Assembly: GCA_016193395.1 (NCBI GenBank)
Contig: JACPSH010000025.1
Location: forward strand, 1 to 64,000
DNA from: Gammaproteobacteria bacterium
GTDB taxonomy: Bacteria > Pseudomonadota > Gammaproteobacteria > Eutrophobiales > Eutrophobiaceae
Direction: 5' to 3'
DNA: 64,000 nt
Numbering within the stretch: position 1 is the stretch's first letter; each line of letters begins with the position of its first letter. The position numbers and the translations under genes were made by a program. A model generated the notes under the pieces. That model made no database searches, was not told the DNA's origin, and saw only the letters and a list, made by a program, of their open reading frames with translations. Positions 1 through 64,000 of this stretch are shown piece by piece.

Positions 1-450
1 ATCAGCAAGACTCCCGGGCGGACCCAACAGATCAATTTCTTCGGGTTGGCGGACAACCATCGGCTCGTGGACCTTCCCGGATACGGTTACGCGAGCGTGC
101 CGGAAGCGAAGCGGAAGCTTTGGGGGAAAACCGTCTCCGGCTACATGAAGTCGCGCGAATCACTGCGCGGTGTAGTCATCGTCATGGATGCGCGACATCC
201 CATGACCGAACTGGATCTGCAGATGCTCGAGTGGAGCGCGGCGACAGGGAAACCCGTCCACGTCCTGCTGAACAAGTCGGACAAGCTCTCGACGAAGGCA
301 GCGCGGCTGGCTCTGCGGCAGGCCGGTCGGGAGCCGGCGCTGGCCGGCGCCGGCGTACAGCTCTTTTCGGCTGCCGACGGCCGGGGCGTTCGCGAACTGC
401 GCGCGGTCCTCGATCAGTGGCTCTCCGGGAAGCATCCATCCGGAAAGTAG
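1..450 (+). CDS. engB: Ribosome biogenesis GTPase EngB/YsxC (5' end outside window)
   Basis: C-terminal part of the small TrmE-Era-EngA-EngB-Septin GTPase needed for assembly of the large ribosomal subunit. The reading frame is open from base 1, so the P-loop and start lie upstream. Visible are the switch I motif SKTPGRTQ, the G3 motif DLPGYGYA and the G4 motif NKSDKL, followed by a G5-like FSAADGRG and a stop at 450. These are the diagnostic EngB motifs. The gene faces the nuclease gene at 1057 across about 600 bases without genes. Confidence 0.95.
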   Translation: MSKTPGRTQQINFFGLADNHRLVDLPGYGYASVPEAKRKLWGKTVSGYMKSRESLRGVVIVMDARHPMTELDLQMLEWSAATGKPVHVLLNKSDKLSTKAARLALRQAGREPALAGAGVQLFSAADGRGVRELRAVLDQWLSGKHPSGK

Positions 451-486
451 CCGTCAGGCCGGGGAAATGCCTGGGGAAAAAAGAAT

Positions 487-582
487 GGCCCCGGTTTACA
501 AGGGGAGGGAGGGCTACCGGGGCCTAATTCACCCGGTAGGGGTAACCGGGCTATCGATTCCGCTCAATCATGGAGCGGGAAT
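487..582 (+). ncRNA. Candidate structured RNA: three consecutive hairpins after engB
   Basis: Three stem-loops follow in under 100 bases. Stem 1 pairs GGCCCCGGT (487-495) with ACCGGGGCC (516-524) around a purine-rich loop holding AGGGGAGGGAGGG. Stem 2 pairs CCCGGT with ACCGGG (532-550). Stem 3 pairs ATTCCGCTC with GAGCGGGAAT (557-582, one bulge). No T-run follows, so this is not a simple terminator. It could be an sRNA, the 3' end of the engB transcript or a leader whose gene has been lost. The pairing is visible in the sequence; expression is inference. Confidence 0.4.
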
Positions 583-648
583 TCATTGTTGTATCTGACC
601 CACAAAGGCTCCAAATGTTCCCTTGACCGCGGTTTCCCGGCGCTGTGC

Positions 649-863
649 TTATGCACAATTCCTCGGGGCTTGGGGCGGACCAAAACACATGCGGTACCGG
701 AGATCGGCTACAAGCCGCAGACACACATGTAACCTATTGAAATAGCTGAAAGTTATTCGACTGCTTAAAATTTAACAGATTTGTCATCATTCCCGGCGCC
801 ATGCAGACCTCAGCCCCATTTCCCTATGTCATCCACAAAGTTATCCACGATAAATGTGGATAA
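649..863. promoter_or_regulatory. Cluster of four DnaA-box-like sites with AT-rich patch
   Basis: Within the gene-free stretch 451-1056 there are TTATGCACA at 649-657, TCATCCACA at 829-837, TTATCCACG at 841-849 and, on the minus strand, TTATCCACA at 855-863. Two match the TTATNCACA consensus exactly and two differ by one base. An AT-rich stretch lies at about 735-790. This resembles a replication origin or a DnaA-titration site. The flanking genes converge on it, which is not typical of an origin. Nothing else is recognisable between 864 and 1056. Confidence 0.45.
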
Positions 864-1056
864 AGAACGATCCTGAATTTTCGCAATAACTTACGTCCGG
901 GTATTTGCAACTACCCTCATGTGGCGAGGACAGGACGGATGCGAAATGGGGCGCCGATCGCCGTGCCAAGGCTGGCCCGTGGCGAGCCCGCCCCTCTCCG
1001 GCATCAGCAGGAGATCCTTGCCGCCGGTGACCGCGTGGGTGGCCCATCCGTGGATA

Positions 1057-1920
1057 TCAACGGATGCGCGGCGGCGCCCGCAGCACCGTCAGGTCCAGTG
1101 GATGGCGGATGCGCATGCGCAACTGCCCGCGCGTCCGGTAGATGCGGCCCCGTGCCTGCACGGGACGCCCGACCTCGCCGGCAAGATCCCGGCCCTCGAA
1201 ATTTCGTTGATCCCCGCGCTCGATGCGCAGCGCGAAACGGGGGCCCATCTCCAACCACAAGGATGAGCGGCTTTCGCCGATGCGCGTCAGCCTGCCGTAA
1301 ACCACCCGGTAACCCCTTGCATCCCGTTCGAGGTTCTCTACCGCGACGGGCTGGTAGCGCGGGAGAGCCCAGAGACCGCGGCGGGCCTCCTGCGCGCGGA
1401 TGGTCGCCGCGTGGTAGCAATGCACCAGGCGCAGGTTGGGTGGGACGATCAGCGGCGTGGCCAGGCCCTCCTCCAGAAGACGCGACTGCACGAGGGTGCC
1501 GTCGTCGAGCAACAGGTGCGCAAGCACCCGTCCATAGCGATCGCGCGCCTCGGCATCCGGCACCAGCCGCACCGTTTGTTCCGGTCCGAGCAGCGAGCTC
1601 ATGAAGGCGCGCGCCTCAAGCGCGCCGGGCTCGGACGGCGCGCCGCCGTGCCCCAACTCGGGCGTATCGATCCCGATGAGACGCACGTGCGTGGAATCGA
1701 CAAGGATCACGGTGTCACCGTCAATGACCGCAACGATCCGCGCCGGAGAGCCGGGCTCCGTGATCGCGCACTCGGGGCCGGCCCAGGCAAAGCGGCCGAC
1801 ATGAAGGATGAGGAGCGTGAAGATCCCGGCCAGGACAGGACGGGATCGGAGGAAACCTGCCCCTCCCGGCGGAGGGACGAGGCTATTGCATTCCGTATTT
1901 GCGGCGGAAGCGATCGACAC
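1057..1920 (-). CDS. Thermonuclease (SNase/TNase)-like exported protein
   Basis: Staphylococcal-nuclease-fold protein. A hydrophobic N-terminal segment ([18 protein letters not shown]) precedes the nuclease core, with [26 protein letters not shown] and [13 protein letters not shown] matching the usual nuclease motifs. The last 90 or so residues form a second small domain of unknown function. The start is uncertain: the longest ORF begins at 1986 but would overlap rpmE by about 100 bases, so I chose the GTG at 1920, which overlaps the end of rpmE by 38. Probable periplasmic or secreted nuclease; the substrate is inferred from the family only. Confidence 0.8.
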
Positions 1921-2086
1921 GTCCCGCCGTGTCCACGATCTTCTGCTTGCCCGTGTAGAAGGGATGGCACTGGGCGCACACTTCAATGTGCAGTTCCTTG
2001 CTGTGCGTGGAGCGGGTCTTGAACGTATTCCCGCAACTGCAGGTCACGCTGATCTCGGCGTACTCGGGATGGATGTCTTGCTTCAT
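1883..2086 (-). CDS. rpmE: 50S ribosomal protein L31 (zinc-binding type)
   Basis: A 67-residue protein of the usual bL31 length starting MKQDIHPEY. It carries the zinc-ligand cysteines in CSCGN and [10 protein letters not shown], so this is the zinc-containing C+ form rather than the zinc-independent paralogue. It sits on the outside of the 50S subunit bridging to 30S. The track shows it only as the end of a longer frame. The start is the ATG at 2086. It lies just upstream of the nuclease gene and downstream of xthA on the same strand. Confidence 0.95.
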
Positions 2087-2193
2087 GGCTTGAATCCCAG
2101 CGGGGAGACGCGTCCCTGAGAGGCGCGGATCCGGTGCATAAAGGCGCTGGAGTGTATGGCAATCTCTCCGGACTTGCAAACCCGGTCCGTTCT

Positions 2194-2964
2194 TCAAATG
2201 TCGAATTCGGCAATCACCGGCGCATGGTCCGAAGGCCGTTCCCAAGCGCGTGGCAACCGGTCGATGCGGCAGGCGCGGCAGCGCGGAGCGAGTTCCGGAC
2301 CCGCCAGGATATGATCGATGCGCAGGCCGAGGTTGCGCCGGAAACCCGCGGCCCTGTAATCCCACCACGTGAAGCTCTCCTCCGGCTGGGGAAACAGCCT
2401 GAAGCAGTCCTTGAGTCCGTTCGCGATCAGCTTGCGGAACTCCGCGCGTTCCAGCTCGCTGAACAGTACCTGGCCTTTCCACAGTTCCGGGTCATGCACG
2501 TCGGCCTCCTCGGGCGCGATGTTCAGGTCCCCGAGGATGATTAATTTCGCGTCGGTCCTGAGCAGATCGCGCACATATTGCTGTAAGTGGTTCAGCCACT
2601 CGAGTTTGTACGCGTACTTGTCGGAGCCCACCTCGGAACCGTTCGGGACATAAAGATTGAGAACCGGGATCCCCGCGATGCCGGCTTTCAGGATGCGCCG
2701 TTGCTCGTCGGGATACGACGGAATCGCCCGCACGATGTCGCAGGCGGGCGCGCGGCTGATGAGGGCAACGCCGTTGTAGGTCTTCTGTCCAGACACCGCC
2801 GCGCTGTAGCCCAAGTCGGAGAAGGGCGCATGGGGGAAGTCCGCATCAATGAGCTTGGTTTCCTGCATGGCCAGCACATCGGGGCGCTCAGCTTCCAGCC
2901 ACTCGAGTACCTGCGGCAGCCGAACGCGAAGGGAATTGACGTTCCAGGTGGCGATCTTGAACAT
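2194..2964 (-). CDS. xthA: Exodeoxyribonuclease III
   Basis: A 256-residue enzyme of the Mg-dependent endonuclease/exonuclease/phosphatase superfamily, acting as AP endonuclease and 3'-5' exonuclease in base-excision repair. Motifs: TWNVNSLR at the N-terminus, the metal-binding Glu35 in [13 protein letters not shown] in the middle and SDHAPV at the C-terminus, all typical of ExoIII. Length is normal. It lies between rpmE and the SH3 protein, all on the minus strand, separated from the latter by 37 bases that include a GC-rich inverted repeat. Confidence 0.95.
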
Positions 2965-3001
2965 CGGTGCGCTGGCCGGCCCGACGGCGGCCGGGGCGTT
3001 T

Positions 3002-3772
3002 TCAGACGCGGAATCCGCCGTGCCGGCGCCGGTTGAGGTAGTCCATCAGGTAGATGCCGCCGAGCCATCCCGCGATGAGGGCCACCGCCAGACCCGTGGC
3101 GAGATTGCCCCATGGCAGCGTGACTCCCGCGGCCGCCGGCGCGCCCGGATCCGCGGCGGCTCCCACCGCGCCGTCTCCGGCGCCGTCTGCGAGCATCACC
3201 TCGAGTCTCTTCTTTTCCGACTCAAGTTCCTGAATGCGCCCGTACAGTGAGGCATTGTCATTGTTCACGCCCAGCCGCTTCTTCAATTCCGCAAGCTGCG
3301 CCTCCAGCTCGCCTGAATTCAAGCGTTCCCGCTTCAGCTGCTGTTCGAGGTCCTCATATTGTTTTCGCAAGGTTTCGTAGCGCTGCGATTCCATCACTGG
3401 CGCGGGACGGCCCGCGGACAAGGTGGCAATCTGCTGTTGCGCCTCGGCGAGCCGGCGCTCGAGGACGTCGCCATGCTCGAGCGCTTCCTTCAGCTGCCCG
3501 GAGGGCGTGGGCGTATCCGTGCTCAGATAGCTGCTGTCAATCCATCCGGACGCGCCATCGGGATCGCGCACGAACGACAACGAGTCCTCGCGCTTGATGA
3601 TCTCGAGCACCGTGCCGGTGGACACCAGCTTGGTGATGGGGCTGTCGAGGGATTTCTCTTCATGCAGTCCCGTCCTGATCTGGGCGGTGACGTAGGCGGT
3701 TTCCGCGGCCGACGGACTGATCGCCCCAAGCGCCAGCGCCGGCACGAGCAGCACCATGGCAAGGCGCTTCAT
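3002..3772 (-). CDS. SH3-domain protein of the TIGR04211/YgiM type
   Basis: A 256-residue envelope protein. There is an N-terminal signal peptide (MKRLAMVLLVPALALGAISPSAA), then a bacterial SH3 domain at about residues 25-85 (YVTAQIRTGLHEE ... GWIDSSYL), a long coiled coil at about 95-180, and a C-terminal membrane helix near 215-240 followed by NRRRHGGFRV. This is the order seen in YgiM/TIGR04211 proteins, whose molecular role is not established. Its ATG overlaps the stop of prlC by four bases (ATGA), so the two are translationally coupled. Confidence 0.85.
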   Translation of the reverse strand: MKRLAMVLLVPALALGAISPSAAETAYVTAQIRTGLHEEKSLDSPITKLVSTGTVLEIIKREDSLSFVRDPDGASGWIDSSYLSTDTPTPSGQLKEALEHGDVLERRLAEAQQQIATLSAGRPAPVMESQRYETLRKQYEDLEQQLKRERLNSGELEAQLAELKKRLGVNNDNASLYGRIQELESEKKRLEVMLADGAGDGAVGAAADPGAPAAAGVTLPWGNLATGLAVALIAGWLGGIYLMDYLNRRRHGGFRV

Positions 3773-5841
3773 GAATGAACTCCCGAATTAGGCCGGCTGA
3801 TCCCCGAGTGACGCAGGAGCGGTTCAATGCTGGGTGGCCGTCCCCGGAACTCGATAAACAAATCCATGGGATCGCGCGACCCCCCCTGTTCCAATATGGA
3901 CCGCATAAATTGCCTGCCGGTGTTTTCGTCCAAGATACCGTTTTCCTCAAACTTGGAAAAGGCATCCGCGGACAGCACTTCGGCCCATTTGTAGCCGTAA
4001 TACCCGGCTGCATATCCCCCGGCGAAGATATGTCCGAAACTGTGGGGGAAGCGGTTGAACGCGGGCGGGAACACAACGGCGACTTCCCCGCGCACTTCGT
4101 CGAGCAGCGCCTGCAGGTCGGCAAGGTCGGCGCCGCGTTGCTCGTCGTGCAGACGGAAATCGAACAACGCAAATTCGATCTGCCGCACCATCTGCATCCC
4201 GGATTGAAAATGCCGCGCGCCGCGCATCTTCTCCAGCAACGGCTGCGGCAGGGGTGCGCGGGTCTGATAGTGGCGCGCAATCAGATCCAGCGATTCGCGC
4301 TCCCAGCACCAGTTCTCCATGAACTGGCTCGGCAGTTCCACGGCGTCCCATGGGACGCCGTTGATCCCGGCGACGGGCGGGTGGTCCACGCGCGTGAGCA
4401 TGTGGTGCAGGCCGTGGCCGAATTCGTGAAACAGCGTGACGACTTCATCATGGGCGAGCAATGCGGGTTCATCGCCAACCGGCGGGGTGAAATTGCAGGT
4501 GAGGTAGGCGACGGGTCGCTGCAAGCCGCCGGCATCGCGACGGCGCGAACGGCATTCGTCCATCCAGGCGCCTCCGCGTTTGTGGCGGCGCGCGTATAAA
4601 TCCAGATAGAAGCAGGCGCGCGGTTCCTCTTCCTTGCCTGCCAATTCATAGAAGTGCACGTCCGGATGCCAGACCTCTACGCCGGTCCGTTCGCGGATGT
4701 GGATGCCGTAAAGACGCCGCGCGATATCGAACAATCCCTTGAGGACTTGTTCGATCGGGAAATAGGGCCGTAACTCCTCCTGTGAAAAACCATGTCGCTG
4801 CTCGCGCAACCGCTCGGCGCAGAAAGCGATATCCCAGGCGTTCATGCTAGCGAGGTCGCAACGCTCTCTCCCGAACCGTTCCAGTTCGTTCAATTCCGCC
4901 GCGGCCACCGGTTTCGAGCGGCCGGCGAGATCGCGCAGGAATTGCAGGACCTCGACGGGTTGGCGCGCCATCTTGCGCGCCAGGGACAGGGAAGCGTAGC
5001 TCCGGAATCCCAGCAATTGCGCCTGTTCGCGGCGCAGGGCGAGGATTTGCAGCATCAGGCCGCCGTTGTCCCAGCGCCCCGCGTTCGGACCCTGATCGGA
5101 AGCCCGCGTGACATAGGCTTCGTACATCTCGCGGCGCAGCTCTCCGGATTCGGCGTATTCGAGCACCGGCAGGTAGGAGGGATACTCGAGAGTCAGGACC
5201 CAACCCGTGAGGCCGCGCTGGCGCGCGTTTTCCTTCGCGAGCGCGCGTGCAGTCGGAGGCAGCCCGCGTAATTCGTATGGATCGGTAACGTGCTTGATCC
5301 ATCCCTGTGTCGCGTCCAGCACGTTCTCTTCGAAACGCGTCTGCAATTCGGACAATTGCTGCCGGATGGATTTGAATCGTTCGCGCGGCCCGGCCGCAAG
5401 TTCGATCCCGGACAGCCTGAAGTCGCGCAGCGCATTGTCGATGGTTTTCCGCTGGGCGGGCGTGAACGACGCATACTCCGGTCCGTCGGCAATGCCGCGA
5501 TAGGCGCGGTACAGGTCTTCATTCTGGCCGAGCTCGGTCGCGTAATCCGTCAATTTCGGGATGGCCGCCCAGTAGGCCGCGCGAAGCGCTTCGTTGTCTG
5601 CGACCGCGTGCAGATGATTGACGGGCGACCAGGCGCGGCTGAGGCGATCCTCATTGCGCTCGATCGGCTCGATCAGGTTGTTCCATGTGAACGGCGGTCC
5701 GGATGCAAGTCGTTCGGTGAGGGCAGCGCGGTTCTTCGCAAAGAGGATGTCCATCGCCGGTTCCACGTGTTCGGCGCGGATGCTGCCGAATGCAGGCAGC
5801 TTATCGAGGCACAGGAGCGGATTGATTTCGCGTCGGGGCAT
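3769..5841 (-). CDS. prlC: Oligopeptidase A (M3 family metallopeptidase)
   Basis: A 690-residue cytosolic zinc peptidase that degrades oligopeptides, including cleaved signal peptides. The active-site helix is LFHEFGHGLHHML, giving HExxH with a downstream glutamate in the VELPSQFMENW region, the classical M3 arrangement. The N-terminus reads MPRREINPLL and length is normal for PrlC. The gene is followed by the overlapping SH3 protein and is divergent from bfr, with about 157 bases between them in which I see no clear regulatory element. Confidence 0.95.
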   Translation of the reverse strand: MPRREINPLLCLDKLPAFGSIRAEHVEPAMDILFAKNRAALTERLASGPPFTWNNLIEPIERNEDRLSRAWSPVNHLHAVADNEALRAAYWAAIPKLTDYATELGQNEDLYRAYRGIADGPEYASFTPAQRKTIDNALRDFRLSGIELAAGPRERFKSIRQQLSELQTRFEENVLDATQGWIKHVTDPYELRGLPPTARALAKENARQRGLTGWVLTLEYPSYLPVLEYAESGELRREMYEAYVTRASDQGPNAGRWDNGGLMLQILALRREQAQLLGFRSYASLSLARKMARQPVEVLQFLRDLAGRSKPVAAAELNELERFGRERCDLASMNAWDIAFCAERLREQRHGFSQEELRPYFPIEQVLKGLFDIARRLYGIHIRERTGVEVWHPDVHFYELAGKEEEPRACFYLDLYARRHKRGGAWMDECRSRRRDAGGLQRPVAYLTCNFTPPVGDEPALLAHDEVVTLFHEFGHGLHHMLTRVDHPPVAGINGVPWDAVELPSQFMENWCWERESLDLIARHYQTRAPLPQPLLEKMRGARHFQSGMQMVRQIEFALFDFRLHDEQRGADLADLQALLDEVRGEVAVVFPPAFNRFPHSFGHIFAGGYAAGYYGYKWAEVLSADAFSKFEENGILDENTGRQFMRSILEQGGSRDPMDLFIEFRGRPPSIEPLLRHSGISRPNSGVHS

Positions 5842-5998
5842 CAGCGATCAGGGGGCGGTGAAAACTGGTCATGCTACGATCATCGCCTCCGGAGCACCAC
5901 AGGATCCTCCGCGGTTCCCGCGCCGCCAGGCGATTCGTCTTGGACGCACCAGGCGTCTCCATTAAGCTCCAGGTCAGATCCACAACGGTGGGGGGCGC

Positions 5999-6463
5999 AT
6001 GCAAGGCGATAAAAAAGTCGTTGCCTATCTCAACAAGGTCTTGCGCAATGAACTGACGGCGATCAACCAGTACTTTCTCCACGCCCGTATGTTTGAAAAC
6101 TGGGGCCTGAAGGCGCTCAACGAATACGAGTACAAGGAGTCCGTGGATGAAATGAAGCATGCCGACGCGCTGATCCGGCGCATCCTGTTCCTCGAGGGGT
6201 TGCCGAACCTGCAGGACATCGGCCGGTTGATGATCGGAGAGGGCCCGAAGGAGGTACTGGGCCTGGATCTGAAACTGGAGCGCCAGGCATTGCCGCTGCT
6301 GCGGGAAGCCATCGATCACTGCGAATCCGTGCAGGACTTTGTTTCCAGGGAACTGCTGGAGGACATCCTGGAAGGGGAGGAGGAACACATCGACTGGCTG
6401 GAAACGCAGTTGGGCCTGATTGAGAAGGTCGGCTTGGAGAACTACCTCCAGTCCAGGATGTAA
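5999..6463 (+). CDS. bfr: Bacterioferritin
   Basis: A 154-residue haem-containing ferritin subunit that forms a 24-mer storing ferric iron. All ferroxidase ligands are present (Glu18, Glu51, His54, Glu94, Glu127, His130), and Met52, the axial haem ligand, is in DEMKHAD. It is therefore a full bacterioferritin, not a haem-free homologue. The start ATG follows a purine-rich GTGGGGGG sequence. The gene encoding its reductant Bfd follows 115 bases downstream with its own Fur-like box, so the two can be expressed in opposite response to iron. Confidence 0.96.
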
Positions 6464-6517
6464 CCGCTTGATAGCAGACGGGCAGGCCACGACGGTCTGG
6501 CCGGTGGCAGACCTGTT

Positions 6518-6536
6518 GATAATGCTTCTCATTTGT
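6518..6536 (+). promoter_or_regulatory. Fur box upstream of bfd
   Basis: The 19-mer GATAATGCTTCTCATTTGT matches 13 of 19 positions of the classical Fur consensus GATAATGATAATCATTATC. It lies about 40 bases before the bfd start and after the bfr stop. Fur repression of bfd is well known in other Gammaproteobacteria; binding here is inferred. Confidence 0.65.
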
Positions 6537-6578
6537 GTAAAGATTGTCATCAAGTCTGTTTTGGGCAGGTGGCTTCCC

Positions 6579-6809
6579 ATGTATATCTGCATGTGCCAGG
6601 CAGTGACCGAGGACGAACTGTACGCGGCCATTAAGGACGGCGCGGTCACGTTAAAGCAGCTGCGGAAGTGCCTGCAGGTTGCAAATTGTTGCGGCGGCTG
6701 CACCGAACGCGTCAAGGCCTGCGTCCGTGGCGCGCTGAAGCGGCAGGCAGAAAATGAGGCCGTTCTCATGGCACTGCTTCCGGAGCAGGCACAAGCTGCC
6801 CCCGTCTGA
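6579..6809 (+). CDS. bfd: Bacterioferritin-associated ferredoxin
   Basis: A 76-residue [2Fe-2S] protein that reduces the iron core of bacterioferritin to release iron. The four cluster cysteines are in ICMC near the N-terminus and NCCGGC near residue 40, the BFD-like pattern. I placed the start at ATG 6579, because the longer frame in the track begins inside bfr. A Fur box precedes it and an inverted repeat follows the stop. Pairing with bfr is the standard arrangement. Confidence 0.93.
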   Translation: MYICMCQAVTEDELYAAIKDGAVTLKQLRKCLQVANCCGGCTERVKACVRGALKRQAENEAVLMALLPEQAQAAPV

Positions 6810-6810
6810 A

Positions 6811-6829
6811 CCGGAACCGCTGGTTCCGG
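6811..6829 (+). terminator. Hairpin after bfd
   Basis: CCGGAACC, a three-base loop, then GGTTCCGG form a perfect 8-bp stem immediately after the bfd stop. No T-run follows, so termination strength is uncertain. Confidence 0.5.
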
Positions 6830-6942
6830 ATTCTATCCCCCATCTGGTCGGCGTCGCGCGCGGGCTGCGTGAAGTCGCCGTTTTCGGATCTGCTTTCTAC
6901 CCGCTGTCATGAAGCCATTGATGTGGCTCAGCTCCTGTACTT

Positions 6943-6980
6943 TTGGCTGGACTTGTGTATATAAATGATAATTATTATCA
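6943..6980 (+). promoter_or_regulatory. Porin promoter with near-perfect Fur box
   Basis: TGATAATTATTATCA at 6966-6980 is a perfect 15-base palindrome of the Fur 7-1-7 type. It overlaps a plausible -10 (GATAAT, 6967-6972), 18 bases from a weaker -35 (TTGGCT, 6943-6948). A Shine-Dalgarno AAAGGAGAA follows shortly before the ATG at 7014. The arrangement predicts tight iron repression of the downstream operon. Confidence 0.8.
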
Positions 6981-7013
6981 TTCGCATTAAAGAAAGCCAA
7001 AGGAGAACCAGAA

Positions 7014-8229
7014 ATGCAAAATCGAATTATTAGTAAAGGGTCAGTCACAGCGGCAATATTTCTCGCTGCAATGGGTCTGTTTGGGAACGCATCGGCCGCG
7101 CAAACGCCTTCGCTGGATGAAATGTGGCGGATGGTTCAGCGAGGAGGTCGCCACACAACGCGAAAAATCGGTGCCCGGTCAGCGCACCTCGATCGGCGGC
7201 TACGGCGAACTGCACTACAACAATCTGAACGACGATGAGGATGCCATCGGCGGCGACGATTCCCTGTCGCGTGCCGATTTCCACCGCTTCATCATCTATC
7301 TCGCGCACGAATTCAACGACAGGATGCGGTTCTTCTCCGAACTCGAAGTAGAACACTCGCTCGTCGCGGGCGACGGTTCCAGCGCCGGAGAAGTGGAACT
7401 GGAGCAGGCCTGGATCGAAATGGACGTCGGGCAGCGGCACCACGCGCGCGCGGGCCTGGATATCCTGCCGATCGGGATCCTGAATGTCACACATGAGCCG
7501 AACACTTTCTACGGCGTGGAACGCAACCGGGTGGAGAGCGAGATCATCCCGTCGACATGGTGGGAAGCAGGCGTCAGCGCATACGGTGAACTCGCTCCAG
7601 GCTGGAATTACGATCTGGTCGCGCATTCCGGGCTTACCGTCGAAACGGACGGCGATGCGCCATTCCGGCCCCGCGAGGGCCGTCTCAAGGTGTCCCAGGC
7701 TGACGATCAGGACATCGCCTTTACCGGGCGGTTGTGGTACACGGGCCTGCCCGGTCTCGAAGTCGGTGTCTCCGGCCAGTACCAGGCGGATATGACGGGC
7801 ACGGCGGATGATGTGGATATCGATGCCACACTGTTCGAAGGCCATGTCGACTGGAAGCATGCCAGCGGTTTTGGATTGCGGGCGATTTACGCACGCTGGG
7901 AAATCGGCTCCGACAATGGAATCGATCCGGGGACCGTGAACGCAGATACGCTGGAAGGATGGTACGTGGAACCGGCATATCGGTTCCGGCTGCCGGCCCG
8001 ATTCTGGGGCGAGGCCGGAATATTTGCCCGCTACAGCCAATGGGATGAACGCAACCGTCTGGCGGTACCCGCGAACCGTTATGTAGAATTCGAGCAGGCC
8101 GTCATTGGATTCAACTGGTGGCCGCATCCCAACCTGGTGTTCAAATTCGACGCGCAATGGGAGGATGCGGACGCCGAAGTCGATCAACTGCTCGACGGCT
8201 TCAACCTGGGAGTGGGGTATCAGTTCTAG
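7014..8229 (+). CDS. Outer-membrane porin (phosphate-selective porin O/P-like), frameshifted
   Basis: A signal peptide (FLAAMGLFGNASA) and the mature start AQTPSLDEMWRMVQ are in one frame (ORF 7014-7238). The barrel, from EEVATQREKSVPGQ onward, is in the +1 frame (ORF 7081-8229). The frames meet near base 7140, where removing one base would join MVQ directly to EEVATQ. The remaining 360 or so codons are intact, with repeated aromatic beta strands and a C-terminal ...LGVGYQF ending in Phe, as in porins. Thus a recent frameshift or an assembly error is likely. It heads an operon behind a perfect Fur box, so it probably serves uptake under iron limitation. The substrate is unknown. Confidence 0.75.
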
Positions 8230-8305
8230 CCGCAAAGCCTTCACGCGAAGCCGTGAAACTGCCGGAGGCAGCATCATCGCGCCGTGCCCGCCATGCGGGA
8301 CGCAG

Positions 8306-8839
8306 ATGAAGCCCGGCTTTCGCCGCCTGTTGTGCGGTTGTCTGCTGCTCGTCCTCGTGGCGCCGGCCCGCGCGCAGGGGATTTACCAGACCCCTGAGGC
8401 GTTCCTCGACGAGGTATTCGGCGGCGCCCCGCCTGCGCCGCGCAAGATGTGGATCAAGGCGGAACTGGCCGACTCGGTACGAGCCGTGCTTGGCCACGAT
8501 CTCGGCGTGTTGCGGCTCAGCTATTGGGGCCAGTCGGGGCGTACGGTGTGGATCTTGGAGGAGATCGGCAAGGAGCAGCCGATCACGGCAGGTATCGTGG
8601 TGAACAACGGCGCGATTGAGAGTGTGCGCGTACTCGTGTTCCGCGAATCGCGCGGTTGGGAGGTGCGCCATCCCTTTTTCACGGATCAATTCAAGGGGGC
8701 GAGGCTCGTGGACGGGGATCGGCTCGACCGCGGCATCGACGGGATCTCGGGCGCCACGCTGTCGGTCGGGGCGCTGACCCGGCTCGCGCGGCTCGCGCTG
8801 CTGCTCCATGCATATAGCACGGGCGCGTTGCCCGGATGA
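8306..8839 (+). CDS. Exported FMN-binding domain protein
   Basis: A 177-residue protein with an N-terminal signal peptide (RLLCGCLLLVLVAPARA), so periplasmic. The C-terminal part contains DGISGATLSVGALTR, which matches the S(T)GAT flavinylation motif of RnfG/NqrC-type FMN_bind domains, where ApbE attaches FMN to the threonine. I chose ATG 8306 because it gives the signal peptide; the track frame begins inside the porin. Its stop overlaps the next start (ATGA), coupling it to the PepSY membrane protein. The pair looks like an extracytosolic flavin electron-transfer module, possibly a ferric reductase; this is inference. Confidence 0.8.
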   Translation: MKPGFRRLLCGCLLLVLVAPARAQGIYQTPEAFLDEVFGGAPPAPRKMWIKAELADSVRAVLGHDLGVLRLSYWGQSGRTVWILEEIGKEQPITAGIVVNNGAIESVRVLVFRESRGWEVRHPFFTDQFKGARLVDGDRLDRGIDGISGATLSVGALTRLARLALLLHAYSTGALPG

Positions 8840-9600
8840 AACTGTCCGTCTGGCAACGATGGCATCGCGTGGCCGGGATCGTCATTGCCGTGTTTGTGCT
8901 GCTGCTTTGCGTCACCGGATTCATGTTGAACCACACTGATGCGCTGGCCTTGCGGGACCGCAACCTTGCATCCGAGTGGCTGCTTGACTGGTATGGTATC
9001 GAGCCGCGGACGGCGCCGGTTGCCTTTGCCGCGGGCAGCCACTGGGTTACGCGCATCGGGGAACGGGTCTACCTGGATCGCCGCGAGATCGCGGATTCCG
9101 CGATGGCGCTTGTTGGTGCCGTCAGCTACCAGGACGAAATCGTGGCCGCCGTGGACAGTCGCCTGATGATCCTGGCGAACACGGGCGAGACGATCGAGAT
9201 CCTGGACGGCGCGACGGGCGTGCCTGCCGGAATACGGGCCATCGGCACCGGACCCGGTGGGCGGATCGTAATTGACGCGGCCCACGGGAAATATTCCGCT
9301 GAACTGGATGCATCGGCCTGGAACGAAGGGAAATTCGCGGATGCCGTCTGGGCCGCGCCGGGACAGCCGCCCGAGGATCTGATCGCCGATCTGCTCGAAG
9401 CATATCGTGGCAGGGGCCTGTCTCTGGAACGCGTCCTGTTCGATCTGCACAGCGGCAGGTTCTTCGGATCGATCGGCGTCTGGATCGTGGATCTTATCGG
9501 CCTGGTTCTCATCTTTCTTACCGCGAGCGGCGTCTGGATATGGCTGCGTCGGCCCCGGGAATGGATCGACGAGGAAGAGGGCGACTCCGAAGGCAATTGA
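8836..9600 (+). CDS. PepSY-associated transmembrane protein
   Basis: A 254-residue inner-membrane protein. The N-terminal helix WHRVAGIVIAVFVLLLCVTGFMLNH has the conserved histidine pattern of PepSY-TM proteins. The middle is a periplasmic domain, and a second helix near residues 215-240 (GVWIVDLIGLVLIFLTASGVWIW) precedes a short acidic cytoplasmic tail. A second histidine (FDLHSGRFFG) precedes helix 2, as in haem-binding reductase relatives. It overlaps the FMN-binding gene by four bases, suggesting that it passes electrons across the membrane to the periplasmic flavin. The substrate is unproven. Confidence 0.8.
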   Translation: MKLSVWQRWHRVAGIVIAVFVLLLCVTGFMLNHTDALALRDRNLASEWLLDWYGIEPRTAPVAFAAGSHWVTRIGERVYLDRREIADSAMALVGAVSYQDEIVAAVDSRLMILANTGETIEILDGATGVPAGIRAIGTGPGGRIVIDAAHGKYSAELDASAWNEGKFADAVWAAPGQPPEDLIADLLEAYRGRGLSLERVLFDLHSGRFFGSIGVWIVDLIGLVLIFLTASGVWIWLRRPREWIDEEEGDSEGN

Positions 9601-9613
9601 GGCCGTGGGACCG

Positions 9614-10672
9614 ATGCGCATGCCGCGGATACTGGTCGTCCCGGTTCTGTCGCTGCTGGCATTCCCGGCGCTCGCGGACCGACCCCCGGACGAGTCGTGG
9701 ACCTTCACGTTCCGGTTCGAAAATGACCTGTTCGCCGACACGGATCGTTTCTACACGAACGGCATCAAGCTGAACTGGGTGTCACCGGAACTGCAATGGT
9801 TCCAGGACCTCTCCTGGTTCCGAAATAACAACTGGCTGAGCCACTGGGGCAATCGACTGGTGGAAATGCTGCCGTTCAACGCTGATCGGGACCGCCAGCG
9901 CAACCTCTCGCTGTCCGTCGGGCAGATGATGTTCACTCCCGAAGACATCCAGAGGCGGGAATTGATCGTGGACGACCGGCCGTACGCCGGCTGGCTCTAC
10001 GGCAGCGTCGCATTCCACAGCAAGACCTACCGGCGGCTCGACACCTTTGAATTGCAGGCGGGATTGACCGGGCCATGGTCGCTGGCCGAGGAGACGCAGG
10101 ATCTTGTCCATGAACTGCGCGGGATCGAGAAGGCGAAAGGCTGGAATAACCAGATCGGCACCGAGCCGGGTTTTGCCGCCGTGTATGAATACAAGTATCG
10201 AATCGTCCCACGCCATGACTTTGCCGGGAAGTGGGGCGTGGATGCGATCACCCACTTGGGCGCCACCCTGGGCACCGTGTACACCTATGCGAATTTCGGG
10301 TTGGAGGCGCGCGCCGGCTGGAACATCCCGGCGGATTTCGGCACGGGGCTGATCCGTCCGGCGGGCGAGACCGATGCCCCGAGCGACACGCGCGATCCGC
10401 GCTACGCGAAGGATCGCCGGGAGTTCAGCGCCCACCTGTTCGCTGCCGCCAGCGGACGTCTGGTCGCGCGGGACGTGTTTCTCGACGGCAACACTTTTTC
10501 CGACAGCCATGAAGTGGACCACAGGCCCTTGGTCGGCGACCTCCTGCTGGGGGTGAGCCTGGTCTGGCGCAACTTCAAGCTGTCGTATTCCCAGGTGCTC
10601 CGCACCGAGGAATTCGAAAGGCAGCGCGGGACACAGAAATTCGGCTCGGTCAGCCTCTCCTTTACTTATTGA
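9614..10672 (+). CDS. lpxR: LpxR-family lipid A deacylase (DUF2219)
   Basis: A 352-residue outer-membrane barrel with a signal peptide (ILVVPVLSLLAFPALA). FRFENDLF near the mature N-terminus holds the Asn-Asp pair of LpxR, and VHELRGIEKAKGWNNQ contains the catalytic-type histidine and the GWxNQ segment. DDRPYAGWLYG is also typical. The protein ends in SLSFTY, an outer-membrane sorting signal. LpxR removes the 3'-acyloxyacyl group of lipid A. The start is the ATG at 9614, 13 bases after the PepSY stop, so it is the last gene of the Fur-box operon. Whether it deacylates lipid A here is unknown; family membership is clear. Confidence 0.85.
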   Translation: MRMPRILVVPVLSLLAFPALADRPPDESWTFTFRFENDLFADTDRFYTNGIKLNWVSPELQWFQDLSWFRNNNWLSHWGNRLVEMLPFNADRDRQRNLSLSVGQMMFTPEDIQRRELIVDDRPYAGWLYGSVAFHSKTYRRLDTFELQAGLTGPWSLAEETQDLVHELRGIEKAKGWNNQIGTEPGFAAVYEYKYRIVPRHDFAGKWGVDAITHLGATLGTVYTYANFGLEARAGWNIPADFGTGLIRPAGETDAPSDTRDPRYAKDRREFSAHLFAAASGRLVARDVFLDGNTFSDSHEVDHRPLVGDLLLGVSLVWRNFKLSYSQVLRTEEFERQRGTQKFGSVSLSFTY

Positions 10673-11058
10673 TCGCGGAGTTCGGAGAAGTCCCTTCCGT
10701 CGAAGCGCCAGGCGCGGAAATCCGGGCTGGCGGGCAGCAGGGAGGCGATGTAATAGACGACGCCGGGGTAGAACGCCATCTCGCGATCCGCCGCGGAAGG
10801 TTCAGCGGGCGATTCCGGATGCGAATGGAAGATCCCGTGCAGTTCCTCGCCCCCATCCCGCATCCTGCGCATGGCCTCGAGTTGTGCCTCGGGGTGCATC
10901 AGGAACCGGCGCGCCGGGTCTGGCGCATCGTTGGCGACGGGGTAGTAGCTGACCGGCCTGCCGGCGATCCCCCCGACGAGTCCGCACACTTCGCGCCCTG
11001 GACTCGAGCGCGCGTGCTCAAGCATCCGCAGCCTGAGTCTTTGGGGGAGTCCGCTCAT
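10666..11058 (-). CDS. JAMM/MPN+ metalloprotease (M67, Mec-type)
   Basis: A 130-residue zinc isopeptidase-like protein. The JAMM motif is complete: Glu in REVCGLVGG, then HSHPESPAEPSAADRE, giving HxH-x7-S-x2-D. Small bacterial M67 proteins next to E1-like enzymes process ubiquitin-like sulfur carriers, as Mec+ does for CysO. The start overlaps the end of moeB by 41 bases, so the two are co-expressed. The 3' end meets the tail of lpxR, overlapping it by seven bases. No carrier protein gene is visible in the window. Confidence 0.85.
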   Translation of the reverse strand: MSGLPQRLRLRMLEHARSSPGREVCGLVGGIAGRPVSYYPVANDAPDPARRFLMHPEAQLEAMRRMRDGGEELHGIFHSHPESPAEPSAADREMAFYPGVVYYIASLLPASPDFRAWRFDGRDFSELRDQ

Positions 11059-11815
11059 CCCGCTGCGCCCGCCCGCTGCCGCAGACCGGGCAGTCAGGGT
11101 CTTTTTTCAACCGCGCCTCGCGCCACTCCATTTCCAGCAGATCGAACAGGAGTAGCCGTCCGTGCAACGTGCGCCCGATCCCCATGATCAGCTTCATGGC
11201 CTCCGCTGCCTGCAGGCTGCCGATGATGCCGAGCAGCGGGGCAATGACGCCGTTCGCCGTGCAGGTTTCATCGATCGCGGCGCGCTCGCCGTACAGGCAG
11301 CGGTAACAGGGCGATTCCGGGTTGCGCGGATCGAACACGCTGACCTGCGCCTCGAACCGTATCGCCGCGCCGGACACCAGCGGCGTGCCCGCGCGCACGC
11401 TGGCCTCGTTGACGGCGAAACGCGTCCGGAAATTGTCCGAGGCGTCCACGACCACGTCCGCCGCGCGCACGGCGGCGAGAAGTTCCTCGCCTTCCAGGGC
11501 GCGATCGATCAGCGTCAGTTGAACGTCAGGATTCAGGGCGCGCAGGTGCGCAGCCGCGGATTCGGTCTTGCGACTTCCGACGTCCCGGGTGGCGTAGAGG
11601 ATCTGGCGTTGCAGGTTGGAAAGATCGACCTTGTCATAGTCGACCAGCACGAGATGGCCCACGCCGCCGGTGGCAAGATAGATGGAGGCGGCCGAGCCGA
11701 GCCCGCCGAGCCCGATGACGAGCGCGGTGGCCTGTGCGAGACGCAGTTGCCCCCCGGCATCGATTTCGGGAAGCATGATCTGCCGGCTGTAGCGCAACAG
11801 CTGTTCGTCGTTCAT
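11018..11815 (-). CDS. moeB: MoeB/ThiF-family adenylyltransferase (E1-like)
   Basis: A 265-residue E1-like enzyme that adenylates the C-terminal Gly-Gly of a ubiquitin-fold sulfur carrier (MoaD- or ThiS-like). Visible are the nucleotide-binding GLGGLGSAASIY, the SRQIMLPEI start, DASDNFRTR with a catalytic-type aspartate, and zinc cysteines in CYRCLY and CPVCG. MoeB next to prmC/prfA is common in Gammaproteobacteria. Overlap with the JAMM gene suggests a sulfur-carrier activation and processing pair. MoeB versus ThiF cannot be settled from sequence alone. Confidence 0.88.
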   Translation of the reverse strand: MNDEQLLRYSRQIMLPEIDAGGQLRLAQATALVIGLGGLGSAASIYLATGGVGHLVLVDYDKVDLSNLQRQILYATRDVGSRKTESAAAHLRALNPDVQLTLIDRALEGEELLAAVRAADVVVDASDNFRTRFAVNEASVRAGTPLVSGAAIRFEAQVSVFDPRNPESPCYRCLYGERAAIDETCTANGVIAPLLGIIGSLQAAEAMKLIMGIGRTLHGRLLLFDLLEMEWREARLKKDPDCPVCGSGRAQRDERTPPKTQAADA

Positions 11816-11850
11816 TGGCGTTGAGTATAGGCGATCATGAAAACAAGGAT

Positions 11851-11902
11851 TCGGGGCTCGGGGTTCGGGACTCGAGTCCCTAGTCCCTAGTCCCGAGTCC
11901 CG
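11851..11902. repeat. Heptamer repeat, class CTCGGGR, inverted arms
   Basis: Left arm units are TCGGGGC, TCGGGGT and TCGGGAC; right arm units are GTCCCTA, GTCCCTA and GTCCCGA, meeting at the palindrome GGGACTCGAGTCCC. The period is seven bases throughout. The right arm encodes the last residues (GTRD) and the TAG stop of the small gene at 11887. Confidence 0.85.
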
Positions 11903-12294
11903 GCGTCAAGCTTACGCCATTGCTGACGCCGGGCGTCCACTGTCCTGAGGCGCCGACGCTCGTAGTACCGGGCATGGATCTCGCGCGCATGATGATGCCA
12001 GCCCCGCTGCGCATTGAGCCGATCCCGTTCATTCTGTTCCAGGAACGCGCGCATCCGGCAACGGAGGCGGCTGCCGGCGCTGAGCTGATCCGCAATGCCC
12101 GCGTTCGCCAGCGCATTCCAGATCTCGACCATGCAAAGCGAGGGGAACGGGTAGTCGATTTCCAGCATCAGGCCCCTGCACCGCACATCGGCGGGTCGAG
12201 ACAGCTTGCGAAGCGATTCGCCGGCCGCCGGCCCGGCTTCGGAGCGCAGGCGCAGGTAGATAGTACGCTGGCTGATTGCGCTTGGTTCCGTCAT
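11887..12294 (-). CDS. Hypothetical protein translationally coupled to prmC
   Basis: I do not recognise this 135-residue protein. Its ATG (12294) overlaps the prmC TGA as ATGA, which supports a real gene. It starts [17 protein letters not shown], has a plausible globular middle (MLEIDYPFPSLCMVEIWNAL) and a strongly basic, Arg-rich helical C-terminal half (HHHAREIHARYYERRRLR). No signal peptide or membrane helix is evident. The last four residues and the stop fall in a 7-bp repeat tract, so the native C-terminus may have been altered. The track frame begins further upstream inside prmC; that part is probably not translated. Confidence 0.6.
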   Translation of the reverse strand: MTEPSAISQRTIYLRLRSEAGPAAGESLRKLSRPADVRCRGLMLEIDYPFPSLCMVEIWNALANAGIADQLSAGSRLRCRMRAFLEQNERDRLNAQRGWHHHAREIHARYYERRRLRTVDARRQQWRKLDAGTRD

Positions 12295-13136
12295 TCCCAT
12301 CTTCCGCAACTTACGCGGTCCAGTCCTGCGCTGTCGCGGAGCGTTTCGACGGCGGTAAAACCGCAATGGCCAAACAGCCGCCGCACGGCGTCGCCCTGGT
12401 CCGCCCCGTGTTCGAGCACCAGGATGCCGGACGAAACCAGGTGGCGCGGCGCGGCGCCCGCGACGGCGTTGATCGCCTGCAGGCCGCCGTGTCCTCCGTC
12501 CAATGCCAGGCGCGGCTCGAAGCGGATCTCGCCCTCGGTCAGGGCGCGGTCACGGGTATCCACATAGGGTGGGTTGCAGACGATCAGGTCGAATCGCCGG
12601 TTGGCGAGGGCGGCGAACCAGTCGGACTGTGCGAGCTCGACATTGCGAACCCCGATGTGGTCCACGTTGCGTTGCGCGATACCGAGCGCCTCCGCACTGA
12701 TGTCGGAAGCGACGATGCGCCAGTCCGGACGCTCGCGCGCCAGGGCCAGCGCGATTGCCCCGCTGCCGGTCCCCAGGTCGAGCACCCGGGCCGATCTCCG
12801 ATCGCGGAGCCGCTCGAGTGCGGCTTCGACCACGGCCTCGGTCTCCGGCCGCGGGATGAGCGTATGGCGGCTGACCAGCAGCTCCAGTGACCAGAACTCC
12901 CTTCGCCCGGTCAGGTAAGCGACGGGAATGCCGTCAAGGCGCCGGCTGACCAGCGCGAAGAAGTCGCGGGCAGTGGCCTCCGCCACTTCGTGTTCACCGT
13001 GCGCATATAGCCATTCCCGACCCGTGTCGAGCAGTTCCAGGAGCAGCAATTCTCCGTCCAGGCGCGCGGATTCGAATCCCCGCAGGCTGCGTTCCGCGGC
13101 GCGTAGCAGACCCGTCACGCTGTTCAGAGGATTCAT
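12291..13136 (-). CDS. prmC: Peptide chain release factor N5-glutamine methyltransferase
   Basis: A 281-residue SAM-dependent methyltransferase that modifies the glutamine of the GGQ loop in release factors. Motif I is [15 protein letters not shown] and the catalytic motif is [17 protein letters not shown] is also typical of PrmC/HemK. The start ATG at 13136 overlaps the prfA stop as ATGA. The track frame extending to 13616 is a read-through of prfA antisense coding potential. Being coupled to its substrate gene prfA is the usual arrangement. Confidence 0.95.
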
Positions 13137-14221
13137 AATTCGCCGCCGAGGGCCGCCAGCTGGTCGGCCTGGTACTCGCTGATCAGGGGTTCGACGACCG
13201 GGTCGAGATCGCCGTCCAGAAACCGGTCGAGGCTGTAGAGCGTCACATTGATTCGGTGGTCGGTGACCCGCCCCTGCGGGAAATTGTAGGTGCGGATGCG
13301 CTCCGAGCGATCGCCGCTGCCGACCAGGTTGCGGCGGGTCTCCGCGCGTTCGGCAGCCTGCTTCCCGCGCTCGGCGGCGAGCAGCCTTGCGCGCAGCACG
13401 GCCATGGCCTTGGCCCGGTTCTTGTGCTGCGAGCGCTCGTCCTGGCATTCCACGACAATGCCTGAGGGCAGGTGCGTCACGCGGATCGCGGAATCGGTCT
13501 TGTTGACGTGCTGTCCGCCCGCGCCGGAGGCGCGGAATGTGTCGATGCGCAGATCGACGGGATTGAGATCGATCTCGTCGATTTCCTCGGGCTCGGGCAG
13601 TACCGCGACGGTGCACGCCGAGGTGTGTATGCGGCCCTGCGCCTCGGTCTGCGGGACGCGCTGGACTCGGTGGACCCCTGATTCGAACTTGAGCCTTGAG
13701 AATGCGCCGCTCCCGGCGATGCGCACGACCACCTCGCGGAAACCGCGCAAATCGCTGACCGCAGAGCTGACGATCTCCGTCTTCCAGCCGCGCGAATCGG
13801 CGTATCGCGTGTACATGCGTAGCAAGTCGGCCGCGAACAGCGCCGCCTCCTCGCCGCCGGTCCCGGCCCGGATCTCAAGAAAGATGTTGCGGCTGTCGGC
13901 CGGGTCCTGCGGCAGGAGCAGACGCTTCAGTTCGCCCTCGATGCGGGCGACCGCGTGCAAGGCGTCCTTGAGTTCCACCTCCGCCAGTTCGCGCACGCCG
14001 GCATCGACGTCTTGGAGCATGTCTCGGGCGTGCGCCATCGACTGCAGGCGCCCGCGGTATTCACCGTAGCACTGGACCACAGGTCCGACTTCGGCGGCCT
14101 CCTTGCTCAGTTCGCGGAAGCGCCGGTTGTCGCGGATCACGGCCGGGTCTGCGAGCAGGCCATGGAGTTCCTGCTGCCTTTCGGCCAGTTTTTCCAGCTT
14201 GGTGATGAGGCTCTGGTTCAT
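13133..14221 (-). CDS. prfA: Peptide chain release factor 1
   Basis: A 362-residue class I release factor recognising UAA and [18 protein letters not shown] contains the universal GGQ that enters the peptidyl-transferase centre. The codon-recognition region follows the RF1 pattern, and the length matches RF1. Starts [19 protein letters not shown] at ATG 14221, 69 bases after hemA. Part of the hemA-prfA-prmC operon. Confidence 0.97.
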
Positions 14222-14290
14222 GTTTCGGGAGTCGCGTGAGGGATACTGCGCCGGCGTCGCGCCGGATGGGCAGACTGAAGATCCGGCCAG

Positions 14291-15571
14291 CTAGCTGCCC
14301 CGCCGGGGCGGGGGCGGCATATCGGGCAGGCTATACAGCTCGCGCGCGGCCTTGAGGAGCTCTTCGCGGCCGCGTGTTCCGGCGTTGCGCAACTGGGTGC
14401 TCGGGGTGTGCATCAACTTGTTGGTCAGGACGCGCGTGATGTCCTGGAGCACGAGCGCCGGATCTTCCCCGCGGGCAAGCCTGCGCCGGGCCGCATCCAG
14501 CACTTCCTGGCGGACGCCCTCCGCGCGATCGCGCATCGCGCGGATGGTCGACACCGCGTCGCGCGCGTTCATCCACTCCATGAAATTCACGACCTGGCTG
14601 TCGATGATTTCCTCCGCCTGAATCGCCGCCTCGCGGCGGCCGCGGAGATTCTCTTCGATTATCCCCCTCAGATCATCCACGGTGTACAGGTAGACGTCGT
14701 CGAGATCCGCTACTGCGGGGTCAACGTCGCGCGGCACGGCAATATCGACGATCAGCACCGGACGGTGCCGGCGTTTGCGCAGAGCCAGTTCGATGGTCTC
14801 CCGACGCAAGACCGGCTCCGGACTACCCGTCGCCGAGATGACGATGTCGGCCTCTTCGAGATGCCCGGAAATGTCGTCAAGGGTGATCGCGTAGCCGGAA
14901 TAGTCCAGCGCCAGTCTCTGTGAGCGCTGCAGCGTGCGGTTGGCGATGATCATCCGGCTCAACCCGGTTTCCGCCAGGTGTTTCGCCGCGAGCTCGATGA
15001 TTTCTCCGGCGCCGATCAGGAGCGCGGTCCGGCCTGCGAGTTCGCCGAAAATCTGCCGCGCCAGCCGCGTCGCTGCAAATGCGATCGAAACCGGATGGCT
15101 GCCAATGGCGGTGTTACTGCGGATCTCCTTGGCGACCCTGAACGAATGCTGGAAAAGGCGGTTCAGCAACTGTCCGATGCTGCCCGCGCGCACGGCCGTC
15201 TGGTAGGCGCTCTTCAGCTGTCCCAGCACCTGCGGCTCGCCGAGCACCATGGAATCGAGACCGCTCGCCACACGCAGGACGTGTTTCACAGCCCCGGCGT
15301 CGGGATGGGCGTAAAGATATTGACTCAACTCGGCGGTGCCGAGCCCGTGGAAGTCCGAAAACCAGCGTATCGGCCGCTCGGGATCCGGATCGTCCAGGGA
15401 GCAGTAGATCTCCGTGCGGTTGCAGGTGGAGAGGATGGCCGCTTCCTGCACGCCCGCGTGTCCAATGAGATCGGCAAGCGCTCCAGGGAGCGTATCGCCC
15501 GCAAAAGTGACACGTTCGCGCACCGCGAGCGGGGCCGTGTTGTGGTTCAGTCCGAATGCCAGAAGCGTCAT
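14291..15571 (-). CDS. hemA: Glutamyl-tRNA reductase
   Basis: A 426-residue NADPH-dependent enzyme making glutamate-1-semialdehyde, the first committed step of C5-pathway tetrapyrrole synthesis. The catalytic cysteine is in AAILSTCNRTEIY, and the NADPH domain has TALLIGAGEIIELAAKHL. I placed the start at ATG 15571 (MTLLAFGLNHNTAP), the family-conserved N-terminus; the track frame adds 30 residues upstream without homology. First gene of the hemA-prfA-prmC operon and divergent from the TPR lipoprotein gene at 15792. Confidence 0.96.
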   Translation of the reverse strand: MTLLAFGLNHNTAPLAVRERVTFAGDTLPGALADLIGHAGVQEAAILSTCNRTEIYCSLDDPDPERPIRWFSDFHGLGTAELSQYLYAHPDAGAVKHVLRVASGLDSMVLGEPQVLGQLKSAYQTAVRAGSIGQLLNRLFQHSFRVAKEIRSNTAIGSHPVSIAFAATRLARQIFGELAGRTALLIGAGEIIELAAKHLAETGLSRMIIANRTLQRSQRLALDYSGYAITLDDISGHLEEADIVISATGSPEPVLRRETIELALRKRRHRPVLIVDIAVPRDVDPAVADLDDVYLYTVDDLRGIIEENLRGRREAAIQAEEIIDSQVVNFMEWMNARDAVSTIRAMRDRAEGVRQEVLDAARRRLARGEDPALVLQDITRVLTNKLMHTPSTQLRNAGTRGREELLKAARELYSLPDMPPPPRRGS

Positions 15572-15791
15572 ATCGTTCTTGTGTTCGCCAGACGTCAAAT
15601 TGTGCGCGTCGCTGCGCCCCGATACAAGTTCAAAACATTTGAAATTCAAGCTGTTGCGCATGAACCAGCGGGCTGTGTGCGGATGCCCTGCAGACGCCGT
15701 GCCCGCCCTAGGCGCCGCACCTCCCCGGGCAGTTCGGAACTACAGCCGGGGCACCCTGTCCTTTATCACAAATTATCGCTATCGTTGCGTC

Positions 15792-17564
15792 ATGGATACA
15801 AATTCCCCACAGCTCAATGCGTTGATGCGGCTGGTGTTGCCGTTTTCCGCGCTGATCCTGGCGACGGCCTGTGCACCCGTGCCGCCCCGCGATGCGCCGG
15901 CGGAGGCGGCCGGCCCCGACACGATGAGCACGCCGCTGGTTATCGAGGACGAGCGGCCGGAACCGGTCCGGCCGAAGATCGAACTGACCGAGGACATCCT
16001 CTACAAGCTGCTGGTCGCGGAATTCGCCGGGCAGGAAGGACAGCTCGGTCTCGCGGTCGGCAATTACCTGGAACTCGCGCGCTCGACGCGCGACCCCAAG
16101 GTGGTCGAGCGGGCGACGCGCATCGCCGTGTATGCGCGCGACGTCGTGGCCGCGACAGAAGCCGCGCAGCTGTGGGTGGAACTGGACCCACACAATCCGG
16201 ATCCGCACCAGGTGCTGGCCGTCATGTCGCTGCGCGACGGCGATTCCGAGCGGGCGATGGAACACCTGCAGAACATCCTCGACCATTCACGCGGCGATCT
16301 GGATCAGAAGCTCCTGATGATCGCGAGCCTGCTCAGCCGCGAGCAGGACAAGGAGCTGGTCCTCAGCCTGATGGAACGGCTCGTAGGCACGCGCGGCGAC
16401 GACCCCGAAGCCCTGTACGCGCTGGCGCATGTCACCGCGCGTCTGGGAGAACTCGATCGATCCGAGGAACTGCTCAGGAAGACGCTCGATCTCGATCCGG
16501 ATAATGACAACGCCGGGTTGAGCTACATCACCATCCTGCAACGGCAGGAGCGCACGAACGATGCGCTGACATGGCTGGAAGGGGCACTGTCGCGGCGCAA
16601 GGACAATGATTTTAATTTGCGCATCGCCTATGCGCGGTTGTTGACGGACGTGAAGCGCTTCGACGAAGCGCGCCGTCAATTCGAGATCCTCGCAGAGGCC
16701 GCACCCAACAATACCGATGTCCTGTACGCGCTCGGGCTGCTGAACCTCCAGGGCAACCGCCTGGAGGCGGCGGAGTCCAATTTTCAGGGCCTTGCCGAGA
16801 CGGAGGAACACGGCGATGACGCGAGGTACTATCTCGGTCGCATTGCCGAGGAGCACAAGAACTACGATCGCGCCAGCGTATGGTACGAGGGTGTGCAGCA
16901 GGGCGAGAATTATTTCGACGCGCAGGTCCGGATCGGGTTGCTGATGGCAAAACAGGGACGCATCGAGGACGCGCGAGCGCACCTGAAGTCGGTGCGCTCG
17001 CAGGGGGAGAAGGAACGCGCCATCCTGACCCAGGCAGAGGGGGAGCTGCTGACCGAGCAGGATCGCTATGGCGAGGCCATGGCGGTCTTTGACGAGGCGT
17101 TAAGCCGCGGGTACAACGCCGACCTGCTGTACGCGCGGGCCATGCTGGCCGAGAAGATGGATCGGCTGGACATCCTGGAAAGCGATCTGCGCGAAATCCT
17201 GACGGAGGAACCCGAGCACGCGCAGGCGCTCAATGCGCTGGGATACACGCTCGCGGATCGGACCGACCGGTACCAGGAAGCTTACGAGCTCATCAAGCGC
17301 GCGTTGGAACTCAACCCCGGCGATTTCTACATCCTCGACAGCATGGGCTGGGTCCTCTACCGTCTCGGCAGGCTGGACGAGGCGGCAGACTACCTGCGCC
17401 GCGCGATCGCGCTGCGTCCCGATCCCGAGATCGCGGCCCATCTTGGGGAGGTGCTGTGGGTCCGGGGAGATCGCGATGCCGCCCGCCAAATATGGGACAC
17501 CGCGTTGAAGGCCACCCCCGACGACGCCATCCTTCGGGACGTGATCAAGCGATTCAACCCCTGA
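15792..17564 (+). CDS. TPR-repeat lipoprotein
   Basis: A 590-residue protein with many tetratricopeptide repeats from about residue 85 to the end (for example DPEALYALAHVTARLGELDRSEELL and GDFYILDSMGWVLYRLGRLDEAADYL). The N-terminus has a hydrophobic segment MRLVLPFSALILATAC, consistent with a lipoprotein signal and Cys acylation, so it is probably outer-membrane anchored. A large TPR protein between hemA and lolB is widespread in Gammaproteobacteria, and its function is not settled. The track frame begins upstream inside hemA; I chose ATG 15792 to include the signal. Confidence 0.85.
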   Translation: MDTNSPQLNALMRLVLPFSALILATACAPVPPRDAPAEAAGPDTMSTPLVIEDERPEPVRPKIELTEDILYKLLVAEFAGQEGQLGLAVGNYLELARSTRDPKVVERATRIAVYARDVVAATEAAQLWVELDPHNPDPHQVLAVMSLRDGDSERAMEHLQNILDHSRGDLDQKLLMIASLLSREQDKELVLSLMERLVGTRGDDPEALYALAHVTARLGELDRSEELLRKTLDLDPDNDNAGLSYITILQRQERTNDALTWLEGALSRRKDNDFNLRIAYARLLTDVKRFDEARRQFEILAEAAPNNTDVLYALGLLNLQGNRLEAAESNFQGLAETEEHGDDARYYLGRIAEEHKNYDRASVWYEGVQQGENYFDAQVRIGLLMAKQGRIEDARAHLKSVRSQGEKERAILTQAEGELLTEQDRYGEAMAVFDEALSRGYNADLLYARAMLAEKMDRLDILESDLREILTEEPEHAQALNALGYTLADRTDRYQEAYELIKRALELNPGDFYILDSMGWVLYRLGRLDEAADYLRRAIALRPDPEIAAHLGEVLWVRGDRDAARQIWDTALKATPDDAILRDVIKRFNP

Positions 17565-17640
17565 CAGGCCAGTGCAAAACTCGTTTTGCATCAACCTGTA
17601 AAGGGCCCGCGTCGGCTGATCTGTCCGAGTCAATCCCGGC

Positions 17641-18303
17641 ATGACGCACCGCACTGTCCAGGGTCCGGGGCGTAGCGCCGAACAGGCGCAAACGTTCCGC
17701 AAACTCCCGCGATATCTGGCGATTTTCTATTGCGCCCTGTCCGTCGCCGGCTGCGCGGTGCAGCCGCCGGGCCCGGTCGCGGACCGCGCGGCGGTCTGGC
17801 AGGCGCGCAGCGCGCGGCTGGCGGGGGTCACGCACTGGATCCTGAAGGGCAGGATCGCCGTGCAGCTCGAACGCGAAGGCTGGACCGCGACTTTGCACTG
17901 GGAGCAGCGTCCGGACAATTACGTGCTGCGGGTCAGCGCGCCGCTCGGGCGCGGCACCTTCGAATTGACCGGGACCCCGGACGGCGTGACGCTGCAGACC
18001 TCCGACAACCGGTTGTACCATGCCGATCAGCCCGAATCGCTCCTACAGCAGACTCTGGGCTGGCAGCTTCCGGTCTCCGGGCTTTATTACTGGGTCCGCG
18101 GCATGCCGGATCCGGGCTCCAGGTTCGATGTGCTCGATCTCGACGATCAGGGGCGTATCAACGACCTGATCCAGGACGGCTGGCAGGTGAATTACGAGCG
18201 CTACCGGCTGGCCGGGGACCTGGAGTTGCCGGGGAAGATCACGCTGGAGAACGAACGGCTCAGGGTGCGTCTCGTGATCAGCGACTGGATCCTGTCCTCG
18301 TGA
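17641..18303 (+). CDS. lolB: Outer-membrane lipoprotein receptor LolB
   Basis: A 220-residue lipoprotein that takes lipoproteins from LolA and inserts them in the outer membrane. The lipobox LSVAGC sits at about residue 38 after a rather long N-terminal region, so an internal start is possible. The mature part has the LolB strands WILKGRIAVQ, ATLHWEQRPDNYVLRVSAPLG and LYYWVRGMPDPG. The stop overlaps the GTG of ispE (GTGA). The lolB-ispE order is canonical. Confidence 0.92.
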   Translation: MTHRTVQGPGRSAEQAQTFRKLPRYLAIFYCALSVAGCAVQPPGPVADRAAVWQARSARLAGVTHWILKGRIAVQLEREGWTATLHWEQRPDNYVLRVSAPLGRGTFELTGTPDGVTLQTSDNRLYHADQPESLLQQTLGWQLPVSGLYYWVRGMPDPGSRFDVLDLDDQGRINDLIQDGWQVNYERYRLAGDLELPGKITLENERLRVRLVISDWILSS

Positions 18304-19142
18304 CGGAATCGTTTTGGCCGGCGCCGGCGAAGATCAACCTGTTTCTGCACGTCACGGGCAGGCGGCCTGACGGTTATCACTTGCTGCAGACCGTCTTCCA
18401 GTTCCTCGATCTCGAGGACCGGTTGGAATTCGGCCCGCGCGCGGACGATCTGATCGTGCGCCACACGGACAACGATGCCGTGCCTGCCGGAGACGACCTT
18501 GCGATTCGCGCGGCACATGCCCTGCGCGCGGCGGCCGGGAACACGCCGGGCGTCGATATCCGGATCAGCAAACGCATACCGATGGGCGGCGGGCTCGGGG
18601 GCGGCAGTTCGGACGCGGCCACAACGCTGGCCGCACTCAACAGCCTGTGGAATCTGGGGTTCGACGCCGCGGAACTGGGACGGATCGGTCTCAAACTGGG
18701 CGCGGACGTGCCCGTATTCCTGTTCGGACGGGCGGCATGGGCCGAGGGCGTCGGCGAAATACTAGAGCCGGTGGCGGTTCCCGAGGACTGGTACCTGATC
18801 GTGCACCCTGGCTGCGCGGTTTCCACGGCCAAAGTGTTCGATCATCCTGATTTGACACGTCATACCCCTGCAATCACAATACGCGCCTTTCTGGAGGGGG
18901 CCGGGTCGAACGACTGCGAGGCAGTTGTCCGGAAGTTGTACCCGCAGGTCGCCTCCGCCATCGATTGGCTGCGGGAACGCGGTGATGCGCGCATGACCGG
19001 CACCGGTTCCTGCGTCTTCCTGCGCTCGCGGTCGGAGAGCGAGGTTCGGGCGGTGCTAAAGGCGCTGCCGCCGCAATGGACCGGTTTAGTGGCGCGCGGC
19101 CTGAACCGATCACCTCTGCTGGAACGCATGGCACGCGGTTGA
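18300..19142 (+). CDS. ispE: 4-diphosphocytidyl-2-C-methyl-D-erythritol kinase
   Basis: A 280-residue GHMP-family kinase that phosphorylates CDP-ME in the MEP isoprenoid pathway. Motifs: PAPAKINLFLHVTGRRPDGYH at the N-terminus, the ATP-binding PMGGGLGGGSSDAATTL, and the C-terminal MTGTGSCVF. The start is GTG at 18300, overlapping the lolB stop; the track's longer frame reads through lolB out of frame. tRNA-Gln and prs follow. Confidence 0.95.
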   Translation: MTESFWPAPAKINLFLHVTGRRPDGYHLLQTVFQFLDLEDRLEFGPRADDLIVRHTDNDAVPAGDDLAIRAAHALRAAAGNTPGVDIRISKRIPMGGGLGGGSSDAATTLAALNSLWNLGFDAAELGRIGLKLGADVPVFLFGRAAWAEGVGEILEPVAVPEDWYLIVHPGCAVSTAKVFDHPDLTRHTPAITIRAFLEGAGSNDCEAVVRKLYPQVASAIDWLRERGDARMTGTGSCVFLRSRSESEVRAVLKALPPQWTGLVARGLNRSPLLERMARG

Positions 19143-19198
19143 ATGGGGCGGGCGCGACGCCGGCGCGATCGGCGGCGGGCCACGGGATTGCGAAAGTT

Positions 19199-19273
19199 TG
19201 GGGTGTAGCCAAGTGGCAAGGCACGGGACTTTGACTCCCGCATTCCCAGGTTCGAATCCTGGCACCCCAGCCA
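19199..19273 (+). tRNA. tRNA-Gln (anticodon TTG)
   Basis: A 75-base cloverleaf with acceptor stem TGGGGTG pairing with CACCCCA, anticodon arm CGGGA-CTTTGAC-TCCCG with anticodon TTG, T arm containing GGTTCGAATCC, discriminator G and genome-encoded CCA. It sits between ispE and prs, a common place for tRNA-Gln in Gammaproteobacteria. Confidence 0.97.
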
Positions 19274-19304
19274 GAAATTTGGCTTGCGGCAACGGACGGG
19301 ACCC

Positions 19305-20258
19305 ATGGCGCTGACCCATCTGACGTTGTTCACCGGCAATTCCAATCCGGCCCTGGCGTCGGAGATTGCCGGCTATCTGAACCTCCCGCTCGGCAAGGTC
19401 ACCGTCGACCGGTTCAGCGACGGCGAGGTGATGGTCGAAGTGGCCGAGAACGTGCGCGGGCGCGAAGTGGTCGTGATCCAGTCGCTGTGCATGCCGGTCA
19501 ACGACAACCTGATGGAATTGCTGGTGCTCGCGGACGCCGCCCGGCGGGCCTCCGCGACGCGCGTGACGGCAGTGATCCCCTACATGGGCTATGCGCGCCA
19601 GGACCGGCGCCCGCGTTCGGCGCGCGTGCCGATCACGGCCAAGGTGGTGGCCAGCATGATCGGCGCCGTGGGCGTCGATCGGGTTCTGACCGTGGATCTG
19701 CACGCGGATCAGATCCAGGGCTTCTTCGACATGCCGCTGGACAATGTTTATGCCTCGCCCGTGCTGCTGGGCGACGTATGGAAGCACAAGTACAGGAACC
19801 AGGTCGTCGTATCACCGGACGTGGGCGGCGTGGTGCGCGCGCGGGCGCTGGCGAAACGGCTGGACGACACCGATCTCGCGATTATCGACAAACGGCGGCC
19901 GCACCCGAACGAGTCCGAGGTCATGAACATCATCGGGGACGTCAACGGCCGCACCGCGGTGATCATCGACGACCTGGTGGACACGGCCGGGACGTTGTGC
20001 AACGCGGCCGCGGCCCTGAAAGAGGCCGGCGCGACGCGCGTGGTCGCCTATTGCACGCACCCGGTGCTTTCGGGCAGCGCCGTCCGCAACATCAGCAGTT
20101 CGGTGCTGGACGAACTGGTGGTGACGGACACGATCCCGCTGCGGGAAGACGCCCGGACCTGCCCGCGCATCCGCCAGTTGAGCGTGGCGGCGATGCTCGC
20201 CGAGAGCGTACGCAGGGTTTCGGAAGGAGAGTCTTTGAGTTCGATGTTTGTAGATTAG
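19305..20258 (+). CDS. prs: Ribose-phosphate pyrophosphokinase
   Basis: A 317-residue enzyme making PRPP from ribose 5-phosphate and ATP for nucleotide, His and Trp synthesis. Motifs: [12 protein letters not shown], the ATP-site [26 protein letters not shown], and the PRPP-binding loop [15 protein letters not shown] prefer ATG 19305 (MALTHLTLF), which gives the usual length; the track begins at an upstream TTG. The gene is followed directly by an AAAGT-type heptamer repeat and then rplY. Confidence 0.96.
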
Positions 20259-20327
20259 TAAAAAGTGAAAAGTTAAAAGTACAAAGAGGAAATTCTTTTC
20301 ACTTTAAACTTTACACTTTGCACTCCG
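20259..20327. repeat. Heptamer repeat, class AAAGTNN, inverted arms (prs/rplY)
   Basis: Left arm units are AAAAGTG, AAAAGTT and AAAAGTA; the right arm carries CACTTTA, AACTTTA and CACTTTG. Both arms keep a seven-base period, and they are imperfect reverse complements around GAGGAAATTC. The tract begins directly at the prs stop and ends about 55 bases before rplY. Confidence 0.85.
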
Positions 20328-20380
20328 CTTGGTCGCGGGCGGAGCGCGAAATTCAACTTCGACAGTTAAGGAGTGCAATC

Positions 20381-21145
20381 ATGCAGCAGTTTGAAATCAA
20401 CGCGGAACTGCGCGGAGATGTGGGGAAGGGTGCGAGCCGCCGCCTGCGTCGTCTTGGCCGTGTTCCGGGAATCGTCTACGGCACCTCGCAGGAGACCACG
20501 CCGATCGTGATCGCCCATGATGAGCTGGCGAACCAGCTCCAGCACGAGGCGTTCGCATCGCACGTGTTGACCATCCACATTGGTGGAAAGAGCGAGAAGG
20601 TCGTGCTGAAAGATCTTCAGAGGCATCCTTTCCGACCGACGATCGTGCATGTGGATTTTCTGCGCATCGACGAGAACAAGGAATTCACCATGCGCGTTCC
20701 GATCCACTTCATCAACGAGGATAAGTGCGTCGGCGTCCGCCTTGAGGGCGGGGCGATCAGCCACGTCATGACCGAGGTCGAGGTGTCATGCCTGCCGCGT
20801 CACCTGCCGGAGTTCATCGAGGTCGATTTGGCGGAGATGAAGGTCGGCGACACCGTCCACCTGGGCGAGCTGAAACTGCCCGAAGGCGTGTCGATCTACA
20901 CCCTCAGGCACGGCGGGGATCCGAGCAGGCCGGTGGTCAATGTCCACATCCCGCGCGCGATCGAGATTGAGGAAGAGGTCTCGGCGGAAGGCGCGGTCCC
21001 CGAGGAAGCCGCCGTGGCTGCCTTGCCGGAGGGCGAGCAGCCGGCGGCCGAGGTCGCGGCACCGGAGGCGAAGGAGGACACGGAAGTCAAGGAAAAAAAG
21101 GAATCGAAGGAGAAGAAGCAATCGAAGGAGAAGAAGAAGGACTGA
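20381..21145 (+). CDS. rplY: 50S ribosomal protein L25/general stress protein Ctc
   Basis: A 254-residue bL25 of the long CTC type that binds 5S rRNA. The L25 domain covers about residues 1-95 (NAELRGDVGKGASRRLRR, HPFRPTIVHVDF), followed by the beta C-terminal domain to about 190. The tail of about 60 residues is Glu/Ala-rich and then Lys/Glu-rich (KESKEKKQSKEKKKD), probably disordered. ATG 20381 follows a clear TAAGGAG. prs-rplY-pth-ychF is the canonical order. The upstream part of the track frame is prs in another frame. Confidence 0.95.
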   Translation: MQQFEINAELRGDVGKGASRRLRRLGRVPGIVYGTSQETTPIVIAHDELANQLQHEAFASHVLTIHIGGKSEKVVLKDLQRHPFRPTIVHVDFLRIDENKEFTMRVPIHFINEDKCVGVRLEGGAISHVMTEVEVSCLPRHLPEFIEVDLAEMKVGDTVHLGELKLPEGVSIYTLRHGGDPSRPVVNVHIPRAIEIEEEVSAEGAVPEEAAVAALPEGEQPAAEVAAPEAKEDTEVKEKKESKEKKQSKEKKKD

Positions 21146-21166
21146 TCGGGCCCCGGTGGATGCCTG

Positions 21167-21745
21167 GTGCCTGTGGCGCTGCAACTCGTAATCGGGCTCG
21201 GCAATCCCGGCCCCCGCTATGCCGAAACCCGGCACAATGCCGGGTTTTGGTTTATCGAGCGCCTCGCCGCGATCCAGGCCGTGAACTTCTCCAGGGAGTC
21301 GAAGTTCCAGGGCGAGGTCGCACGCCTGCGCGGTGCCGGGTTCGACTGTTGGCTGCTCAAACCGGGCACCTTCATGAACGACAGTGGCGGCCCGGTGCAG
21401 TCATTCATGCAGTATTACAACGTGCCGCCGGAGCAGGCCCTGATCGCCCACGACGAGGTGGATTTCGCCCCCGGGACCGCGCGCCTCAAGCGGGCCGGCG
21501 GCCACGGCGGCCATAACGGCCTGCGCGACATCATCGAACGCGCCGGAAGCAGCGAATTCCAGCGGCTGCGGCTCGGGGTCGGGCACCCTGGCGACCGGGA
21601 TGCGGTGGTTTCCTACGTCCTCAACCGGCCCACATCGGCGGAGCGGGAACTCATCGACGCCGCGATCGGCCGCGCGCTGGAGGTCATGCCGCTCGTCCTG
21701 GCAGGTGAACTCGAGAAGGCGATGACGGAACTGCATGGGTTTTAA
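21167..21745 (+). CDS. pth: Peptidyl-tRNA hydrolase
   Basis: A 192-residue esterase that frees tRNAs from drop-off peptidyl-tRNA. Conserved residues are in [19 protein letters not shown] (Asn and the catalytic His), FMNDSG and AHDEVDF (catalytic Asp), with [12 protein letters not shown] following. The start is GTG 21167; a second in-frame GTG six bases later is equally possible. Its stop lies inside the first codons of ychF (11-base overlap). Confidence 0.95.
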
Positions 21746-22826
21746 TTGCGGTATCGTCGGGCTGCCCAACGTCGGCAAGTCCACCCTGTTCAACGCCCTG
21801 ACCAGCTCAAAGATCGCGGCGGAGAACTACCCGTTCTGCACCATCGATCCCAACGTCGGCGTCGTCGCGGTCCCGGATCCGCGCCTGGATCAGCTCGCCT
21901 CGATCGTCAAGCCGAAGAGCGTCGTTCCCGCACACATTGAATTTGTCGACATCGCCGGTCTCGTCGAGGGAGCCTCCGAGGGCGAGGGACTCGGCAACCA
22001 GTTTCTCGCCCATATCCGCGAAACCGACGCCATCGCCCAGGTCGTGCGCTGTTTCCGGAATGACAATGTCACGCACGTCGTTGACCGGCTCGATCCGATT
22101 GCCGACATCGACGTGGTTAACATGGAGCTGTGCCTGGCTGATCAGGAGACGCTGGAGCGCGCGTTGCAGAAGGCTGTCAAGCTGGCGAAGATCGGGGAGA
22201 AGGAGGCGCGGGCGCGCGCCGCCCTGCTGGAGCGCGTGGCCGCGCAGGTGAACGACGGGCGCCCGGTGCGGACGCTCGGGCTTGCAACGGAGGAATTGGA
22301 ACAGTTGCAGGATTTGCACCTGCTGACTGCCAAGCCCGCCCTGTACATCGCCAATGTCGGCGAACACGATCTGCAGGACAGCCCGTTGCTGAAGGCGGTG
22401 CGCGATGCCGCCGACAAGGAAGGATCGGAAGTCACCCCGGTGTGCGCGGCCATCGAGGCCGAGATCGCGCAACTGGACGCCGCGGACCGCCAGGAGTTCC
22501 TGCAAGCGCACGGACTCGAGGAACCCGGCCTGAACCGCATCATCCGCGCCGGCTACCGCCTGCTCGGTCTGCAGACCTTTTTCACCGCCGGACCCAAGGA
22601 GGTGCGCGCCTGGACCCTGCCCGTGGGCGCGACCGCGCTGCGCGCCGCCGGCACGATTCACACGGATTTCGAGCGCGGGTTCATTCGCGCCGAGGTCGTC
22701 AAGTTCGCCGACTACCTGGCAGGCGGAGGCGAACAGGGGGCGAAGGAAGCAGGGAAGTGGCGCCTGGAAGGCAGGGACTACGTGGTGCAGGATGGCGATG
22801 TAATATTGTTCCGCTTCGCCGTCTGA
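21735..22826 (+). CDS. ychF: Redox-regulated ATPase YchF/Obg-like
   Basis: A 363-residue OBG-family P-loop NTPase that prefers ATP and associates with ribosomes. G1 is [14 protein letters not shown] and G3 is [22 protein letters not shown]. The G4 region reads YIANVGE rather than NKxD, consistent with ATP specificity. A helical hairpin domain and C-terminal TGS domain ([30 protein letters not shown]) follow. Overlaps the end of pth. A CACGARG-type heptamer repeat begins 12 bases after the stop. Confidence 0.96.
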
Positions 22827-22838
22827 TTCCGAGGGTTT

Positions 22839-22903
22839 ACGAGGCACGAAGCACGAGGAACGCTTAAGTTAAGTGCCTCGTTCCTCGTGCCTGGTTCCTC
22901 GTG
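22839..22903. repeat. Heptamer repeat, class CACGARG, inverted arms (after ychF)
   Basis: The left arm reads ACGAGGC-ACGAAGC-ACGAGGA and the right arm GCCTCGT-TCCTCGT-GCCTGGT-TCCTCGT, with a seven-base period and a central CTTAAGTTAAG. It is the only member of this class I found in the window. Confidence 0.8.
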
Positions 22904-22918
22904 AAAGAGGATCAATAC

Positions 22919-23563
22919 ATGCAGCACCTTCAGCTACGTAAGGAAATCATCCACACCGCCCGATCGTTCATGCCGCTGGGCCTGGGCGTGGGGACCGCGG
23001 GGAACGTAAGCGGCCGCGTGCGCGACGGGTTTCTGATCACGCCCTCCGGCGTGGCCTACGGCCGCCTGCGGCCCGCGCACCTGGTCCTCATGGCCGGTTC
23101 GGGCGCCGTGCGCGGCGGCGCGCTCAAGCCTTCCAGTGAATGGCGCTTCCATCGGGACATCTACGCCGCGCGGCCGGAAGTGCGCGCCATCGTGCACGTG
23201 CATTCGCCTTTTGCCACCGCGATCGCCTGCACGCGCAGGGGGATCCCGGCCTTCCACTATATGGTCGCGGTGGCAGGCGGCGATTCCATCCGTTGCGCGC
23301 CGTATGCCACTTTCGGCACGCAGGCGCTGTCGAGCCGTGCCGTGCGCGCGCTCCGGCAACGTTCCTCCTGCCTGCTGGCCAACCACGGCCAGATCGCGCT
23401 CGGGGAAGACCTGCCATCGGCCCTGAAGGTCGCGCTCGAAGTGGAGGAACTGGCAAAGCAGTACTGGCTCGCTAACTTGTTTGCCAAGCCGGTCACGCTC
23501 GGCCGGCGCGAGATGAGGAAAATTGTCGGCAAATTCCGGAATTACGGGAGACAGGGGGTTTAA
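22919..23563 (+). CDS. Class II aldolase/adducin family protein
   Basis: A 214-residue zinc-dependent aldolase-fold protein related to L-fuculose-1-phosphate aldolase and ribulose-phosphate 4-epimerase. Seen: GVGTAGNVSGRVRDGFLITPSG (phosphate-binding region), the catalytic Glu in SSEWRFHRDIY, and zinc histidines in VHVHSPFAT and in NHGQIALG. ATG 22919 is preceded by AAAGAGG; the track start at 22901 is an upstream GTG. The substrate is unknown. The YajG-like lipoprotein gene starts directly after its stop. Confidence 0.8.
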   Translation: MQHLQLRKEIIHTARSFMPLGLGVGTAGNVSGRVRDGFLITPSGVAYGRLRPAHLVLMAGSGAVRGGALKPSSEWRFHRDIYAARPEVRAIVHVHSPFATAIACTRRGIPAFHYMVAVAGGDSIRCAPYATFGTQALSSRAVRALRQRSSCLLANHGQIALGEDLPSALKVALEVEELAKQYWLANLFAKPVTLGRREMRKIVGKFRNYGRQGV

Positions 23564-23564
23564 C

Positions 23565-24179
23565 ATGCGCGCGCGCACAGACACCGTTCAGATATTCATG
23601 CGTTCACGCAAAGCACCGACACACCTGTTTGCACTGACGGTTATGGCGTGTTGGCTCTGCGCCTGTGCGCTGAGTCCGCAGACTGTCCGCATCAATCCGG
23701 TCCTGGACGTGTCGCAGTTGGCGTCGCGGGGACAGGGCACGACGATCGCGCTGAACGTGATCGATGCCAGGGCAGGCAAGACCGTGGGTTACCGGGGCGG
23801 CGTCTATGCGACGGCGAGCATCTCGACGGACGCGGGCATGGCTGCAGCTGTCCGCACAGAAATCGCCCGCGCGTTCGGGCAGCTCGGATACCGCGTCGTG
23901 GAGCCCGGCGCGGATGCGGGCATTGCACTCGAGGTGGAGATCGCCGAGCTGGGCTACGCCGTGACGGAGGACCGGGTCACACGCACCGTTGCGACCGTGG
24001 CCGCGGTGCGTGCTCGCGCCACTTCGGGATCCATCACCCGCACCGGGGATTACCGTGACCGGCGCACGAAGGAGGTCCTCAAGGCGCCCTCGGAGTCGGA
24101 GAACGAGGCGCTGCTGAACGACGTGCTGTCCGCGTCGCTGCAGCGCCTGGTCGCCGACCCGGACCTGTTGAAATTCTAA
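23565..24179 (+). CDS. YajG-family lipoprotein
   Basis: A 204-residue predicted lipoprotein. A hydrophobic stretch LFALTVMACWLCAC precedes the candidate acylated Cys; a second start at 23598 would shorten the N-terminus to a more ordinary signal. The mature part matches the YajG pattern of predicted outer-membrane lipoproteins (TTIALNVIDARAGKTVGYRGGVY ... TEIARAFGQLGYRVVEPG ... EVEIAELGYAV). YajG function is not established. Convergent with the SMP-30-like gene, with a strong palindrome between them. Confidence 0.75.
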   Translation: MRARTDTVQIFMRSRKAPTHLFALTVMACWLCACALSPQTVRINPVLDVSQLASRGQGTTIALNVIDARAGKTVGYRGGVYATASISTDAGMAAAVRTEIARAFGQLGYRVVEPGADAGIALEVEIAELGYAVTEDRVTRTVATVAAVRARATSGSITRTGDYRDRRTKEVLKAPSESENEALLNDVLSASLQRLVADPDLLKF

Positions 24180-24205
24180 CCAGCAGGTTTTCTTCCTTAC
24201 ACGTC

Positions 24206-24233
24206 ATCCCGGACCGCGAAGCGGGTCCGGGAT
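24206..24233. terminator. Bidirectional terminator-like palindrome
   Basis: ATCCCGGACC pairs with GGTCCGGGAT and an inner GC-rich segment around a GAA loop. It sits between the convergent genes ending at 24179 and 24250, so it probably serves both. Confidence 0.65.
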
Positions 24234-24249
24234 CCAGTTCCGCAATAAA

Positions 24250-25131
24250 TCACTTCCCCCCGCCCGCGCCTTTGTACGCCGTCACCTTCCCGTCCATCAT
24301 GAGCGGGATGACCAACATGTCGCTCGCCTGGATGAAGTCGAAGTCGGCGGTGCCCATCTTGATCTCGAGCAGCGTCGCCACCTCGCCGGTTCCCTTGACA
24401 ACAAGGATCTTCCCCGCGGGCCAGTCGCTCAGGTAGTAGCTTCCGCCCGGTCCCGGTTCGACCGCGTCGATCACGCCGATGGTGCCCCCGCCGGTGACGT
24501 TCGATATCATCTTGTCCGCCATGGAAACGGCGAGAAACTGGCCCGGCCGCTTGGTCTGGAAGTCGCCCAATGTCCCGACCAGGATGCGCTCCTTCTCGAT
24601 CAGCAGTCCATTCGGGGAATCCAGCGCCGGGTCTTCCAACCAGATCTCAAGTTTCCCCTTCAGCAGGCGGTAGATGCGGTTGGCGCCCGTGTCGGAAACG
24701 TAGATCGCCCCATCCAGCCCCGCCGCGACGTCATTCATGAACTTCGCATCGGTGACGGGGTAACGGTTGGCGATCGCAGCGGTCTTCGTGTCGATCTCGA
24801 TGATCGTGTCGATGTCTGCGGTGTAGAGCTTGGCGGCGACGACGGCGAGTCCCTTCGGCGCGTTCAGCCCCTTCAGCCACTCCAGCGCCAGCACCTGTCC
24901 GTCCATCGATACCTTCGAGATGAAACCGTTTCCGTCCCTGGCGGCCGGGTCGCCGTTCACGTTCGACACGTACAGCACGTTTTCGGCGGGGTCGTGGACG
25001 ACGGACTCCGGGTTGGCGAACCCGGCGGCTTCCCAGAGCGGACTGAAACCCGCGCCTTCCGCCTGCGCGCCCGCGGTGAACAGAAAGAGCAACGCGCCCA
25101 CCCACGAGTTCGTGCGGCCATTCTTGTTCAT
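24250..25131 (-). CDS. Exported SMP-30/NHL-type beta-propeller protein
   Basis: A 293-residue protein with a signal peptide (SWVGALLFLFTAGAQA), so periplasmic or secreted. The rest is a beta-propeller with repeats such as PESVVHDPAENVLYVSNVNGD, FMNDVAAGLDGAIYVSDTGANRIYRL and GPGGSYYLSDWPAGKILVV, like gluconolactonase/SMP-30 proteins. The substrate is not evident. Its ATG overlaps the stop of the preceding gene by four bases (ATGA), so the two are coupled. The track's longer frame includes that gene out of frame. Confidence 0.75.
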   Translation of the reverse strand: MNKNGRTNSWVGALLFLFTAGAQAEGAGFSPLWEAAGFANPESVVHDPAENVLYVSNVNGDPAARDGNGFISKVSMDGQVLALEWLKGLNAPKGLAVVAAKLYTADIDTIIEIDTKTAAIANRYPVTDAKFMNDVAAGLDGAIYVSDTGANRIYRLLKGKLEIWLEDPALDSPNGLLIEKERILVGTLGDFQTKRPGQFLAVSMADKMISNVTGGGTIGVIDAVEPGPGGSYYLSDWPAGKILVVKGTGEVATLLEIKMGTADFDFIQASDMLVIPLMMDGKVTAYKGAGGGK

Positions 25132-25493
25132 GTACTGCTCCTGGCAAGTTGATGGATGATGAATTCGTAAAGGTCGTGCTCGAGCTTGCGCGCGACGTCC
25201 TCGAACAGCGCGCGCAGTTCCGCGGAATCGAATTCGGTGCTGGCCGAGAGCACCGGCGTGCTTTTCATGTGAAAGACACGTCCCTCCCCATCGTCCACGG
25301 CGTGGTGGGAGAGGCCGCCGTCCCGACTCCACGTGAGCGCCTGTTCGCCCGGCCCCTTGTTGTAGCAAATCTGGAACTGGATGACCTCGTCCTCTCCTCC
25401 GTACCAGACGTAAAGATCCAGTTGCGGGCTTTCAAACCACCGCCGCCGCGGCTCGCCGATGGGCTGTTTCGCCGTATGTACTTCCTTCAACAC
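25128..25493 (-). CDS. Conserved-looking hypothetical protein
   Basis: A 121-residue soluble protein starting MLKEVHTAKQPIGEPRRRWF. It has an Asp/Trp-rich beta segment (LDLYVWYGGEDEVIQFQICYNKG) and a C-terminal helix (RALFEDVARKLEHDLYEFIIHQLA). No signal peptide, metal motif or membrane helix is visible, and I do not recognise a named family. It is coupled to the SMP-30-like gene by an ATGA overlap and follows trpC after 55 bases on the same strand. Confidence 0.7.
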   Translation of the reverse strand: MLKEVHTAKQPIGEPRRRWFESPQLDLYVWYGGEDEVIQFQICYNKGPGEQALTWSRDGGLSHHAVDDGEGRVFHMKSTPVLSASTEFDSAELRALFEDVARKLEHDLYEFIIHQLARSST

Positions 25494-25548
25494 GCCGACA
25501 CCTCTGCTTTCCTAGCAGAACAATTAAAGGGCCAGGAGTCAATTGCAA

Positions 25549-26376
25549 TCAAGTCCCCTCCGGCTCCGGTCCGTGGAGGAACAGTTCCCTGAGCTTCGCG
25601 CCCGGATCGGGGGCGCGCATCAAGGTCTCGCCGACCAGGAAGGCATTGACCCCGTGCCTGCGCATAAGGGCGACGTCCTCGCGGGAGCGGATCCCACTCT
25701 CGGTGACGACCGTGCGGTCCGGGAAGACATCGACCAGCAGGTTCAGCGTGTTGTTCAGGTCGGTCTCGAAGGTGCGCAGATCGCGGTTGTTCATGCCGAT
25801 AAGTGGCGTGCGCAGCATGAGCGCCCGTTCCAGCTCGGTGCGATCGTGTACTTCCACGAGCACGTCGACCCCGGCGTCAGCCGCCGCCGTCGCAAGTTCG
25901 CGCAGCGCGGGATCCGAAAGCGCCGTGACGATCAGGAGCACGCAGTCCGCCCCCAGCGCCCGCGCCTCGTATACCTGCCAGGGATCGAGGGTGAAGTCCT
26001 TGCGCAGGACCGGCAATCCGGCGGCGCGCTTTGCCTCCACGAGGTCCTGATCGCGGCCCTCGAAGAATGGTTCGTCCGTGAGCACCGACAGGCAGGTCGC
26101 TCCGCCTTGACAGCAGGACTCGGCGAGCCTGCGCGGGTCGTAATCCGGGCGGATGAGGCCGCGACTGGGCGAGGCTTTTTTCAGCTCCGCGATCACGGCC
26201 GGCCTGCCCGCCTCGATTTCCCGCCGCACTGCGGCAAAGAATCCCGCGGGCGCGGGGGCCGAGAGCGCGCGGCGTTTCATCTCCGCAAACGGCGTTGCGG
26301 CCTTGCGCTCCGCCACTTCCTCGCGCTTGCGGACGAGAATGCGCTCGAGGATGTCGGCCTTCGCTGCGATCGCCAT
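25549..26376 (-). CDS. trpC: Indole-3-glycerol phosphate synthase
   Basis: A 275-residue TIM barrel that closes the indole ring in tryptophan synthesis. Motifs: [31 protein letters not shown] with the catalytic lysine, [32 protein letters not shown] and VTESGIRS. I set the start at ATG 26376 ([14 protein letters not shown]); the track frame extends upstream into trpD. Eight bases separate it from trpD. It is not fused to trpF. Confidence 0.96.
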
Positions 26377-26384
26377 GCCAGGTC

Positions 26385-27407
<1,023 letters not shown>

Positions 27408-27420
27408 GGCGGGCCGCCCG

Positions 27421-27996
27421 TCAGGCGCGCACGGCAAGGAAATTCTTGAGCAGTTCGTGACCGCAGGAGGTGAGGATAGACTCCGGGTGGAACTGCACGC
27501 CGAAGACCGGAAGCTCCTTGTGCTGCAATCCCATGATTTCCTCCTCCTCGTCCTTGGTCCATGCGGTCACGCTCAGGCATTGCGGCAGCGTTTCGCGCTC
27601 GACGACCAGCGAATGGTAGCGCGTCGCCGTGAAGGGGCTGGCGACGCCGCGGAACAGGTCCGAATCGTCGTGCAGGATCTGGGAGGTCTTGCCGTGCATG
27701 ATGCGCTTGGCATGCACAACCCGGCCGCCGAACACCTGGCCGATGCTCTGGTGCCCGAGGCACACGCCCAGGATTGGCATCTTGCCCGCAAAGCGCTCGA
27801 TGAGCGGCATGGAGATCCCCGCCTGGTCCGGGGTGCACGGCCCCGGTGAGATCACGATGCGCTCGGGCACGCGTTCCTCGATCTGCTCTAGCGAGATCTG
27901 ATCGTTGCGGAACACGCGCACGTCCTGCCCCAACTCGCCCAGGTACTGCACCAGGTTATAGGTGAAGGAGTCGTAGTTGTCGATCATCAGCAGCAT
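27421..27996 (-). CDS. trpG: Anthranilate synthase component II (glutamine amidotransferase)
   Basis: A 191-residue class I amidotransferase that supplies ammonia to TrpE and may also serve PabB. The nucleophile Cys is in [15 protein letters not shown] and the His-Glu pair in [12 protein letters not shown]. The N-terminus is [19 protein letters not shown]. Separated from trpE by 94 bases in which I see no clear element. Confidence 0.96.
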
Positions 27997-28090
27997 GGAT
28001 TATGGACCGCAGAAAACCGGAACCTATTAACAAGTCCCAGACTCGTTGTGATCAGAATGAAGACTATAGACCATATTCTGCCAACTGCGC

Positions 28091-29572
<1,482 letters not shown>

Positions 29573-29573
29573 G

Positions 29574-29688
29574 CTAAAAGTGAAAAGTAGAAAGTGGAAA
29601 GTGGAAAGGGAAGAAAAAGAATTCTATGCAGAGGACACCGGTAGGCAACGGTCTTTCTTTCAACTTTTCACTTGTTACTTTTCACTGC
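29574..29688. repeat. Heptamer repeat, class AAAGTNN, two arms (trpE/rpe)
   Basis: Left arm 29574-29622: AAAAGTG-AAAAGTA-GAAAGTG-GAAAGTG-GAAAGGG. Right arm 29651-29688 holds TTTCAAC-TTTTCAC-TTGTTAC-TTTTCAC. The period is seven bases. The right arm encodes the last residues of Rpe (AVKSNK) and its TGA stop, and the left arm starts at the trpE start codon. Confidence 0.85.
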
Positions 29689-30351
29689 TTTTTTGAGTTC
29701 ATCCCGCATGGCCCTGATTGTCCCTGCATAGTTCTTGCTGCCGAAAATTGAGGATCCCGCGACGAAGGTATCCGCGCCCGCCTCGGCGATCTCGCGGATG
29801 TTGTCCACCTTGACCCCACCGTCGATCTCGAGGCGGATGTCGCGGCCGCTCTCCGCAATCAACCGGCGCGCTTCGCGGAGTTTCGCCTCCGCCATCGGTA
29901 TGAAGGATTGTCCAGGGAAGCCCGGGTTGACGGACATGATGAGAACGATGTCAACCTTGTCGATCACGTAGGGCAGGCAATTGAGCGGCGTCGCCGGGTT
30001 GAAAACGAGCCCCGGACTGCAGCCGCAGTCGCGGATGAGCTGCAGCGTGCGATCGACGTGTTCGCTCGCCTCTGGATGGAAGGTGATGTAGGTCGCCCCG
30101 GCCTCCGCGAAGTCCGGAACGAGCATGTCCACCGGTTTGACCATGAGGTGTACATCCAGCGGCAGCCGGATGCCGTGGGAGCGCAGCGCCTTGACGACGA
30201 TCGGGCCGAAGGTCAGGTTCGGGACATAATGGTTGTCCATGACGTCGACATGGACCAGGTCGGCTCCGGCAGCGACGACCGCGTCCACTTCCTCTCCCAG
30301 TCGGGCCATGTTGGCGGAGAGGATGGAAGGTGCAATGTGGAAATCGGGCAT
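29668..30351 (-). CDS. rpe: Ribulose-phosphate 3-epimerase
   Basis: A 227-residue TIM barrel interconverting ribulose- and xylulose-5-phosphate. Motifs: [52 protein letters not shown] and [11 protein letters not shown]. Start at ATG 30351 (MPDFHIAPS); the track frame runs far upstream antisense to the DUF3530 gene. The last six codons and the stop fall in a heptamer repeat. rpe next to trpE is usual, but gph, often between them, is absent. Confidence 0.95.
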
Positions 30352-30370
30352 GGCTGGGCCTGCAAGCCGG

Positions 30371-30402
30371 GAAGTGGAAAGTGAAAAGTTAAAAGTGCAA
30401 GG
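30371..30402. repeat. Heptamer repeat, class AAAGTNN, single arm (upstream of rpe)
   Basis: GAAGTGG-AAAGTGA-AAAGTTA-AAAGTGC-AAGGG keeps the seven-base period. It lies 19 bases upstream of the rpe start. No convincing second arm is seen. Confidence 0.75.
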
Positions 30403-30534
30403 GTGCAGGGCTCGATGGAGTGCGCACTTTACCCGATCGGACTTGCCCGCGCCAAACACGCGGCCGGGATTGCATCGGGGCGGGAGCGGCCGCTCCGGCC
30501 CCTCAGGCACGAGTGTGTCAGAATCGAACGTGCC

Positions 30535-31428
30535 ATGCACAGGTGTCGCTTGAGAGTTGCGCTGTGCGGCGCCGGATTTGTGTGCCTGGCCGGATGGTGC
30601 ACTGCGGCCCTGCATTCCGCTCCTGCGGACTACGAAGAGACTGTTTCCGCGAAACTGGCCGAGACGCATCAGGATGAAGTGCTGCGGCTCAGGGCGGGCG
30701 CGCGGGAATTCACCGCGCTGTTCAAGCCGGCGACCACCGCAAACCAGGGCAGGGCCGTGCTGATCCTCCATGGAATGAGCGGGCATGCGGACTGGCCGGA
30801 CGTGGTCGCGCCGTTGCGCAATAGTCTTCCCGCGCAGGGTTGGGCCACGCTCTCGATCCAGTTGCCGGTGCTCCCGCCAAGCGCGCCGTGGGCGGATTAC
30901 GACACCACGCTGCGACGTGTCCCTGCCCGCATCGACAGCGCGCTTGCCTGCCTGTCCCGGCTGCGGTACGGCAAACTGGCGGTGATCGGATACGGCTACG
31001 GCGCCATGGCGGCCGCACAGTTTCTCGCGGCGCGCGGAAAGGGTTTTTCCGCTTTCGTCGGCATCAGCATGCTTGCGCCGCCATTCCTGATGCCGCGGCC
31101 GGACCTGCTGGACAGCCTGCGTCACATTTCCGTGCCGGTGCTGGATATCTACGGCAGCCGCGACCATGCGGATATACTGCGTGAAGTCGACGATCGGCGA
31201 CGGGCCGGAACGCAGGACCGTACGCGCAGCTACGAACAGTTCGCCATTGAAGGGGCGGATCACGATTACGCCGGTTACGAGCCCATGCTGATCAGCCGGA
31301 TCGCGGGATGGCTGGAGCGATCGGTACCGGGAATCGAACCACAGGATGCGCCGGCCGCGGCCGTTACCGGTACGCCAGCGGAATCCGGGAACGGAGGTGA
31401 CGACACATGCAGACCGCAAACGAATTGA
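30535..31428 (+). CDS. DUF3530-like exported alpha/beta-hydrolase-fold protein
   Basis: A 297-residue protein with an N-terminal hydrophobic signal ([21 protein letters not shown]). The alpha/beta-hydrolase fold is suggested by [18 protein letters not shown] and [20 protein letters not shown], and it ends with a strand-helix [12 protein letters not shown]. The nucleophile-elbow position reads GYGYG, with no serine, so it may not be a serine hydrolase. Start ATG 30535; the track frame is longer. It overlaps the next gene by 22 bases. The Pro/Ala-rich C-terminal tail is probably disordered. Confidence 0.7.
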
Positions 31429-31793
31429 CGCCATCGCCGCAGCAGCCGGACAAGAATGCGAGAACCTGGGCGATGATCTGCCATCTGGCGGCGTTGTCCG
31501 GATTCGCCGTCCCCGTCTTTCTGTTCGGTTTCCTGCTCGGGCCGCTCGTGGTCTGGGCGATAAAGCGCGACGATTCGCCGTTCATCGATGATCAGGGCAA
31601 GGAAGTGATGAACTTCCAGTTGACCATGATGATTGCCTTCTTCTTCTCGTTCATGCTGATGTTCATCCTCGTCGGCTTCCTGCTGGTCGCCATCCTCTGT
31701 CTCTACGAGTTCGTGATGATCCTCATTGCGGCGATCAAGGCAAACGAGGGCGTGCAGTACCGTTATCCGCTTACTATCCGCTTCATCAAGTAA
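31407..31793 (+). CDS. DUF4870-type small membrane protein
   Basis: A 128-residue inner-membrane protein with helices at about 25-50 ([30 protein letters not shown]) and 68-110 ([37 protein letters not shown]). Between them is [15 protein letters not shown], the conserved DxQGKExxNFQ signature of DUF4870. Function unknown. The start overlaps the end of the DUF3530 gene and the OPT gene follows after 44 bases, so the three may form a transcription unit. Confidence 0.82.
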
Positions 31794-31837
31794 CCCGCCG
31801 GGCGCACGCTCCCGCTCCTCATACAACAGGAGTCACC

Positions 31838-33826
31838 ATGCAGAACACGGCGAACCTTCCCCAGCTCTCGGTAAAGGCCGTACTGCTCGGGGTTATCCTT
31901 GCCATCATCATGGCAGGGGCTAATGCCTACCTCGCCCTGTTCGCAGGACAAACCGTCTCGGCCTCCATCCCCGCCTCGGTGATCTCGATGGCCGTGCTGC
32001 GGTTGCTGGGCGGCTCCAACATTCTTGAGAACAACGTCGTACAGAATGCCGCGTCCGCGGGCGAGTCGGTGGCCGCTGGCGCCGTGTTCACCTTCCCGGC
32101 GCTGGTGCTGCTCGGTTTCTGGCAGAGCTTCGACTACGGCTGGGTGCTGGCGCTCGCCGGCGTTGGCGGCGTGCTCGGCGTGCTGTTCACCATCCCGCTG
32201 CGCCGCTCGCTGATCCTCGAGGAGAAACTCGTATTCCCCGAAGGCACGGCGACCGCGGAGGTGCTCAAGGTCGGCGCGAGCGGGCAGGGGATCCGCGCGC
32301 TCGGATTCGCAGCGCTGGCCGGCGCGATAGTGAAATTCAGCGAGACCGGCCTGCACCTGTGGGACGAGGCGGTCGCCTGGGGCCGCTACGTGGGCACGCA
32401 GACCGTCGCCTACGTCGGCTGCAATATCTCCCCGGCGCTGCTGGCCGTGGGCTACATCGTCGGCATCAACATCGCGGCGCTGGTGTTCACCGGCGGCGTG
32501 ATCGCCTGGTTCATGGCCATGCCGATCTTCACGACCTGGTTCATGGACAGCAATCCGCAGATAGCAGCGATGGCCGCCAGCGGCGCCTCCGCGGTCGATC
32601 TCGGCGGCGCGATCTGGTCAAAGGAGATCCGCTACCTCGGCGTCGGGGCGATGCTGGTCGGCGCCATCTGGGCGCTGATCTCGATGCGCCGATCGATCCT
32701 CTCCGGCATCCGCAGCGGACTCATGCAGTACCGCGGCGCTACGCTGGCGACCGCGAACGTGCCCGAGACCGACAAGGACATGCCGATGAAGTGGGTCGGC
32801 AGCGCGATCCTGGTGCTGGTCGTCCCGATCTTCTTCCTCTACCAATACATCACCGGTTCCCTGCGCATCAGCGTGCCCATGACGATCATCATGGTCGTGA
32901 CCGGGTTCCTGTTCTCCTCGGTGGCGGGCTATATGGCCGGGCTGGTCGGCTCTTCGAACAACCCGCTGTCCGGCGTTACGATCGCCACCGTGCTCTTCAC
33001 CTCGCTGGTTCTGGTCGGGCTGATGGGGAGCGGCAACGCGGCGGGACCCGCCGCCGCGATCATGGTGGGCGCGGTTGTGTGCTGCGCAGCGGCTATCGCC
33101 GGAGACAACCTGCAGGATTTGAAGGCCGGCCAACTGGTCGGCGCGACACCGTGGAAGCTGCAGTTGATGCAGAGCATCGGCGCCGTATCCGGCGTGCTCG
33201 TCATGGCGCCGGTGCTCAATCTGCTGAATACCGCCTACGGCATCGGCGTCGTCACACCTGAGCATCCGAATCCGCTCACCGCTCCGCAGGCCACGCTGAT
33301 GGCGGCGGTCGCGCAGGGCGTGTTCCACGGCGACCTGCCCTGGGTGATGGTGAGCTGCGGGGCGGTGATCGGCGTGATCATCATCGTCGTCGATCAGATC
33401 GCGCTGGCGCGAAAGTGGCCCTGGCGCGCGCCGGTGCTCGCGGTCGCCGTCGGAATCTACCTGCCGCTGGAACTGTCGACCGCGATTTTCATCGGCGGCC
33501 TGGTCGCCTGGTTCGCCGGACGGTTCACGCGCCGGAGCGAGCCGGGGATCGGCATCAAGGTCGTCGAGGATCGGCTGCGCACCGGCATGCTGTTCGCGGC
33601 CGGGCTGATCACCGGGGAAGCCCTGCTCGGCATCCTGCTGGCGATCCCGATCGTGCTCAGCGGTCGGGTGGACGTGGTCGCCGTCCAACGGTTTTGGCCG
33701 GGGGTGGACCCCGGGGTCTTGGGCGCGTGGCCCGGCGTCGTCGTGATGGCGGGACTGGTCTATGCGCTCTATCGCGTCGCGACGAATGCAGCAAGGGGAC
33801 GCGCCGCACAAACTGCCTCAAGCTGA
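31838..33826 (+). CDS. OPT-family oligopeptide/metal-chelate transporter
   Basis: A 662-residue polytopic inner-membrane protein with about 14-16 hydrophobic helices. The N-terminus KAVLLGVILAIIMAGANAYLALFAGQTVSASIPASVISM is typical of bacterial OPT proteins, as are NNVVQNAASAGESVAAGAVFTFPAL and GLVGSSNNPLSGVTIATVL. Family members carry oligopeptides or metal-siderophore complexes; the substrate cannot be told. ATG 31838 follows an AGGAG. Confidence 0.9.
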   Translation: MQNTANLPQLSVKAVLLGVILAIIMAGANAYLALFAGQTVSASIPASVISMAVLRLLGGSNILENNVVQNAASAGESVAAGAVFTFPALVLLGFWQSFDYGWVLALAGVGGVLGVLFTIPLRRSLILEEKLVFPEGTATAEVLKVGASGQGIRALGFAALAGAIVKFSETGLHLWDEAVAWGRYVGTQTVAYVGCNISPALLAVGYIVGINIAALVFTGGVIAWFMAMPIFTTWFMDSNPQIAAMAASGASAVDLGGAIWSKEIRYLGVGAMLVGAIWALISMRRSILSGIRSGLMQYRGATLATANVPETDKDMPMKWVGSAILVLVVPIFFLYQYITGSLRISVPMTIIMVVTGFLFSSVAGYMAGLVGSSNNPLSGVTIATVLFTSLVLVGLMGSGNAAGPAAAIMVGAVVCCAAAIAGDNLQDLKAGQLVGATPWKLQLMQSIGAVSGVLVMAPVLNLLNTAYGIGVVTPEHPNPLTAPQATLMAAVAQGVFHGDLPWVMVSCGAVIGVIIIVVDQIALARKWPWRAPVLAVAVGIYLPLELSTAIFIGGLVAWFAGRFTRRSEPGIGIKVVEDRLRTGMLFAAGLITGEALLGILLAIPIVLSGRVDVVAVQRFWPGVDPGVLGAWPGVVVMAGLVYALYRVATNAARGRAAQTASS

Positions 33827-33836
33827 TCAGCCAACC

Positions 33837-34985
33837 ATGGCGCAGGACAGCAGTACGTTAAGACAGGTTTACTTCGTTGTCGGAGTGATCCTTGTCCTGG
33901 TGCTGCTCAATGAGCGCTTCGGCGACACGTCAAAGATCAGCGATTTCTGGAATCAGGCATTTCAGGAACGGGAGCCGGAAACCTCGCCCGGCACATCACC
34001 CCCTGCGCCTGCCGCGGCGCTCCGAACGGTCAAGTCCGTCGAACCTGCCTTGCCAGCCCAGCCTCCAGAGACCGTGGCGGAACCCCCGGCGGTATCCCCG
34101 GCGGCACCCCGGATGGAAGAGCCTTTCGGCATACCGGTCGACGTTTACAGAATCCAGCGCTTCGGTCCAGTACCGAAAAACGTCGATCCTGCCGGTCAAC
34201 AGCAGTTCCGCGATCACTTCGCGGCCAAACTCAGGAATCCGGACTATATCGCCCGGAATAACAGGAAAGGAATTCCAACCGATTTCCAGGACTATCCCGA
34301 AGAGGCGCTCATCAAGCAGGACCGGGCCCGTGTTGCGGCAAAGATGGAAGCGCCGAAAAATACCACGCCGGTGGACATTCCAATCCTATCTGGCAAGTCA
34401 CCCGTGATCGATGGATTTGTCGACCCGAATGAGTGGGGAGAGGCCATTGTCCTGCCCGCCGGCGGAGCCGATATCCGAACGCGCATCTACCTGGTCGCGG
34501 ACGGCAAGCGGCTTTATCTGGCCTGTACCGCGCCGGACGACACGACTGAAACGGGCTTCGATCAATTCCGGTTTTATTTCCACCTGAACATCACCCCGGA
34601 ACTGGTCAACGAACGCATCCATGTTGGCGGAAGAGGGGGGGCGATGGCGCTGCGTCAAACCGGAGTTCGCTGGACCGGCCCTCCAGCCGCGAATGAGGAC
34701 GAGCGATGGAAAAGCTACCCCATCAGCGACTGGGTCATCTACAAGCACCACGAGGGGGGCAGCGCCATTCATGAATACCGGCACTACGAAGCCTCGCTCG
34801 ATCTGGAGGAAATCGGCCTCCATGCCGGAGTTCCTTTTCCGGCGAGGTTTGAAGTGGAAACGGATCCCACATTGGATCAGGACGGGAACTTCAAGCAGCG
34901 TAACGAACTCGGTAACCTGGGCTCCGATGACAAGCCGATTTGGTTCCTGTTAGCACGCCGGCAAAAGACGGCAAGCATTCCTTAG
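33837..34985 (+). CDS. Membrane-anchored protein with CBM9/DOMON-like domain
   Basis: A 382-residue protein. One N-terminal membrane helix (VYFVVGVILVLVLLNERF, about residues 11-28) is followed by a Pro/Ala-rich linker (about 45-100) and a large extracytoplasmic part. SPVIDGFVDPNEWGEAIVL and RTRIYLVADGKRLYLACTAPDD resemble family 9 carbohydrate-binding/DOMON-like modules. It starts 10 bases after the OPT gene, suggesting co-expression. The ligand is unknown; the domain call is by pattern only. Confidence 0.6.
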   Translation: MAQDSSTLRQVYFVVGVILVLVLLNERFGDTSKISDFWNQAFQEREPETSPGTSPPAPAAALRTVKSVEPALPAQPPETVAEPPAVSPAAPRMEEPFGIPVDVYRIQRFGPVPKNVDPAGQQQFRDHFAAKLRNPDYIARNNRKGIPTDFQDYPEEALIKQDRARVAAKMEAPKNTTPVDIPILSGKSPVIDGFVDPNEWGEAIVLPAGGADIRTRIYLVADGKRLYLACTAPDDTTETGFDQFRFYFHLNITPELVNERIHVGGRGGAMALRQTGVRWTGPPAANEDERWKSYPISDWVIYKHHEGGSAIHEYRHYEASLDLEEIGLHAGVPFPARFEVETDPTLDQDGNFKQRNELGNLGSDDKPIWFLLARRQKTASIP

Positions 34986-35013
34986 CCATTGCACAAATCG
35001 GGCGGCAACGCGC

Positions 35014-35859
35014 ATGAGTAGCGTCCAAGGTGCACAGCGGAAAGGCAGGAGAATCGAACGCGGCTGGCGTTTGACGGCGATCCGGACGTCGCGCACTTTC
35101 GTGTGGAAACTGCTGCTGGCGTCAATCGGCCTCGGTGCCGGTGGATGGGTGTCCGTGGCGGGCGCGGGTGAGAAGGTCGTGGATCTCACCCATGCACTCC
35201 ATGCAGGCATGGCCTACTGGCCGGGCGGCGTGCCATTCGGAATGGAACGCCTGGTGGATTACGACAGGGGCTACCGCCTGCACCGGTTCACGATGGGCGA
35301 GAACACGGGGACGCACGTGGATGCGCCGTCGCATTTCATCCCGCAGGGCAGGGATATCGACGATCTCGAACCAAGCCAGCTGGTTGCGCCGCTGGTTGTC
35401 ATTGGCGTAGAGGCGCGGTCGCGCGCGAACCCGGACTACAGGTTGAGTGCGGCGGACATCGATGCCTGGGAAATGGAACACGGGGAAATCCCGCCGGGCT
35501 GTTTCGTTGCGCTCAATACCGGCTGGCATCGCAAGTTCGATGACCCGAAAAGCTACCTCAACCAGGATGCGCGGGACGTGATGCATTTCCCCGGCTACTC
35601 GGTGGAGGCCGCGAAGATCCTGCTCAAGCGCGATGTGGCCGGAATCGGCATCGACACGCTCAGCATCGACCCCGGCGACAGCCAGGATTTCGCCGCGCAC
35701 AAGGTCGTGCTCGGCGCGGGTCGATACATGGTGGAGAACCTCGCCAACCTGGACGTCCTGCCCGCGACGGGCGCCACGATCATTGTCGGTGTATTGCCAG
35801 TGCGAGGCGGTTCACAGGCCCAGGCCCGCGTGCTGGCGCTGATCGGGAAGGCAGAATAA
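35014..35859 (+). CDS. Cyclase-family (kynurenine formamidase-like) exported hydrolase
   Basis: A 281-residue protein. After a basic N-terminus and a hydrophobic segment (VWKLLLASIGLGAGGWVSVAGA), the mature part begins with VVDLTHALHAGMAYWPGG. The metal-binding signature HxGTHxDAPxHF is seen as ENTGTHVDAPSHFIPQG, and later GIGIDTLSIDPG. The family includes kynurenine formamidase and isatin hydrolase. Export and lack of kynurenine genes nearby argue against a simple KynB role. A strong hairpin follows its stop. Confidence 0.8.
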   Translation: MSSVQGAQRKGRRIERGWRLTAIRTSRTFVWKLLLASIGLGAGGWVSVAGAGEKVVDLTHALHAGMAYWPGGVPFGMERLVDYDRGYRLHRFTMGENTGTHVDAPSHFIPQGRDIDDLEPSQLVAPLVVIGVEARSRANPDYRLSAADIDAWEMEHGEIPPGCFVALNTGWHRKFDDPKSYLNQDARDVMHFPGYSVEAAKILLKRDVAGIGIDTLSIDPGDSQDFAAHKVVLGAGRYMVENLANLDVLPATGATIIVGVLPVRGGSQAQARVLALIGKAE

Positions 35860-35885
35860 GGGGTCGGAGCGCGCCCTCCGACCCC
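35860..35885. terminator. Bidirectional terminator hairpin
   Basis: GGGGTCGGAG, a six-base loop, then CTCCGACCCC: a perfect 10-bp stem directly after the cyclase stop and before the convergent urcA end. A short T-run (CTGTTTTTCC) lies some 20 bases further. Confidence 0.7.
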
Positions 35886-35918
35886 GAATCCGACACGGTG
35901 CCTGTTTTTCCGGCCGGC

Positions 35919-36311
35919 TCAGGGCAGACCCGCGACGGGCACCAGCGGCTGTTTCCGGATCCCCGCCTTCTCTTCATGCAGCGCCGTGAGTCGCGCATTG
36001 CCGACCTGGTCGATGGCGCCTTCGAGCGCGGTCTTGTTGCAGCGCTTCCAATCCTTGACTTCCTCCAGACGGCGCAAATCCCTGTTGCCGCAAACTTGGC
36101 GCGCCGCCGTATTAAGCCGCCGATACAGCGTGACGATGCCGGCTTCCTTCGACAGATCCAGATCGGCGTAATTCACGATCACGGTGCGCGCCTTCATGTT
36201 GCGCGCGGCCGGGAGTCGATCGTCCCCCGCGACTGTACCGGCCGCGCCCAGGACTGCGGCGATGGCCGCCACGGCAATCAGCAAAAGTCTTCCAACCGGT
36301 TTGTGTTTCAT
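35919..36311 (-). CDS. UrcA-family exported protein
   Basis: A 130-residue secreted protein with a clean signal peptide (RLLLIAVAAIAAVLGAAGTVAG). The mature part has VNYADLDLSKEAGIVTLYRRLNTAARQVCG and a second cysteine in DWKRCNKTALEGAIDQVGNARL, the two-Cys pattern of UrcA proteins, likely a disulfide. Function is not established. The longer track frame to 36584 begins antisense to the LysR gene; ATG 36311 gives the signal peptide. Confidence 0.8.
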   Translation of the reverse strand: MKHKPVGRLLLIAVAAIAAVLGAAGTVAGDDRLPAARNMKARTVIVNYADLDLSKEAGIVTLYRRLNTAARQVCGNRDLRRLEEVKDWKRCNKTALEGAIDQVGNARLTALHEEKAGIRKQPLVPVAGLP

Positions 36312-36445
36312 GTCGGTTCTCCTCACTTCGTCAGTGAATGCTTCAGACTGGCTCGACCCGGTCTTTACGCTGGACGATACTAACGACGGCGCCGCGAAGG
36401 CGTGATAGACAGAACTGAAAGGGAACTTTGCAAAATTGAAAAGCC

Positions 36446-37357
36446 ATGCGGCGGGATAATCCTGAAACCATGCAGCGGGATGACCTTCGATACGTTCTGG
36501 CTGTGCACCGGACCGGCACGCTTGCCGGGGCGGCGCGCTTGCTCGGCGTGAGCCACGTGACCGTATTCCGACGTATTGAAGCAATTGAGAAGACGCTGGG
36601 GGCGCGTTTGTTCGACCGCAAGCGGCAGGGATACATCGCCACGCCGGCCGCGGCGGAGATCGTGCAGCAGGCCGCGCAGATCGAGGAGCAGATCAAAGCG
36701 ATGGAATCGCGCGTCTGGAAGCACGACAGCCGGATCCACGGTATCGTGCGCATTACTTCGACGGATACTTTCAGCGCGCTGATCCTGGCGCCGCTGCTCG
36801 CGCAACTGCGCCAGCAGTGTCCGGAGATCGTCGTCGATCTGGTTATCGTCAACGGCCTGCTCAATATAGGCAAGCGCGAAGCGGACATCGCCGTGCGCGC
36901 GACCCACTCGCCTCCCGAGATGCTGGTCGGTCACCGGATCGGGCCGCTCCGGTTCGCGGTGTACGCCTCGAAATCTTTCGCCGCGCGCCACCTGCGCAAG
37001 GACAAGGACCTCTCGAAGGTACCGTGGGTCCGGCTGGACGCGAGCCTCAGCGGCGACCGGAGCATGCAATGGATCGGCGAAAGCGGCTACCAGCCGCGCA
37101 TCGCGCTGTTCTGCAATTCCTACCTGGGCCGAACCTACGCCGTGCACACCGGCGTCGGGGTCGGGGTCATGTCCTGCATCGTGGCTGCCGGGCTGCCGGG
37201 GCTGGTCCGGGTCAGCCCGCTGATCCCGGAGCTGGAGACGCAGGTCTGGATCCTCGTTCATCCGGACCTGCGGGAGGTCGCGCGCGTCGCGGCGGTCTAC
37301 GCCTTTCTGCGTACGGAGCTGGGGAAGCTGCGCGCCAGGTTCGCCGGGGAGGAGTGA
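36446..37357 (+). CDS. LysR-family transcriptional regulator
   Basis: A 303-residue regulator with an N-terminal winged helix-turn-helix (LRYVLAVHRTGTLAGAARLLGVSHVTVFRRIEAIEKTLGARLF), then a linker helix and a substrate-binding domain. Two in-frame starts, 36446 and 36470, each begin with near-identical CCATGCRGCGGGAT; the second gives the usual short N-terminus. The target and inducer are unknown. It is divergent from urcA. A MITE-like element is inserted 9 bases after its stop. Confidence 0.88.
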   Translation: MRRDNPETMQRDDLRYVLAVHRTGTLAGAARLLGVSHVTVFRRIEAIEKTLGARLFDRKRQGYIATPAAAEIVQQAAQIEEQIKAMESRVWKHDSRIHGIVRITSTDTFSALILAPLLAQLRQQCPEIVVDLVIVNGLLNIGKREADIAVRATHSPPEMLVGHRIGPLRFAVYASKSFAARHLRKDKDLSKVPWVRLDASLSGDRSMQWIGESGYQPRIALFCNSYLGRTYAVHTGVGVGVMSCIVAAGLPGLVRVSPLIPELETQVWILVHPDLREVARVAAVYAFLRTELGKLRARFAGEE

Positions 37358-37366
37358 GCGGCGAAT

Positions 37367-37575
37367 CTAAGGAACCTCTGAACAAGTTCAGAGGTTCCCG
37401 CCGCACAAGGAGGTGCGGCCATTTTCCGATTGCGTAAGCGATTGGAAAATGAAGGAAAGCGAAAATCAGACTTTTCGCGCTGACCGCCAGGGATGGCGGG
37501 AATGCAGAAATGGCAGGAGCACATTTCTGCCGTGCTCTGACAAGTCCTGGACGGACTTGTTCAGAGCTTCCCTAA
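37367..37575. mobile_element. MITE-like element with 19-bp inverted ends and CTAA target duplication
   Basis: The 201-bp core (37371-37571) begins GGAACCTCTGAACAAGTTC and its other end, read inward, begins GGAAGCTCTGAACAAGTCC (17 of 19 identical). CTAA flanks both sides (37367-37370 and 37572-37575). It has no gene. Inside are several short stems, including GCAGAAATG/CATTTCTGC and CCGCAC/GTGCGG. The left end is also a perfect 13-bp inverted repeat. End sequence and YTAR-type target recall IS5-family elements, so it may be moved by such a transposase elsewhere. Confidence 0.75.
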
Positions 37576-37579
37576 AGAC

Positions 37580-37670
37580 GGCCGGGTCCTGTCATCGGAC
37601 CCACCTGTCCGTGCTCGCTCCGGTCCCCTCCGCTTGCGCGCGGAGCAGGTGGACCCGATGCCACCCGGCC
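37580..37670 (+). repeat. Structured dispersed repeat, copy 1
   Basis: A 91-base hairpin: GGCCGGGT pairs with ACCCGGCC, then CATCGGACCCACCTG pairs with CAGGTGGACCCGATG except for two mismatches. The top is GC-rich, with CGTGCTCGCT. It lies between the convergent ends of the LysR and ABC permease genes. Shares sequence and structure with copies at 41653, 52389 and 52519. Confidence 0.8.
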
Positions 37671-37703
37671 GCCTTCAGATCCGCCGTTCATGAATAATCG
37701 GGG

Positions 37704-38849
37704 CTAGACAATCATCTTCTGGAAGCGCTTCGCGGCGAACAGCAGGATGCACACCCCCATCGATGCGAGCACCAAAGCGTCGATCCAGAGCTCCGTAACG
37801 CCCGCCCCGCGCAGGATGACGCCGCGGCTGATGTCCACCATGTAGGTCGCGGGGACCACGTAGCTCAGCAGGAAGAAGATGAGCGGCATGTTCTCTCGGG
37901 GAAAGATGTAGCCGGACAGGAACAGGCTCGGCAGCATGATCATCATGGAGAGCTGCATGGCCTCCGGGTGCGAATTCGCCTTGGTCGAAATGAGGATGCC
38001 GAGGGTCAGGTTGACGAACAGGTAGCAGGTGGACAAGAGCGTCAGCAGGAGGGCGTCGCCATGGATGGGCACCTGGAACACGAAGCGCATGAAGACGAGC
38101 AGGGCGCAGAGCTCGGACACGCCGAGCGCGAAGTAGGGCGCGATCTTCCCCAGCATCAGCGCCAACGGCTTGACCGGCGTCACCAGAAGCTGTTCGAGCG
38201 TCCCGCGCTCCTTCTCACGCACGACGGACAGCGCCGTCAGCATGGTCGTGACGAACAGCAGCAGCACCGCCAGCATGCCGGGCAGGAAGAAGTTCGGCGA
38301 GCGCGAGGCCGGGTTGAACAGGATCTTGGGCCGCGACTCGATCGGCGCGGGCGCGTGTTCCGGCAGCAGGCGGCTCAGGGATTCGTCGAGCGCGATCTGG
38401 CTGGACACGGTGAGCGCCTGGCCGGCGACCGCGGAATCCGATCCGTCCACCAGCACCAGCACCTGCGCGCTGTCGCCGTTGACGAGATCGCGCGCGAAAT
38501 CCACCGGGATCTTGATGCCGACGCGCGCGCGGCCCGCGATCAGCTCCTCGTTCAGCTCCTCGTCGGAATGCACGAACTTGCGGATGTGAAACGTATCCGA
38601 ATTTCGGAACCGGTCGAGGAAGGCGCGGCTCTCCGAGGTGCCGGCGTCCTGCGCGCCGGCGGACTGGCTCCTGCCGCTCTGGTCGTAGACCACCGTGTGC
38701 ACCTGGCGCACGTTCGTGTCGATCGCGAATCCCAGGATGATCATCTGGAACAGCGGCACGATGAAAGAGAAGACCAGCGCCATCCGGTCGCGGACGGCGT
38801 GGAGGACCTCCTTGTAAATCATCGCCCGCAGGCCGCGGAACGCATTCAT
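37704..38849 (-). CDS. ABC-2 type exporter permease (YbhS/YbhR-like)
   Basis: A 381-residue inner-membrane permease. An N-terminal helix (MALVFSFIVPLFQMIILGFAI) is followed by a large extracytoplasmic domain (about residues 50-185) and five C-terminal helices, with the family motif SVVREKERGTLEQLLVTPV. It overlaps the ATPase gene by four bases. E. coli ybhGFSR has two such permeases; only one is present here, so it may act as a homodimer. Confidence 0.9.
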   Translation of the reverse strand: MNAFRGLRAMIYKEVLHAVRDRMALVFSFIVPLFQMIILGFAIDTNVRQVHTVVYDQSGRSQSAGAQDAGTSESRAFLDRFRNSDTFHIRKFVHSDEELNEELIAGRARVGIKIPVDFARDLVNGDSAQVLVLVDGSDSAVAGQALTVSSQIALDESLSRLLPEHAPAPIESRPKILFNPASRSPNFFLPGMLAVLLLFVTTMLTALSVVREKERGTLEQLLVTPVKPLALMLGKIAPYFALGVSELCALLVFMRFVFQVPIHGDALLLTLLSTCYLFVNLTLGILISTKANSHPEAMQLSMMIMLPSLFLSGYIFPRENMPLIFFLLSYVVPATYMVDISRGVILRGAGVTELWIDALVLASMGVCILLFAAKRFQKMIV

Positions 38850-39799
38850 GCCGGGGTCTCCAATTCCTTCTGCCGGCGGTCAGTCAGCTCGACGAACACG
38901 TCCTCCAGGCTGGGCGCCAGCGACCGGATGTCCTCCACGTCGTAACCTTTCCTGCGCAGGATTTCGCCGAGCTCATTCCCGGACACCGAGTCTTCGATCA
39001 GCGCGTGGATGGAGCGGCCGAAGATGGTCGCGCTGCGCACTGCGGGGAGCGTGCGGGCCGTCCGCAGCGCCGAGGTCACGTCCTCGGTCGTGATTTCGAC
39101 GCGGTGCGTCCCCGGCGGCGTCATATCGGGCAGGTGGCGCAGGGCCGCGGGCGTGCCGTCGGCGATGAGCTTGCCGTAATAGAGGTAGGCGAGGTGGCTG
39201 CAGCGCTCGACCTCGTCCATGTAGTGGGTGGTCACGAAAAAAGTGATGCCGCGACCGGAAAGCTCGAACAACAGGTCCCATAACTGGCGGCGCGCGACGG
39301 GGTCGATGCCGGCCGTGGGTTCGTCCAGGAACAGGATGTGCGGCTCGTGCAGGAGCGCGCAGCCGAGCGCGAGCCGCTGCTTCCAGCCGCCGGAAAGCTT
39401 CCCGGCCTGGCGATTGACGTAGGGGCGGATGTTGTTCTGCTCGATGATCTCCTCGATCTTGCGCTCGAGCTTGGCGCCGCCCAGGCCGTACACCTTGCCG
39501 TAGAAGCGCAGGTTCTCGAGCACGGTGAGGTCGTCGTAGAGGCTGAACTTCTGGCTCATGTAACCGATGCGGCTGCGCACGGAGTCAGGGTCCGCGCGCA
39601 CGTCGATGCCGTCCACCCAGGCATCGCCACCGCTCAGGGGCAGGATGCCACACAGCATCTTGATGGTGACTGTCTTGCCGCTGCCGTTCGGTCCGAGGAA
39701 GCCGAAAATCTCGCCGGCCTCCACCTGGAAACTTACACCGTCCACGGCGGTGAATTCGCCGAAGCGGCGCGTAATCTTTTCCGCGCGTATGGCCGTCAT
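38846..39799 (-). CDS. ABC exporter ATP-binding protein (YbhF-like)
   Basis: A 317-residue ATPase. Walker A GPNGSGKT, signature LSGGWKQRLALGCALLHEP, Walker B ILFLDEPTAGIDP and the switch histidine in VTTHYMDE are present. The C-terminal part after residue 230 is the extension common in drug and polysaccharide exporters. It overlaps both neighbours by four bases, in an operon tetR-hlyD-ATPase-permease. Confidence 0.93.
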   Translation of the reverse strand: MTAIRAEKITRRFGEFTAVDGVSFQVEAGEIFGFLGPNGSGKTVTIKMLCGILPLSGGDAWVDGIDVRADPDSVRSRIGYMSQKFSLYDDLTVLENLRFYGKVYGLGGAKLERKIEEIIEQNNIRPYVNRQAGKLSGGWKQRLALGCALLHEPHILFLDEPTAGIDPVARRQLWDLLFELSGRGITFFVTTHYMDEVERCSHLAYLYYGKLIADGTPAALRHLPDMTPPGTHRVEITTEDVTSALRTARTLPAVRSATIFGRSIHALIEDSVSGNELGEILRRKGYDVEDIRSLAPSLEDVFVELTDRRQKELETPA

Positions 39800-40881
39800 G
39801 GCGCCCGGCCAGCGGCAAAGGTCACGTCGGCGCTCATTCCGGCGCGCAGCCGGCGGTCCGGGTCCTCGACGTGCAGCTTCACGCCGATGACCTGGTGCAC
39901 GCGCTCCTCCGGGGTCTGCACGTTGCGCGGCAGGAATTCCGCCTGCTGCCGGACCTGCTCCACGTGCGCGCGGAACACGGTGCCCGGGAAGCTGTCGACT
40001 TGCAGATCGACCTGCTGCCCGGATTCGACCTCGCCGATGCGCGTCTCCGGAACGTACACGATCACGTAGAGCTGCTCGGTCTCGAGCAGCCTCGCGACCA
40101 CGGCGCCCGGTTGCACCAGGTCGCCCGGGCGCAGATCGAGGACCTCGATGACGGCGGCAGCCGGGGACCGCACCTCGCGTTCCGCCCAGCGCGCTTCGGC
40201 CTCCTTCAACGCGCCTTCCGCGCGCATCATTTCGCCGCGCGCGGCGTCGATGTCCTCGCGTCTGGATCCCGTCTCGACCCGCGTGGTCACCGCGCGGGCG
40301 GCCTCCAGCCGGGCCTGCGCGGCCGCGAGCCCCTGCTGCAGGCTGCGGACACGGGCTTCCGCGGCGCGCCAGCCGGTTTCCGCGTCATCCAGCGCCTGCT
40401 GCGAGCCGAGGTTCCTTTCGCGTAGATCGCGGGCGCGGTCGTAGTTGCGCCGCGCGTTCGCGGCCTCGACTCCGGCGCGTTCAAGATCGGCCTGCGTCTG
40501 CGCGACCTCAGCGGCGCGGAATCCGGTCTCCCTGTCGCCTCCGGTCGCCGCGCGCGCTTCCGCAATCTCCTCCGGCCGCGAGCCGCGCTCCATCTTTTCG
40601 AGATTGGCCTTCGCCAGCGCCAGGTGGCCGCGGGCCTGCATGAGCCGTCCCTCCAGTTCTTCGGAATCGAAAGTCACGAGGAGCTGTCCGGCCTCCACCC
40701 GGTCCCCTTCGTGCGCCAGGATTTCGCGCACGCGCCCGCCTTCCTTCGAGCCCACCTTGATGTTGCGCGCCTCGATGGTGCCAGAAGCGAGGAGTGGGCC
40801 ATTGTCTGACGCAAAGAACCGCCAGGCATAGACCGCCGGGATCGCGATCGCGGCGGCGATGAACAAGTAGCGTAACTTCAT
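39796..40881 (-). CDS. HlyD-family membrane fusion protein (YbhG-like)
   Basis: A 361-residue periplasmic adaptor anchored by an N-terminal helix (YLFIAAAIAIPAVYAW). The lipoyl-like half SGTIEARNIKVGSKEGGRVREILAHEGDRVEAGQLL is followed by a long alpha-hairpin coiled coil (about 70-220), the second lipoyl half (VLDLRPGDLVQPGAVVARL) and a beta-barrel. It links the ABC exporter to an outer-membrane channel, which is not encoded nearby. Confidence 0.92.
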   Translation of the reverse strand: MKLRYLFIAAAIAIPAVYAWRFFASDNGPLLASGTIEARNIKVGSKEGGRVREILAHEGDRVEAGQLLVTFDSEELEGRLMQARGHLALAKANLEKMERGSRPEEIAEARAATGGDRETGFRAAEVAQTQADLERAGVEAANARRNYDRARDLRERNLGSQQALDDAETGWRAAEARVRSLQQGLAAAQARLEAARAVTTRVETGSRREDIDAARGEMMRAEGALKEAEARWAEREVRSPAAAVIEVLDLRPGDLVQPGAVVARLLETEQLYVIVYVPETRIGEVESGQQVDLQVDSFPGTVFRAHVEQVRQQAEFLPRNVQTPEERVHQVIGVKLHVEDPDRRLRAGMSADVTFAAGRAP

Positions 40882-41546
40882 ACGCGTTCCCGGGTCCGTG
40901 ACCGTGTACGAGGTGCGGGCGGGCGCTCCGTGCCGATCCCCTGCCAGAATGCATCCAGTGCCTGATCGATCCAGACGTCAATGTCCGCGGCCGGGTGCAG
41001 CGACCAGACAATCTGCGTGCCGAGCATGAATTGCTGCAGCATGCGCGCGAGGTCGGCGGCGGCGAGGTCGCGACGCAATTCGCCGCGGCGCTGGCCCGCG
41101 GCGATCAGGATCTGCATGTGTCCGCGCCCCTGGGGGAGCAGCCCTTCCAGCAACGGCGTCAATGTCTCGTTTCCGAGACCGACGCCGAGCATCGTCCGGA
41201 TCAGACGCTTGCTGCGCAGCCACCCGGCGGCAAGCTGGTGCACGACGCGCCGGATCTGATCGCGAAGGGGTTCGTCCGGGTCAATCGAGCCTGCGGCCGC
41301 GGCGATCCTGCCGACTTGTCTCTCGCCGAGCGCGACCAGCACGTGCTCCTTGCTGGGAAAGTAATTGAAGAAGGTACCTTTGCCGACATCGGCGGCCTGG
41401 GTAATGTCTTCCACCGTCGTGTTCGCGAAGCCGCGCTCGGCGAACAGACGTACGGCGGCATCCAGCAGGCGCTGGCCCGTCTCCTGGCGCCGGCGCTCGC
41501 GGCGCCCGGCCCGGGGGGTGAGGGCACTCGAAGTGCGGGGGGGCAT
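40878..41546 (-). CDS. TetR-family regulator of the adjacent ABC exporter
   Basis: A 222-residue repressor with an N-terminal helix-turn-helix (LLDAAVRLFAERGFANTTVEDITQAADVGKGTFFNYFPSKEHVL) and a ligand-binding C-terminal domain. It is the first gene of the operon and overlaps the HlyD gene (ATGA), like E. coli CecR (YbiH) before ybhGFSR. Two matching palindromes directly before its start are the probable operators, so it likely represses its own operon. The ligand is unknown. Confidence 0.9.
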   Translation of the reverse strand: MPPRTSSALTPRAGRRERRRQETGQRLLDAAVRLFAERGFANTTVEDITQAADVGKGTFFNYFPSKEHVLVALGERQVGRIAAAAGSIDPDEPLRDQIRRVVHQLAAGWLRSKRLIRTMLGVGLGNETLTPLLEGLLPQGRGHMQILIAAGQRRGELRRDLAAADLARMLQQFMLGTQIVWSLHPAADIDVWIDQALDAFWQGIGTERPPAPRTRSRTRERV

Positions 41547-41550
41547 AAAT

Positions 41551-41582
41551 ATGACCTGTGGTCATTTATGACTATAGGTCAT
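41551..41582 (-). promoter_or_regulatory. Tandem TetR-type operators
   Basis: ATGACCTGTGGTCAT (41551-41565) and ATGACTATAGGTCAT (41568-41582) are two 15-base palindromes with half-sites ATGACC/GGTCAT and near variants. Their centres are 17 bases apart. They end four bases before the tetR-family ATG, leaving no room for a normal Shine-Dalgarno, so the mRNA may be leaderless or nearly so. Confidence 0.75.
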
Positions 41583-41652
41583 AGTTGGCTCATGCGCAAG
41601 CCTGATACCGCGTCTCTTGCAAGGTCCCGCCGGATTCAGCTCTGGCGTGATT

Positions 41653-41738
41653 GCCGGGCGGGTCCTGCCATCGGGTACCGTCTTCGTGCTCGCTGTCGCT
41701 GCGCACGAAGAGCGGTGACCCGATGTCACCCGTCCGGC
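41653..41738 (+). repeat. Structured dispersed repeat, copy 2
   Basis: GCCGGGCGGGT pairs with ACCCGTCCGGC (one G-T pair), CATCGGGT pairs with ACCCGATG, and TCTTCGTGC pairs perfectly with GCACGAAGA. It is nearly identical to the copy at 52389 over 80 bases and lies between queG and the tetR operators. Confidence 0.8.
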
Positions 41739-41794
41739 ACGAGGCCCAACTGAATCCGGCCGGTCCGCTCTGGGCGAAGTAGTGGGTTAACGAA

Positions 41795-42871
41795 CTACTG
41801 CGGCGATCCGTGGCGGTTGAGGGCCCACTGCACGTGCTCGCGCACCAGCTCGCTCGGATGGTGGGCACGCGCCTGCAGTGCCGCGACGACGTCAGGCGAT
41901 GATGGGGCATTGCCGAGCGCAACGGCCAGGTTGCGCAGCCAGCGCTCGTAGCCAATGCGGCGGATGGCGGATCCTTCGGTGCGCTGCTGGAACTCCGCCT
42001 CGCTCCACATGAACAGATCGATCAGGCGGGCATCGTCCAATCCGTGCCGGGGAGCGAAGCCGCGCTCGGAGGTTTTCTGCGCAAAGCGGTTCCAGGGACA
42101 GACAAGCTGACAGTCATCGCAGCCGAACACGCGGTTGCCGATGAGCGGGCGGAATTCGATCGGGATCGGTCCGTGCAGTTCAATGGTGAGATAGGAAATG
42201 CAGCGGCGCGCATCGACCTGGTAGGGCGCAACGATAGCGCGGGTCGGGCAGATCTCGAGGCAGGCACTGCATGTCCCGCAATGACTCGCCCGGAACGGAT
42301 CGTCCTCGGGCAGCGGCAGATCGGTGTACAGCTCGCCGATGAAGAACCATGAGCCGGCGCGCGGGTGGATGAGATTGCTGTGTTTGCCGATCCAGCCCAG
42401 CCCGGCGTTTCGGGCGATCGCCCGCTCCAGCACCGGGGCGCTGTCGACGAAGGCGCGATACCCGAACGGGCCGGTGACCTTCTCGATTTTTCCGGCGAGC
42501 CTGCGCAGCCGCGCGCGGATCAGCTTGTGGTAATCGCGGCCCAGCGCATAGCGCGAGACGAATGCCTTGGATGGATCAGCGAGGACTGTGTCGGTGTCCG
42601 TCGCGCCCACCGGCTGGTAGTCCATTCGGCCGGAGACGATGCGGACCGTGCCGGGAACGAGGTCCGCGGGACGGCTGCGATGCGTCCCGTGCCGGGCCAT
42701 GTATGCCATTTCGCCGTGCCGGCCCTCCCTGAGCCAGTTGAGCAGGTGCGCCTCGTCGGGGCCAAGCTCGGTGCCGGTGATGCCGATCTGCTGAAAACCC
42801 AGTTCGTATCCCCAGGCCTTGATCTGCAGCGCGAGCCGCAGAAGATCGGGGAGGACGCGAGCTTCGTTCAT
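41795..42871 (-). CDS. queG: Epoxyqueuosine reductase
   Basis: A 358-residue cobalamin- and Fe-S-dependent enzyme for the last step of queuosine formation in tRNA. Two [4Fe-4S] motifs are seen, CGTCSACLEICPTRAI and CDDCQLVCPWNRF, plus GLGWIGKHSNLIHPRAGSWFFIGEL typical of QueG. The C-terminus has the HEAT-like end (PSELVREHVQWAL). A heptamer repeat lies between it and the upstream PhoH gene. Confidence 0.95.
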   Translation of the reverse strand: MNEARVLPDLLRLALQIKAWGYELGFQQIGITGTELGPDEAHLLNWLREGRHGEMAYMARHGTHRSRPADLVPGTVRIVSGRMDYQPVGATDTDTVLADPSKAFVSRYALGRDYHKLIRARLRRLAGKIEKVTGPFGYRAFVDSAPVLERAIARNAGLGWIGKHSNLIHPRAGSWFFIGELYTDLPLPEDDPFRASHCGTCSACLEICPTRAIVAPYQVDARRCISYLTIELHGPIPIEFRPLIGNRVFGCDDCQLVCPWNRFAQKTSERGFAPRHGLDDARLIDLFMWSEAEFQQRTEGSAIRRIGYERWLRNLAVALGNAPSSPDVVAALQARAHHPSELVREHVQWALNRHGSPQ

Positions 42872-42873
42872 CG

Positions 42874-42946
42874 GAGTGAAAAGCGGAAAGTGAAAAGTTG
42901 AAAGAGAATTCTCCTTTTCACTTTTAACTTTACACTTTCAACTTCC
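42874..42946. repeat. Heptamer repeat, class AAAGTNN, inverted arms (queG/phoH)
   Basis: Left arm GTGAAAA-GCGGAAA-GTGAAAA-GTTGAAA-GAGAATT, right arm CTCCTTT-TCACTTT-TAACTTT-ACACTTT-CAACTTC. The arms face each other around GAATTC, and the right arm ends at the stop of the PhoH gene. Confidence 0.88.
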
Positions 42947-44352
42947 TACAGTGTTTCGCTTGCAAAATCGGCGAGCCGCGACCGCTCACCGCGGAGCAGC
43001 GTAACGTGTCCGCTGTGCTGCCAGTGCTTGAAGCGGTCAACCACGTAGGTCAGGCCGGACGTGGTTTCGGTGAGATACGGCGTGTCGATCTGGCCGATGT
43101 TGCCGAGGCAGGCGATCTTGCTTCCCGGTCCGGCTCGTGTGATCAATGTCTTCATCTGCTTGGAAGTCAGGTTTTGGGCCTCGTCGATAATGAGGTAGCG
43201 ATTGAGGAAAGTGCGGCCGCGCATGAAGTTGAGCGAGCGCAGCTTGATGCGTTTGTTCAGCAAATCCGCAGTGGCGGCGCGCGCCCAGTCGCCGCTGTTC
43301 TCGCCGCTGGTCAGCACCTCGAGGTTGTCGAGCAGCGCCCCCATCCACGGCGCCATCTTCTCTTCCTCCGTTCCGGGCAGAAAACCGATATCCTCGCCGA
43401 CCGGTACCGTTACGCGCGTGATGATGATCTCGCGGTAGCGCTTCGCTTCCATGGTCTGCTGCAATCCGGCGGCGAGCGCAAGCAGGGTTTTGCCGGTTCC
43501 GGCCGCACCCACCAGGGTCACGAGGTCGATATCCGGATCCATGAGCAGATTGAACGCGAAATTCTGCTCGCGGTTGCGCGCCGTGATGCTCCACACGCTG
43601 TTGCTGTCGCGTCGGTGATCGGTCGCGACGATGAGCGTCGTGCGGCCGGGCTCGATCGCATGCACGAGGGCCTCGAACCCCTCGGCCTCGGTGCTGTATA
43701 GGCACTGGTGCGGGTAGCATTCCGGCAGCGGCTTCGCCTCCAGGCCGTAAAAGGTGCGCGATTTCTCCTGCCATGAGCGCAGGTTTCGCGAGTTCTTCTC
43801 CCAGAACCCTTCGGGAAGGGCGGCGATGCCCGCGTAGAGGAGGTTCGGGTCGTCGAGGACCTTGTCGTTGTAGTAATCCTCGGTGTGGATCCCGAGTATG
43901 CGCGCCTTGATGCGCAGGTTGATGTCCTTGGAGACCAGCGTGACGACGCGGTCGGTGAAACGGTTCTGCAGAGACAGCGTCATCCCGAGAATGGTGTTGT
44001 CCACGTTGCTGCCGGGCAGGGTGGACGGGATCGGCTCGGAAAGGTGCTGCGTCTGGAGGAACAGCTTTCCGGAGGCGGGCGCTCCACCGTTGCTCAGGTC
44101 GATCTGGCAGAGTTCGAGTCCGTTCTCGATGGACGCCGAATCCCGGCCGTCGATCAGCTCGTCGATGAAGCGGCTGGCCTGGCGCGCGTTGCGCGCGACT
44201 TCCGAGGCCCCTTTTTTGCCGGCATCCAGCTCCTCGAGCACGGCCATGGGGACGAACAGGTCGTGTTCCTTGAAGCGGAACAGCGCCGCGGGATCGTGCA
44301 TGAGCACGTTCGTGTCGAGGACGAACAGGCGCCTCGCGTTGTCGGGGAGCAT
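42946..44352 (-). CDS. PIN-PhoH ATPase/ribonuclease
   Basis: A 468-residue protein with an N-terminal PIN domain (LFVLDTNVLMHDPAALFRF ... with acidic residues such as VLEELD) and a C-terminal PhoH P-loop domain: Walker A GAAGTGKTLLAL, Walker B LIIDEAQNLT. This architecture is found in PhoH2-like RNA helicase/ribonucleases. I place the start at ATG 44352 (MLPDNARRLFVLDTNV); the longer track frame has no homology. Followed by queG across a heptamer repeat. Confidence 0.9.
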   Translation of the reverse strand: MLPDNARRLFVLDTNVLMHDPAALFRFKEHDLFVPMAVLEELDAGKKGASEVARNARQASRFIDELIDGRDSASIENGLELCQIDLSNGGAPASGKLFLQTQHLSEPIPSTLPGSNVDNTILGMTLSLQNRFTDRVVTLVSKDINLRIKARILGIHTEDYYNDKVLDDPNLLYAGIAALPEGFWEKNSRNLRSWQEKSRTFYGLEAKPLPECYPHQCLYSTEAEGFEALVHAIEPGRTTLIVATDHRRDSNSVWSITARNREQNFAFNLLMDPDIDLVTLVGAAGTGKTLLALAAGLQQTMEAKRYREIIITRVTVPVGEDIGFLPGTEEEKMAPWMGALLDNLEVLTSGENSGDWARAATADLLNKRIKLRSLNFMRGRTFLNRYLIIDEAQNLTSKQMKTLITRAGPGSKIACLGNIGQIDTPYLTETTSGLTYVVDRFKHWQHSGHVTLLRGERSRLADFASETL

Positions 44353-44369
44353 GGGTGGTGGCGCGGGCC

Positions 44370-44837
44370 TCAGAGCTCGGCGATGGCCTCGAGCACTTCC
44401 TGCACGTGGCCTTCGACCTTGACTTTGCGCCATTCGCGGCGCAACACGCCCTCGCCGTCAATTAGAAAGGTGCTGCGTTCGATGCCTCGCACCTTCTTGC
44501 CGTACATGTTCTTCAGCTTGATGACATCGAAAGTCCTGCACAACTCCTCGTCGACATCCGACAGCAGGCTGAAGGGGAATTTCTGTTCGCGGCAAAACCT
44601 GTCATGCGACTCGACGCTGTCCCGGGACACGCCCAGCACCACCGTGTTGAGCGCCCGGAAGCGGCGCATGTGGTCGCGGAAGTCCTGCCCTTCCAGCGTG
44701 CAGCCCGGTGTATTGTCCCTGGGGTAGAAATACAGTACGACGTTCTTTGCCCTGTAGTCCGAAAGTTTCTCGACCTTCCCGCCGCTGGCGGGCAGCGAGA
44801 ACGCCGGAACCTTTCTTCCGATCCCGATGTCACTCAT
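44370..44837 (-). CDS. bcp: Peroxiredoxin of the Bcp/PrxQ type
   Basis: A 155-residue thioredoxin-fold peroxidase reducing peroxides. The peroxidatic cysteine is Cys46 in DNTPGCTLEGQDF. The usual resolving Cys five residues later is a glycine-containing segment instead; Cys82 in DRFCREQKFPF may resolve. Located 17 bases upstream of the PhoH gene. gcvR-bcp adjacency is a common arrangement. Confidence 0.93.
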   Translation of the reverse strand: MSDIGIGRKVPAFSLPASGGKVEKLSDYRAKNVVLYFYPRDNTPGCTLEGQDFRDHMRRFRALNTVVLGVSRDSVESHDRFCREQKFPFSLLSDVDEELCRTFDVIKLKNMYGKKVRGIERSTFLIDGEGVLRREWRKVKVEGHVQEVLEAIAEL

Positions 44838-44944
44838 GGGAAACGTGATGCGCGTGGAGGAGGAGCGGGCAGCGTCCCTGGCACAACCGGGTGAAAGAAA
44901 TCTGGCGTCAACGTCGTCAAGGCCGCGTGCGCTCTTGCGCCGCT

Positions 44945-45472
44945 CTACTTCACGGGCTCCATGATAGCATCCAGGTTCAGACGATCACAGAAGTCCATGA
45001 ACTCGCCGCGCAGCGCGGAGATCGAGACGTTGGTCGGGACGGCGATGGTCATGTGCAGCGAAAACATCGGGGTCTGCGTGTGCATCGCCTGGTAGGTACT
45101 GGTGTACATGTCCTGGATCTGGATATCGTTGTCGGCGATGAACTTCGCGATGTCGTGCACGACCCCGGGCCGGTCACAGCAGACCACGTCGATGGCATAG
45201 GGCATCTGGGCGGCGGCCGGCTTGCGTGCCGTGGTGCGCTTGCGGTGAATGGCCAGGCCGGTATCCTGTCCCAGCCTGGGCAGCTGGTCCTCGATCTTGG
45301 CGATTGCGTCCCAGGTGCCGGCGATCATCATGACCGCGGCGAATTCGTTGCCGAGCACCGTCATGCGGCTGTCGGTGATATTGCAGCCGCAGTCGCGCAC
45401 GGCTTTGCTGAATTGCTCGATAGCGCGCGGCGAATTCTCGCCGAGCGCGGTCAGTACCAGGTATTGCAGCAT
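44945..45472 (-). CDS. gcvR: Glycine cleavage system transcriptional repressor GcvR (ACT-domain protein)
   Basis: A 175-residue protein of two ACT domains ([28 protein letters not shown] and [28 protein letters not shown]). GcvR acts with GcvA on the gcv operon in E. coli. I start at ATG 45472 ([11 protein letters not shown]); the track frame continues upstream antisense to dapA. It is divergent from dapA. Confidence 0.88.
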
Positions 45473-45575
45473 GCGTGGAGGTGGGTGGGGGCGCGGCGTC
45501 CGGTGCGGAGATTGTCGGGGTTTGCACCGGCCTCCGCAAGACCCGGAGGCGCTTGTGGACCTTCGTCCGATCACC

Positions 45576-45604
45576 TTGTCACGCCAGCGCCGGATCAGTA
45601 CTAT
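45576..45604 (+). promoter_or_regulatory. Candidate sigma-70 promoter of dapA
   Basis: TTGTCA at 45576-45581 and TACTAT at 45599-45604 are separated by exactly 17 bases and lie about 37 bases before the dapA start. Confidence 0.55.
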
Positions 45605-45640
45605 GGCCGCGCCGTTTTCCCGCCGATCCAAATTCAAGCC

Positions 45641-46531
45641 ATGTTCAAAGGCAGTCTCGTTGCGCTGGTTACGCCCATGAAATCCGGCGTCGGTCCGGCA
45701 ACCGAGCTGGACAACGCGGGGCTCGAACGCGTGATCGAGTTCCACATGGAAAACGGCACGGACGGCATCGTCGCGGTCGGCACGACCGGCGAATCCGCCA
45801 CGTTGAGCGAAGAGGAGCACTGCGGCGTTATATGCCGCATCATCGAAATGGTCCGCGGCCGGACCCCCGTGATCGCCGGGACCGGCGCCAATTCCACCGT
45901 CGAGGCCATCCGCCTGACCCGCTGCGCCAAGGAGGCCGGCGCGGACGCCTGCCTGCTGGTTACGCCGTATTACAACAAGCCCTCGCAGGAGGGACTGTTC
46001 CGGCATTACCAGGCCGTGGCGGAAGCCGTGGCGATCCCGCAGATTCTATATAATGTTCCGGGCCGCACGGCGTGCGACATGCTGCCGGAAACCGTGGCGC
46101 GCCTGTCGAAGGTCCGCAATATCATCGGGATCAAGGAAGCGACCGGTGACCTGGCGCGAGTCGGCCGGTTGCGGGAAACGTGCGGGGAGAATTTCATGCT
46201 GGTCAGCGGCGATGACGCGAGCGCGCGCGAATTCATGATGCGCGGGGGTGCCGGTGTCATTTCCGTGACCGCGAACGTAGCGCCGAGGGCGATGCATGAC
46301 CTGTGCGCCGCGGCGCTCGAAGGCGACGGCCAGGGCGCCGCCCGGATCGATGAGCGGCTGGCGGATCTGCACCGCACGCTGTTCCTCGAGTCGAACCCGA
46401 TACCGGTGAAATGGGCGCTGCACAGGATGAAACTGATCGAAGACGGGATCCGGCTGCCCCTGACCTGGCTGACGCCCAGGTTCGAAGCGGAATTGGAAGC
46501 CGCGATGCGCAAGGCAAACATACTTCACTAG
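45641..46531 (+). CDS. dapA: 4-hydroxy-tetrahydrodipicolinate synthase
   Basis: A 296-residue class I aldolase-type TIM barrel condensing pyruvate and aspartate semialdehyde in lysine/diaminopimelate synthesis. Motifs: [45 protein letters not shown] and the Schiff-base lysine in [10 protein letters not shown]. The start is ATG 45641 ([13 protein letters not shown]); the longer track frame runs antisense to gcvR. bamC follows 12 bases later. Confidence 0.97.
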
Positions 46532-46543
46532 GTTGATTCCCCG

Positions 46544-47638
46544 ATGCCGAGAATTTTCATATTGATGCTGGTAGCCGCGATGCTGACCGGGTGCGGGATC
46601 GTCCCAAAATTTGACGATGTCATCCCGGACAAGCGCACCGAGTACAAGAAGAGCAAGAGTTTGCCGGACCTGGAAGTACCGCCCGACCTCACTTCGGGGG
46701 CCATCAGCGATTCCATGAACATCCCGAACGAAGATCAGGCAACCCTGTCCGAGTACCAGCGCCATCGCGACGCGCCGGGGCAGACCACGGCGCCGACGGA
46801 GGCCGTCGAGCCTTCCGCGGCGGGTGAGCAATGGGTGTCGGTGCGCGCCAGCCGCTACGACGTGTGGCCGAAACTGCGGACGTATTTCCAGGATCGCGGC
46901 TACAACCTCGAGTTGGACGATACCGAGCTCGGCGTGCTCGAAACCGACTGGTCGAAACCAGTGACCGAGGACGGTAGCGTATATCGACACAAGTTCAAGG
47001 TATTCTCGGAACAGGGCGCCGATCCTGCCGTGACAGTCGTTTTCGTCTCGGACGCGCGCCAGAAGCAGGCGCTGTCGGCGGACGGCGCCATCGCGTGGGT
47101 CGATGCTCCGAAAAGCGAGATCGCCGAGAAGCAGCTTGCGGGCGAACTGAACGTTCTGCTGAATGGAAGCCGTGCCGAGTCGGTTGCGACGGCGCCGGCG
47201 CAATCAGAGCAGGACTCGTCCGCGTCGGTACTGGCGCCCGCAGCGGCCGCGGATCGCAAGACCGCGGAACTGGTCGATGCCGGCGGCGGCAAGATGTACC
47301 TCGCGATCCCCGAGGAGTTCATGCTCGCCTGGCGCGAGACCGAACTGGCCCTGCAGCGCGGCGGCTTCATGGTCGAGCAGGTGGACCAGTCCAACGGCAT
47401 CTACCACATCACATTCTTCAACCGGCCGGCCGGCGAGGAAGAGAAGAAGGGATGGATGTCGAAACTCAAGTTCTGGAAGGACGATGAGCCGGAAGGCCGG
47501 CCCTACCAGATCAACCTGACCGGCGTCGGCGACAAGACCGAGGTGGTCGTGCTGAACGCCAGCGGCGAATGGGAGACGAACGAGGACTCGGCCCGCATCC
47601 TCGCGGTGTTGCAGCATCAGTACAATACAAAAGAGTGA
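46544..47638 (+). CDS. bamC: Outer-membrane assembly lipoprotein BamC
   Basis: A 364-residue lipoprotein of the BAM complex (NlpB/DapX). Signal and lipobox are IFILMLVAAMLTGCG. The N-terminal region binds BamD; two helix-grip domains follow (about 95-205 and 240-360), e.g. ASRYDVWPKLRTYFQDRGYNLE and AWRETELALQRGGFMVEQVD. dapA-bamC is the canonical order. The final codons (TKE) and the TGA stop run into a heptamer repeat. Confidence 0.92.
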   Translation: MPRIFILMLVAAMLTGCGIVPKFDDVIPDKRTEYKKSKSLPDLEVPPDLTSGAISDSMNIPNEDQATLSEYQRHRDAPGQTTAPTEAVEPSAAGEQWVSVRASRYDVWPKLRTYFQDRGYNLELDDTELGVLETDWSKPVTEDGSVYRHKFKVFSEQGADPAVTVVFVSDARQKQALSADGAIAWVDAPKSEIAEKQLAGELNVLLNGSRAESVATAPAQSEQDSSASVLAPAAAADRKTAELVDAGGGKMYLAIPEEFMLAWRETELALQRGGFMVEQVDQSNGIYHITFFNRPAGEEEKKGWMSKLKFWKDDEPEGRPYQINLTGVGDKTEVVVLNASGEWETNEDSARILAVLQHQYNTKE

Positions 47639-47731
47639 AAAGTGAAAAGTCTAAAGTGAAAAGGAGCATCAGGAGACGGGTTATCGCTTTCCCTTTTCAC
47701 TTTCCACTTTTTACTTTCTACTTCCTTTCCG
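47630..47731. repeat. Heptamer repeat, class AAAGTNN, two arms (bamC/der)
   Basis: Left arm 47630-47667 has GAGTGAA-AAGTGAA-AAGTCTA-AAGTGAA; right arm 47687-47731 has CCCTTTT-CACTTTC-CACTTTT-TACTTTC-TACTTCC. It separates convergent genes: the left arm supplies the bamC stop and the right arm the last residues (RKGSRK) and TAA stop of der. Confidence 0.88.
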
Positions 47732-49111
47732 CCGGATCATTCGGCTCCGTTTCGCCAGTTCCTTTTTTTTCCGTTCATCGCGCCTGCCCTTGTAAGGATT
47801 CTCGCCGCGCTTGAAGTCCACGATGACCGGCGTGCCCACCAGCTTCAGGCCGCGGCGCAGGCTGTTCGAAAGGTAGCGCCGGTAGGCGTTCGGCACGTGC
47901 TCGGTCTGATTGCCGTGCACGATGACGCGCACCGGCCCGTGTCCGCCGATGTGCGCGTAGCGCAGCTTGATGCGCCGGCCCTGGACCAGCGGAGGCTCGT
48001 GCGCCTGGACCGCCTGACGCAGAATTTCCGTGACCATGGACGACTTGAACGTGCGCGCCTGCGTCTCGGCAATGGCGTCGAGGATATCGAAGAGTTTCCC
48101 CACGCCGGTCCCGTGCAGCGCGGAAATATAGCGGATGCAGGCGTACTCGACGAACCCGAGCCTGCGCCGGACCTGGCCGCGCACGGTGGCGCGTTGTTCC
48201 TGCGACAGCCCGTCCCACTTGTTGAGGGCGATGATCAATGATTTCCCGCTTTCCGCGGTCAGGCCAAGGAGCGCGATGTCCTGGTCCGTCAAGCCGGCGC
48301 GCGCATCCACGACAGCGATGATCACGTCAGCCTGCTCGACGGCCTGCAGGCTCCTGGCGATACTGACCTTCTCCACGCGATCCACGACCCGGGCGCGTCG
48401 CCGCATCCCGGGCGTATCCACCAGCACGTAGCGGTGGTCGCGCCGCTCGAAGGGCACCGCGATGCTGTCACGCGTCGTGCCCGGCTCGTCGTAGATCAAC
48501 ACCCGTTCTTCACCCAGCATGCGGTTCACGAGCGTGGATTTGCCCACGTTGGGCCGGCCGATGATGCCGACGCGCGGGCCCGGCGCCGCGGCCTCCGGCG
48601 CCGCACCGGTATCAGGGAATTCGTCGAGAACGCGGCCGAGCAGCGGCGCGATGCCATTGCCGTGCTCCGCGGAAATGGCACTGGGTTCGCCGATGCCCAA
48701 TCGGTAGAAATCGGCGCAGGCCACGTCCGGATCGAGTCCTTCGGTTTTATTGACCACGAGATGCACGTGCCTGCCCGTGCGGCGCAGCGTGTCAGCCAGT
48801 TCCAAATCCTGCGCCACCGCGCCGACGCGGCCGTCCACCAGCCAGAGCACGGCGTCCGCTTCCTGCACCGCGCGCATTGCCTGATCCGAAATACGGGCCG
48901 CGAGACGCGCGTCGCCCTCGCCGCCTTCTCCCATGCCGCCCGTGTCGATCGCGATGAAGCGGCGGCGGCCGTGCTGCGCGAAGCCGTACTGCCGGTCGCG
49001 CGTGATCCCCGGCCTGTCGGCGACCAGCGCGTCGCGCGAGCGCGTGAGCCGGTTGAACAGCGTCGATTTGCCGACGTTCGGGCGGCCGAAGATGGCGAGG
49101 ATGGGAATCAA
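47711..49111 (-). CDS. der: Double-GTPase ribosome assembly factor Der/EngA
   Basis: A 466-residue protein with two tandem G domains ([14 protein letters not shown] at the N-terminus and [14 protein letters not shown] near residue 185), G3 motifs DTGGMG and DTPGMRRRA, G4 NKTE and NKWD, and a KH-like C-terminal domain ending in a basic tail. Needed for 50S assembly. The start overlaps the bamB stop (ATGA). The last residues and the stop are encoded in a heptamer repeat. Confidence 0.96.
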   Translation of the reverse strand: MIPILAIFGRPNVGKSTLFNRLTRSRDALVADRPGITRDRQYGFAQHGRRRFIAIDTGGMGEGGEGDARLAARISDQAMRAVQEADAVLWLVDGRVGAVAQDLELADTLRRTGRHVHLVVNKTEGLDPDVACADFYRLGIGEPSAISAEHGNGIAPLLGRVLDEFPDTGAAPEAAAPGPRVGIIGRPNVGKSTLVNRMLGEERVLIYDEPGTTRDSIAVPFERRDHRYVLVDTPGMRRRARVVDRVEKVSIARSLQAVEQADVIIAVVDARAGLTDQDIALLGLTAESGKSLIIALNKWDGLSQEQRATVRGQVRRRLGFVEYACIRYISALHGTGVGKLFDILDAIAETQARTFKSSMVTEILRQAVQAHEPPLVQGRRIKLRYAHIGGHGPVRVIVHGNQTEHVPNAYRRYLSNSLRRGLKLVGTPVIVDFKRGENPYKGRRDERKKKELAKRSRMIRRKGSRK

Positions 49112-50274
49112 TGATACGTATACGCCGCCAGCGTGCCGTCGCTCGCGTAGGCGTAGAGAACCTTGCCCACGACGATCGGCTTAACGATGATGCGCGCGCC
49201 GGATAATTGCGTGCGAGCGACGAAATCGCCGGTCGCCTTGTCCATCCAGTGCAGGTAGCCTTCCAGGTCGCCGACCACGACGTAATCGCCGATGGACGCC
49301 GGGCCCGTGGCCGCGCGGGCATGCAGCTTCTCCTGCCTCCAGATGACGGTGCCGGTAAAGCGGTCGAATGCCAGGACGTGGCTCTGATCGTTGCTGAGGT
49401 AGAGATAACTTTCGTCGGCCGTGAAACCGGCGTACGAGGAGATCTCGCGGTTCCAGAGGATACGACCGCTTTCGAGCTGCACCGCGGCGATCTGGCCCTG
49501 GAAGGTGGCAACGTAGATGATGCCGTCCATCAGCAGCGGCTCGGAATCGATGTCCACCATACGCTCCAGTTCGGAGCGTCCCCGCGAGGTCGCAACGCTG
49601 GTTTCCCAGATCAGGCGCCCTGTGGGCAGGTCGAGAGCCGCCAGGCGGCCGGCATCGAATCCCGCGATAACGATGCCCCCCGAAACCAGGGGCGCGCTTG
49701 TGCCGCGGAGGGTGAGCGCCGGCACGGTCCGGTCGTACGTCCACAACCGCTTACCCGTGTCTCCGGCCATGCCGAAAACCCTGCCGTCGTTGGTGCGGAC
49801 CACGACCGTGCCGTCGGCCTTGATGGGGGGAGAGAGGACTTCGCTGGATACGCGCGAACGCCAAAGCTTCTTGCCGGAATCGGCGTTCAGGGCAATCACT
49901 TCGCCTTCGCCGGTCCCGACCAGAACGACGTTTTCGCCAAATCCGGGCCCGCCAGTGATGTGCTCGTCGACATCCTCCGACCAGAGCGTCTTGCCGTTGC
50001 TGGCGTCAAGGGCCACGACTTCGCCGTCCGAATCAGCCGTGAACAGGCGTTGCCCGGCCACCGCGGGCTCGAGCTTGAGGTACTGATCATCGGTGCCGCT
50101 GCCGACGCCTTCGGACCAGAGGCGCACGACATTGAGGCGCGGGCGGAATTCAACGAGCGGCGACGGGGGCTCGGAGTTGTCCTTGCCGCCGCTGAACCAG
50201 CTCGCGACCTTTTCCGTGGTCCCGCAGCCGGCGCAGCACACTGCAAGCAGCGCGGCCAGCAGAATCTTTGTCAT
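49108..50274 (-). CDS. bamB: Outer-membrane assembly lipoprotein BamB
   Basis: A 388-residue eight-bladed PQQ-type beta-propeller with lipobox LLAVCCAGCG. Repeats such as GEVVALDASNGKTLWSEDV and GEVIALNADSGKKLWRSRV are clear. It binds BamA in the BAM complex. Overlaps yfgM upstream and der downstream by four bases each, forming the hisS-yfgM-bamB-der operon. Confidence 0.95.
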   Translation of the reverse strand: MTKILLAALLAVCCAGCGTTEKVASWFSGGKDNSEPPSPLVEFRPRLNVVRLWSEGVGSGTDDQYLKLEPAVAGQRLFTADSDGEVVALDASNGKTLWSEDVDEHITGGPGFGENVVLVGTGEGEVIALNADSGKKLWRSRVSSEVLSPPIKADGTVVVRTNDGRVFGMAGDTGKRLWTYDRTVPALTLRGTSAPLVSGGIVIAGFDAGRLAALDLPTGRLIWETSVATSRGRSELERMVDIDSEPLLMDGIIYVATFQGQIAAVQLESGRILWNREISSYAGFTADESYLYLSNDQSHVLAFDRFTGTVIWRQEKLHARAATGPASIGDYVVVGDLEGYLHWMDKATGDFVARTQLSGARIIVKPIVVGKVLYAYASDGTLAAYTYH

Positions 50275-50909
50275 GCAGGGGGCTTGGGACCCAGAACGGC
50301 CAGTTTGACTTCGAGGACATCCGTCGCGCTGCCGCTGGCGCGCGTCTGCTTCAGCGCGTTTTCGTACGCCGCGCGCGCCGCCTCGATCCTGCCGCGGGCG
50401 GCTTCGATGTCGCCGCGCAGCTCCCCGTAATCCGCCTCGTAGGCGCCTGGGGCGCCGTCTAGCAGTGCGAAGGCTTCGTCGTGCATGTCCTGTGATTCGA
50501 GTACCCGCGCCAGCCGCAGGCGGATCTCGCGTTTCAGCACCGGATCCCTGTTCTTCGCCAACGCGGTTCGCAGGTGGCCGGCCGCAGCGCCAGGATCGCC
50601 GGCATCGACCGCGAGCCTGGCGTGGATCAGCGCGGCGAATATCGCATAGGGTGTATCGGAGAAACGTCGTTGCAGATCGGCGGCGGTCTTGTCGGCCTTG
50701 TCGGTCTCTGAATTACGGACGGCGATCGCCAGTTCCTGGTAGAGCGCAGAGGCGGCTTCCCCGCGGTTCAACTCGTGGCTCTGCCACGCGCGCCAGCCAA
50801 AAACCGCCGCGAGACCGATGACTACGCCGAGTACCGCGGACTGGCCGTTCTCCTTCCACCACCCCCGCAGCGCCTCGAGCTGCTCCTCTTCCGTCCTATA
50901 GACGTCCAA
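50271..50909 (-). CDS. yfgM: YfgM-type membrane-anchored TPR protein
   Basis: A 212-residue inner-membrane protein with a short cytosolic N-terminus (MDVYRTEEEQLEALRGWWKENG), one helix (SAVLGVVIGLAAVFGWRAW) and a periplasmic TPR-like domain. YfgM associates with PpiD and the Sec translocon in E. coli. Its stop overlaps bamB and it lies 71 bases after hisS. Confidence 0.9.
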   Translation of the reverse strand: MDVYRTEEEQLEALRGWWKENGQSAVLGVVIGLAAVFGWRAWQSHELNRGEAASALYQELAIAVRNSETDKADKTAADLQRRFSDTPYAIFAALIHARLAVDAGDPGAAAGHLRTALAKNRDPVLKREIRLRLARVLESQDMHDEAFALLDGAPGAYEADYGELRGDIEAARGRIEAARAAYENALKQTRASGSATDVLEVKLAVLGPKPPA

Positions 50910-50980
50910 TGACTTTCTCCCGATCTTTGCCTGCCGCGGGCGACTGCCCGCAGCCGCGCATTATAACGCGCGCGCCGGCT

Positions 50981-52246
50981 TCAGAATCCCAGGCTGCGCC
51001 CGAGCTCTGTGGCGGCCGCTTCCCAGGCGACTGTGCGCTGCTCCCCCTGTCCTCGCAAGGGCTTGATGGTGATCGTCTCCGCTCGCAATTCCTCCTCCCC
51101 CAGCACCAGGGCAAGCCACGCGCCGGACCTGTCGGCCTTTTTGAACTGGCTTTTCACCGTGCCTTTCCCGCAGTGGACCACGAGGCGCAATTGCGGCAAC
51201 CGGTCGCGGAGTTGTTCGGCGAGTTGCAATGCCCTGGCCTGCGCTGCCGCCTCGGCAACCACTAGGTACGCGTGGGGTTCGCCGGCCGGCGCCGGTCCGC
51301 TTCCGATCAGTTCGAGCAGTCTCTCGATCCCCAGGGCAAAGCCGATCGCCGGGGTTGGTTTGCCACCGATGGTTTCCACCAGCGTGTCATAGCGGCCGCC
51401 GGCGCACACGGCGCCCTGGGCGCCAAGTCTCGTGCTGGCCCACTCGAAGACCGTGCCACCGTAGTAATCCAGCCCGCGGACGAGGCGTGGATTGACCACG
51501 TGCAGAACGCCGATGTGGTCGAGCATGCGCCGCAGTTCCGCGAAGTGCTCGCGCGACCCTCCGTCGAGGAAGGCGTCGAGCGTGGGCGCGCCTTCGATAA
51601 TTGCCTTCAGGGCGGGGTTCTTGCTGTCGAGAATCCGCAGCGGGTTGCGCGCCAGCCGTTCGCGCTCGTCTTCGTTCAGCGCCTGCACGTACGCCTCGAA
51701 GTAGTCGACCAGCTTTCCCCGGTAGCGCTGCCGCGTCTGCGCATCGCCGAGGTTATTGATCTCCAGGCGTAGCCCGTCGATTTGGAGCTCGCGCCACAGC
51801 CGCGCCGAGAGGGCGATCAGCTCCGCGTCGATGTCCGGGCCGGGCAGCCCGAATGCTTCGGCGCCGACCTGGTGGAACTGCCGGAAGCGCGCCTTCTGCG
51901 GACGTTCGTGGCGGAACATCGGTCCGACGTACCAGAGGCGTTGCGCCACGCCCTGGAGCAGTCCGTGCTCGATCCCGGCGCGCACGCAGCCGGCGGTGCC
52001 TTCCGGCCGAAGCGTGAGTCGTTCGCCGTTGCGATCGGCGAAGGTATACATCTCCTTGGATACTATGTCCGTCAGTTTGCCGATTGTTCGCTCGAACAAT
52101 TCCGTCTTCTCGACCAGCGGAAAACGGATCTCGCGGTAGCCGTAGCTTTCCAGCACGCGTTCCGCGACGCGCTCCAGGCGGCGCCAGCCGGAAACGGCAT
52201 CCGGCAACGTGTCATGCATGCCGCGGACGGCCCTGATGGTCTCCAC
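50981..52246 (-). CDS. hisS: Histidyl-tRNA synthetase
   Basis: A 421-residue class II aaRS. Motifs: [13 protein letters not shown] at the N-terminus, motif 2 [23 protein letters not shown], histidine-site [15 protein letters not shown] and GGRYD, and motif 3 [14 protein letters not shown]. The start is GTG 52246 (VETIRAV), preceded by GGGAGAG; the track frame extends into repeat DNA upstream. ispG, normally just upstream, is absent. Confidence 0.95.
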
Positions 52247-52388
52247 TCCAGATCTCTCCCACGCGCGAAGGCGGCATTCTAGCAGCCTGCCCGCGCCGCC
52301 GCGGAATCTGTACAGCTTCTCGCAAGTGGCGGATCGCCGGGTGTTCATTCCGCTTGATTTCGCCGGACTCGGGATCCCGTCACTCGGC

Positions 52389-52468
52389 GGGCGGGTCCTG
52401 CCATCGGGTACCGTCTTCGTGCTCGCATTCGCTGCGCGCGAAGAGCGGTGACCCGATGTCACCCGCCC
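52389..52468 (+). repeat. Structured dispersed repeat, copy 3
   Basis: Nearly identical to the copy at 41653. GGGCGGGT/ACCCGCCC and CATCGGGT/ACCCGATG stems are kept, and the upper stem TCTTCGTGC pairs with GCGCGAAGA using one wobble pair. It lies in the 457-base gene-free gap between rodZ and hisS. Confidence 0.8.
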
Positions 52469-52518
52469 GGTCAGCACCTGTGCCCGAGACCGGCTGGATA
52501 CATACGACAGAGACAAAC

Positions 52519-52609
52519 GGCCGGGTGGCACCGGGCACGCCCCTGCTCCGCGCGCAAGCGAGGGGACCGAGCGAGCACGGACAGGGGTGCCCGGTGACAG
52601 GACCCGGCC
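52519..52609 (-). repeat. Structured dispersed repeat, copy 4
   Basis: Reverse orientation and most similar to copy 1. The outer GGCCGGGT/ACCCGGCC is identical, while the next stem reads CACCGGGCAC/GTGCCCGGTG, with paired substitutions that keep pairing. Same gap as copy 3; the rest of 52247-52703 holds nothing else I recognise. Confidence 0.8.
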
Positions 52610-52703
52610 GCCGACCAATGCAAAGATGAATCCGGCCGGACTGCTCTATACGACGGACTGAGCGGAACGATTACCCGACGATCCGCACTCTGTGATTGCG
52701 GGG

Positions 52704-53585
52704 TCAGTTGCTGAGCGTGAAGCGGGCGATGCCGGAGCGGGAGTAGGGGGCGGGATCAAACGGGCGGCCGTTGAATTCCACGGCGACGCCCTGGGCGTAT
52801 CCGAGTAGCACGGAGAACGGCGCCGTGCCGCTCAAGGACAGTACCTCGCCGGCGCGCGCGAGGCTCATGAACAGCCGTTCGCCGCGGGCATCGAATACTT
52901 CCACCCAGGAGTCCGCGTTCAGGCGGAAGACGATCCGATCCGGTCCGGGCACCGCACCGACGATGGAGCCGGCCGCGGCGCCGACCGCCGCCTCCAGTTG
53001 CAATGCGGCACTCGCCTCGTTTTCGCCCGGCGGCTCCTCTGCGGGCGCCGTATAGGCGCCGCCCTGCGGATCTTGCGCGGGCGCAACCGTGTATTGAGGT
53101 TCTGTCGGCTGCCGCGCGGCGCCCGTGACGTTGTTCAGCGGCGGTTCCGCCGATTCGGTCCGCGGGGTCACGGTCTTGACCACGAAACTGCTCTGCCACC
53201 ACGCGATCAGGAGAATCACCAGGGTGAAGGTGACCAGGTAGGTAAAAACCTTTACAGGCTTATCGCTGCTGCTGGTCTGGGACGGGTGCTTGACCTCGGG
53301 GATGATCTCGGGGGGTTCGGACGGCGCATCCGAGTCGTAGAGTTCAACCAGCGCATTGGCATTCAGCTTGAGGATCTTGGCATAGCCGCGGATGTAGCCA
53401 CGCACGTACAGCGGGGCCGGCAAGCCGTCGTAACACTCGGATTCCAGGGCTTCGATGATCCGTGGATCCAGGCGCATCTGCGAGGCGATGTCCTGAACGG
53501 CGAGTTTCAGTTCCTGGCGCCGCCCTTTCAGCAGGGCGCCGAGGGAGCGGTTGACGGGCGCCGCTTGCGGAGTCGCAGAAGTCAT
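52704..53585 (-). CDS. rodZ: RodZ-family cytoskeletal protein
   Basis: A 293-residue bitopic protein: an N-terminal Cro/C1-type HTH that binds MreB (LGALLKGRRQELKLAVQDIASQMRLDPRIIEALE ... YVRGYIRGYAKIL), a membrane helix near 112-132 (VFTYLVTFTLVILLIAWWQSS), a Pro/Glu-rich linker and a C-terminal periplasmic beta domain (LNADSWVEVFDARGERLFMSLA). It helps set rod shape. Overlaps pilF (ATGA). Confidence 0.93.
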   Translation of the reverse strand: MTSATPQAAPVNRSLGALLKGRRQELKLAVQDIASQMRLDPRIIEALESECYDGLPAPLYVRGYIRGYAKILKLNANALVELYDSDAPSEPPEIIPEVKHPSQTSSSDKPVKVFTYLVTFTLVILLIAWWQSSFVVKTVTPRTESAEPPLNNVTGAARQPTEPQYTVAPAQDPQGGAYTAPAEEPPGENEASAALQLEAAVGAAAGSIVGAVPGPDRIVFRLNADSWVEVFDARGERLFMSLARAGEVLSLSGTAPFSVLLGYAQGVAVEFNGRPFDPAPYSRSGIARFTLSN

Positions 53586-54343
53586 TTCGCCCCGGATTCG
53601 CGCAGCATGCCCGCCTGCTCTGAATCCGGGAAAGAATTGCGGAGCAGCAACGCGTAGCTGGAAACGGCATCCTTGTCGCCGAGCTGCTGCTCAATCTGGA
53701 TCCCGAGCCACAGGCTCTCGGCGGTGTGCTTGGCGGCGACGATGTAGCGCTGCAGGTACCCGCGCGCGGGCAGATAGCGGCCCTGGGCAAAGGACAGTTG
53801 CGCCATGTTCAGCAGGGCGCCCGGGATCTTCGGGTTGCGCTCCAGCGCGCTACGAAAGAATTTCTCCGCGTCGTCGGGGCGACCGTCGCCCAGCGCGCAT
53901 GTGCCGGCATTGGCGATCGGAATTTCCGGGGTTTCATACAGCGGGTTGGCTGCCGCACGCAGGAATGTTTCCTCGGCTTCCTTCGGCTGACCCCTCTGGC
54001 AGAGGTAGCGTCCGTAATTGTTCATCGTCGCGGAATTGTTCGGATCCAGTTGCAGGGCTCTCTTGAAGCTGTGTTCTGCCCGCTGCATGTCCCCGAGCTG
54101 CTGGTAGAGCACGCCGTAGGTGTTATACGTGAGCGGGTAGGCGGGGTCGGCCCGTCGCGCCTTCTCGAGTTTTTCCAGCGCCTTGTCGTACTCGCCGCGG
54201 CGCATGTATTCGACGGCCAGGCCCAGGTTGGTCAATGCGGCCTCGTTGGTGTGCGTGGATGGTTGCAGCTCCCGCGTGGTCGCGGTGGGCGTGCAGCCTG
54301 CGAGCAGGAGGCCGAAGACAAGCAGGATTACGGAGGGTCTCAT
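53582..54343 (-). CDS. pilF: Type IV pilus biogenesis/stability lipoprotein PilF/PilW
   Basis: A 253-residue lipoprotein (lipobox VFGLLLAGC) with six or so TPRs, as in the pilotin that places PilQ in the outer membrane. Examples are [34 protein letters not shown] and [26 protein letters not shown]. Start ATG 54343; the longer track frame reads through rlmN. Overlaps both rlmN and rodZ by four bases. Confidence 0.92.
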
Positions 54344-55431
54344 GTGTGATGCTCGAGCCTCGGCCGGCGCAGGCGCGCGGCGCGCGGAAGGACCTGGCCT
54401 ACGAGTTGTCCGCACGCGGCATCGATGTCCTCTCCTCGGGGCCGGCGCGTGATGGTGACCAACCCGGCCTCGCGCAGGATATCCCGGAATTGATCGATCG
54501 CGGGCATCGGTGATCGAGTATAGCCCGACTGGGGAAAGGCATTGAATGGGATCAGGTTGACCTTCGCCGGCAGGCCGCGCAGTAGCCTGCCGAGCTCGCG
54601 CGCCTCGGCCGGGCTGTCGTTGATCCCGGCGAGCATCACGTATTCGAATGTGATCGGCTCCCCGCCCGTGGCCTCCGCATAGCGCCTGCATGCGGCCAGC
54701 AGTTCAGCGAGCGGATAACGGCGGTTGATCGGAACGAGCAGATTGCGCAACTCGTCGGTTGGGGCATGCAGGGAAACCGCAAGGCTGACCTGGCTGGTTT
54801 CCGCCAGCCGGTCTATCCCGGGCACGACCCCGACCGTGCTCAGGGTGACGCGCTTGTGCGCCAGGCCGAAGCCGAGGTCATCGATCATGAGCGACATGGC
54901 CTGCACGACATTGTCGAAGTTCAACAGTGGTTCGCCCATTCCCATCATGACGACGTTGGAGACGATGCGCTGGCGCGATTCGAAATAGCCGAGCCGGCGG
55001 TTGACGAGCCAGAGCTGGCCGATGATCTCCGCGACGTCCAGGTTGCGGCTGAAGCCCTGCTTGCCCGTCGAACAGAAGCTGCAATCGAGCGCGCAGCCGA
55101 CCTGCGAGGAAATGCACAGGGTCCCCCTGTCCGGCTCCGGGATGAAGACGGACTCAATGGAATTCTGCGCGTCGACCCGCAGCAGCCACTTGCGCGTCCC
55201 GTCCGCGGATACCTGCTCCGAGACGATCTCGGGCAGGGCGAAGCGCGTGGTTTCCGCCAGTCTCTGCCGCAGGGGTTTGCTGATGTCGGTCATGCTCCCG
55301 AGCTCGGTGACACCCCGGTGGTACATCCACTTCAGCATCTGCGTCGCCCGGTAGGGGCGCTCGCCCGCCGCGGCAAAATACTCGCGCATGGCGGCCGGGC
55401 CGAGATCGAAAAGGTTGGTGGCGGGCTCCAT
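54340..55431 (-). CDS. rlmN: Dual-specificity rRNA/tRNA adenine-C2 methyltransferase
   Basis: A 363-residue radical SAM enzyme methylating A2503 of 23S rRNA and A37 of some tRNAs. The cluster motif is [11 protein letters not shown] (CxxxCxxC); [12 protein letters not shown] and the C-terminal cysteine region DIDAACGQL with the methyl-carrying Cys are present. Overlaps pilF and lies six bases after ndk. Confidence 0.96.
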
Positions 55432-55437
55432 GACGAT

Positions 55438-55884
55438 TTACCGGCCTTGGACGAAGATTTCCTCGGGCTTGAAGAAAAATCCGATCTCGGCCTCGGCAGA
55501 CTCGCGGCTGTCCGATCCGTGCACGATATTCCTGTGCGTCTCCTCGTCGTCAATGCCGCGCGCAAAGTCGCATCGGATCGTGCCGGGCGCCGCCTCCTTC
55601 GGGTTTGTGGCGCCCATCAGGTCGCGGTTCTTGTGAATGGCATCGTTCCCGGTAAGCACCTGCACCATGATCGGTCCGGAGGCGATGAAGTTGATTAGGC
55701 GGTCGAAGAAAGAGCGATCCTTATGCACCGCGTAGAAACTTCGCGCCTGGTCCGGCGTCAGCCGCATCATCTTCGCCGCCGCGATAGCGAGACCGGCGCG
55801 CTCAAACCGGGAATAGATCTCCCCGATGATGCGCTTCTCAACGCCGTCGGGTTTGATGATGGAAAGCGTACTCTCGGTGGACAT
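55438..55884 (-). CDS. ndk: Nucleoside diphosphate kinase
   Basis: A 148-residue enzyme balancing NTP pools. The phosphorylated histidine is in NIVHGSDS (about residue 122). [18 protein letters not shown] and [18 protein letters not shown] are typical. A few extra residues lie between DFARGID and the active histidine (DEETHRN), so the protein is slightly longer than common forms. Start at ATG 55884; the track adds five upstream residues. Confidence 0.95.
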
Positions 55885-55955
55885 CTCGAATGCTCCCCGC
55901 ATCCTGTTGTTTTGTCAGTGGTTCTGGCGCGAGATTATACGTGGTAATTCGGTGG

Positions 55956-56034
55956 CTGGGGACTGGGGGCTCGGGACTCGGGGCTCGGGCTCGGGGCTCG
56001 GGGCTCGGGACTCGGGACTCGGCCCGTCCCGAGG
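55956..56034. repeat. Heptamer repeat, class CTCGGGR (ndk/sufT)
   Basis: Successive CTCGGGA/CTCGGGG units with a seven-base period over about 70 bases, ending in CCCGTCCCGAG as a short opposite arm. It lies in the 203-base gap between sufT and ndk. Confidence 0.85.
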
Positions 56035-56047
56035 AGTTAAACAATGC

Positions 56048-56085
56048 GCTTCTCTTTCTACTTTTGACTTTTCACCTGTGACTGC
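56048..56085. repeat. Heptamer repeat, class AAAGTNN, single arm (after sufT)
   Basis: TCTCTTT-CTACTTT-TGACTTT-TCACCTG-TGACTGC keeps the seven-base period and ends two bases before the sufT stop. It is next to the CTCGGGR-class tract, so two classes coexist here. Confidence 0.75.
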
Positions 56086-56087
56086 GT

Positions 56088-56642
56088 CTATATCATTCCG
56101 GTTTCCAGGCGCGCGGCCTCGGACATCATTTCCTGGTTCCACGGGGGATCGAAGGTGAGCTCAACGCACACGTCGCTCACATTCGGAACCTGCGCCAGCT
56201 TCGCGCGCACGTCCTGCGCGAGGTATTCGCCCATGCCGCATCCCGGCGCGGTGAGCGTCATCACGACGTCGACGCGGTTGTTGCCGTTTTCGATCGGCGT
56301 GACCTTGCATTCGTAGACCAGGCCGAGATCGACGATGTTGATCGGGATTTCCGGGTCGTAACAGGTGCGCATCTGGTCCCAGAGCAGCGATTCGTCGACG
56401 GTCCCGTTCGGGGGCACGGTTTCGGCGATGGCCGGGCCGGTCCCCCGGACCTCGAATCCCAGGGCATCGGCGTCGCACGCCGCCAGCTGCACCAGGTTGC
56501 CGTTCACGTTCACCGTGTAATTGCCGCCCAGCGCCTGCGTGATCACGACCGGCGTGCCCTTGCGGAGCGTGATGGGCGTGCCGGCCGGGATCAGGATCGC
56601 GTCGCAGTCGCGCGCAATGGAAACGGGCGGGTTGGACTGCAT
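56088..56642 (-). CDS. sufT: Fe-S assembly factor SufT (MIP18/DUF59 family)
   Basis: A 184-residue protein with the MIP18-like core (LLWDQMRTCYDPEIPINIVDLGLVYECKV ... MTLTAPGCGMGEYLAQDVRAKLAQVPNV) after an N-terminal extension typical of SufT. It helps maturation of Fe-S proteins. I use ATG 56642 (MQSNPPVSIARDCD), two bases after sufU. Last gene of the suf operon. Confidence 0.92.
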   Translation of the reverse strand: MQSNPPVSIARDCDAILIPAGTPITLRKGTPVVITQALGGNYTVNVNGNLVQLAACDADALGFEVRGTGPAIAETVPPNGTVDESLLWDQMRTCYDPEIPINIVDLGLVYECKVTPIENGNNRVDVVMTLTAPGCGMGEYLAQDVRAKLAQVPNVSDVCVELTFDPPWNQEMMSEAARLETGMI

Positions 56643-56644
56643 CG

Positions 56645-57094
56645 CTACTCCGTGGATACTGGCGCCGCGCCGCCGTGGAGGAGGGAATGCAGCGTGTGCC
56701 AGCACAGGGTGGCGCACTTGACGCGCGCGGGGTAATCGCGCACCCCGGCGAGCGCCGCGAGTTTACCAAGTGCCGCACCGCGTCCGCCGCCGTCCCTCGC
56801 GGTCACCATCTCGTGAAAGGATTCGAAAGTCTTCCTGGCTTCGCCCAGGGTTTTGCCCTTCATCGCCTCGGTCATGAGGGAAGCGGACGCGACGGAAATG
56901 GCGCAACCCGTGCCATCGAAGCGGATATCCTCTATGCGATCCCCGGCCACCTTGACGTAGAGCGTCAACCGGTCGCCGCACAGCGGGTTGAATCCTTCGA
57001 GCTTGCGATCCGCATCCGGGAGAGCCCCGAAGTTCCGGGGCCGGCGGTTGTGGTCGACGATGACTTCCTGGTAGAGATCCTTGAGATCGAACAT
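56645..57094 (-). CDS. sufU: SufU-type sulfur-transfer/scaffold protein
   Basis: A 149-residue IscU-fold protein with Cys39 (NPLCGDR), Cys64 (GTGCAIS) and Cys127 (RVKCATLCW). The insertion between the second and third cysteines and the absence of the IscU histidine pattern mark the SufU subtype, which in Firmicutes accepts sulfur from SufS using zinc. Start ATG 57094 overlaps the sufS TGA by one base. Confidence 0.9.
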   Translation of the reverse strand: MFDLKDLYQEVIVDHNRRPRNFGALPDADRKLEGFNPLCGDRLTLYVKVAGDRIEDIRFDGTGCAISVASASLMTEAMKGKTLGEARKTFESFHEMVTARDGGGRGAALGKLAALAGVRDYPARVKCATLCWHTLHSLLHGGAAPVSTE

Positions 57095-58353
57095 CAAGAG
57101 AAGACCTTCTTTACGGCTTCCACGCCGCGTATGAGCCGGTCGACCTCGACCGGCGTGTTGTAGGCCGCGAACGATGCGCGGGCGGTGGCGGGGACCCCAA
57201 AGCGCTCCATCACGGGCATGGCGCAGTGATGCCCGGAGCGGATGGCGATCCCCTGGTGATCGAGGATGGTTCCGATGTCGTGCGGATGGATTCCCTCCAG
57301 GACGAAGGACAGGATGGCGCCTTTGTGCGCGGCGGTCCCGATCAGCCTCAGGCCCTTGATCGCGCGTGCCGCCTCGGTCGCGTAAGCCAGCAGCTCCTGT
57401 TCGTACGCTGCGATTTCGTCCAGGCCCAGGCGCTCGACATAATCGATCGCGGCGCCAAGCCCGATCCCTCCTGCAATGTGGGGTGTGCCAGCCTCGAACT
57501 TGTAGGGCAGGTCGTTGTACTCGGTACGCTCGAAGGTTACGACCTTGATCATGTCGCCGCCGCCCTGATAGGGCGGCATCTCCTCGAGCAGCGCCTCCCG
57601 GCCATAGAGCACGCCGATGCCGGTCGGCCCGTAGAGTTTGTGGCCCGAAAAGGCGTAGAAATCGCAGCCGAGGGCTTGCACGTCGACGCGCGTATGGGCG
57701 GCGGCCTGCGCGCCGTCAATGAGCGTGCGCGCGCCGCGCTGTCGGGCCAGCTCGATGATGCGATCCAGAGGATTGATGGTTCCGAGTGCGTTCGAGATGT
57801 GGCCGACCGCGACCAGTCGCGTCCTTTCGCCGAGCATCCTTTCGTATTCCTCAATGATCAGCTCGCCCGCGTCGTTGATCGGAATGACGCGGAGCCTGGC
57901 GCCGGTCTGCCCGCACAATATCTGCCAGGGCACGATGTTCGAATGGTGCTCCATGGCCGAGATGAGAATCTCGTCGCCCGCCTGCAGCCGGCTGCGGCCC
58001 CAGCTCTGCGCCACCAGGTTGATGGCCTCGGTGGTGCCGCGCACGAAAACGATTTCCTGGGCGCTGGTCGCGTTGATGAACTGCGCGGCGCGGGACCGCG
58101 CGCGCTCGTAGGCTTCGGTCGCCCTCATGCTGAGGGTATGCACTCCGCGATGGATGTTGGCGTTGTATTCCCGGTAATAACGTTCGATCTCCTCGATAAC
58201 CTGCCTAGGCTTCTGGGTGGTCGCGGCATTATCCAGATAGGCCAGCGGCATGCCGTGCACCTGTTGGGCCAGGAGGGGAAAATCCGCACGGACGCGTTCG
58301 GCGTCCAGCCCGGGGCGCGGCCGGGTGCGGTGGATGCTCCGCTCGGCGCTCAT
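57094..58353 (-). CDS. sufS: Cysteine desulfurase SufS
   Basis: A 419-residue PLP-dependent group II desulfurase that supplies persulfide sulfur. PLP lysine is in FSGHKLYGPTGIGVLYG, active cysteine in RSGHHCAMPVM, and AYLDNAATTQKP is at the N-terminus. Start ATG 58353 overlaps the sufD stop (ATGA); the track frame is longer. Confidence 0.96.
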   Translation of the reverse strand: MSAERSIHRTRPRPGLDAERVRADFPLLAQQVHGMPLAYLDNAATTQKPRQVIEEIERYYREYNANIHRGVHTLSMRATEAYERARSRAAQFINATSAQEIVFVRGTTEAINLVAQSWGRSRLQAGDEILISAMEHHSNIVPWQILCGQTGARLRVIPINDAGELIIEEYERMLGERTRLVAVGHISNALGTINPLDRIIELARQRGARTLIDGAQAAAHTRVDVQALGCDFYAFSGHKLYGPTGIGVLYGREALLEEMPPYQGGGDMIKVVTFERTEYNDLPYKFEAGTPHIAGGIGLGAAIDYVERLGLDEIAAYEQELLAYATEAARAIKGLRLIGTAAHKGAILSFVLEGIHPHDIGTILDHQGIAIRSGHHCAMPVMERFGVPATARASFAAYNTPVEVDRLIRGVEAVKKVFS

Positions 58354-59672
58354 TGCATGAACTCCCCGATCACGGCCGCGCCAGGAAGCGTCCGGGCGAC
58401 GCTGTGCTCGAGCCGATCGCGCACCATCCGGCACGGCATGGGACGGATGATCTCGTCGGCGAAGGCGAAGGTCAGGAGGTTGCGCGCCGTCGCTTCAGGG
58501 ATGGCGCGGGTGCGCAGGTAGAAAAGCATGTCCTCGTCAAGCCGGCCGACAGTCGCGCCATGGCCGCACTTGACGTCGTCGGCGTAGATCTCGAGTTCGG
58601 GCTTGGTATCGACTTCCGCGTTACTGGAGAGGAGCAGGTTGGCGTTCGACTGCTGCGCGTCGGTTTTCTGCGCGTTCTTGTGCACGACCACTTTGCCGTT
58701 GAACACCGCCCGCGCCCGGCCGTCCAGGATGCCACGGTAATTTTCAACGCTGCGGGTCTGCGGTTGCTCATGGTCGATGCGCGTGTGGTTATCCACGTGT
58801 TGCCGGTCGACGGCGATGTACAGGCCGTCCAGGCGTGCGTCCGCGCCCCCGGCGGCAAGCCGCACATCTACGTCATTGCGCACGAGTAATCCGCCTAGAT
58901 CGATGGAAAAGGAGTGAAAACGGCTGGCGCGCTCCTGGCGCACGGCCAGGCTGCCGACGTGGAACGCGGCCAGGCTTTCCTGCTGCACGCGGTAATACTC
59001 CAGCGCCGCGCCCGGGCCGAGTTCGATCTCCGTGACGGTGTTCATGAAGTATTCGCTGCCGGCCACCCCGGTATAGGTCTCGATGAGTGTCGCCCGGGCA
59101 TTGGCGCCCACCGTGACGAGATTGCGCGTGTAGACGGCCGCCGGCGCGTTCCCCGGCGCACAGTGGTGCAGCAGGTGGAGCGGTTTCTGAGAATCCGTTC
59201 CGGGGGCGATGTCGATCACGGCGCCGTCGGACATCAATGCCGTGTTCAACGCAACGAAGGCGCGGCCGTCGTCGGCGGCGTGCCGGCCAAGTTGCTCTGT
59301 CACGCGTGCCGGCTCCGTTCCCGCCGCTTCCGCCAGGGACCGGATGCGCGCCCCGGATGGCGCGGGGAGCGCTTCGTTACCCGCGGACAGCCGGCCGTTC
59401 ACGAACACGATTTCGTGGCAGTCCTCCGATCCGTAGCCGTGACCGGATGCGGCCGCGCTCGCCGCGGCAGCAGGGGCGAGGGATGCCGCGCGGAACCGGC
59501 GCCGCGTCAGCAGGCGGACGTCCGTGTATTTCCAGGATTCCTGGCGCGGGTTCGGCAGGCCGAGCTTGCGGTAGATCTCGATGGCGGCCCTGCGCTCCGG
59601 CGCGAGCCAGTCGAGGCGGCCGGGATCGCGCTCGAACTCTTCGAGAAATGCCTGTGCAGCGGGCTCCGTCAT
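58350..59672 (-). CDS. sufD: SufD subunit of the SufBCD scaffold
   Basis: A 440-residue beta-helix protein pairing with SufB. The C-terminal conserved region (DIYADDVKCGHGATVGRLDEDMLFYLRTRAIPE) has the functional Cys-Gly-His segment of SufD, and the N-terminus has SWKYTDVRLL. Overlaps sufC and sufS by four bases each. Confidence 0.94.
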   Translation of the reverse strand: MTEPAAQAFLEEFERDPGRLDWLAPERRAAIEIYRKLGLPNPRQESWKYTDVRLLTRRRFRAASLAPAAAASAAASGHGYGSEDCHEIVFVNGRLSAGNEALPAPSGARIRSLAEAAGTEPARVTEQLGRHAADDGRAFVALNTALMSDGAVIDIAPGTDSQKPLHLLHHCAPGNAPAAVYTRNLVTVGANARATLIETYTGVAGSEYFMNTVTEIELGPGAALEYYRVQQESLAAFHVGSLAVRQERASRFHSFSIDLGGLLVRNDVDVRLAAGGADARLDGLYIAVDRQHVDNHTRIDHEQPQTRSVENYRGILDGRARAVFNGKVVVHKNAQKTDAQQSNANLLLSSNAEVDTKPELEIYADDVKCGHGATVGRLDEDMLFYLRTRAIPEATARNLLTFAFADEIIRPMPCRMVRDRLEHSVARTLPGAAVIGEFMQ

Positions 59673-60421
59673 GCGGCGGCGGCCTCCTTCACCCAGTCGT
59701 AACCCCGCTTTTCCAGCTCGAGGGCCAGGTCCGGGCCGCCCGAGCGGAGGATCCGCCCGCCGCTCAACACGTGCACCCGGTCGGGGACGATGTAATTCAG
59801 CAGGCGCTGGTAGTGCGTAACCACCACGATGGCCCGCTCGCCGCTGCGCAGGCTGTTCACGCCTTCGGCGACAATGCGCAGGGCATCGATATCCAGCCCT
59901 GAATCCGTCTCATCCAGCAGCGCGAGGCTCGGTTCGAGCACCGCCATCTGGAAAATTTCGTTGCGTTTCTTCTCCCCGCCGGAAAAACCCTCGTTCACCG
60001 ACCGGCTCATGAGGTCTTCGCTCATTTTCAACGTCTGCATTCTCCCGCGGACCAGCGCGAGAAAATCGACGGCATCCAGTTCCTCCAGCCCGCGGTAGCG
60101 GCGGATCGCGTTGAGGGCGGCCTTAAGGAGGTAGACGTTGTTCACGCCGGGGATCTCGACCGGGTACTGGAACGCCAGGAAAACGCCCTCGCAGGCGCGG
60201 ACTTCCGGCGGAAGTTCGAGCAGGTTCCGGCCGCGGTAAAGGATTGCTCCCCGGGTGACGGTGTATCCGTCGCGGCCGGCCAGCACATTGGCGAGCGTAC
60301 TCTTGCCCGAGCCGTTCGGTCCCATGATGGCATGCACTTCGCCGGCGCGGACCTCGAGGTTGATGCCCTTGAGGATCTCCCGGCCTTCCACGGAGACGTG
60401 CAGGTTTTTGATACTGAGCAT
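59669..60421 (-). CDS. sufC: SufC ATPase of the SufBCD scaffold
   Basis: A 250-residue ABC-type ATPase: Walker A GPNGSGKSTL, Q-loop FLAFQYPVEIPG, signature FSGGEKKRNEIFQMA, Walker B LALLDETDSGLDIDAL and VVTHYQRLL. It energises Fe-S assembly in the cytosol. A heptamer repeat lies between it and sufB (110 bases), the only sizeable gap inside the operon. Confidence 0.96.
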   Translation of the reverse strand: MLSIKNLHVSVEGREILKGINLEVRAGEVHAIMGPNGSGKSTLANVLAGRDGYTVTRGAILYRGRNLLELPPEVRACEGVFLAFQYPVEIPGVNNVYLLKAALNAIRRYRGLEELDAVDFLALVRGRMQTLKMSEDLMSRSVNEGFSGGEKKRNEIFQMAVLEPSLALLDETDSGLDIDALRIVAEGVNSLRSGERAIVVVTHYQRLLNYIVPDRVHVLSGGRILRSGGPDLALELEKRGYDWVKEAAAA

Positions 60422-60447
60422 TCCTCGTCACCTTGTGGTAAACGTGT

Positions 60448-60510
60448 CCTGAGTCCCGAGTCCGGAGCCCCGGTTCGATGGGGACTCGGGGCTCGGGATA
60501 CGGGGCTCGC
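60448..60510. repeat. Heptamer repeat, class CTCGGGR, inverted arms (sufB/sufC)
   Basis: GAGTCCC-GAGTCCG-GAGCCCC on one side and GGGACTC-GGGGCTC-GGGATAC-GGGGCTC on the other form a hairpin inside the suf operon. Confidence 0.85.
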
Positions 60511-60531
60511 AATATTCACTCGCCATGCCAA

Positions 60532-61980
60532 TCATCCGACTGCCCCCTCCAGCGTCACCGAGAGCAGCTTCTGGGCCTCCACGGCGAACTCCATCGGCAA
60601 TTTACGGAACACGTCCTTGCAGAAGCCGTTGACGATCATGTTCAGCGCGTCCTCCTCGCTGATCCCGCGCTGGCGGCAGTAGAACAACTGGTCCTCGCTG
60701 ACCTTCGAGGTGGTCGCTTCGTGCTCCACCCTGGCGCTGGCGTTCTTCGCCTCGATATAGGGGAAGGTGTGGGCGCCGCAGCAGTCGCCGATCAGCAGCG
60801 AATCGCACTGCGTGTAATTGCGCGCCTGGTCGGCGCCCGGCGCGATCTTCACGAGGCCGCGGTACGAATTCTGGCCGCGGCCAGCGGAGATGGCCTTGGA
60901 CAAGATCGTGCTGCGCGTGTTGCGCGCCAGGTGGATCATCTTGGTCCCGGTGTCCGCCTGCTGGCAGTGGTTGGTGACCGCAACCGAATAAAATTCGCCA
61001 ACCGAGTTCTCGCCACGTAGCAGACAGCTCGGGTATTTCCATGTGATGGCCGAGCCGGTCTCTACCTGGGTCCAGGAGATTTTCGAATTGGCGCCGCGGC
61101 AGTCACCACGCTTGGTGACGAAATTGTAGACGCCGCCGATGCCGTTCTCGTCGCCCGGGTACCAGTTCTGCACGGTCGAATACTTGATCTGCGCGTTATC
61201 GAGCGCGATCAGCTCCACCACGGCGGCATGCAGCTGGTTCTCGTCGCGCATCGGCGCGGTGCAGCCTTCGAGGTAGCTGACGTAGCTGCCCTCGTCCGCG
61301 ATGATCAGCGTGCGCTCGAACTGGCCCGTCTTTGCCGCATTGATGCGGAAATAGGTGGACAGCTCCATCGGGCAGCGCGTGTGCTTCGGGATGTAGCAGA
61401 AGGAGCCATCGGTAAACACCGCCGAGTTGAGCGCGGCATAGAAATTGTCCGCGGCGGGCACGACCGAGCCCAGGTACTCGCGCACGAGGTCCGGGTGCTT
61501 TTGCACGGCTTCGGAGAAGGAGCAGAAGATGACGCCGGCCTCCGCGAGCTTCTCCTTGAAGGTGGTCGCTACGGAAACACTGTCGAACACCGCATCCACC
61601 GCTACGCCGGCGAGCAGCTTCTGCTCGTGCAGCGGGATGCCGAGCTTCTCGTAGGTTTCGAGCAGTTTCGGGTCCACCTCATCGAGGCTTTTCGGGGCCT
61701 CCCGGTTCGATCGCGGCGCGGAGTAGTACGAAATGGCCTGGTAATCGATGGGTTCGTATTTGACGTGCGACCAGCGCGGTTCGTACATCTTGAGCCAGTG
61801 GCGGTAGGCCTTCAGCCGCCAGGCCAGCAGCCATCCGGGCTCGGCCTTTTTCCTGGATATGAGGCGGATGACGTCCTCGTTCAGGCCCGGCGCCACGGTA
61901 TCGCTGTCGATGTCCGTGACAAAGCCGTGCTCGTAGTCCTTGCGGACCAGGTCCTCCACTTCGTGCGAACGGCTGGACAT
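60532..61980 (-). CDS. sufB: SufB subunit of the SufBCD scaffold
   Basis: A 482-residue beta-helix scaffold subunit. Family landmarks: [17 protein letters not shown]-like segment (seen as [18 protein letters not shown]), the conserved Cys/Glu region [26 protein letters not shown], and [19 protein letters not shown] near the C-terminus. Start ATG 61980 ([20 protein letters not shown]); the track frame is longer. Follows sufA after 19 bases. Confidence 0.96.
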
Positions 61981-61999
61981 GAGAATGCTGCGGCGTCGC

Positions 62000-62347
62000 T
62001 CAGCGCGCGGCGTCCCCGGCAACGCTGAAACTTTCCCCGCAGCCGCAGGTTTCCTGCACATTCGGATTGTTGAAGCGGAAGCCGGAATTCAGGCCCTCGC
62101 GGACATAATCGAGCTCGGTGCCCGCGAGGTATTGCAGGCTATGCGCGTCCACGACCACCTGTACGCCGTTGGATTCGAAAGTCTGATCGCCCGCGTTCAC
62201 CTTCTCGGCGGCCTCGACGACGTATTGATAGCCGGAACAGCCCGTCGGTTTGACGCCGAGCCGCAGGCCCTGCGCGCCGTGCTTCGCCAGGTGATTCTTC
62301 ACGTGCGCCGCGGCGCGTTCGGTCAGAGCAATGCCGGTTTGAGACAT
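62000..62347 (-). CDS. sufA: A-type Fe-S carrier (SufA/ErpA-like)
   Basis: A 115-residue A-type carrier with Cys37, Cys101 and Cys103 (PTGCSGY and ETCGCGESF). It receives clusters from SufBCD and passes them to apo-proteins. Sits between iscR and sufB (9 and 19 bases away). SufA, IscA and ErpA are hard to separate by sequence; context favours SufA. Confidence 0.9.
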
Positions 62348-62356
62348 GGCCTCGTC

Positions 62357-62815
62357 CTACTGGAGATGCAGGTTGACGCGCACGGCGTCCTGCCGCTGCG
62401 AAACCTGGCGCACCATGCGCTGCTGGATCATGTCGGCGAGCGAGATCCCCGACAGGAAACTCGTAATGTGCAGGCTCAGGTCTTCCCACAGGTCATGCGT
62501 CAGGCAGCGCTCGTCGCCTTGGCAGTTCTTGAGCCCGCGGCAGCGGGTCGCGTCCACCGATTCGTCGACGGCGCCAATCACGTCGGCGATTGAGATCTCC
62601 GAGGCGTCGCGCCCGAGCAGGTACCCGCCGCCGGGCCCACGCGCGCTGGCGACCAGGCCGAATTTGCGCAACCTCGAGAATAACTGCTCGAGATAGGACA
62701 GCGAAATGGCCTGGCGCGAGGAAATCTCCGCCAGATTGACGGGGCCCTGTTCGCGGTGCAGGGCGAGATCAAGGATGGCCGTCACCGCGTAGCGGCCCTT
62801 GGTGGTCAGTTTCAT
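62357..62815 (-). CDS. iscR: Rrf2-family Fe-S regulator IscR
   Basis: A 152-residue regulator with a winged helix ([14 protein letters not shown] ... [27 protein letters not shown]) and the [2Fe-2S] ligands Cys92, Cys98, Cys104 and His107 in [19 protein letters not shown]. Holo-IscR represses type 1 sites in E. coli, and such a site lies upstream. Here it heads a SUF rather than an ISC operon. Confidence 0.95.
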
Positions 62816-62868
62816 GTTGGCTGCTCCCCCGAACGGTCTGAAGCCGTTGGAAACCGGGTCAGCTTCAC

Positions 62869-62893
62869 ATAGCCGACTAATTCAGTCAAGTAT
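62869..62893 (-). promoter_or_regulatory. IscR type 1 binding site
   Basis: Read on the minus strand, ATACTTGACTGAATTAGTC followed by GGCTAT matches 23 of 25 positions of the E. coli type 1 consensus (ATAsTTGACTrAwwwAGTCAAsTAT). It lies about 55 bases upstream of iscR, so autoregulation by Fe-S status is expected. Confidence 0.85.
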
Positions 62894-62895
62894 TC

Positions 62896-62916
62896 TTCCT
62901 AGAAAAATACTAGGAA
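62896..62916. promoter_or_regulatory. Second palindrome upstream of iscR
   Basis: TTCCTAG, seven A/T-rich bases, CTAGGAA: perfect 7-bp arms right beside the IscR site, in the AT-rich promoter region. It matches no operator I know. Confidence 0.45.
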
Positions 62917-63002
62917 ATATAACACTTTGATTTATAAGTAAATAGTATAACGTAAGCGCATGCTCACATTATATCAAGGAGTCTGAGTGGACTATATGAT
63001 GA

Positions 63003-63713
63003 TCACCTCGGCTCCTCTTTCCGGGAGTCTTCTATTTTTTTCTCCAGCGCGGCGAGTTGCTGTTCCAGCGTATGCATGTGATCGAGCATGGTGTCGATCG
63101 CGTTCTGCACCGGGTCAGGCATGTCCTTTCGCTCCGCGTAGGCGTCGAAGCCGATCTTCTTCGCCATCGCTTCGCGCTGCGCCTCGCGGTCCTCGGCCTT
63201 GCGGCGCGTGACCACGTGCCCGGGCACGCCCACGACCGTCGCCCCGGCGGGCACGTCTTTGACCACCACGGCATTCGACCCGATGCGCGAGCCCTCGCCG
63301 AGGGTGATCGGGCCCAGTACCTTGGCGCCGGCCCCAATGATGACACCGCGCTCGAGCGTTGGGTGGCGCTTGCCTTTCTGCCAGGTGGTCCCGCCCAGGG
63401 TAACACCGTGATAGATCGAGCAGTCTTCAGCGATCTCGGTCGTCTCGCCGATCACGATGCCCATGCCGTGATCGATGAACAGGCGGCGCCCGATTTTCGC
63501 GCCAGGGTGGATCTCGACCCCAGTGAGAAAGCGCGCCAGATGCGAACCGAAGCGGGCCAGCAGGTTAAACCCCCCGTTCCAGAGCCGGTGGTTGATCCGG
63601 TGCGCGATGATGGCGTGCAGCCCGGGCGAGGCGAGCAGCGTTTCCAGCGTCGACCGCGCGGCCGGATCGCGCTCGAAGACGACCTGGATGTCCTCTTTCA
63701 ACCGTTCAAACAT
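63003..63713 (-). CDS. cysE: Serine O-acetyltransferase
   Basis: A 236-residue left-handed beta-helix acetyltransferase making O-acetylserine for cysteine synthesis. Motifs: [42 protein letters not shown] and [10 protein letters not shown]. The C-terminal coiled coil ([24 protein letters not shown]) is an extra often seen when cysE neighbours iscR. Start ATG 63713; 187 bases before iscR. Confidence 0.95.
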
Positions 63714-63729
63714 AGTCACGTTTCCGTCA

Positions 63730-64000
63730 TCAGCCCGCTGCGTCTTTTGCCGGAGGGCGCTTGAGGGTATCGATCTGCCGTTTCAGTTTGCCGATGATAT
63801 CCTGAAGTTCATCGTGGCGGCGCCGTTCCTTGTCGACCACGTCCGCGGGCGCCCGTTCCGTGAACTTCGAATTCGCCAGTTTGGCGCTCACGCGCGCGAA
63901 TTCCTGCTCATGGGCCTGCAGGTCGCGACTGAGTCGCTTGATCTGTTCCGCAGGATCCTCGGAAACATTGAGAAAAATGAAGATTGAGCCTGCAGAGCCC
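63730..64000 (-). CDS. valS: Valyl-tRNA synthetase, C-terminal end (N-terminus outside window)
   Basis: About 89 C-terminal residues in frame to the window edge. The segment [21 protein letters not shown] matches the C-terminal coiled-coil arm of ValRS, which binds the tRNA core; it ends RPPAKDAAG. The stop lies 16 bases before the cysE start, so the two may be co-transcribed. The frame is absent from the ORF track because it lacks a start codon. Confidence 0.88.

Follow-up and report, generated by a model that had tools for sequence, protein, structure and literature searches.

The non-coding DNA downstream of engB in the window (the whole stretch of 64,000 nucleotides analysed, which is the beginning of contig C34 in an assembly of 2.7 Mb and 60 contigs) very probably contains a DARS-type (DnaA-reactivating) site, located ∼34-107 kb from dnaA/oriC in relatives where this is measurable (the dnaA-engB distance in six relatives having both genes on one contig). 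Judged from its sequence, it is best read as a DARS2-type element in which the order of the sites is unlike that of E. coli DARS2. The features of the locus are as follows, with offsets counted from the start of box III.

1-450, + strand: 3' part of engB (50S-binding GTPase), flanking gene
477-592, − strand: predicted small RNA with three stem-loops, C-rich loops and a terminator, a neighbour outside the element
649-863, + strand: the whole putative DARS-type element from box IV to box I, in a layout shared by 20 aligned family members
649-657, + strand: DnaA box IV, TTATGCACA, an exact TTATNCACA, at −180
730-742, + strand: IHF-like site, TAACCTATTGAAA, one mismatch to TAANNNNTTGATW, at −99
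763-777, no strand assigned: Fis-like AT-rich site, GCTTAAAATTTAACA, one mismatch to GNNYANNNNNTRNNC, at −66
829-837, + strand: core DnaA box III, TCATCCACA, a one-mismatch site
841-849, + strand: core DnaA box II, TTATCCACG, a one-mismatch site
855-863, − strand: core DnaA box I, TTATCCACA, an exact TTATNCACA, inverted relative to boxes II and III
1057-1986, − strand: SNase-domain nuclease ORF, flanking gene, with an uncertain upper start (the ORF overlaps rpmE at 1883-2086)

The core boxes at 829(+), 841(+) and 855(−) thus have starts 12 and 14 bp apart and the orientation +,+,−. A first-pass annotation had described this DNA as a gene-free stretch with an AT-rich patch and with two exact and two single-mismatch DnaA boxes, and the description holds: the boxes are present at 649(+) and 855(−), and at 829(+) and 841(+), respectively; the segment from about −100 to −40 is ∼80% A+T across the family, compared with ∼63% G+C in the window; and the interval from the engB stop (450) to the nuclease stop (1057) has short mechanical ORFs but no plausible protein gene. 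The engB (+) and SNase (−) genes converge on the site, as had also been stated. An Rfam search at the site gave no match.

The DARS core is defined by the spacing and orientation of its boxes (PMC5742627). In E. coli DARS1, located in the bioD-uvrB gap (L146 1608-1642), both are identical to those of the window core: the boxes lie at 1608(+), 1622(−) and 1634(−), and the other strand reads III-12-II-14-I with box I inverted. This match in the defining feature argues for a DARS-type element. Unlike the window element, DARS1 lacks an IHF match at the tested offsets and a box IV (≤1 mismatch) at the corresponding distance. E. coli DARS2 (rppH-mutH region) shares with the window a three-box core with an inverted box I (a less exact match) and additional DnaA boxes in the regulatory part, where DARS2 has a Fis consensus and the window a Fis-like site. 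It also has an IHF match at −87 (−99 in the window), likewise ahead of box III and on the same strand, and this agreement in orientation is a further point in favor of a DARS-type site. The order of sites differs, being core-Fis-IHF-box IV in the window and core-IBS1-FBS2/3-IBS2 in E. coli. The Fis-like site of the window lies between IHF and the core (−66), whereas the Fis consensus in DARS2 lies beyond IHF, at about −125, and box IV in the window has the same direction as boxes II and III (−180), whereas the DARS2 box is inverted (−185). The window element is also shorter (215 bp compared with 455 bp), and in its family it lies near oriC whereas the E. coli DARS sites are far away. The site order and the proximity to oriC were counted against the DARS reading, as were the single mismatches in the IHF and Fis sites of the window and the presence of four IHF/HU-family proteins that do not let IHF be told apart. 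DARS2 spacing is maintained in E. coli-proximal species (PMC5742627), and DARS-like sequences have already been reported in many proteobacteria (PMC10380432).

Boxes downstream of engB recur in the members of the window's family that were examined and are absent beside engB in other families. Relatives retrieved with EngB among named genomes are few and distant. A search for the core pattern TTATNCACA-N3-TTATNCACA-N5-TGTGNATAA (≤3 mismatches, with the reversed pattern as control) found it in 44 of the 53 family genomes, nearly always as a single copy (45 sites in total), with no match for the control. By hand count, the core adjoins engB in 30 of the 31 genomes having both an EngB match and a core, the sole exception being G020, in which the two are on different contigs. 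Among the family genomes only G005 was seen to have two cores, the second of which (G005:C11:59750-59784) is not beside engB. Boxes IV and I are 204-208 bp apart in the 20 aligned members, an IHF match is present at −101 to −96 in 23 of 32 family loci, and a relaxed AT-rich form of the Fis site occurs at −66 in 25 of 32; the exact Fis consensus is unmet in the window and rare within its family.

The core is also widespread in the Gammaproteobacteria. With ≤2 mismatches allowed, 238 of the 369 class genomes sampled contain it, corresponding to 184 of 272 genera, and the reversed pattern again gave none; this recurrence in family and class, set against empty controls, supports a DARS-type site. 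The 89 class-wide cores examined outside the family have unrelated flanking genes, priA, prfB, ksgA, tdk, cysK/ampD and xerD among them. The element lies just upstream of a priA-cluster gene in nine of the first 30 (L150, L153, L166 and L168-L173), priA being assigned by clustering with one identified PriA (replication restart helicase). Flanks long enough for scoring box IV and IHF are available for 86 cores, which are the best-listed matches and a non-random draw, so that the following fractions may differ for weaker cores. A same-direction DnaA box (∼−178) is present at −184 to −160 in 70 of these 86 (shuffle expectation 1.25), and an IHF consensus (∼−98) at −102 to −84 in 52 of 86 (shuffle expectation 3.7). 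Both are present in 49 of the 86, and in 47 of the 49 they are 77-81 bp apart. In most loci with IHF at −87/−88, box IV is found at about −164 to −167, a joint shift of approximately one helical turn. The exact Fis consensus occurs at −66/−65 in 30 of 87 class-wide loci, compared with ∼0.08 per offset for shuffled sequences. The window conforms to the main class-wide form (−180, −99, −66), with one mismatch each in the IHF and Fis sites, which are predicted sites, namely consensus matches backed by positional conservation. That the matches for box IV, IHF and Fis keep fixed offsets throughout the class, even among unrelated genes, further argues for a DARS-type element.

In 14 of the class genomes checked for dnaA, the cores lie ∼0.1-1.35 Mb from this gene (distances worked by hand). 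These cores are therefore not the dnaA-linked origin, and proximity to dnaA is a trait of the window's family and not of the class. Matches to the core pattern were also obtained outside the Gammaproteobacteria in a sample of the phylum; these do not amount to a count of DARS sites, since some may be origins. Some of them (in G479, G453 and G500) overlap on both strands, 12 bp apart, like symmetric box arrays, and may represent origins and not DARS sites.

In E. coli DARS, ADP-DnaA oligomers form on the core, and head-to-head contact at boxes I and II leads to ADP release; DARS2 additionally requires IHF and Fis (PMC5742627). The window's genome encodes DnaA together with a second DnaA-like AAA protein of Hda size (Hda-like), one Fis homolog, and four IHF/HU-family proteins among which IHF is not distinguishable from HU, a complement that is in line with a DARS-type site. 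By analogy with E. coli, ADP-DnaA would assemble on core boxes I-III, and the molecules on boxes I and II would meet head to head, loosening ADP; apo-DnaA would then depart and take up ATP. An IHF bend at −99 may fold DnaA bound at box IV (−180) back onto the core, the IHF site being near the midpoint of box IV and the core, the position that such a fold requires. Fis at −66 could assist the fold, and IHF and Fis together would gate reactivation as at DARS2. That the proteins bind, that the nucleotide is exchanged and that box IV plays this part are all inferred here.

A further-reaching reading, which we consider unlikely, holds that the class-wide layout (start to start: box IV, 79 bp, IHF, ∼32 bp, Fis, 66 bp, core) would be the ancestral gammaproteobacterial form, of which DARS1 and DARS2 would be reduced or rearranged versions, and that the element could switch between a datA-like state with IHF-looped boxes IV, III and II and a DARS-like state with boxes I and II head to head. 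A purely datA-like function, in which boxes III and II, which share the direction of box IV, would be looped to it by IHF and the resulting complex would hydrolyze DnaA-bound ATP instead of reloading it, appears quite improbable. E. coli datA is likewise non-coding and is described as having an IHF site between same-direction DnaA boxes (PMC5742627), an arrangement shared with the window element, where box IV and the IHF site are both conserved and keep a fixed distance. However, the essential boxes of datA all face one way (PMC5742627), whereas the window element has an inverted box I at DARS spacing that ranks with its best-conserved parts, and by this description the two are set apart.

It is very unlikely that the boxes serve simply to hold DnaA or to control the small RNA whose predicted promoter begins near box IV. 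This RNA is placed between engB and box IV, spans 477-622 (−) with its promoter region, and has a fold z-score of −3.6, with conserved stems and some compensating changes. The predicted promoter-like motifs GAAC and GTC/TCTAA are conserved upstream of it, an arrangement that we read as resembling ECF or sigma-E promoters, and box IV lies ∼25 bp upstream of the predicted −35 element, as expected if DnaA regulated this promoter. The small RNA is similar to Xanthomonas sX13, an RNA with three C-rich loops that is located downstream of polA (PMC3771888). The model of the window's small RNA, R1, has matches beside engB in four other gammaproteobacterial families and in L056 (a SZUA-140 assembly), which rest mostly on sequence because the model has only 8 base pairs. 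In L056 (6001-10637) the order is engB, small RNA, polA, DARS-type element, and the small RNA and the element are therefore separable; this order suggests that polA once sat between them in the window's lineage. Against control of the small RNA promoter, polA separates the two in L056, the same layout is found next to priA, prfB, ksgA and further genes that show no small RNA of this kind, and R1 gave no matches in the eight priA loci scanned. A role of the element in engB regulation is rejected as well, given its position beyond polA in L056 and beside priA or other genes in other families. Titration, for its part, requires no fixed spacing. Titration alone does not account for a spacing that is fixed, a box I that is inverted and IHF and Fis sites that are conserved; a DARS-type element explains all of these.

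The first-pass annotation had proposed an origin of replication or a DnaA-titration locus; the broader notion of a locus for control through DnaA binding stands, while the origin fails on both GC skew and the position of dnaA. Bacterial oriC, like the window element, combines DnaA boxes with AT-rich DNA and an IHF site, but a chromosomal or second origin at this site is extremely improbable. GC skew, computed on the contigs of interest only, does not turn at the site, where the annotation had suggested looking for a minimum: in the window's own genome the skew is positive on either side of engB (C56 and C34), and the change from negative to positive comes at dnaA on C1. Likewise, the sign is constant across engB in four relatives (G014, G036, G025 and G010). 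In G014 and G036 a turn occurs near dnaA, with a weaker one in G025; G010 has a diffuse turn 15-30 kb past dnaA and none at engB. The annotation's own doubts about an origin, among them the lack of dnaA in the window, were justified: the gene sits on another contig (C1:95826-97274), in an order that the ORFs suggest to be rnpA-rpmH-dnaA-dnaN-recF-gyrB. The dnaA-dnaN gap (L019, C1:97275-97470) is very AT-rich, carries TTATCCACA and TTATCAACA, and coincides with the skew turn. This gap is likely to be the oriC of the window's genome, and identity of the engB site with oriC is rejected, as no skew turning point is found at engB and dnaA is located elsewhere. The end of C56 and the start of C34 (window 1-141) share exactly 141 identical bases inside engB; the two contigs therefore very likely adjoin, and the break between them may be an assembly artefact.

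The annotation had also proposed a genome-wide count of DnaA boxes, and by this count (a pattern search of the whole 2.7-Mb genome) the density at the site is far above background: there are 16 copies of TTATNCACA and 224 sites within one mismatch of TTATCCACA (∼1 per 12 kb), so that four boxes in 215 bp exceed what is expected by chance. Although short degenerate motifs frequently arise randomly, a chance cluster of boxes has next to no credibility and is ruled out by the conservation of position and spacing across family and class and by the spaced three-box pattern, which has one match in the window (two mismatches, with three tolerated) and none in 100 shuffles.

A search of the literature for DARS in other genera found nothing relevant, and a combination of box IV at ∼−178, IHF at −98 and Fis at −66 was not described in the texts covered, which did not extend to the original 2009 DARS paper or to supplements; the novelty of this layout is accordingly unproven. 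Most of what is established about the recharging of DnaA with ATP comes from E. coli, and a fixed layout of four boxes, IHF and Fis across the class, in varied gene contexts, provides a common element to test. Judged by the class-wide layout, the DARS sites of E. coli may be atypical. The window's family offers a simple case, with an element that is origin-proximal and nearly always present as a single copy per genome.
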